Virus record (IMG/VR): IMGVR_UViG_3300038825_000970
Location: 1 to 22,911 of that record
Reading direction: 5' to 3' (one strand)
Source: a virus
DNA length: 22,911 nt
In this document: in pieces, positions 1-22,911 of the stretch
Layout of the letters: each line of letters starts with the position of its first letter
How positions within the stretch are numbered: position 1 is the first letter of the stretch
The notes under the pieces: model-generated
Seen by the model: only the letters and a program-made list of their open reading frames with translations
Databases searched by the model: none
What the model was told of the DNA's origin: nothing
Translations under genes and position numbers: made by a program

Positions 1-2
1 TC

Positions 3-263
3 TACACCACTGACGACGACACCACCATTGCATCCCGCTTGGTGGAAGACGTGATCCAGCGGATTCAGACCGGTGTGCAGTTCAAGCTGTATATCGACCG
101 TGTTGTCTCTTCTGGTTCTGTTGATGACACCGCAAGCCGTTCCATCACGATGGAAGCTGTGCTGACTTCTGCCAGCTATTCCGTCAACCCAGACGACGCA
201 CAACAGATTGAAGTTGCATTCCGTCCGTCTGCTGTTCCTACCTTCGACCTCAGCAAAACCTGA
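3..263 (+). CDS. Major tail (tail tube) protein, C-terminal part
   Basis: Open from the window edge to TGA at 261-263, so the N-terminus lies outside the window. The visible 86 residues are acidic and beta-rich, with alternating short hydrophobic strands and a final 'PTFDLSKT'. Position is the main evidence: it sits just upstream of a gpG/gpT-type frameshifted chaperone pair and a tape measure gene, the slot of the tail tube protein in lambda-like tails. A terminator follows the stop codon, which fits a highly expressed structural gene. The fold itself cannot be shown from this fragment. The family call is inference from gene order. Confidence 0.6.
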   Translation, partial: YTTDDDTTIASRLVEDVIQRIQTGVQFKLYIDRVVSSGSVDDTASRSITMEAVLTSASYSVNPDDAQQIEVAFRPSAVPTFDLSKT

Positions 264-285
264 TCAGCTGTTGCTGGTTTGTTTG

Positions 286-311
286 CCCCTGGCTTGCGCT
301 GGGGGTTTTTT
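286..311 (+). terminator. Rho-independent terminator after tail tube gene
   Basis: A CCCC run (286-289) can pair with the GGGG(G) run at 301-305 across a GC-rich loop and is followed directly by six T. The outer GC stem is short and the inner pairing is imperfect. It lies 23 bases after the tail tube stop and 36 bases before the chaperone start. A partial terminator here would allow high tail tube expression with lower read-through into the chaperone and tape measure genes. Confidence 0.65.
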
Positions 312-346
312 CATGAGTAGTATCTGTTTACTGTTTCCAGGGTTTT

Positions 347-700
347 ATGTCTTCCAGTGCAAGCGGACGCGCACTTGATCGCCTCAAAAAGGCCGCAAAT
401 CTTACGCCAGTGAAGCGTATTGTTGTCCTCAGCAATGGAGATGAGTTTGAGTTTTGGTCAACTCCTTTGACAATGGCAGAGCGCGAGCGGGCGCAAAAGC
501 AGGCCAATTCAGACGATGCCAATCAGTATGCCTTGCAACTTCTCATCAACAAAGCGACTGATGAGAATGGTCAGCGCATGTTCAAGGCTGGCGAACTTGC
601 TGAACTTAAAAACGATGTCCGAGACGAAGACTTGCAAGGTTTAATGGTTGCTTTGGTTACTGGTGAGGGCAACGTCACTGAGGAAGAGGCAAAAAACTAA
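347..700 (+). CDS. Tail assembly chaperone, gpG-like
   Basis: 117-aa soluble protein, rich in charged residues, ending in an acidic 'TGEGNVTEEEAKN'. In siphoviruses the gene between the tail tube and tape measure makes a short chaperone (lambda gpG) and, by -1 frameshifting, a longer form (gpGT) that coats the tape measure during tail assembly. Here the stop codon TAA follows directly after a slippery heptamer, and the overlapping -1 frame stays open for 61 more codons. No sequence identity to lambda gpG is claimed; the assignment rests on position, size, charge and the frameshift architecture. The ATG at 347 has no strong Shine-Dalgarno site. Confidence 0.8.
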   Translation: MSSSASGRALDRLKKAANLTPVKRIVVLSNGDEFEFWSTPLTMAERERAQKQANSDDANQYALQLLINKATDENGQRMFKAGELAELKNDVRDEDLQGLMVALVTGEGNVTEEEAKN

Positions 701-882
701 GCAAGCTCTTCAAGGATGACTGGTCTTTAAGGGTTCAGATGCGTGTGGCCCGTGAACTGGGTTACACGCTCTCTGAGCTTTCAAGCAAGATGTCTCGTGA
801 AGAGCTGCAGCTTTGGTGCCTGCTGTTTGAGGTGGAAGCTGAGGAGCAGCAGGAGATGCGCCGGAAAGCTAAGCGACGGTAG
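347..882 (+). CDS. Tail assembly chaperone frameshift product, gpGT-like
   Basis: Predicted product of join(347..697,697..882), 178 aa. The ribosome reads GCA AAA AAC, slips back one base on A_AAA_AAC (691-697) and continues at CTA (697). The added 61 residues begin 'LSKLFKDDWSLRVQMRVARE' and end in a basic 'MRRKAKRR', stopping at TAG 880-882. This extension has no good independent start close to the shift site, reads like real protein (amphipathic helices, few rare residues), and fills the otherwise empty gap before the tape measure gene. In lambda the T domain recruits the tape measure and tail tube subunits; the same role is inferred here. Confidence 0.85.
681..697 (+). promoter_or_regulatory. 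Programmed -1 ribosomal frameshift site
   Basis: The heptamer A_AAA_AAC (691-697) is in the zero-frame register X_XXY_YYZ and is one of the most efficient -1 slippery sequences known. The purine tract AGGAAGAGG (681-689) just upstream resembles a Shine-Dalgarno site inside the message, which is known to stimulate -1 shifting (as in dnaX). The zero-frame TAA follows at 698-700. No strong downstream stem-loop was recognised by eye. Confidence 0.88.
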
Positions 883-908
883 ACTTAGCTGAAGTCGGCG
901 AAAATCTT

Positions 909-3218
909 GTGGCGGGTCAGGTTGTCGTTGAACTTACCGCGCAGGACAAGGTTTCAGGAGTCCTGGATAGGATCAGCGGTTCAAGTAAAAAGCTGAATCA
1001 AAGCATTAAAGGCGCGACAGACAAAGCAGGTAGAGGCTTTAATAATTTGAGGGGTCAAGCCACAAAGCTGCAAAGTGTTCTTGTTTCGCTTGGGGCAGCT
1101 GCTGCTGTCAAAGGCTTCGCGCAGGCTGGTATTGAAGCTGATCGCACTGCAAAGCGGCTCAAGTTTTTAGGGGATCAATTTGGCGAAACCGGTAGGCTGC
1201 AAGAGATAGCGAACAAGAGCGCCGAAAAGTTTGCGATCGGTCAGACGGAGGCAGAAAAAGCTGTGTCTGATCTCTATGGACGCCTTCGACCTATGGAGAT
1301 CGGTTTGGATGATGTGGCGACCGTGTTTGAAGGTGTAAACGTAGCGGCAAAGCAGATGTCTTTGTCTACTGCGGACACTGAGGGCGTAATGCTCCAGTTA
1401 AGCCAGGCGCTTGGCTCTGGAAAGCTGCAGGGTGATGAATTTAGAAGCGTGATGGAGCGATTGCCGAAGATCGGTCAAGCGGTCGCAAAGTCGATGGGCG
1501 TGCAAGTAAGTGAGCTGAAATCGCTAAGTTCTGCTGGCGCAATAACGACTCAGGAGATTATTAAAGCCCTGCGAAACGTCAGGAAAGAAGGTTTCCCCCC
1601 GCCAGACTCCGTTATGGCCTTCAATAAGGCAATAAGTGATCTTTCTACCGCGATCGGTCAAAGGCTGACGCCAGTTATAGGTCCAGTCCTTGATGTCATT
1701 ACTGGTTTAGTCAATAAGTTCTTGAGCTTGCCTGAGCCTGTTCAGGCAGCCGCTATTGCATTCGCAGGCATTGGCACTGCTTTTGCTGTTATTGCACCGT
1801 TGCTGCCCGTAATTGTTGCTGGCGTTGCGGCGATTGTCACAACACTGACCGGACCAGTAGGAATTATCGCTGCAATCGGTGGTGCAGCTGCTGCTTTCTT
1901 GACAATGAAGGGCAAAGCAGAGGAGGCAAAAGAACCTGTGGCTCAAGTCAGTAAGGAGACTGACAAGCTTAAGACTGCAACTGAAGCGGCCGCTCGCGCA
2001 AAACAAGACTTCATCGATAGAAGCAAATCAGCCGTCAAAAGCATTGAAGCGGAACAACAACAAATTAAAGCTGCGGAGCAGGCGTTTGACAATGCTTTAA
2101 AGATCACTGATGCTCGATTGCAAGCGGAAGCGCAAATCAACGATTTGCAAATCAAAGGGTTGGACATTGCGTATGAAAACGCAAGTACAGCGGAGAAACG
2201 CTTGAGTATTGCTAGGCAAATATTCCAACAAGAAATTGACGGCGCGCAAATTGCTTATGAGCAAACCTTAAACAGCATTAAGGCTGAACAGACACGTCTC
2301 GAGCTCCGCAGACAGGCGGCAGAGCTTGAAGCAAGGATGATTAAAGCTAAGGGTGAATTGGCCGCAGCAGAAGCAGACAGCGCGGAAAAAGCGGCGCTGA
2401 TTATGGAAAAAACAAAAGTAGCCGTAGAGATTCAGCGTCAAAACGTTCAGCTAATAGATGGGCAAATTAGGGCGCAGGCACAAATCGCTGAACAGCAAAA
2501 GCGAGGTGCCGATGCTCAATTTAAGGCGGCAGTACAGACAGCAGAGCAAAATCTAAAGCAGAAGCTTGTTAGCGATGAAATTGGCATGAGCGAAAAGAAT
2601 GCAAATGCTTTGGCCGGGCGTATGGGGGATTCTGTGAGAAACTCCAATTCACTTGCTAGCGTCACCGGCCAAGTCTCTAGTAATGCTTCATCCGCAGCAG
2701 GCAATTTCATACGAGTTGCCACTGAGGCTGACAAGGCTGCTAATGCTATTGCCCGTGCCGCTGCGGCACAAAGATCTTTGAACGCTGCAAGAGCGGCAAG
2801 AGCGCAGCAAACCACAACTACAACCACAGAGACTGTTCAGCAGGCCGCAGGCGGTTACAACCTTGGATCGTTCAAAGCCTTTGCCCGTGGCGGCGTCGTC
2901 AAAGGGCCAACCCTTGGCCTTATCGGTGAGGGCGGCGAGCCTGAATACATCATTCCGCAGAGTAAAGCGGCTGGCTTTGCCGCTAACTTCCTTTCGGGCA
3001 AGCGCGGCGCAGGTGCCATTCCAGGCTTTGCAGAAGGCGGCATGGCCGTTCCATCAACGGCAAGCGTGAGCATTCAAACAGGGCCAGTGACCCAAATGGA
3101 TGGGCAGAACTTTGTCACGACTGCAGATCTAGGTGCTGCTGTTGAGGCGGGTGTTCTTCAAACATTAGATATACTTCGCCGTGATCAAATGGTTCGCTCA
3201 GGGGTAGGGGTCAGCTGA
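909..3218 (+). CDS. Tail tape measure protein
   Basis: 769 aa, GTG start at 909, just after the chaperone frameshift product. Residues about 75-230 match the tape measure N-terminal domain (TIGR02675 type), including 'QALGSGKLQGDEFRSVMERL' and 'LSSAGAITTQEII'. Residues about 276-340 hold long hydrophobic stretches that may cross the host membrane during DNA entry. Residues about 340-560 are Ala/Gln/Glu-rich helical coiled coil. Near residues 660-690 is the motif 'GPTLGLIGEGGEPEYIIP', common near the C-terminus of these proteins. The tape measure sets tail length; at roughly 0.15 nm per residue this predicts a tail near 115 nm. Its TGA overlaps the next ATG (TGATG at 3216-3220). Confidence 0.96.
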   Translation: MAGQVVVELTAQDKVSGVLDRISGSSKKLNQSIKGATDKAGRGFNNLRGQATKLQSVLVSLGAAAAVKGFAQAGIEADRTAKRLKFLGDQFGETGRLQEIANKSAEKFAIGQTEAEKAVSDLYGRLRPMEIGLDDVATVFEGVNVAAKQMSLSTADTEGVMLQLSQALGSGKLQGDEFRSVMERLPKIGQAVAKSMGVQVSELKSLSSAGAITTQEIIKALRNVRKEGFPPPDSVMAFNKAISDLSTAIGQRLTPVIGPVLDVITGLVNKFLSLPEPVQAAAIAFAGIGTAFAVIAPLLPVIVAGVAAIVTTLTGPVGIIAAIGGAAAAFLTMKGKAEEAKEPVAQVSKETDKLKTATEAAARAKQDFIDRSKSAVKSIEAEQQQIKAAEQAFDNALKITDARLQAEAQINDLQIKGLDIAYENASTAEKRLSIARQIFQQEIDGAQIAYEQTLNSIKAEQTRLELRRQAAELEARMIKAKGELAAAEADSAEKAALIMEKTKVAVEIQRQNVQLIDGQIRAQAQIAEQQKRGADAQFKAAVQTAEQNLKQKLVSDEIGMSEKNANALAGRMGDSVRNSNSLASVTGQVSSNASSAAGNFIRVATEADKAANAIARAAAAQRSLNAARAARAQQTTTTTTETVQQAAGGYNLGSFKAFARGGVVKGPTLGLIGEGGEPEYIIPQSKAAGFAANFLSGKRGAGAIPGFAEGGMAVPSTASVSIQTGPVTQMDGQNFVTTADLGAAVEAGVLQTLDILRRDQMVRSGVGVS

Positions 3219-3727
3219 TGGCTAACTACGACATTCTTTGTTTTTTGGAATACTATGGCGACCGTTCAAATGTTTTAAGCGGTTCAAACAGAAATCCAAC
3301 CTACCAGTGGCAAAATTTTTACCAAAGTGTTCAACAGCTTGGGGCTGCTGATAGCAACGCACAAGGCGATTACAAGTATCTTGCTTTTGATGTTGAGGGG
3401 TTTGGTTCTAGTGAAGCGGCTTCTGTGACTGATCTGTCTGTTGAGTTAGCCGCGACAGCAGAAATCATTGACATCACTGACACTGCAATGTCGGCTGACA
3501 ATCTGGTGATTGCTAGCCTTTATGTGCAAAATGCAGGCAGTGACGCTTTTGATCCTTCAAGCGCACAGCTAATTAGCCGCTACATCGGAAGCATTGAGTC
3601 AGCTTCTGTGACTGAGCAGACTGTTTCATGGACTGTCAATCCTGCAATGGACAAGGCAAACCCGCAAGTTCCCAATCGCAAAATTTCTGCGAATATGGTG
3701 GACAAGAATGGCAAGCAGTATGTCTGA
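3218..3727 (+). CDS. Minor tail protein, possibly gpL-like distal tail
   Basis: 169 aa, starting within the tape measure stop (TGATG), so translation is probably coupled. The sequence is beta-rich: 'YLAFDVEGFG', 'LSVELAATAEIIDITDTAMS', 'VIASLYVQ', then 'SRYIGSIESASVTEQTVSWTVNPAMD' and 'PNRKISANM'. The late part, a strand pair followed by an aspartate and a proline/basic segment, resembles the layout of lambda gpL-type proteins, which sit between tape measure and hub genes and join the tube to the tail tip. That match is by layout only. No enzyme motif or signal peptide is seen. Confidence 0.6.
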   Translation: MANYDILCFLEYYGDRSNVLSGSNRNPTYQWQNFYQSVQQLGAADSNAQGDYKYLAFDVEGFGSSEAASVTDLSVELAATAEIIDITDTAMSADNLVIASLYVQNAGSDAFDPSSAQLISRYIGSIESASVTEQTVSWTVNPAMDKANPQVPNRKISANMVDKNGKQYV

Positions 3728-3947
3728 CCTTTTGGTTTTGCGGGGAGTGTCAGTACAATGCCAAGACGGTGTGAGTAGAGAGTCTTGCTCAGTTGTGTTG
3801 CGTAGCTCTGAATATGTGTTTTTGGATGCGGAAGGCTCGGTTCTTGATGGCGATCGCAGAGTCGTTGAGATTACAGCCTGCAGGGTTCTGATGTCTCCTG
3901 AACGGCTTAGTATGCTTGTGGCAAAGCACGGTCCTGTTTTGAGCTGA
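3720..3947 (+). CDS. Small tail-operon protein, unknown
   Basis: 75 aa from ATG 3720; an in-frame ATG at 3708 would add four residues. It overlaps the previous gene by eight bases, and its TGA overlaps the next ATG (TGATG, 3945-3949). The protein is beta-rich, with 'LLVLRGVSVQCQDG', 'SEYVFLDAEGSVLDGDRRVVEITACRVLM' and a C-terminal helix. It has two cysteines outside any recognisable metal motif. Lambda has two genes, K and I, before the hub gene J, but I see no NlpC/P60 or JAMM motif, so it is not a K-type hydrolase. I do not recognise the family; a structural or assembly role is inferred from its place. Confidence 0.65.
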   Translation: MSDLLVLRGVSVQCQDGVSRESCSVVLRSSEYVFLDAEGSVLDGDRRVVEITACRVLMSPERLSMLVAKHGPVLS

Positions 3948-6043
3948 TGGGATTTTCAAGAAAGGACTATAAAAAGGCAGTACGTTCACAGAAGAGGGCT
4001 GTTGCCAGGGCACTGCGCAAGAGCAGGATTGAAAATAAAGATCGCAAGAAAGCGCAGCAAAAGAAATCTGAACCTGCAAATGCACAAAAACGCAGCGACG
4101 AAGCGATCAGCACAACAAAACAAGCACGTAAGACTGGTTCGACTGGTCAAGAGCAGTCAGTCGCAACACCTGGGGACATCGTTCCGATTGTGTTTGGCAA
4201 GCGTGGGCCGCAGGCTTCGCAAGACAACAATGTGGTGGGCGGAGTTTGGCTACAGCCCGACAAAATCAAACAGGCTTCTTATAACTTCACGGGGATCTTT
4301 TTGTATGCGATAAGCCAAGGCGAAATTGTCTCAACGCCCAGCGCCCCGACAACATATATAGGTGATCTGTCATTAACGGCCCGTGGTGGAACCATTCCAA
4401 CGCTGACTAATTATTACAGTTCAGTCTCTACGATGTCGTCTGCGCCAAATGTTTGCCCGATCACTAGCGGCAAAATTTTCTGTGACCCTGATACTGTAAG
4501 TTTTATCAATCACGTGCAGACAAAAAGCGGATACAAGAATTATCTACCTGATCACTACAATCTTTATTACAACGAATTTGAGCTAACTATTGGCTCAGGA
4601 GATACAACAAACACAACGTTTGAGATTCCCGGCACGACATTAAGGGTTTGGGAGGTTCAAACGGGAGATGACAGAACAAGCAATTATTGGACTGCTGTAG
4701 GTTTAACACCAGCAACGACAACTTTTTTGGTAAATAATGAGCTAACCGATGACGACCCGCCTGAGGATACGGGACGCGCAGTTGGCACTATTTTTAATTT
4801 CTACAACATTGCCATCGGGCAGTATGAGGCGCCAACCAAGGATGATGCAAACCCTGCATTTAGAGCCTATTACACGGCTTTCGGTTCATCTGCAGAAGAT
4901 GAGCCGGTCGCGTTTGAATATGGCGCAGGCACTGTAAACACACAGACTGATTCGTCTGAGGCTGCTACCGATGACACGCTTGGCGGTTGTGTCACTGAAG
5001 TGCATCTATCGGCCGTAGCAGATCCAAGCAACTTTGATTCAAGCTACGACTTTACAGATTACGCGGACATCACTTTTTTAGAGATTCAAGGCAATATCTA
5101 CGACGAAAGCAATGCGTTAGAGGGGCAATACAACACCACAACACGCCAGCTTTCCGTTCTGATTGAAGAGGGCGTCAAAGTGCCTTTGTATAGTTCTGGC
5201 AGTCCAGGTTCAACTGGCTCCAGCCATCAGTTTGTTGACTTGGCGATGTATCTGTTTGTTATCAACAAGCGGCTCATTGCGGGGACCACAGCTGACATTG
5301 CGTCACCAGTTGACACGTCTAACCTTCAATCACTGGCAACATTTAACGCCAATTTTGGACTGTTTTTCAATGGAATCATTGAACAGAGCGTAAACATCAT
5401 TGATTTCATATCAACGATGTCACCGTACTTTTTCATGTCTTTTGTCACGGAAAATGGCAGATATGCTTTCAAGCCAATTCTTCCGCTGAGTGGTGACAAC
5501 ATCGACACAGGTGCGCTCAGTCCGACCAAGACATTTACAGATTCAGATATTATTCCGGGAAGTTTTGAAAAAGATTATGTCGAGGCAGAAGAGCGCAAGG
5601 ATGTTCAAGTTTCTATAGTTTTTCGCGAAACCAAAAAGTTCCGTGTTGGCCTGCAGAAATCAACGCAGATTAGATATTCAGACGTTGATGCTGACGTAAG
5701 AATGATTCAGTACGACATGACTGACTGCTGCGTTACCGGCAAGCATGCCAGGAATTTTGCAAAGTTGCAGCTCGCGACTAGAAGGCATTCGACTCATTCA
5801 ATCTCCTTTGACACCCCGCTGCTAACGAGCAGCCTTTCCATCAACGACATCATCAAGGTTCAGCGTGTTCGCAAAAACAATGTCGGAGATGACCGGACAG
5901 AGTCTGATCACTACCAGGTGACTTCAATAGGCCATGGATCGGATGGCATCACGACGATTGCGGCCATGCACTTTCCATTAAATGGCTCTAATGTTTCAAA
6001 GATTAGCGATGATGTTGTGAACGGGAGTTTTGATTTTATCTAA
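3947..6043 (+). CDS. Tail tip / central hub protein, gpJ-like
   Basis: 698 aa. Residues 1-60 are very basic and helical (many Lys, Arg and Gln). Around residues 74-130, 'PGDIVPIVFGKRG' followed by 'VVGGVWLQPDKI' and 'FLYAISQGEIV' resembles the start of hub/tip proteins of the gpI/gpJ group. The middle is a series of beta domains. Near residues 480-520, 'NIIDFISTMSPYFFMSFVTE' and 'GRYAFKPILPL' fit the hub region where a beta domain closes the tube. The length is below lambda gpJ (about 1130 aa), and receptor binding may lie in the separate fibres downstream. It abuts its neighbours at both ends. Hub is the best call; it lacks a definitive catalytic motif. Confidence 0.72.
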   Translation: MGFSRKDYKKAVRSQKRAVARALRKSRIENKDRKKAQQKKSEPANAQKRSDEAISTTKQARKTGSTGQEQSVATPGDIVPIVFGKRGPQASQDNNVVGGVWLQPDKIKQASYNFTGIFLYAISQGEIVSTPSAPTTYIGDLSLTARGGTIPTLTNYYSSVSTMSSAPNVCPITSGKIFCDPDTVSFINHVQTKSGYKNYLPDHYNLYYNEFELTIGSGDTTNTTFEIPGTTLRVWEVQTGDDRTSNYWTAVGLTPATTTFLVNNELTDDDPPEDTGRAVGTIFNFYNIAIGQYEAPTKDDANPAFRAYYTAFGSSAEDEPVAFEYGAGTVNTQTDSSEAATDDTLGGCVTEVHLSAVADPSNFDSSYDFTDYADITFLEIQGNIYDESNALEGQYNTTTRQLSVLIEEGVKVPLYSSGSPGSTGSSHQFVDLAMYLFVINKRLIAGTTADIASPVDTSNLQSLATFNANFGLFFNGIIEQSVNIIDFISTMSPYFFMSFVTENGRYAFKPILPLSGDNIDTGALSPTKTFTDSDIIPGSFEKDYVEAEERKDVQVSIVFRETKKFRVGLQKSTQIRYSDVDADVRMIQYDMTDCCVTGKHARNFAKLQLATRRHSTHSISFDTPLLTSSLSINDIIKVQRVRKNNVGDDRTESDHYQVTSIGHGSDGITTIAAMHFPLNGSNVSKISDDVVNGSFDFI

Positions 6044-6420
6044 TGGCTACCTTTCCCTCTATCACTCCCAACGCCCGGTCTTTTGCCTTGGGTGACTTCC
6101 CAGGCACACGCCACGAAGGTGTATCTGGAGTTGGAGTCAGCTTTCTTTTTAATAGCAGTGACCTTGTCAATCAAGTCTTAAGCTTGACCTACGTGGCAAT
6201 CACTGAGGCGCAGCAAAAGTTGATCACGGATCATTTTGTTGGACAAGAAAGTGGTTTAATACCGTTTGATCTGCCTAGCGAGATTTGGGCAGGTTATTCA
6301 GCAGTGCCGGTTAGCTCTTCAAATTATCAGTGGCGCTACGCAGAATCTCTGCAGGTTGAGCCAGGGGGGATTACGGGCCGTTTCAACATTACCGTGCAGT
6401 TGGTCGCTGTTCCTACTTAA
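6043..6420 (+). CDS. Small tail protein, gpM/DUF2460-like layout
   Basis: 125 aa, its ATG overlapping the hub stop (TAATGG at 6041-6046). The start 'MATFPSITPNARSFALGDFP' is closely echoed by the next gene, so the two are probably paralogues. The order of elements (Arg/Gly N-terminus, strand with 'LSLTYVAITEAQQKLITDHF', 'GLIPFDLPSEIWAGY', 'QWRYAESLQVE', then 'FNITVQLVAV') parallels small minor tail proteins such as lambda gpM, which form the collar between tube and tip. The placement after rather than before the hub differs from lambda. No transmembrane segment is present. Confidence 0.65.
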   Translation: MATFPSITPNARSFALGDFPGTRHEGVSGVGVSFLFNSSDLVNQVLSLTYVAITEAQQKLITDHFVGQESGLIPFDLPSEIWAGYSAVPVSSSNYQWRYAESLQVEPGGITGRFNITVQLVAVPT

Positions 6421-6422
6421 CA

Positions 6423-6929
6423 ATGGCAAGCATTTTCCCCTCAATCTCGCCAAGCGTCCGTGTTTACTCAAGCGGCAGCTTTGCAATAGTCAACCGCTCT
6501 AGCTCTGACGGTTCCTACAACGCTTTTCGCAGAGGCAGTCGCCAGGTGGGGCAAGCCCTACAGCTCAAGTTTTCACACTTGACTGAAGAGAAGATGGATT
6601 TAATACGTTTGCACTATCTAGACAGAAAAGGCACTTTTGATTTTTTCATCGCTTCCCCTGCTTTGTGGGGCGATTACAGCACTGATCCGCCAGTCCCCTT
6701 GCTGGGAAACACCGTATGGCGTTTTGCCGATGCGCCAGTTATTCAAGACGTTTCTTTTGACCGTTTTGACGTATCGGTCAACCTAGTAAGTCACGCTGTT
6801 CTGCAAGGCGATCTCCTCAGCATTGGGGTGCAGGCTCCAGACTCAGGGGCTACAGACGCCGATTACATCTATGATGGCGGTCAGGCTTCGACGACCCACG
6901 CATACAACGTTGACGCTGGTGCATCATGA
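6423..6929 (+). CDS. Small tail protein, paralogue of the preceding gene with extension
   Basis: 168 aa, two bases after the previous stop. Residues 1-125 follow the preceding protein element by element: 'MASIFPSISPSVRVYSSGSF', a strand with 'ALQLKFSHLTEEKMDLIRLHY', 'GTFDFFIASPALWGDY', 'VWRFADAPVIQD', 'FDVSVNLVSH'. The extra 40 residues are acidic with Tyr/Gly ('GATDADYIYDGG', 'HAYNVDAGAS') and could be a flexible linker to the fibre. The stop overlaps the next start as ATGA (6926-6929). It probably arose by duplication and forms a hetero-ring or two stacked rings at the tail tip; that is inference. Confidence 0.65.
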   Translation: MASIFPSISPSVRVYSSGSFAIVNRSSSDGSYNAFRRGSRQVGQALQLKFSHLTEEKMDLIRLHYLDRKGTFDFFIASPALWGDYSTDPPVPLLGNTVWRFADAPVIQDVSFDRFDVSVNLVSHAVLQGDLLSIGVQAPDSGATDADYIYDGGQASTTHAYNVDAGAS

Positions 6930-8158
6930 CCATTCAACTCAGCACATTGATGCAACAGCGGCGCGATACCGCCGCCAACTGGACAAGCAACAACCCGACC
7001 CTGAAGGACGGAGAAATCGGATATGAAAAAGACACAGGATATTTGAAGGTTGGCGACGGATCGACTGCATGGACTTCGCTTGATTACATCGACGGCACAA
7101 AGGTCAGCGCATATCCACTGGCAACGGCTGATATTGCGGATGACGCCATAACAGCGGCAAAGCTGGCAGACACGGCTGTTACTGCGGGTTCTTACACAAC
7201 CGCAGACATCACGATTGATGCGCAGGGCCGCATTACTGCAGCATCTTCAGGCTCGATTTCAGCTGATGAGATTGCTGATGGCTCGATTACTTCCGCCAAG
7301 CTTGAAGACAACATCACCATCACCGGAAACCTTACTGTCAACGGCACAACAACGACAGTCAACAGCACAACACTGACTGTTGACGATAAAAACATCGAGC
7401 TGGGCAGTGTTGCCACTCCGACTGATGTTACGGCAGACGGCGGGGGCATCACACTTAAGGGCGCTACGGATCACACCATTGTTTGGACTAACAGTACTGA
7501 CAGCTGGGACTTTTCCGAACACGTCAACATTGCAAGCGGCAAAGAGTTCCGCATTGCAGGGACAAAAGTTCTCGACGCGACCAGCTTGGGCAGTGCCGTC
7601 GTCACTTCAAGTCTGACCAGTGTTGGCACGATTGCGACTGGCGTTTGGAATGGCACCCCGATTGCAACTGCTTACATCGCAGACGATGCGGTAACTGCGG
7701 ACAAGTTGGCAGATACGGGTGTGACAGGCACCAGTTATGGATCAGCATCGCAGGTTCCCACTTTCACTGTTGATGCACAAGGTCGCTTGACTGCTGCGGC
7801 AGATGTTGCCGTTGCTGTAGGCGCATCGGCAATTACAAGCGGGACGCTTGCGGTTGACCGTGGTGGCACTGGAACGGGCACTTATGTGGACGGCCAACTG
7901 CTGATTGGCAACAGCACAGGCAACACCCTGACAAAAGCCACGCTGACAGGCGGCACCGGAATCTCGATCACCAACGGTGGCGGCAGCATCAGCATTGCAA
8001 GCTCCGGCGCGACTGGCCCTGTTCTTGAGAACTTGCAGGCGATCAGTACGAATTACACATTGACCAGCAACTACAATGCTATTAGTGCTGGCCCTGTCGC
8101 TATAGACACGGGCGTAACCGTTACCGTCCCATCCGGGGCACTCTGGGCAATCGTCTGA
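6926..8158 (+). CDS. Tail fibre protein, trimeric fibre type
   Basis: 410 aa, low in aromatics and rich in Thr, Ala, Ser, Gly. Residues 11-52 ('RRDTAANWTSNNPTLKDGEI', 'GDGSTAWTSLDYI') match the N-terminal adaptor seen in many phage fibre and tropism-determinant proteins of marine phages. Two internal repeats follow: residues 68-107 ('ADIADDAITAAKLADT', 'IDAQGRITAA') and 239-290 ('AYIADDAVTADKLADTGVT', 'VDAQGRLTAA'). Residues 134-200 form a module shared with the next gene. The C-terminus 'TVTVPSGALWAIV' resembles the ends of cyanophage fibres. Repeats of this sort fold into trimeric beta-helical shafts. Host contact is the likely role. Confidence 0.82.
   Translation: MTIQLSTLMQQRRDTAANWTSNNPTLKDGEIGYEKDTGYLKVGDGSTAWTSLDYIDGTKVSAYPLATADIADDAITAAKLADTAVTAGSYTTADITIDAQGRITAASSGSISADEIADGSITSAKLEDNITITGNLTVNGTTTTVNSTTLTVDDKNIELGSVATPTDVTADGGGITLKGATDHTIVWTNSTDSWDFSEHVNIASGKEFRIAGTKVLDATSLGSAVVTSSLTSVGTIATGVWNGTPIATAYIADDAVTADKLADTGVTGTSYGSASQVPTFTVDAQGRLTAAADVAVAVGASAITSGTLAVDRGGTGTGTYVDGQLLIGNSTGNTLTKATLTGGTGISITNGGGSISIASSGATGPVLENLQAISTNYTLTSNYNAISAGPVAIDTGVTVTVPSGALWAIV
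7325..7510 (+). repeat. Duplicated fibre module, copy 1
   Basis: Encodes residues 134-195 of the 410-aa fibre: 'GNLTVNGTTTTVNSTTLTVD', 'DKNIELGSVATPTD', 'ADGGGITLKGATD', ending near 'STDSWDF'. A diverged copy lies at 8289-8473 in the next gene. Protein similarity is higher than DNA similarity because many third positions differ, so the duplication is not recent or has been kept by selection on protein. Confidence 0.85.
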
Positions 8159-8161
8159 ACC

Positions 8162-9028
8162 ATGGCCTTCGGAACACTCAAAGTCGATCAAATCACGACC
8201 AGCACCAAAACGGTGACAGTCGATGATTTAACTGAGAGCGCCCTTCCGCTAGCAGGCGGAACAATCTCAGGGAACCTTACGGTCAGCGGCAACCTGACGG
8301 TTGATGGCACGACCACAACGGTCAACAGCTCGACTTTGAGTGTTGACGACAAGAACATTGAGATTGGCAGCGTTGCCACCCCTTCAGACACGACCGCAGA
8401 CGGCGGCGGCATCACCCTCAAAGGTGCTACTGACAAAACGCTTACCTGGGTCAACTCAACCGATTGCTGGACGTTCAACCAGTCGCTGGATTTAACGGCA
8501 GGCTCAGCATCAGCCCCGGCGTTGATTTTTAACGGTGACGTAAACACCGGAATCTTTCAGTCGGCTGCTGATGAACTTGCGATCGCAACAGGTGGCACTG
8601 AGCGTTTCAAGGTCACGTCAAACGGCGGCATTCACTTCAATAATGCCGAACTGATTGAAAAGGCCAACGTCACGGCTGGCAAGCTGAGCGATAACACGGA
8701 TATTGACCTTGCCGATGGCATGGTTCATTTGTTCACGACAGCTGAAACAACGACCAGCACGCCGAACATCAGGGTTGATTCTTCAACATCTTTGAACTCG
8801 GTGATGGCAGTTGGTGAAGCTATTTCTGTCAGCATTATTGTCACGGCTGCTGCGGCGGGTTACTCAGCACAACTCACGATTGATGGCGCAGCAGTGACTG
8901 AGAATTGGATCGGCGGATCAGCTCCAAGTGAAGGCGGGTCGAGCGGGGTTGATATTTACACCTACACAATTATCAAGACGGCATCGGCAACCTTTACTGT
9001 CGTCGCCAATCTTTCTAAAACTAGCTGA
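8162..9028 (+). CDS. Fibre-like structural protein sharing a module with the preceding fibre
   Basis: 288 aa. It begins with 'MAFGTLKVDQITTSTKTVTV', a head found in cyanophage fibre-like proteins. Residues 31-110 hold 'GGTISGNLTVSGNLTVDGTT' and 'DKNIEIGSVATPSDTTADGG', the module shared with the preceding gene. Then comes 'APALIFNGDVNTGIFQSAAD' and 'GGTERFKVTSNGGIHF', a beta-helix style found in phage tail spikes. Residues about 165-288 form a separate beta-sandwich-like domain with Ser/Thr and Val/Ile alternation ('HLFTTAETTTSTPNIRV', 'FTVVANLSKTS'). It starts three bases after the previous stop. It could be a second fibre or a shaft segment assembled with the first. Confidence 0.78.
   Translation: MAFGTLKVDQITTSTKTVTVDDLTESALPLAGGTISGNLTVSGNLTVDGTTTTVNSSTLSVDDKNIEIGSVATPSDTTADGGGITLKGATDKTLTWVNSTDCWTFNQSLDLTAGSASAPALIFNGDVNTGIFQSAADELAIATGGTERFKVTSNGGIHFNNAELIEKANVTAGKLSDNTDIDLADGMVHLFTTAETTTSTPNIRVDSSTSLNSVMAVGEAISVSIIVTAAAAGYSAQLTIDGAAVTENWIGGSAPSEGGSSGVDIYTYTIIKTASATFTVVANLSKTS
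8289..8473 (+). repeat. Duplicated fibre module, copy 2
   Basis: Second copy of the 62-residue module, in the 288-aa protein at about residues 43-104: 'GNLTVDGTTTTVNSSTLSVD', 'DKNIEIGSVATPSD', 'ADGGGITLKGATD', 'STDCWTF'. A short extra 'GNLTV' unit immediately upstream suggests a small tandem expansion. Confidence 0.85.
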
Positions 9029-9038
9029 GGTCTGACTC

Positions 9039-9971
9039 ATGCTTAGGGAGTTTTTCAAAAAGGAAAGGCCGCTTCTTGGGATGGCTGGCTTTGGCGGCGG
9101 CATCGCTAGCAGGCTTGTTGGTGGTGTCGCTGGAAGCGTGTCTGGGGGCAATGTTGACGGATTAGAACCTGGCAACGGCTACAAATATCACACGTTCACT
9201 TCGCCGGGGACGTTGGTGGTTGTTGGCGATTTCACCATGGAAGTTCTCATGGTTGCCGGTGGCGGTACTGGTGGATCTGATGGCGGCGCAGGGGGAACTG
9301 GCGGTGGCGGCGGCGGTGGATTGTTGTTTGGCTCGCTTGATCTAACAACCGGGTCTTATCCGATCAATGTTGGTGCTACGACGGCAGACACTGCAGGCAC
9401 TCAAGGCAATCCCACAACAGGTTTCGGCGCTACTGCCAATGGCGGTGGATATGGCGGAGAGGTCGAAGGAGATGGAAACGATGGGGGTTCAGGCGGCGGT
9501 GGATCTGCCGGTGGTTCTGTTGGAGCCGGTGGGGATCCAACTCAAAACCCTCAGCCGTTGCCGTATGGAACGCTGACAGGATTTGGCGGTGCTGGCTCTT
9601 CTGGAATTAGTCCACCGGCCAGGATCGGTGGTGGCGGTGGTGGCGCAGGTGGTGATGCACCACCGCAGCCTGGGACTGCAGTCCCCAGTGGTCCTGGCAA
9701 GCAATATCCAAACTTCACGGGACCACTTATTGGGGTTCCCGCGCTAGCGCCGCTTAGTGGATATTACGCCGGTGGCGGCGGTGGCGGCAGAACTGGCTTA
9801 GGCAGCCCTGACGGGTCTGGCGGAGCTGGCAGCCCCGATACCAGTACAAATGGTTCAGATGGTGTGACAAATAGCGGCGGCGGTGGTGGCGGCGCTTCCA
9901 GGTATCCAAGCAATGGCACACACGGTGGAACTGGCGCCTCCGGCATCGTTGTTGTGCGTTATGCGGTGTAA
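9039..9971 (+). CDS. Glycine-rich tail adhesin-like protein
   Basis: 310 aa. A short head (residues 1-40) is followed by 'YKYHTFTSPGTLVVVGDFTM' and 'VLMVAGGGTGG', a beta domain that in many phage proteins precedes a glycine-rich receptor-binding region. The rest contains many poly-Gly runs (GGGGGGG, GGGGGGAGG) alternating with Thr/Asn/Ser/Pro loops, and the C-terminus is 'GTGASGIVVVRYAV', an ending recurrent in marine phage glycine-rich proteins. By analogy with T-even gp38-type adhesins, Gly runs may pack as a polyglycine-II lattice displaying variable loops. The gene ends the tail block; the oxygenases follow. Confidence 0.78.
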   Translation: MLREFFKKERPLLGMAGFGGGIASRLVGGVAGSVSGGNVDGLEPGNGYKYHTFTSPGTLVVVGDFTMEVLMVAGGGTGGSDGGAGGTGGGGGGGLLFGSLDLTTGSYPINVGATTADTAGTQGNPTTGFGATANGGGYGGEVEGDGNDGGSGGGGSAGGSVGAGGDPTQNPQPLPYGTLTGFGGAGSSGISPPARIGGGGGGAGGDAPPQPGTAVPSGPGKQYPNFTGPLIGVPALAPLSGYYAGGGGGGRTGLGSPDGSGGAGSPDTSTNGSDGVTNSGGGGGGASRYPSNGTHGGTGASGIVVVRYAV

Positions 9972-9997
9972 TTCTGGGAAGGATTGCACGCTTGGCA

Positions 9998-10003
9998 TAC
10001 AAT
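9998..10003 (+). promoter_or_regulatory. Possible -10 box before the oxygenase genes
   Basis: TACAAT (five of six to TATAAT) lies in the only noncoding gap in this part of the + strand (9972-10026), 23 bases before the oxygenase ATG at 10027. No good -35 hexamer is found 16-18 bases upstream, so it would have to be a -10-dependent or activator-dependent promoter. It suggests the oxygenase pair may be transcribed apart from the tail operon. Confidence 0.3.
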
Positions 10004-10026
10004 AGGGCTGAATAAGTTATTCCTAC

Positions 10027-10647
10027 ATGGCATTTCAGTCGGTCTGGTACTTTAGCGACCTGCCTGAAGAGATAGTCAGCATCATCGAGAAAGATCTGTC
10101 TAAAAGTTTTGGTGACAAGATGGCAGATTCAAAGCTTTATGGAGATGCGCTGAACAAAGAGAAGCGTGACTCGCAAAACGCATGGATCCCTACAACACAT
10201 TGGGTCAGCGGGTTTTTGTGGCATTACATCCAACGCGCAAACCGTGAAAACTTCCTATATGACCTGAGGTGTATCGACGGCGAATCGATTCAATACACTC
10301 GTTATGGAGAAGGGCAATTTTATGGATGGCACAACGACGCAGGGCTTGCCAATCAATACAAGCCGGTCTCTATTGGAAACCGCGTCGGAGGGCTTGGGCA
10401 AGACTTTTTGAATGAAAGCATTGAGATGGTCAGAAAGCTTTCGTTTGTGGTTCAGTTGTCTGACGCAGAGGATTATGAGGGCGGAAACCTGCAGCTGCTA
10501 GACGAGGCTGGTAAAGCGTATATTGCACCAAGAAAACGTGGCACTGTGATCTTGTTTGATTCAAGAACGCAACATCGCGTGCAGAAGGTCAAGAAAGGCG
10601 TCCGCAAATCGCTTGTGGGCTGGACTGTGGGACCGCGCTGGAAGTGA
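10027..10647 (+). CDS. 2OG-Fe(II) oxygenase, PKHD/PiuC-like hydroxylase
   Basis: 206 aa. The double-stranded beta-helix fold of 2-oxoglutarate/Fe(II) dioxygenases is indicated by the iron triad H102-x-D104 ('YGWHNDAG') and H183 ('TQHRVQKV'), with R193 ('GVRKSLVGW') as the likely 2-oxoglutarate ligand. The segments 'LSFVVQLSDAEDYEGGNLQL' and 'PRKRGTVILFDSR' are typical of this group. Such enzymes hydroxylate protein side chains or small molecules using O2. Many marine cyanophages carry them and the substrate is unknown. It directly follows the fibre/adhesin genes and overlaps the next oxygenase-like gene, so modification of a virion protein is one possibility (inference). Confidence 0.92.
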   Translation: MAFQSVWYFSDLPEEIVSIIEKDLSKSFGDKMADSKLYGDALNKEKRDSQNAWIPTTHWVSGFLWHYIQRANRENFLYDLRCIDGESIQYTRYGEGQFYGWHNDAGLANQYKPVSIGNRVGGLGQDFLNESIEMVRKLSFVVQLSDAEDYEGGNLQLLDEAGKAYIAPRKRGTVILFDSRTQHRVQKVKKGVRKSLVGWTVGPRWK

Positions 10648-10649
10648 AC

Positions 10650-11279
10650 ATGCAGAAACTACCGGCATCAACACAAAACCGGAACTTTGAAAGAGACGGC
10701 TTTTTGTTAGCAAGAGGGCTCTGGGACCCAGCGGAGCTAAAGGATTCGATCCCTGAAAAATCAGGCCAATACAACTACGGGGACGGGAAGTCTAAAAACT
10801 TCACTTTCAACCCTGAAGAGAACCAAGTCAACGGTTCGGCGTCACGCTATTGGCACCCCAAATACCGCCAGATCCACACCGGAATCAGGCAGGAGATTGA
10901 GAAGCGCATCGGGCGCAAACTTTTCAACACTTACTACTACGACCGCTTTTATTTTCCAGGTCAAGAACTTGCAAAGCATGTAGACCGTGATGCGTGTGAA
11001 ATATCAGTCACTGTTCATGTCAGCACTAATTTGAAAGGGGCTGATGCTGATTGGCCGATTTGCATTGAATCGCCTGACGGGCGAGAGCATAAGGTCTCAC
11101 TCAAGCCTGGGGATGGCTTGATTTACAAGGGTTGCCATCAAAATCACTGGCGCGAAAAAATGCCAGGGCCAACGGGCTGGCGTGCCTTTGGGCGTCGTCT
11201 CTATTATCACCAGATCTTTTTTCACTATTGCTTACAAGACGGCTACCGGGCACATTGCGCCTGGGATCGCGCCCGATAG
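10650..11279 (+). CDS. Second 2OG-Fe(II) oxygenase-like protein
   Basis: 209 aa from ATG 10650; a GTG at 10644 overlapping the previous stop (GTGA) would add two residues. With the GTG numbering, H112-x-D114 ('KHVDRDACEISVTVHVS') gives the first two iron ligands and H168 ('GCHQNHWREKMPG') the third; 'KPGDGLIYKG' precedes it as in prolyl-hydroxylase-like folds. The C-terminus 'LYYHQIFFHYCLQDG' then 'RAHCAWDRA' is a style I associate with T4-like cyanophage oxygenases. The N-terminus 'FERDGFLLARGLWDP' resembles the entry of phytanoyl-hydroxylase-like proteins. Product and substrate unknown. Likely co-transcribed with the first oxygenase. Confidence 0.85.
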   Translation: MQKLPASTQNRNFERDGFLLARGLWDPAELKDSIPEKSGQYNYGDGKSKNFTFNPEENQVNGSASRYWHPKYRQIHTGIRQEIEKRIGRKLFNTYYYDRFYFPGQELAKHVDRDACEISVTVHVSTNLKGADADWPICIESPDGREHKVSLKPGDGLIYKGCHQNHWREKMPGPTGWRAFGRRLYYHQIFFHYCLQDGYRAHCAWDRAR

Positions 11280-11309
11280 GGTTAGGGCTTGAGCCTAAGC
11301 ACTGGCCTA

Positions 11310-11501
11310 ATGCAACGACCTGATCCGATGATTGCCTCCAAGCCGGGGGCGTCTGATGTGCAAGCAATGGCCGCAAGAGCCATGTGGCTGGAGGAGTTGT
11401 TCTTCCTTGATGGCCGTGACATGGTGAGCCACCCGCAACATGGTCTTTTTACTGGATTGGCTCTTAAATATCAGAGCTTGGAGTCAACTGACGGTTACTG
11501 A
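11310..11501 (+). CDS. Small helical protein, unknown
   Basis: 63 aa from ATG 11310; a TTG at 11289 in the same frame would add seven residues. The central segment 'SDVQAMAARAMWLEELFFLD' is a clear amphipathic helix, followed by 'HGLFTGLALKYQS'. The TGA overlaps the next ATG (TGATG at 11499-11503), so the two small genes look coupled. No known domain is recognised. Coding status is supported by codon pattern, tight packing and its fit between the oxygenase stop and the next start. Confidence 0.65.
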   Translation: MQRPDPMIASKPGASDVQAMAARAMWLEELFFLDGRDMVSHPQHGLFTGLALKYQSLESTDGY

Positions 11502-11626
11502 TGGCGAAGTCATTGAATGGGCAGAATTTTGTCCCTAGTAAGCCAAAGCGCACAAAACAGGGGAATGGAACACATTCAAAGCCGTCACATGGCCGCAAGA
11601 AGTATCGTGGACAGGGAAAACGTTAA
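11501..11626 (+). CDS. Very basic 41-aa protein
   Basis: 41 aa, coupled to the previous gene by TGATG. About a third of its residues are Lys, Arg or His: 'MAKSLNGQNFVPSKPKRTKQ' followed by 'HSKPSHGRKKYRGQGKR'. Proteins of similar size, charge and a 'RKKYRGQG'-like ending occur in cyanophage genomes as far as I recall, with no known role. A nucleic-acid-binding or ribosome-directed peptide is plausible from charge alone. It is too short for ordinary length cut-offs. Confidence 0.7.
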   Translation: MAKSLNGQNFVPSKPKRTKQGNGTHSKPSHGRKKYRGQGKR

Positions 11627-11637
11627 TCCTCTTTCCA

Positions 11638-12000
11638 ATGATCAAAACTCTCATTGCGAGTGGTGTCGCCGTTTCAGCAGCTGCGCTGGCATCTCCTGCT
11701 CTCGCAGACGTTTATGTGAACCCTGAGTTCAACGGTGGTTCCTACGGCGACGACTATCTGGGTGGGACGCTCAACCTTGACGTGGGCTATGAAACCTCTG
11801 CAGGTGCTTACTCCTTTTATATCCAGGGAGGGCCTGCGCTTGTCATGCCAAACGGCGCTGACAACGAAGTTGAGTTTGCTGGCAAGTTCGGTGGTTCTGT
11901 CGCTGTCAGCGAAAAAGCCTCTGTTTATGGAGAGCTGAGCGGCATGACTGGCGATGAGCTGTCTATTGGCTCAAAGCTTGGCATTAAGTACAGTTTCTGA
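11638..12000 (+). CDS. Exported beta-rich outer-membrane-type protein
   Basis: 120 aa. A classic Sec signal peptide covers residues 1-23 ('MIKTLIASGVAVSAAALASPALA'-like, written here in two parts: 'MIKTLIASGVAVSAA' + 'ALASPALA') with cleavage before 'DVYVNPEFNGG'. The mature ~97 residues alternate in beta-strand fashion ('GGTLNLDVGYETS', 'YSFYIQGGPALVM', 'SVYGELSGM', 'SIGSKLGIKYSF') and end in Phe, the usual beta-signal for BAM-dependent insertion. Six or so strands could form a small barrel or part of one. This looks like a phage copy of a host porin-like protein. It is followed by a strong terminator. Surface alteration, such as blocking superinfection, is inference. Confidence 0.78.
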   Translation: MIKTLIASGVAVSAAALASPALADVYVNPEFNGGSYGDDYLGGTLNLDVGYETSAGAYSFYIQGGPALVMPNGADNEVEFAGKFGGSVAVSEKASVYGELSGMTGDELSIGSKLGIKYSF

Positions 12001-12029
12001 TTAAGCTAAAGCTGCAGAGACGCACATAT

Positions 12030-12064
12030 CCCTTCCTGGTCTCACACAGCAGGAGGGGTTTTTT
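12030..12064 (+). terminator. Rho-independent terminator
   Basis: CCCTTCCTG (12030-12038) pairs over nine positions with CAGGAGGGG (12050-12058), with one G-T wobble, around an 11-base loop and is followed by six T (12059-12064). It lies 30 bases after the outer-membrane-type protein stop and ends just before the small membrane protein at 12071, so that gene probably depends on read-through or its own promoter. Confidence 0.9.
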
Positions 12065-12070
12065 CTTGCC

Positions 12071-12301
12071 ATGCAAAAGCTTTTTAATGTGATGTCTGTT
12101 TCCGCTTTCTTTATGAGCGGGGCATTGGTTGGTGGGTCGGTGATGCTTTACACCCGGATCCCCTCGCTGACGAAGTATTACATGAGCGAGCTAACGCTAG
12201 AAATGACCAAGCTGGTCACAAACATGATGCCAGCTCAGCTTGATCAAGCGATGCCGGAACTGCCGACAAAGACTGGCCTGCCGATCAAATCACCATTTTG
12301 A
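12071..12301 (+). CDS. Small single-pass membrane protein
   Basis: 76 aa. One hydrophobic segment ('VMSVSAFFMSGALVGGSVML', about residues 7-27) follows a short 'MQKLFN' start, then an amphipathic helix with many Met and Leu and a Pro/Lys-rich tail. This type of small membrane protein is frequent in cyanophages near structural genes. The role is unknown; a lysis helper or virion membrane component are both possible. It overlaps the next, convergent gene by 17 bases at the 3' ends. Confidence 0.72.
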   Translation: MQKLFNVMSVSAFFMSGALVGGSVMLYTRIPSLTKYYMSELTLEMTKLVTNMMPAQLDQAMPELPTKTGLPIKSPF

Positions 12302-12602
12302 CGTTGGCGGTTGGATCCTCGTCATGAGCTTCTGGTCCGAAACCTTCCGCCTTGATCCGTTCAGCAAAGTTCGTTTCTGGCGCGGGTGCTTCTGGTTCCT
12401 GGTCAAACGACGCTAGCCATTCGCGCAGATTGTCACCAGTTGGTGTGCCTTTCGGCCATTTCACAAATTTGAGAATAGCCTTGTGGTCGGTGAACAGCCT
12501 TGCTGTCTTGCCAGACATTACGGTGTAAACAATGGGCGGGCCCTCTCGTCTGCGGTTGCGCTCAATCCAGAGCTGACCTGCTGTAAACCGTTCTGATTTC
12601 AT
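12285..12602 (-). CDS. Hypothetical protein, divergent from the Pro-rich gene
   Basis: 105 aa from ATG at 12602-12600. The frame stays open 34 codons further upstream, but those lie opposite the divergent gene and look like a shadow. Visible parts: 'AGQLWIERNRRREGPPIVYT', 'TDHKAILKFVKWPKGTPTGD', an acidic Pro/Ala-rich linker, then 'FAERIKAEGFGPEAHDEDPT'. No signal peptide or membrane segment. It could bind nucleic acid through the basic first half. The start codon shares bases with the divergent start at 12601. I do not recognise the family. Confidence 0.6.
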   Translation of the reverse strand: MKSERFTAGQLWIERNRRREGPPIVYTVMSGKTARLFTDHKAILKFVKWPKGTPTGDNLREWLASFDQEPEAPAPETNFAERIKAEGFGPEAHDEDPTANVKMVI

Positions 12603-13359
12603 GCCAGAGATTCCTGAGATTGGGGTGCAGTCTGTATCCGTTCCAGAGATTCCTGCATGGCGTTCAATGCCACCACAGAGTATTCCAAATGCCCCGCCCA
12701 TCACGCTTCAGCTTGGCTTTCCAGTCGCGGATATTCCGGGCTGCGTGGAGACTCGAAACACGCAAGCCGGAAATGAAGACGCTTACACCGATGACCCACG
12801 CGGCAACTTGGTTGTCTGTGATGGCACGATGCCTTCATATAAGCCGCTGGATTTTACGCCCGGCACTCTGACGTATGAAAGAGCAAAACCGCCAGCGATT
12901 GATCCAGACGTAAAAAAACCGGCTGGTGCATCAAACCAACCGGACAGTGTCTCTTCCCCGCCGAGTCCCGATCTCGACGTTTCAAACGTAGCCACGGAGT
13001 TGCCATGTCCTCCACCTGACGCAATTCCTTTAGGTGCGAAGAACAAAGCGCAAACTGCCGTCATTATTGGTTACGAAAGGATCAATGGCAAATGTGAGGC
13101 GATCTATGAGCCGCTGGACGTACCAACGATCGTCGGCAATTATCTGCCTGGTGCACCTGTTGTGGCAACGACGGCCACGATTGCCGCAGTGGCGACTACG
13201 GCGGCCATCTTCGCAAAACCGTTAGGCGACTTTCTGCTTAAAGCCGTCAAGCCAACGGTCAAAAAAGCAATTAAGAAGATCAAGGAGAAGTTGGGGCGGA
13301 AGGTTGCTGTTGAGTCTGCTTGGCAGCGCCGGAAGAATCAGCGGGCTTTGCGTAAGTGA
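12601..13359 (+). CDS. Pro-rich membrane protein with basic tail, cyanophage structural type
   Basis: 252 aa. Residues 1-140 are Pro-rich, with 'GCVETRNTQAGNEDAYTDDP', 'GNLVVCDGTMPSYKPLDFTP' and five Cys in all. Residues about 165-185 continue in beta style, residues 186-206 form a hydrophobic Ala/Thr segment ('VVATTATIAAVATTAAIFA'), and residues 214-252 are very basic ('KKAIKKIKEKLGRK', 'QRRKNQRALRK'). I associate this build with virion-structural-annotated proteins of T4-like cyanophages. The topology suggests Cys/Pro-rich part on one membrane face and a DNA- or lipid-binding tail on the other. No Shine-Dalgarno is seen at 12601. Its last 80 bases overlap the convergent gene. Confidence 0.75.
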   Translation: MPEIPEIGVQSVSVPEIPAWRSMPPQSIPNAPPITLQLGFPVADIPGCVETRNTQAGNEDAYTDDPRGNLVVCDGTMPSYKPLDFTPGTLTYERAKPPAIDPDVKKPAGASNQPDSVSSPPSPDLDVSNVATELPCPPPDAIPLGAKNKAQTAVIIGYERINGKCEAIYEPLDVPTIVGNYLPGAPVVATTATIAAVATTAAIFAKPLGDFLLKAVKPTVKKAIKKIKEKLGRKVAVESAWQRRKNQRALRK

Positions 13360-14011
13360 TGGAATGGATGTGGGGCGGGGTTACGCCGGGCGGATTGGTT
13401 AGGACAACGTCAGCACAGATTTTTGCGTAAGGCGAGTCAGGATGGAACATGATGCCTTTTTGCATTAGCTCGGCACAGTTCTTGAGTCTTGCAAGCTCGT
13501 AGTTGAGGCGTTTATCTGCAAGGGCAGCGTCTAAAAGTGCCACTTGTTTTTCGGCTGCTTTTTGACACGAACGGATGTGACTGCGATCTAGCGGGACTGA
13601 GATCGTGGCAGTGATTCCGCCATTGATTGAGAAATTTGTTTTTTGACCTGTGCGAACTGGTTTATAGAAAAGGACATTGCCCGGATTATCGGGCCTGCCA
13701 TCTGGGACGGGATTACCTTCCGGATCAAACGCGCCAACGAGATCGAGAGTGTCATAAACCGGCTCGCCATAATGCGATTCATATGGAGTCGCCCAGCTTG
13801 TAGTTGAGCTGACGAAGGGGTTGATGTTGAGCGTTGCGCCTTGGCAACTAATCCCCCCGCCGTATGTGTTTGTAAATTGGCGGCTTGGCACGACTTGCAC
13901 AGCCTGATTCGTCACACTTCCGGAGCTGTTGGCGACTGGTGCAGCGGTGCTTGAGACCTGTGCCTGTGCTGGGGCAGAAAGCAGCAAAAGCGTTGCAATG
14001 GCTCGCTTCAT
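13280..14011 (-). CDS. Exported protein A of the leftward operon
   Basis: 243 aa with a clean Sec signal: 'MKRAIATLLLLSAPAQA' then 'QVSS'. The mature part has a Ser/Thr/Val-rich region, 'NTYGGGISCQGATLNINPFV', 'NFSINGGITATISVPLDRSH' and a helix 'QVALLDAALADKRLNYELAR'. Four Cys (two close to 'SCQKAAEKQ' and 'LKNCAELM') could form periplasmic disulfides. The C-terminus is Pro/Gln-rich. It is last in the operon, joined to the upstream gene by ATGA. Secretion to the periplasm or outer surface is supported; function is unknown. Its signal peptide closely resembles that of the 163-aa protein two genes upstream. Confidence 0.78.
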   Translation of the reverse strand: MKRAIATLLLLSAPAQAQVSSTAAPVANSSGSVTNQAVQVVPSRQFTNTYGGGISCQGATLNINPFVSSTTSWATPYESHYGEPVYDTLDLVGAFDPEGNPVPDGRPDNPGNVLFYKPVRTGQKTNFSINGGITATISVPLDRSHIRSCQKAAEKQVALLDAALADKRLNYELARLKNCAELMQKGIMFHPDSPYAKICADVVLTNPPGVTPPHIHSITYAKPADSSGAAKQTQQQPSAPTSP

Positions 14012-14457
14012 TGGGTGAAGGTGCTTGTCGTCTCTGTCAAAGATTCAATGTCAGTTTCCCTGTTGATCAGGGTGTGATTAACAAGGCCAGGGCCTTGAAG
14101 CGTCTCGACAAATTGAAAGCTAGCGCCCTGATTCACGATGTTCCATGCTGGCTTGTCAGAAGGGTCAAGGCCAACCCAGCGGCTAGAAATGCCGTTGAGC
14201 GTGTTGGTTGTTGTGGTCAGAGCGCGTGGGGAGATCTCGCCATTTGCTGGCGCGATGTTTGTGCCGGAAACGCTCAGCTCATAGCCTGTGCGGTACTCAT
14301 AGGAGTTAATAACTTCATTTACCTTGGTCTTGGTTGTTGTCTTGCTAGACAAAACCCCCTGCTGAAAGTTCGGAACAACCGGAATCGATTTAGCCTCTGG
14401 AGCAGCAAGCGCAACAACGCAGAGAGCGCCCCAGGCGAGCCAAAGACCTGTCCACAT
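14008..14457 (-). CDS. Exported or membrane-anchored protein B of the leftward operon
   Basis: 149 aa from ATG 14457; a GTG at 14460 would add one residue. A hydrophobic start 'MWTGLWLAWGALCVVALAAP' acts as signal or anchor; cleavage after 'APEA' is possible. The mature chain is beta-rich and Thr/Asn-rich: 'VLSSKTTTKTKVNEVINSYE', 'YELSVSGTNIAP', 'ALTTTTNTLNGIS', 'TDIESLTETTSTFTQ'. Its ATG overlaps the upstream TGA (TGATG) and its TGA overlaps the downstream ATG (ATGA). No enzyme motif is visible. A shared extracellular structure with its operon partners is inference. Confidence 0.75.
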   Translation of the reverse strand: MWTGLWLAWGALCVVALAAPEAKSIPVVPNFQQGVLSSKTTTKTKVNEVINSYEYRTGYELSVSGTNIAPANGEISPRALTTTTNTLNGISSRWVGLDPSDKPAWNIVNQGASFQFVETLQGPGLVNHTLINRETDIESLTETTSTFTQ

Positions 14458-14948
14458 CACTTAATCGTCAACTCTTGGATGACTTGTCCGATTGCCTGAG
14501 TACCAGCACCACCAGCCGTGATCGTGAGTGCTCCGTCTGTGGCGATTGTGCCTCCAAGGCTGCCAGCCACACCACCTGAGGTTGTAGTGGTCGAACCAAG
14601 CATTGGGAGTGAGCCAACTACTCCGGAGGTGACGGTGGTTGCTGTTGGGGTTGCGTCTCCCTCAATAAATGATTCTGTAAGGCTAAAAGCGTCACCAGCA
14701 GTAGTGACGCTGTAATCGGCAGGAGTGTAACCAACAGCGGAACCGGCAGTAAGGGTGCCAAGACCACCAGCAGTGTCCAGAGTGACGTTATTGCCAGATA
14801 TTGAATACGTTGACGGAATCCGCGCTGCGACTGATCCGGCTCCATCGACAGACAGTGAAACGCTGGACTGGATTCTATGGGTGATGTCAGCCTGAGCTGG
14901 TAAAGCGGCTGTGATGGTGATGCCCAATACCAAAAGTGCGCGTTTCAT
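14457..14948 (-). CDS. Exported protein C of the leftward operon
   Basis: 163 aa. Signal peptide 'MKRALLVLGITITAALPAQA' with cleavage before 'DITHRIQSSVSLSVDGAGSV'. The rest is Gly/Thr/Ser/Ala-rich beta sequence with very few charged residues ('TLDTAGGLGTLTAGSAVGYT', 'TTTTSGGVAGSLGGTIATDG', 'GAGTQAIGQVIQELTIK'), the composition of a fibrous or repeat-built extracellular protein. The sole His/Arg cluster sits just after the cleavage site. Overlaps its upstream neighbour by ATGA. No family recognised with confidence; a resemblance in style to secreted fibre subunits was noted but not claimed. Confidence 0.77.
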   Translation of the reverse strand: MKRALLVLGITITAALPAQADITHRIQSSVSLSVDGAGSVAARIPSTYSISGNNVTLDTAGGLGTLTAGSAVGYTPADYSVTTAGDAFSLTESFIEGDATPTATTVTSGVVGSLPMLGSTTTTSGGVAGSLGGTIATDGALTITAGGAGTQAIGQVIQELTIK

Positions 14949-15214
14949 TTTGGCTTGGAGGTGGATGGTTCTTCCTTAATTGTAGGCTCCTCTTTTTTCT
15001 TTCTATTGTTGCCGACCGCTAATCCGAAGGATGCTGCCGTGCCAGAGAGGATTGAGGCTGGATAGGTGGGATCGAGCGATTGCTTAAAGACGCCAAGGTA
15101 GTTGGCGGTCAGGATTGCCATTGCCCAGGCAAGCAAAACAACCTTAATTACATCGCCTAGCCGCGAGTTTCCGTCATCCTGTTCTTGGCCTTGCGCTTCC
15201 TTGGTTTCTGCCAT
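14945..15214 (-). CDS. Holin-like small membrane protein
   Basis: 89 aa, first in the leftward operon. Acidic N-terminus (1-20), membrane segment about 23-42 ('IKVVLLAWAMAILTANYLG'), a short loop with 'SLDPTYPA', a second hydrophobic segment about 53-68, then a charged Lys/Glu/Pro tail. Two membrane segments, small size and charged C-terminus fit class II holins, and the C39-like peptidase lies 0.7 kb away on the other strand. There is no lysis-specific motif, so a membrane scaffold for the exported operon partners is an alternative. The divergent gene starts 26 bases away. Confidence 0.6.
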   Translation of the reverse strand: MAETKEAQGQEQDDGNSRLGDVIKVVLLAWAMAILTANYLGVFKQSLDPTYPASILSGTAASFGLAVGNNRKKKEEPTIKEEPSTSKPK

Positions 15215-15240
15215 GATGAAGTGAGTGCTTGGGGCGGGTC

Positions 15241-15492
15241 ATGGTTGAAGTCTGGGCCGCCGTTGCTGGCGCGTCAATAACAGTCGCTGGCTTGGGTGTT
15301 TCAGGCATTAACCGTCAAACACGCTCTGGACAAGACTCGTTAATTCGTCTGACGACTGCTGTAGATAACTTGTCCAGCAGGCTCGACATCCTGCATCAAG
15401 ACATCAAGAGTAAGGATGCTGAAGTCTTTGGTCGTTTGAGCACACTGGAGCGTTCAGTGGCGAGGCTGGAAGGTCATAGCGATAGGCACTAA
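15241..15492 (+). CDS. Membrane-anchored coiled-coil protein
   Basis: 83 aa from ATG 15241; a TTG at 15229 in frame is possible. Residues 2-22 ('VEVWAAVAGASITVAGLGVS') form one membrane segment. Residues 33-79 form an amphipathic helix with heptad-like spacing of Leu/Ile ('LIRLTTAVDNLSSRLDILHQ', 'VFGRLSTLERSVARLEGH'). This is the layout of small phage inner-membrane proteins such as i-spanins or anchor proteins for lysis. A tail-assembly or virion role cannot be excluded. It starts the rightward gene set that leads to the peptidase. Confidence 0.72.
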   Translation: MVEVWAAVAGASITVAGLGVSGINRQTRSGQDSLIRLTTAVDNLSSRLDILHQDIKSKDAEVFGRLSTLERSVARLEGHSDRH

Positions 15493-15519
15493 CGTATTGG
15501 TGCTATTCAAGGCAGTCTC

Positions 15520-15693
15520 ATGCTTTTGATTCTCAAGCCGATCTTGATGACCGCGTGGAAATCAAGAGCGTTTAAGGAGTTGATTATGGCGATGCTGGAG
15601 AAGATTGTTGCCAGGACGGATAACGATTTGGACGACTTGGCTGTGAAGCATGTCCGTGAAATGCTGTTGCCTGACACAAGAGTTGAAAAATAG
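15520..15693 (+). CDS. Small helical protein, cyanophage type
   Basis: 57 aa, ATG 15520 to TAG 15691-15693, with the next start GTG directly following. The N-terminal 'MLLILKPILMTAWKSRAFKE' is a hydrophobic/basic amphipathic helix likely to lie on or in the membrane; 'LIMAMLEKIVARTDNDLDDL' and 'VKHVREMLLP' continue as helix. I recall near-identical small proteins in cyanophage genomes, role unknown. It is too short for common length cut-offs but fills the 27-201 bases between neighbours neatly. Confidence 0.75.
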   Translation: MLLILKPILMTAWKSRAFKELIMAMLEKIVARTDNDLDDLAVKHVREMLLPDTRVEK

Positions 15694-16443
15694 GTGCATT
15701 CCGGCATTATCCGGCTGTCCCTGCTGTTGTTAGTCATGGGGCTCGCCCTGCTTCCGTTCTTTCGTTTTTTCCGTGGTACGCCCCATCAGTTGGCTGCAAT
15801 TAAGCAGCTTGAGGAGTCAATGCCGCAGGAATTATTGGAGGAGGACGAAGCTGATTGGTTTCAAGCCTGGAAAGAGAGTGGCTATGACCAGCAGATCTAC
15901 ATGCCCTACTTCAGGCAGCTCGACAACAAAACAGGAACCGGCTACCGCGAGTGCTTTAGTTCAGCGGCAGCCATGGTGGCGGCGTATTACAAGAAAGTTC
16001 GGACAGATGATGAGTACAACAAGATCCGCGCCAAATACGGAGACACCACGTCAGTAGAGGCTCAGTTAGCAGCGTTGCGGAGTTTGGGCTTAGAAGCTGA
16101 GTTCAGGAAGGACGGTGACGCTGACATGGTGGAGCTAGAGATTGAGAATGGCAGGCCAGTGTTGGTTGGCTGGTTGCACGCCGGAAACATGCTTCTAGGC
16201 GAACCACCCATGTGCAATGGCATGGGTTGTGGTCATTGGAGCGTTATCAGCGGTTATGCGGGTAAAAACAGCAACGATCCAGAGTGGATCATGCAAGACC
16301 CTCGCGGCTATCCCGAAATGGAGAAGGGTGGTCACAGCAACCCGCACCTGGGACGTAATGCTCGGATTAGGCAGGCTGCTTTCTACCAGCGGTGGCAGGT
16401 TGAAGGCCCAAGAACAGGGTGGGTGATTCTTGTCAATGAGTGA
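15694..16443 (+). CDS. C39-like cysteine peptidase with N-terminal anchor
   Basis: 249 aa from GTG 15694, immediately after the previous TAG; ATG 15736 would remove 14 residues and part of the anchor. Residues 4-26 are hydrophobic ('IIRLSLLLLVMGLALLPFF') and followed by Arg-rich turn, an uncleaved-anchor or signal-arrest-release pattern. The papain-like catalytic set is clear: C87 ('GYRECFSSAAAMVAAYY'), H181 ('GMGCGHWSVISGY') and D202 ('MQDPRGYPEM'), with 'FRQLDN' before the Cys as in Peptidase_C39_2. Family members cleave peptides, some in cell walls. In this context (holin-like, coiled-coil anchor) an endolysin or virion-protein protease role is most likely; export is inferred. Confidence 0.85.
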   Translation: MHSGIIRLSLLLLVMGLALLPFFRFFRGTPHQLAAIKQLEESMPQELLEEDEADWFQAWKESGYDQQIYMPYFRQLDNKTGTGYRECFSSAAAMVAAYYKKVRTDDEYNKIRAKYGDTTSVEAQLAALRSLGLEAEFRKDGDADMVELEIENGRPVLVGWLHAGNMLLGEPPMCNGMGCGHWSVISGYAGKNSNDPEWIMQDPRGYPEMEKGGHSNPHLGRNARIRQAAFYQRWQVEGPRTGWVILVNE

Positions 16444-16636
16444 TTTGTATTGGGTCTGGGCTTACGTCACGGCGCTATGGACAACGTTGATCGTGCCGTG
16501 TACCACTAACCCTGCGCTGTGGGAACGCTGTTCACAATTTGATGAGTGGCTTGTGCCATGGGTGCGAGATGTGACTGAGATGTATCAGGAAGGGGCTTAT
16601 GCGTCTGAAAAGAAAATCTTGGGCCAAGCTAAGTAG
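16436..16636 (+). CDS. Small Trp-rich membrane-associated protein
   Basis: 66 aa from ATG 16436, overlapping the peptidase end by eight bases; TTG 16430 is an alternative. Residues 2-25 ('SDLYWVWAYVTALWTTLIVP') form a Trp-rich hydrophobic segment, followed by 'WERCSQFDEWLVPWVRDVTE'. Six Trp in 66 residues is unusual. The pairing with the peptidase suggests a partner or regulator at the membrane, but nothing in the sequence shows this directly. Its tail overlaps the region before the dCTP deaminase start. Confidence 0.6.
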   Translation: MSDLYWVWAYVTALWTTLIVPCTTNPALWERCSQFDEWLVPWVRDVTEMYQEGAYASEKKILGQAK

Positions 16637-16658
16637 GATAGATTTTTGCTCCTTTTGT

Positions 16659-17174
16659 ATGGCAGTCCTGTGTGATTGGCAGATCCGCGCCAGGTGTGAA
16701 AAAGGCGGGATGGTCGTTCCGTTTGAGACAGAACTTCTTAATCCAGCCAGCTTGGATCTGCGATTGGGCAATCATTTGATGGTTGAGGTTGACGATGGCC
16801 CTTTGCTCAAAGTCGACATCTCAAGCAAAACACAAGACAACCCCTACTACATTGAGCCCGGCATCTTTTGCTTGGCTGAGACACGTGAGCTGTTTAATCT
16901 CCCCGACGACATCTCCGCTCAATTTGTACTCAAGTCAAGCCGTGCCAGGGATGGCCTTAACCATCTTCTTGCTGGTTGGTGCGATCCAGGCTGGCATGGA
17001 TCAAGGCTGACCCTTGAACTGAAAAATGAGTGCAAGTTCAGGCGCTTGGCCCTGTATCCAGGCTTGAAAATCGGCCAAATGGTCTTCCACGCAATGTCCC
17101 AGTCGCCGATGCACAGTTATCGGGAGACAGGCCACTACAACAACCACTTGACAGTCATGCCTTCTGTGGCATGA
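16659..17174 (+). CDS. dcd: dCTP deaminase
   Basis: 171 aa from ATG 16659 ('MAVLCDWQIR'); longer in-frame starts at 16599 would run into the previous gene and add no conserved sequence. The active site is recognisable: 'LKSSRARDGL' holds Ser94-type and Arg97 residues corresponding to the E. coli RSSxxR set, with K92 in place of the first Arg; 'AGWCDPGWHG' matches the IDPGF/W-G motif; E120 in 'LTLELKN' is the catalytic Glu. The enzyme converts dCTP to dUTP, feeding dTTP synthesis during phage replication. It is slightly shorter than the usual ~190 aa, and the C-terminal lid ('YNNHLTVMP') lacks the common Gln-Gly tail. It sits with lysis-type genes, not with other nucleotide genes. Confidence 0.9.
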   Translation: MAVLCDWQIRARCEKGGMVVPFETELLNPASLDLRLGNHLMVEVDDGPLLKVDISSKTQDNPYYIEPGIFCLAETRELFNLPDDISAQFVLKSSRARDGLNHLLAGWCDPGWHGSRLTLELKNECKFRRLALYPGLKIGQMVFHAMSQSPMHSYRETGHYNNHLTVMPSVA

Positions 17175-17197
17175 ATTGACAAGATTCTTTAGGGCTT

Positions 17198-17413
17198 ATG
17201 GGCTGGGCTGACTGGATGGTCATCAACCAAAGCCTTGAAGAGGAGCTGGAAGTAGAACGCAGCGTCAGAGAGATTCACAACTGCACTGACGAGGAGACGT
17301 TAAAGGAGCTTTGCGCTGGCCTTGTTCGGCAGAGCTGGCATCAGAGCAAACTGCTAAGCCAGGCTGTTGGCCGTATTGGCGAGCTTGACGCCAAACTGGC
17401 TAGCTGGGATTAG
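17198..17413 (+). CDS. Conserved-looking small helical protein
   Basis: 71 aa, acidic, all-helical: 'NQSLEEELEVERSVREIHNC', 'EETLKELCAGLVRQSWHQSK', 'LLSQAVGRIGELDAKLASWD'. Two Cys and a clear heptad pattern suggest a short coiled-coil or helical bundle. I recall close relatives in cyanophages with no known function. Last rightward gene of the block; its TAG shares bases with the stop codon of the convergent leftward gene (overlap 17410-17413). No rightward terminator is visible here. Confidence 0.75.
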   Translation: MGWADWMVINQSLEEELEVERSVREIHNCTDEETLKELCAGLVRQSWHQSKLLSQAVGRIGELDAKLASWD

Positions 17414-17610
17414 CCGTGCTTGCCAGTCAGCCTTGATCTGTAGAGCCTGATGCACGATTCGTAATGCCAGTTGGCCTGCCAGTCGTGCTTGAAGTATCGG
17501 ACCATCCCCCCATGGCTCACCTCCCACAGCAGCAACCCGTCTTTCTCGACTTGCTTCATGGTTGGCTTCATAAAAAAGGAGCGCGGAGGCGCTCCTAGTC
17601 TCTCGTTCAT
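17410..17610 (-). CDS. Small basic aromatic protein, last gene of the leftward cassette
   Basis: 66 aa if translated from ATG 17610, which lies eight bases after the upstream TAG. An alternative start, ATG 17571, gives 53 aa and lies directly after a perfect terminator hairpin. Conserved-looking part: 'MKQVEKDGLLLWEVSHGG', 'VRYFKHDWQANWHYESCIRL', rich in Trp, Tyr, Lys and His. The hairpin would encode 'RLGAPPRSF' if the longer form is made. Basic and aromatic content suggests nucleic acid contact, but no family is recognised. The start site decides whether the terminator is inside the gene. Confidence 0.65.
   Translation of the reverse strand: MNERLGAPPRSFFMKPTMKQVEKDGLLLWEVSHGGMVRYFKHDWQANWHYESCIRLYRSRLTGKHG
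17572..17596 (-). terminator. Perfect hairpin terminator of the leftward cassette
   Basis: On the - strand AGGAGCGC, loop CTCC, GCGCTCCT form an uninterrupted eight-pair stem followed by a run of T ending at 17572. On the + strand the same hairpin has no T run, so it works leftward only. It follows the 95-aa gene by about 20 bases and overlaps the possible start of the last gene. Confidence 0.93.
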
Positions 17611-17617
17611 TGCCACT

Positions 17618-17905
17618 CTAAAAGTCAGCGGTTGAGGTGTCAGCTGGGCGCGGCTTGGCATCGCTCATCGCCATGAGCAGATAATCGTTGCCCGCTTGAC
17701 TTTGGCGTGGCATCAGATTGGCGCGGAGCTTGACGCATTCCTCGCCTTTTTGGTTTTCGCAGCGGTCTGCAGTTTTGACCCATTCGACAAGCTTGCGCAG
17801 CTCAGACACAGGTACTTCCATGGCAGCCCAATAGTGGCCGTCCTTCTTTTGGTCTTTGTTGAAGTTGCCCCAGATGTTGAAGGCGTCAGGTGCGAAATCA
17901 GGCAT
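17618..17905 (-). CDS. Conserved-looking 95-aa protein beside ERF
   Basis: 95 aa, start ATG 17905 overlapping the upstream TAA (TAATG). Order of features: 'AFNIWGNFNKDQKKDGHYWA', 'MEVPVSELRKLVEWVKTADR', 'CENQKGEECVKLRANLMPRQ', 'GNDYLLMAMSDAKPRP', then a disordered Thr/Ala/Asp tail ending 'TADF'. The aromatic/basic first half and an acidic C-terminal tip resemble the overall build of single-stranded DNA-binding proteins, and it is encoded next to a single-strand annealing protein, so an SSB-like role is a fair guess but not shown. I recall near relatives in cyanophages annotated hypothetical. Confidence 0.7.
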   Translation of the reverse strand: MPDFAPDAFNIWGNFNKDQKKDGHYWAAMEVPVSELRKLVEWVKTADRCENQKGEECVKLRANLMPRQSQAGNDYLLMAMSDAKPRPADTSTADF

Positions 17906-18102
17906 TACTTAGCGTTGAAGAATTTGGAGATGATGGTCTGCAGCGCAGCGTTGATAATGCCTTGATGGCGTTGATCAGCGTAATGCTGCAGTTGTGCGGC
18001 TGAATCTTTATCCAGCCTTACTTGAAAGTGACGGTCGCGGCGTTTTGCGTCCGCTTGCTGCCACTGCTCTTTGAGCTTTGACTGTTCGTCAGGCATACTC
18101 AT
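17905..18102 (-). CDS. Ribbon-helix-helix-like small protein
   Basis: 65 aa from ATG 18102 (M3 at 18096 also possible), overlapping the end of the ERF gene by 14 bases. A charged, Gln-rich start is followed by 'RHFQVRLDKDSAAQLQHYAD' (strand plus helix) and 'HQGIINAALQTIISKFF' (second helix), the spacing of an RHH/Arc fold. Such dimers bind DNA through the paired strand. It could repress the cassette or act in DNA metabolism. Assignment from secondary-structure pattern only. Confidence 0.6.
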   Translation of the reverse strand: MSMPDEQSKLKEQWQQADAKRRDRHFQVRLDKDSAAQLQHYADQRHQGIINAALQTIISKFFNAK

Positions 18103-18751
18103 TCATCACGGCCTGAATCCAGGTTTCGTGTTTTTTGCTTGTAATTGCCGGTGCAACTTTAGCCTGGGCTCCCAGTTTGAACTGCGAGCGGAAGGCTGCA
18201 CAAAAGGCGTCTCGATTAGCAGGAGGCATGTCGGTGATCCACTGCAGCAGGAAGCTGCGTTGATCTTTTGAAAGCGGTTGATCGTCGTCTGAAACGCCTT
18301 GAACTTTCGCGGCAGGCTTGGGAGTGGACTTCGCTTCTGATTTTTCGTCCGCAAAATCGCCATCCATATCCATGTCAGCCGTCAAGCCAAGCATGGCTAG
18401 CAGTGCATACCTTTTAAGGTAGGTACACGACCCACCAAAGTCATGCAGAGGATTGCGGCCTTTTCCGACAACCATCGGCAAGCGGCTGACGAGTTCAGCG
18501 CCGCTGGTGTGCAGCAGTTTTGTAACCAAGATTGGGTCAACGCCTTCACTAGGTTCAAACAGCTGTGAGATTACAAGCCCGTTCTTGATGAGATGTGGCG
18601 TGACAGTTGAGAGCACAGTCTCAAGATCGGCAAACTTGCCGTATTGAGCATTGGCTGTTTTGTTGATTGCCGGGACAGTCTTGTGAAAGCTGACAAGAGC
18701 TTCAATCAAGGGCTGTGACGGTGATGATGGCGCAGGGTTGTTCTCTGTCAT
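18089..18751 (-). CDS. ERF-family single-strand annealing recombinase
   Basis: 220 aa from ATG 18751; a TTG at 18781 in frame is less likely. After a Pro/Ser-rich start, 'LIEALVSFHKTVPAINKTAN' and 'YGKFADLETVLSTVTPHLIK' match the ERF N-terminal part, and 'DFGGSCTYLKRYALLAMLGL' is the ERF signature helix. Residues 124-165 are an acidic/Lys linker and the C-terminal 50 residues form a helical domain ('FLLQWITDMPPANRDAFCAA'). ERF proteins anneal complementary single strands, for phage recombination or genome circularisation. It overlaps the RusA gene by 50 bases in another frame, which suggests coupled translation. Confidence 0.9.
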   Translation of the reverse strand: MTENNPAPSSPSQPLIEALVSFHKTVPAINKTANAQYGKFADLETVLSTVTPHLIKNGLVISQLFEPSEGVDPILVTKLLHTSGAELVSRLPMVVGKGRNPLHDFGGSCTYLKRYALLAMLGLTADMDMDGDFADEKSEAKSTPKPAAKVQGVSDDDQPLSKDQRSFLLQWITDMPPANRDAFCAAFRSQFKLGAQAKVAPAITSKKHETWIQAVMNEYA

Positions 18752-19178
18752 TGGCGTAGCGTTTGTGTGCGATGAGGTCAATCACTTGCGCGTCATCGTT
18801 GTAGACAACCCCTTCTGAAAGGCTGTCCAGAATGGCGCGACAAAGTTTATCGACATCCCCGATGCGCTTTGTGCAGTGTTGAGGCGCGTCAGGTTTGAGT
18901 CGGTCAGGGCCTGGAGTGTTGTTGACGTATTGATCGTTTGCCCTGGCAAAAACAAAAACGATTGAGATGCAGATGGGCGCATCCAGTCTGGCATACCAGT
19001 CGCTAGGGAGCAAGTCCTTGGCAGTCTTGCGGACAAGTTGACGCCATGACTTAAGTCGCTTGCACGAATCAACCATGACGCCCCTGCCTTTGTAGGTTTT
19101 ACTGCCTTGTGGCGCAGGCTTGCCCAGGACGGTGAAAGTGAAGCTAGATGTGCGCGTGGGCGTCGTCGATTGCTGCAT
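18702..19178 (-). CDS. rusA: RusA-family Holliday junction resolvase
   Basis: 158 aa, ATG 19178. 'FTVLGKPAPQGSKTY' is the typical RusA opening strand and loop. The metal-binding acids are D108 and D110 ('RIGDVDKLCRAILDSL') and D129 ('GVVYNDDAQVIDL'), with K111/K139 in the positions of the supporting lysines. E. coli RusA is 120 aa; this one is longer by an N-terminal tail and a Pro-rich loop (residues 85-103), as in many phage versions. It cuts Holliday junctions symmetrically, clearing branched DNA before packaging. Encoded between RHH-like and ERF genes, overlapping both. Confidence 0.92.
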   Translation of the reverse strand: MQQSTTPTRTSSFTFTVLGKPAPQGSKTYKGRGVMVDSCKRLKSWRQLVRKTAKDLLPSDWYARLDAPICISIVFVFARANDQYVNNTPGPDRLKPDAPQHCTKRIGDVDKLCRAILDSLSEGVVYNDDAQVIDLIAHKRYANDREQPCAIITVTALD

Positions 19179-19341
19179 TTAGCAGGCTGGCCGCGATTGC
19201 TGATGCAGAAACTTTACGCGGTTCAACGGTAAAGCTCCGATCGGCAAGATGCACGGCTTGCGCTTCCAGCTTGATCGACTCTGTGATTGCTTTGAGCTTT
19301 TCGGATCGCTCAGGGCTAAGAACGATGTTGATGCTTTTCAT
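19144..19341 (-). CDS. Ribbon-helix-helix-like small protein, possibly CopG-type
   Basis: 65 aa from ATG 19341; the frame is open further upstream but that part is Arg/Ser-rich shadow. 'SINIVLSPERSEKLKAITES' gives strand and first helix, 'KVSASAIAASLLNAAIDDAH' the second helix after a loop, a CopG/Arc pattern. Overlaps the RusA start by 35 bases. Likely DNA-binding, possibly autoregulating the recombination genes. No partner toxin is seen next to it, so an antitoxin role is unlikely. Confidence 0.65.
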   Translation of the reverse strand: MKSINIVLSPERSEKLKAITESIKLEAQAVHLADRSFTVEPRKVSASAIAASLLNAAIDDAHAHI

Positions 19342-19387
19342 GGGTGAGATGCTGGGTGAATGGGACTTACGCAGACGCCGCCCAAAA

Positions 19388-19705
19388 TTAAAAATCAAAC
19401 AGGCTGGCTTGATCAAAGACTTCAGGCTTCTCAGGCAAAGCCCACAAGTGTTCGTTTTTGCCGTAAACGCCCTTGATCGTTTTCGAAGTTTTGACGATCT
19501 TGCCTTCGTCGGTCAGGTTGGTCATTGCCCGCCTGATTGAAGTGATGGGCCATCTTTGATCAAGAAAATCGTGAACCATCGACGGGCTCATTGGCTCTCC
19601 ACGCTGCATGACTTTTAGGATGACAACCTCTTGCTTGACGGCTTGCTTTGACGACTCAAAAAACTCGTCAAGGCTTTCCTTGTTTGTGTTGTAAAAGGGC
19701 GTCAT
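19388..19705 (-). CDS. Winged-helix-like DNA-binding protein
   Basis: 105 aa from ATG 19705; the extra 26 residues upstream are in the frame opposite a real small gene and are Arg/Ser-rich. 'QEVVILKVMQRGEPMSPSMV' and 'HDFLDQRWPITSIRRAMTNL' form helices of a winged helix, and 'TDEGKIVKTSKTIKGVYGKN' the wing. The C-terminus 'QASLFDF' resembles short hydrophobic tips that bind sliding clamps ('Qxx-h-x-a-a' motif: Q, L, F, F), so contact with the host clamp is possible. It may regulate the cassette or load a replication protein. Confidence 0.72.
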   Translation of the reverse strand: MTPFYNTNKESLDEFFESSKQAVKQEVVILKVMQRGEPMSPSMVHDFLDQRWPITSIRRAMTNLTDEGKIVKTSKTIKGVYGKNEHLWALPEKPEVFDQASLFDF

Positions 19706-19826
19706 AGAAAGCGCGTTCGAGAGCTGTGAGCTTTGGGTTTTTCTCCTTGAGCGCAGCCTTGGCTCTTGCCTTGGCTGCGGCAATGTTTACTTGCGGCGAT
19801 GTGCTCCAGTAAATCCCTCGACCCAT
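19668..19826 (-). CDS. 52-aa basic helical protein
   Basis: 52 aa, ATG 19826 directly after the upstream TAA (19827-19829), ending TGA 19668-19670 and overlapping the winged-helix gene start by 38 bases. 'MGRGIYWSTSPQVNIAAAKA', 'RAKAALKEKNPKLTALERAF' and 'YDALLQHKQGKP': Ala/Lys-rich helices with normal codon use. It fills a gap of more than 100 bases that otherwise would be empty in a tightly packed operon. Function unknown. Confidence 0.7.
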   Translation of the reverse strand: MGRGIYWSTSPQVNIAAAKARAKAALKEKNPKLTALERAFYDALLQHKQGKP

Positions 19827-20030
19827 TTATCTGAGCATTTCGCAAGCTTTCTGAACGCCCGCGTTGCAATCGCGCTGGGTCATGTCCGTCAACGTTGTGT
19901 CAAGGGAGTACCAAAAAGCGCCACCCATCAGAAAGCAAAAAACTGCAATGACAATCGCGTTGATTTTCGGGCTGCGGTGCTCAGGGTCATAAAACCCAGG
20001 GCTGCGGTTGGGTGACTTGTAGTCAGACAT
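19827..20030 (-). CDS. Small single-pass membrane protein
   Basis: 67 aa from ATG 20030; ATG 20054 would add eight residues. 'SDYKSPNRSPGFYDPEHRSP' is followed by one membrane segment ('NAIVIAVFCFLMGGAFWYSL', about residues 23-42) and a C-terminal 'RDCNAGVQKACEMLR' with a C-x8-C pair that could form a disulfide if it faces the periplasm. Its presence in a recombination cassette is odd; it may act early at the membrane, for example in exclusion of other phages, but nothing shows this. Confidence 0.65.
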   Translation of the reverse strand: MSDYKSPNRSPGFYDPEHRSPKINAIVIAVFCFLMGGAFWYSLDTTLTDMTQRDCNAGVQKACEMLR

Positions 20031-20086
20031 GAGTGGATGAGGTGAGGTATCCATGCGCAGCAGTATGGCGTGATTGGTATGCCATG

Positions 20087-20215
20087 TCAACGTTTTTTCT
20101 TGCCCTTCGCCTTTTTCTTCTCACGCTTAGGCATAGCCCTAACCCTCGCCACCGTCTCGCGATAGCCAGGCGGCTCGGGAACGCCGCCTTGTTTCAGGAT
20201 CTTGGTCCAGTTCAT
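20087..20215 (-). CDS. 42-aa basic protein, cyanophage small-protein type
   Basis: 42 aa, ATG 20215 to TGA 20087. 'MNWTKILKQGGVPEPPGYRE' then 'RVRAMPKREKKKAKGKKKR'. The 'NW..I......PEPPG..E' head with a Lys-rich tail is a pattern I recall from short cyanophage proteins. The C-terminal half is almost all Lys/Arg/Gly/Ala. Role unknown; nucleic acid binding is plausible from charge. The 123 bases between it and the nuclease stop (20216-20338) hold no convincing promoter or terminator. Confidence 0.65.
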   Translation of the reverse strand: MNWTKILKQGGVPEPPGYRETVARVRAMPKREKKKAKGKKKR

Positions 20216-20338
20216 CGGCCTTGGCGTCAGTCGCTATGGTTTGGTTTCTTCACCCTGAAACGGGCGAAGGACAAGTGACCTGCAGCGGATCAGGTGTGAG
20301 GGGCGTAAGGCGCGTGAGCCTGTCCTAGTCCGCAACTA

Positions 20339-21028
20339 TTAAAAGTCGAAAGCGGCGTCTTGTTTTGCTCGGTAGACGCCAAGCGCCTCTTCCCAGGCTT
20401 CGATGCACTCTTGTGGGTCTTCTGTGATCACGCGGCAGCGTTCAGGACCGCTCACCACAGTCACGCACCGATCAATCCGGATCTCTGGGAAATGCTGCCC
20501 GAGCATCTTGGCGTAAGCCCCAAGTTGCCGGGTCGCTGGCTTCCGGCCTGAAACGGCTTTGCGTGATCCCACCGTCTTCAAATCTCCCAACGTCACGCCA
20601 GCGTCGCTGGAAACCAGAAAGTCAAAGCTGCCTGCAACGTTGTTGTAGCGATCCACCAAGCGGAACTCAGTCGCCAGGGTCTCGATGCCCTTGAACATCG
20701 GCTCATCAAACAGCGGATCCAACCACGCATCCCAGCGGTCTTCATGGACAAACGGCTGATCGGTCAGCTGCGCGTCAAGGCAACGGTGAATGGTCCTGCC
20801 CCTCAGCTCCCAGCCATCCGGGCCGTGCCTGGTCTCCTCGATCCGGGCCTTAGCGAACGGGGTCAGCTCGTCGCTACACACCTCTGAAACATTGTCGAGA
20901 ATCCAGTCCCCGCGCCAGCGGTAGCGGTGCTGCTCCTCGAAAAAATCCAGTTCGGCAATCGGATCTAGCAATGGGGGGTTGCGGGCTCGGCCCACTATGG
21001 GCACAATCTGGCCGCAAAGCAACCCCAA
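20339..21028 (-). CDS. PD-(D/E)XK exonuclease, RecB/Cas4-like
   Basis: 229 aa if started at TTG 21028; GTG codons at residues 9 and 12 are alternatives and the start is uncertain. 'GRTIHRCLDAQL' with H81 is the usual upstream His motif. The catalytic set is E121 ('ATEFRLVDRY'), D136 ('AGSFDFLVSS'), D149-x-K151 ('LGDLKTVGSR') and the helix 'RQLGAYAKML' with Gln168 and Tyr172, as in RecB-like nucleases. With ERF it makes a standard two-part phage recombination system (exonuclease resects, ERF anneals). The N-terminus has few conserved residues. First gene of the leftward cassette. Confidence 0.87.
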   Translation of the reverse strand: MGLLCGQIVPIVGRARNPPLLDPIAELDFFEEQHRYRWRGDWILDNVSEVCSDELTPFAKARIEETRHGPDGWELRGRTIHRCLDAQLTDQPFVHEDRWDAWLDPLFDEPMFKGIETLATEFRLVDRYNNVAGSFDFLVSSDAGVTLGDLKTVGSRKAVSGRKPATRQLGAYAKMLGQHFPEIRIDRCVTVVSGPERCRVITEDPQECIEAWEEALGVYRAKQDAAFDF

Positions 21029-21031
21029 AAC

Positions 21032-21196
21032 ATGCCTGATCTGGAGCCAATCACGAACACTCGCGTCTTAATTGACCCAAGGGTCATCGCAGAAGTTGAC
21101 CGCAAAAAGCCAATCGGCGTTAGTCGCAATGGATGGGTCAACCTGCTGCTGCAAAAGGCCATCGCTTCAGAGCCTGAGCCGCTTGCGCGTGACTAA
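21032..21196 (+). CDS. Ribbon-helix-helix-like small protein before RepA
   Basis: 54 aa, ATG 21032, only three bases from the divergent nuclease start. 'TRVLIDPRVIAEVDRKKPIG' gives strand and first helix, 'SRNGWVNLLLQKAIAS' the second, a compact Arc/CopG pattern. The TAA overlaps the next start as GTGACTAA (21189-21196). It could control the divergent promoters here. It is below usual length cut-offs. Third RHH-like gene in this window. Confidence 0.72.
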   Translation: MPDLEPITNTRVLIDPRVIAEVDRKKPIGVSRNGWVNLLLQKAIASEPEPLARD

Positions 21197-21560
21197 TTCT
21201 GATGCTGAGGAGCGTGCATTTGACCTGCTCCAATGGAATCCATACTCTCTTCCTACTGAATACGACGACGAGCTGGCGCTGGTCGGCTATTACAGCAAAA
21301 CGCAGGCAGAGCGATCTAATCGCGCTCTGGATGCTTGGGAAGAACAGCACCCCTTCAAATCCAGCGATGAGCTGACTGCTTTTCGAGAACTTGAAAGGCT
21401 TGGTGTTTACACAGACGCCGACTTTTATTCACCGAGCAAGGCCAAGGATGGTCACTACACCAAACGCCTCAAGCAGCTCCGGGATAATCCCCGAGAGCCT
21501 GAAAGATCACCAAGAGCTTCTCAACAAGCTCGATCAATACGCAAGCACCGTCCTTTGTAA
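21189..21560 (+). CDS. 123-aa protein, possible N-terminal part of the RepA-like ATPase
   Basis: 123 aa from GTG 21189. Residues 1-101 look like real acidic helical protein: 'AEERAFDLLQWNPYSLPTEY', 'ALVGYYSKTQAERSNRALDA', 'LTAFRELERLGVYTDADFYS', 'HYTKRLKQLRDNP'. Residues 102-123 are Arg/Ser-rich ('REPERSPRASQQARS') and look like an out-of-frame tail, while the overlapping +1 frame becomes protein-like exactly there ('PESLKDHQELLNKLDQY'). A +1 shift on CCC_CGA at 21489-21494 would fuse the two as '...QLRDNPESLKDHQE...'. Either the two are one protein or two genes overlap by over 100 bases. No domain recognised. Confidence 0.7.
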   Translation: MTNSDAEERAFDLLQWNPYSLPTEYDDELALVGYYSKTQAERSNRALDAWEEQHPFKSSDELTAFRELERLGVYTDADFYSPSKAKDGHYTKRLKQLRDNPREPERSPRASQQARSIRKHRPL

Positions 21561-22911
21561 TGAGGAGGATCCGCTCAAGCGTTCCCAACTGCTGCGGCTG
21601 TATGCCGACGAGGTTGGTTGCCCCATCAACGAGCGAACTGCTGCAATCCTGCTGACTAAAGCAGAGGGTGCAGTCAACGGCGTTTGCGTCCCGCGTATGC
21701 GCGGCGAACGCATGGACACAACCCCGACGCCTTGGGCGTGGGAGGGCGTGATCATGTCCGGCACGTTCAACCTGTTAGTTGCCCCGCCAAAGGTGGGGAA
21801 GTCCGCGCTGATGGTCGGAATGATCAGCGCATGGTTTCACGGCGAGGAGTCCTATTTAGGGCAGCCCCTGCACGGCGCTTGCCCGAAGGTGTTCATCATC
21901 GGGACGGACCAACCCGAAAGTGACTGGCACACGTTGTTTAAGCGTGAGGGGCTGATTGATCGCGACGGAAACATGGCTGGCCCGGTCGAGATGCTCTGGC
22001 ACACGGGCGCACCGCTTCACCTCACCGAGGAGGGCATTGCCCACCTGGGGGAAATCGCCGCTGTCAACCCCGGATCGTTTTTTCTGCTCGATTCGTACCA
22101 CTCGACGGTTGCGCCCCTTGGGATTGACGAGGCAACTTCAGCCTTTGATGGTCCCGCTCGCAAGCTTGCCGAGGTTCTCGCGCCTCATAAAGCCACGCTG
22201 GCGATGATCCACCACACCAACAAAAGCGTGAGCGGCGGCAACGCCACTAACGCCAGCAGGGGCAGCAACGCGCTCCCAGCAGCAGCCAGCCTCACGATCC
22301 TCATGAACTGGTTTCGGCAGCCCGCCGAGGGCCAGACGCAGAGCGATCATCGCGTGGTTGTGAAGACCCAGGGGCGCGCTAAGGGCACAACGCTCCTGAT
22401 TGAGCTTCAGGACGACGGATGGGTGCATCACGGCGACGGGGAGTCTGTCTTGGCCGCTGAGGCCATGCAGGAGGCGTCAGACGAGCTGCAGGGCCGTCAA
22501 GCGGACATCTTCGATCACATTTGCGAGCGGTGGTCAGCCGGTGAGTTCCCGGTGACGACGACAGAGCTGCAAGACGTGGCGAAGTGCAATCTCAGCAAGG
22601 TCAACCGTGCGCTCCGTGCGCTGGAGAAAAAGAGCCTTGTCCGGCAGGAAGGACAACTCGATCCGATGGTTTCCGGGGGGCGCCCGCAGCTGTTGTGGGT
22701 TCCCAATACCCCCTCCCAGGAAATCGGTGAAATAAGGGTAACAGGGGGAACAACCTCTCGCGCGCACGTAAATAAAAGGGGTTATTCCCCTTTTTTTGAT
22801 AAATCCCCCAGTTCCGGGGGAGGGGTAGGGGAGGGGGTTTTACCCCCCTCCCCTGGAACCCCTGTCGAGCTGCATCGAAACGGCGACTGGAACAACGGCT
22901 GGGTTGTTTCA
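21448..22911 (+). CDS. RepA/DnaB-type P-loop ATPase (AAA_25-like), 3' end outside window
   Basis: At least 488 codons from ATG 21448, open at the window end; the true N-terminus may be the preceding protein via a +1 shift. After a helical region, 'GTFNLLVAPPKVGKSALMVG' is Walker A (Lys/Ser of GKS) and 'PGSFFLLDSYHST' is Walker B. 'KATLAMIHHTNKSVSGG' with 'NASRGSNALPAAASLTI' fits the RecA-fold sensor region of RepA helicases. The next part ('ELQDVAKCNLSKVNRALRAL', 'RQEGQLDP', 'GRPQLLW') is a winged helix. A Gly/Pro linker follows, and the visible end is 'PVELHRNGDWNNGWVVS'. It probably unwinds DNA or loads replication proteins. Its linker DNA carries strong secondary structure. Confidence 0.85.
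   Translation, partial: MVTTPNASSSSGIIPESLKDHQELLNKLDQYASTVLCNEEDPLKRSQLLRLYADEVGCPINERTAAILLTKAEGAVNGVCVPRMRGERMDTTPTPWAWEGVIMSGTFNLLVAPPKVGKSALMVGMISAWFHGEESYLGQPLHGACPKVFIIGTDQPESDWHTLFKREGLIDRDGNMAGPVEMLWHTGAPLHLTEEGIAHLGEIAAVNPGSFFLLDSYHSTVAPLGIDEATSAFDGPARKLAEVLAPHKATLAMIHHTNKSVSGGNATNASRGSNALPAAASLTILMNWFRQPAEGQTQSDHRVVVKTQGRAKGTTLLIELQDDGWVHHGDGESVLAAEAMQEASDELQGRQADIFDHICERWSAGEFPVTTTELQDVAKCNLSKVNRALRALEKKSLVRQEGQLDPMVSGGRPQLLWVPNTPSQEIGEIRVTGGTTSRAHVNKRGYSPFFDKSPSSGGGVGEGVLPPSPGTPVELHRNGDWNNGWVVS
21489..21494 (+). promoter_or_regulatory. Candidate +1 frameshift site CCC_CGA
   Basis: In the 123-aa frame the codons are CCC (21489-21491) then CGA (21492-21494), a rare, slow Arg codon. 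tRNA-Pro can slip forward to the overlapping CCC (21490-21492), placing the ribosome in the ATPase frame at GAG. +1 shifts on a slow A-site codon are known (for example PA-X of influenza, UUU_CGU). A one-base sequencing error in the CCCC run would look the same. Confidence 0.4.
22774..22797 (+). other. Terminator-like hairpin with T7 run inside the ATPase gene
   Basis: AAAAGGGG (22774-22781), loop TTATT, CCCCTTTT (22787-22794) form an eight-pair stem and the T run continues to seven T (22791-22797). It has the form of a Rho-independent terminator but lies within an open frame, between the winged-helix part and the C-terminal motif. It could cause transcriptional slippage or partial termination: a one-base slip gives an early stop in either other frame (TGA at 22797, or TAG at 22825-22828 region). 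Confidence 0.6.
22816..22854 (+). other. G-quadruplex motif and GC hairpin in the ATPase gene
   Basis: Four G runs (22816-22820, 22822-22825, 22828-22831, 22833-22837) separated by one or two bases meet the standard G-quadruplex pattern. The last two also pair with CCCCC/T/CCCC at 22844-22853 in an 11-pair hairpin with a T/C loop. The two structures are exclusive. The stretch encodes only a Gly/Pro/Val linker, so the structure may be selected at the DNA or RNA level. Confidence 0.75.

Follow-up and report, generated by a model that had tools for sequence, protein, structure and literature searches.

The gene at positions 15694 to 16443 of the window, by which we mean the whole 22,911-nucleotide stretch of viral DNA analyzed here, very probably encodes a peptidoglycan endopeptidase endolysin of the C39/papain-like type, derived from two-domain forms and equipped with a probable signal anchor (probability about 0.85). 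At the end of infection, such an enzyme would cut peptide bonds in the peptidoglycan of the host. The enzyme class is ordinary for cyanophages, while the configuration is unusual and derived. Its new part is specific to one clade, in which a single-domain architecture, a hydrophobic N-terminus, and a loop with two cysteines fall on one fully supported branch. The window itself is best read as a siphovirus-like phage of marine picocyanobacteria.

The gene and its catalytic parts are located as follows.
15694 to 16443, + strand: gene of the putative anchored C39-like endolysin, 249 aa, GTG start
15886 to 16440, + strand: C39_2/papain-like catalytic domain, residues ~65-249 (Pfam PF13529 and PF12385; Foldseek to 6mpz, 3erv, and 3k8u)
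15952 to 15954, + strand: codon of catalytic Cys87, invariant in alignments
16234 to 16236, + strand: codon of catalytic His181, invariant in alignments
16297 to 16299, + strand: codon of catalytic Asp202, invariant in alignments

The GTG start codon lies directly 3' of the TAG stop of the upstream gene, and the coordinates, frame, and length in the initial annotation were correct. That annotation also proposed a papain-like, C39-related peptidase with a C87/H181/D202 triad, and this assignment is borne out by a Pfam match above the cut-off, the conserved triad, and a C39 fold match. Peptidase_C39_2 (PF13529) is matched at 1.1e-6 and 29.7 bits against a curated cut-off of 24. The C70 papain-like profile (PF12385) also scores above its curated cut-off; assignment to C70/AvrRpt2 was dropped because it reflects the same papain-like similarity at a lower score. 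The 'endolysin' family phrog_10051 is matched at 4.4e-61 over residues 13-248. Pfam finds C39_2/C70 as the single domain of the protein, with no ABC-transporter membrane or nucleotide-binding domain, and NCBIfam has no model for the 249-aa protein. The three triad residues stand exactly at the proposed positions and, like Q75 and D77, are invariant in alignments of both 16 and 56 sequences, the larger of which reaches down to about 32% identity. A looser motif scan picked up 227 loci, all with the Cys and GH[W/M] and 224 with a loose Asp-Pro motif; this is a consistency check only, since the pattern itself demanded Cys or Ser plus [GS]H[WM], and 24 other homologous loci fell outside it.

Sequence-only searches of the PDB returned no meaningful relative, so a fold search was needed. 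The AlphaFold2 model of the 249-aa protein has a mean pLDDT of 82.8 and a helix at residues 2-24. Its first Foldseek matches are the C39 peptidases 6mpz (E 2.2e-6, probability 1.00), 3erv, and 3k8u, followed by the pseudomurein endoisopeptidase PeiR (8z4h) and staphopains. Searched against viral models, the fold resembles cyanophage entries named 'lysozyme/endolysin' and, to a lesser degree, endolysins from Gordonia and Mycobacterium phages.

The initial annotation regarded a free C39 domain as unusual for a phage. This view does not survive, as cyanophages have a family of endolysins whose peptidase part is this domain, and C39_2 figures among the domains listed for endolysins (PMC5017753; PMC8223927). 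A tblastn search of the phage collection found the domain in 101 records, every one of which is titled Synechococcus phage or cyanophage. Its fusion partner is Glucosaminidase in S-CBS1, S-EIV1, S-CRES2, PSS2 (when read from an upstream start), and IMG/VR loci, with the order C39 then glucosaminidase in L138 and L150. The partner is a GH24 lysozyme domain in S-CBS2, L213, and L216, and the region after C39 in S-N03 is GH19-like in sequence. These glycosidase fusions all come from relatives rather than from the anchored clade, and the GenBank names 'lysozyme' and 'endolysin' given to relatives are annotation rather than experiment. No fusion of the domain to an ABC transporter was found among the relatives examined. 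Together with phrog_10051 and the position of the gene in a lysis cassette, the glycosidase fusions support the earlier guess that the enzyme cuts cross-link peptides, in the form of an endolysin. Two chromosomal picocyanobacterial proteins of 618-660 aa (L290:3528-5510 and L292:3654-5510) have strongly hydrophobic segments at their N-termini; the one in L290 continues with GH24 and C39 domains and is another, probably membrane-attached, C39 enzyme.

Between the N-terminal segment and the catalytic domain lies a second conserved element.
15757 to 15873, + strand: 'HQ' module, residues ~22-60, FFxxxRGTPHQLAAIxxLE, with HMM matches in other cyanophage endolysins

This N-terminal module of about 45 residues is common to endolysins with other catalytic domains. 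An HMM built without these proteins matches S-CBS3 gp23 (1.1e-15), KBS-S-2A gp8 (2.9e-18), and a protein of S-CREM2 (8.4e-11), of which the first is GH24+M15 and the other two are GH19-like; gp23 and gp8 have no C39. Because it accompanies different wall hydrolases, the module is probably a targeting or regulatory part. It may hold the enzyme to the wall or regulate it; wall binding is a guess. In codons 25-43 (15766-15822), synonymous variation falls to ~0.2 from the 0.4-0.5 seen across most of the gene, and codons CGT27, ACG29, GCT34, and CTT39 are invariant in 81 homologues, possibly reflecting an overlapping signal in 15766-15822.

The genes beside the C39 gene form a putative lysis cassette.
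15520 to 15693, + strand: 57-aa protein (phrog_2738), putative lysis cassette, immediately preceding C39 in each of the 80 clade A and 15 clade B loci
15229 to 15492, + strand: holin-like small membrane protein with a coiled coil (phrog_26178), homologues in S-CBS3 (gp20), S-CBS1, and KBS-S-2A
14945 to 15214, - strand: small membrane protein DUF6450/phrog_721 with hydrophobic segments (Pfam DUF6450, 1.2e-12), alternative holin candidate

The phrog_2738 protein occurs in 68 cyanophage records. The holin-like protein has an N-terminal hydrophobic segment and is 52.6% identical to S-CBS3 gp20; its homologues in S-CBS3, S-CBS1, and KBS-S-2A lie upstream of the endolysins of those phages. The holin-like gene is present in at least 25 of 80 clade A loci, and the DUF6450/phrog_721 gene is conserved beside C39 in 77 of 80. 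S-CBS3 has the order tail genes, fibre, gp20, two small genes, and endolysin gp23 ('lysozyme'), and the cassettes of S-CBS1 and KBS-S-2A resemble it. In the window, a tail gene with relatives in S-CBS1/S-CBS3 is followed, further downstream, by the gp20 homologue, the 57-aa gene, and the C39 gene. By this synteny, the C39 gene occupies the endolysin slot. Chromosomal relatives lie nearly all in Synechococcus, Cyanobium, and Vulcanococcus, one of them beside a capsid-like gene, and they support a picocyanobacterial host. Elsewhere in the window, at 10027-11279, a pair of neighboring genes resembles 2OG-Fe(II) oxygenases, only weakly in the case of the second, and lies downstream of a Gly-rich fibre-like protein.

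Pfam scans of selected ORFs on two clade A contigs (44.6 and 41.9 kb) gave, among the families listed, no wall hydrolase other than C39_2 and one NlpC/P60, with three weak families left undisplayed. The NlpC/P60 protein is probably a tail protein, because a JAB domain also occurs once. Ten long contigs, from clades A and B among others, had no match to PF01832 or PF00959, and 7 of these 10 had none to SLT; the long relatives are linear contigs that may be incomplete. A GH19 search of the relatives carries no weight, since its controls gave no match. Within the ORFs scanned, the C39 enzyme is the only endolysin candidate detected in the two 42-45 kb relatives.

The hydrophobic start of the protein is one feature that separates the clade from other cyanophage endolysins of this family.
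15703 to 15771, + strand: N-terminal hydrophobic segment, residues 4-26 (core 4-22, Pro21 conserved), from hydropathy, homologues, and the model helix
15736 to 15738, + strand: possible internal start codon Met15, weak evidence (ATG/GTG/TTG in 81/81)

The best 19-residue Kyte-Doolittle mean is 2.40 (residues 4-22), a value that none of 20,000 shuffles of the protein reached within the first 40 residues. The segment is kept, with scores of 1.97-2.73, in all 81 close homologues (the window plus 80 IMG/VR loci, about 88-95% identical), so that the hydrophobic N-terminus described initially is genuine. Of the arginines said to follow it, R27 is invariant, whereas R24 is replaced by Gln or Glu in 77 of 81. 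The helix probably routes the enzyme through Sec as an N-in/C-out signal anchor, in which case the catalytic domain would face the periplasm. Residues 27-60 after the segment are acidic (3 K/R, 8 D/E), which fits this orientation weakly.

The best-surviving alternative, possible but unlikely, is a soluble, holin-dependent endolysin that starts at codon 15, or at both starts, and whose hydrophobic remnant is the first HQ helix. In its favor, all 81 homologues have a start codon at position 15, two loci (L033 and L035) have no nearby start codon before residue 12, and the hydrophobic start of a sister clade (L117-L131, 61-65% identical) is only about 14 residues long. All other relatives, namely groups C, D, and E and the cultured cyanophages, have no hydrophobic N-terminus. 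However, position 1 or 2 is occupied by a start codon in most close homologues, and the control codon 43 has a comparable M/V/L pattern in 75 of 81, which makes the codon-15 pattern weak evidence for a second start. Codons 3-14 also look translated and held hydrophobic, since codon position 2 varies least (entropy 0.59/0.28/0.63 at positions 1/2/3) and synonymous variation occurs at I5 (ATT/ATC) and Q7 (CAA/CAG). The anchor is a derived trait of one clade, given its absence from groups C, D, and E and from cultured phages; homologues lacking it, named initially as a ground for refutation, are thus found across the family at large but not within the close clade. In L033, L035, and L084, ~100 extra bases between the 57-aa gene and C39 replace the usual stop-start junction and hold an alternative-frame ORF resembling a small membrane protein.

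The initial annotation went further and described the segment as a possible signal-arrest-release (SAR) anchor. SAR segments are weakly hydrophobic and Gly/Ala-rich, usually with basic residues in front (PMC9239132, PMC12642591); that of Mu gp22 has Gly/Ala at 9/20 positions (PMC9239132). The window protein has the N-terminal membrane segment and lacks the other two features. Gly plus Ala make up 18% of its best segment and 12-35% in the relatives tested, as against 41% in P1 Lyz (from its record). No basic residue precedes residue 4 in the window protein, and residue 7, an Arg here and in a few others, is Gln in 70 of 81. The SAR label is therefore hard to maintain, and an ordinary signal anchor appears to describe the segment better. 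A strict SAR endolysin would be held inactive in the membrane by a metastable anchor until depolarisation by a pinholin freed it. This is improbable, even though a hydrophobic N-terminal helix is present, small membrane proteins are encoded nearby, and such lysins are common among phages of Gram-negative hosts (PMC8223927). Besides the composition of the segment and the absent or single basic residue, the anchor contains no Cys. Within the literature library searched, no paper joins C39 to a SAR endolysin, and none joins peptidase C39, endolysin, and Gram-negative.

The second clade-specific feature adjoins the catalytic histidine.
16186 to 16230, + strand: clade-specific loop NMLLGEPPMCNGMGC with Cys174 and Cys179, adjoining His181, from Cys counts across loci

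Among the loci scored, all 78 of clade A and all 12 of clade B carry both loop cysteines, whereas 131 of 132 others have neither; C174, C179, and C87 are the only conserved cysteines of clade A. A tree of 49 C39 domains places the anchored rows in a single group with 100/100 support, nested among glycosidase-fused rows. The anchor changes once in every bootstrap tree, whereas the glucosaminidase and GH24 labels each do so repeatedly. It was on a single branch that the glycosidase was lost and that the hydrophobic N-terminus and the C174/C179 loop were acquired; the three changes therefore count as one event, with no statistical proof of a link among them. The ancestor was a two-domain endolysin, glycosidase plus C39. 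A C174-C179 disulfide is plausible in an exported enzyme and would form in the oxidising periplasm. A disulfide here may simply stiffen the loop beside His181, or it may extend to C87. A bolder proposal, which we consider unlikely, is a redox-controlled tethered endolysin that is exported early, silenced by a disulfide from Cys87 to Cys179 or Cys174, and freed by thiol exchange at lysis. If true, a switch like that of P1 Lyz would have arisen independently in a C39 peptidase. Two clade A phage genes (L270 and L271, 87-92% identical) lie on contigs that were assigned to Sphingobacteriales and proteobacterium MAGs, probably through mis-binning of phage contigs.

Next to the cassette, three tandem exported proteins (phrog_848, 650, and 564) plus phrog_570 are encoded at 13280-14948 (- strand) and 12601-13359 (+ strand). 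They are candidates for outer-membrane disruption or exported structures. The initial annotation suggested that the peptidase might process one of the nearby exported proteins, and the operon does adjoin C39 in clades A and B. Co-occurrence nevertheless fails in both directions. The operon, whole or in part, is also found in MED4-184, NATL1A-7, and S-TIM5, with no C39 relative annotated or matched nearby, and C39 relatives of groups C, D, and E have none of these exported genes within the fetched flanks. Since the domain is moreover fused to wall glycosidases and not to transporters, a maturation protease for these proteins is very unlikely. A true C39 bacteriocin-processing enzyme, that is, a double-glycine leader peptidase, can be practically set aside: among PDB entries the fold is closest to the C39 domains of PCAT/ComA transporters, but identity to these structures is low (18%), and transporter domains are absent from the protein and from fusions among the relatives examined.

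Among known systems, PeiR (PDB 8z4h) shares the papain-like fold of the window enzyme (Foldseek E 9e-6) and, by its PDB title, cuts cell-wall cross-links; it acts on archaeal pseudomurein and is about 14% identical. PET-C39-2 uses the same Pfam domain, Peptidase_C39_2, as a lysin catalytic domain (PMC5017753). Within the data set of one survey, C39_2 occurred only in lysins of phages with Gram-positive hosts (PMC8223927), whereas here it belongs to cyanobacterial phages. Contrary to that survey, C39_2 lysins thus extend to phages whose hosts have a Gram-negative envelope.

The SAR endolysins P1 Lyz, Mu gp22, and N4 gp61 share with the window enzyme an N-terminal membrane segment and a host with a Gram-negative envelope. 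They are muramidases with Gly/Ala-rich, weakly hydrophobic anchors after basic residues, whereas the window enzyme is a peptidase whose predicted anchor is strongly hydrophobic. A precedent in architecture is ORF123 of the cyanophage PaV-LD, a lysis endopeptidase that is encoded beside a holin and whose N-terminal TM segment is required for its lytic effect (PMC9096620). ORF123 is an M23 zinc metallopeptidase, unlike the cysteine peptidase of the window.

The nearest relatives are the PHROG 10051 endolysins of the cyanophages S-CBP2, S-CBS1, S-EIV1, S-CBS2, and S-N03. They have the same C39-like domain and invariant residues, the HQ module in most cases, and, in S-CBS1-like genomes, the same endolysin position. 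The others in this family are either glycosidase-fused or stand-alone without an anchor, and only the clade of the window combines the hydrophobic N-terminus with the two-Cys loop. Lysis by picocyanobacterial phages is poorly tested, and this clade offers a compact system of one peptidase, a probable anchor, and small membrane proteins. The family as a whole provides a natural comparison, in which the same catalytic domain occurs with and without the anchor, the glycosidase partner, and the cysteine loop.
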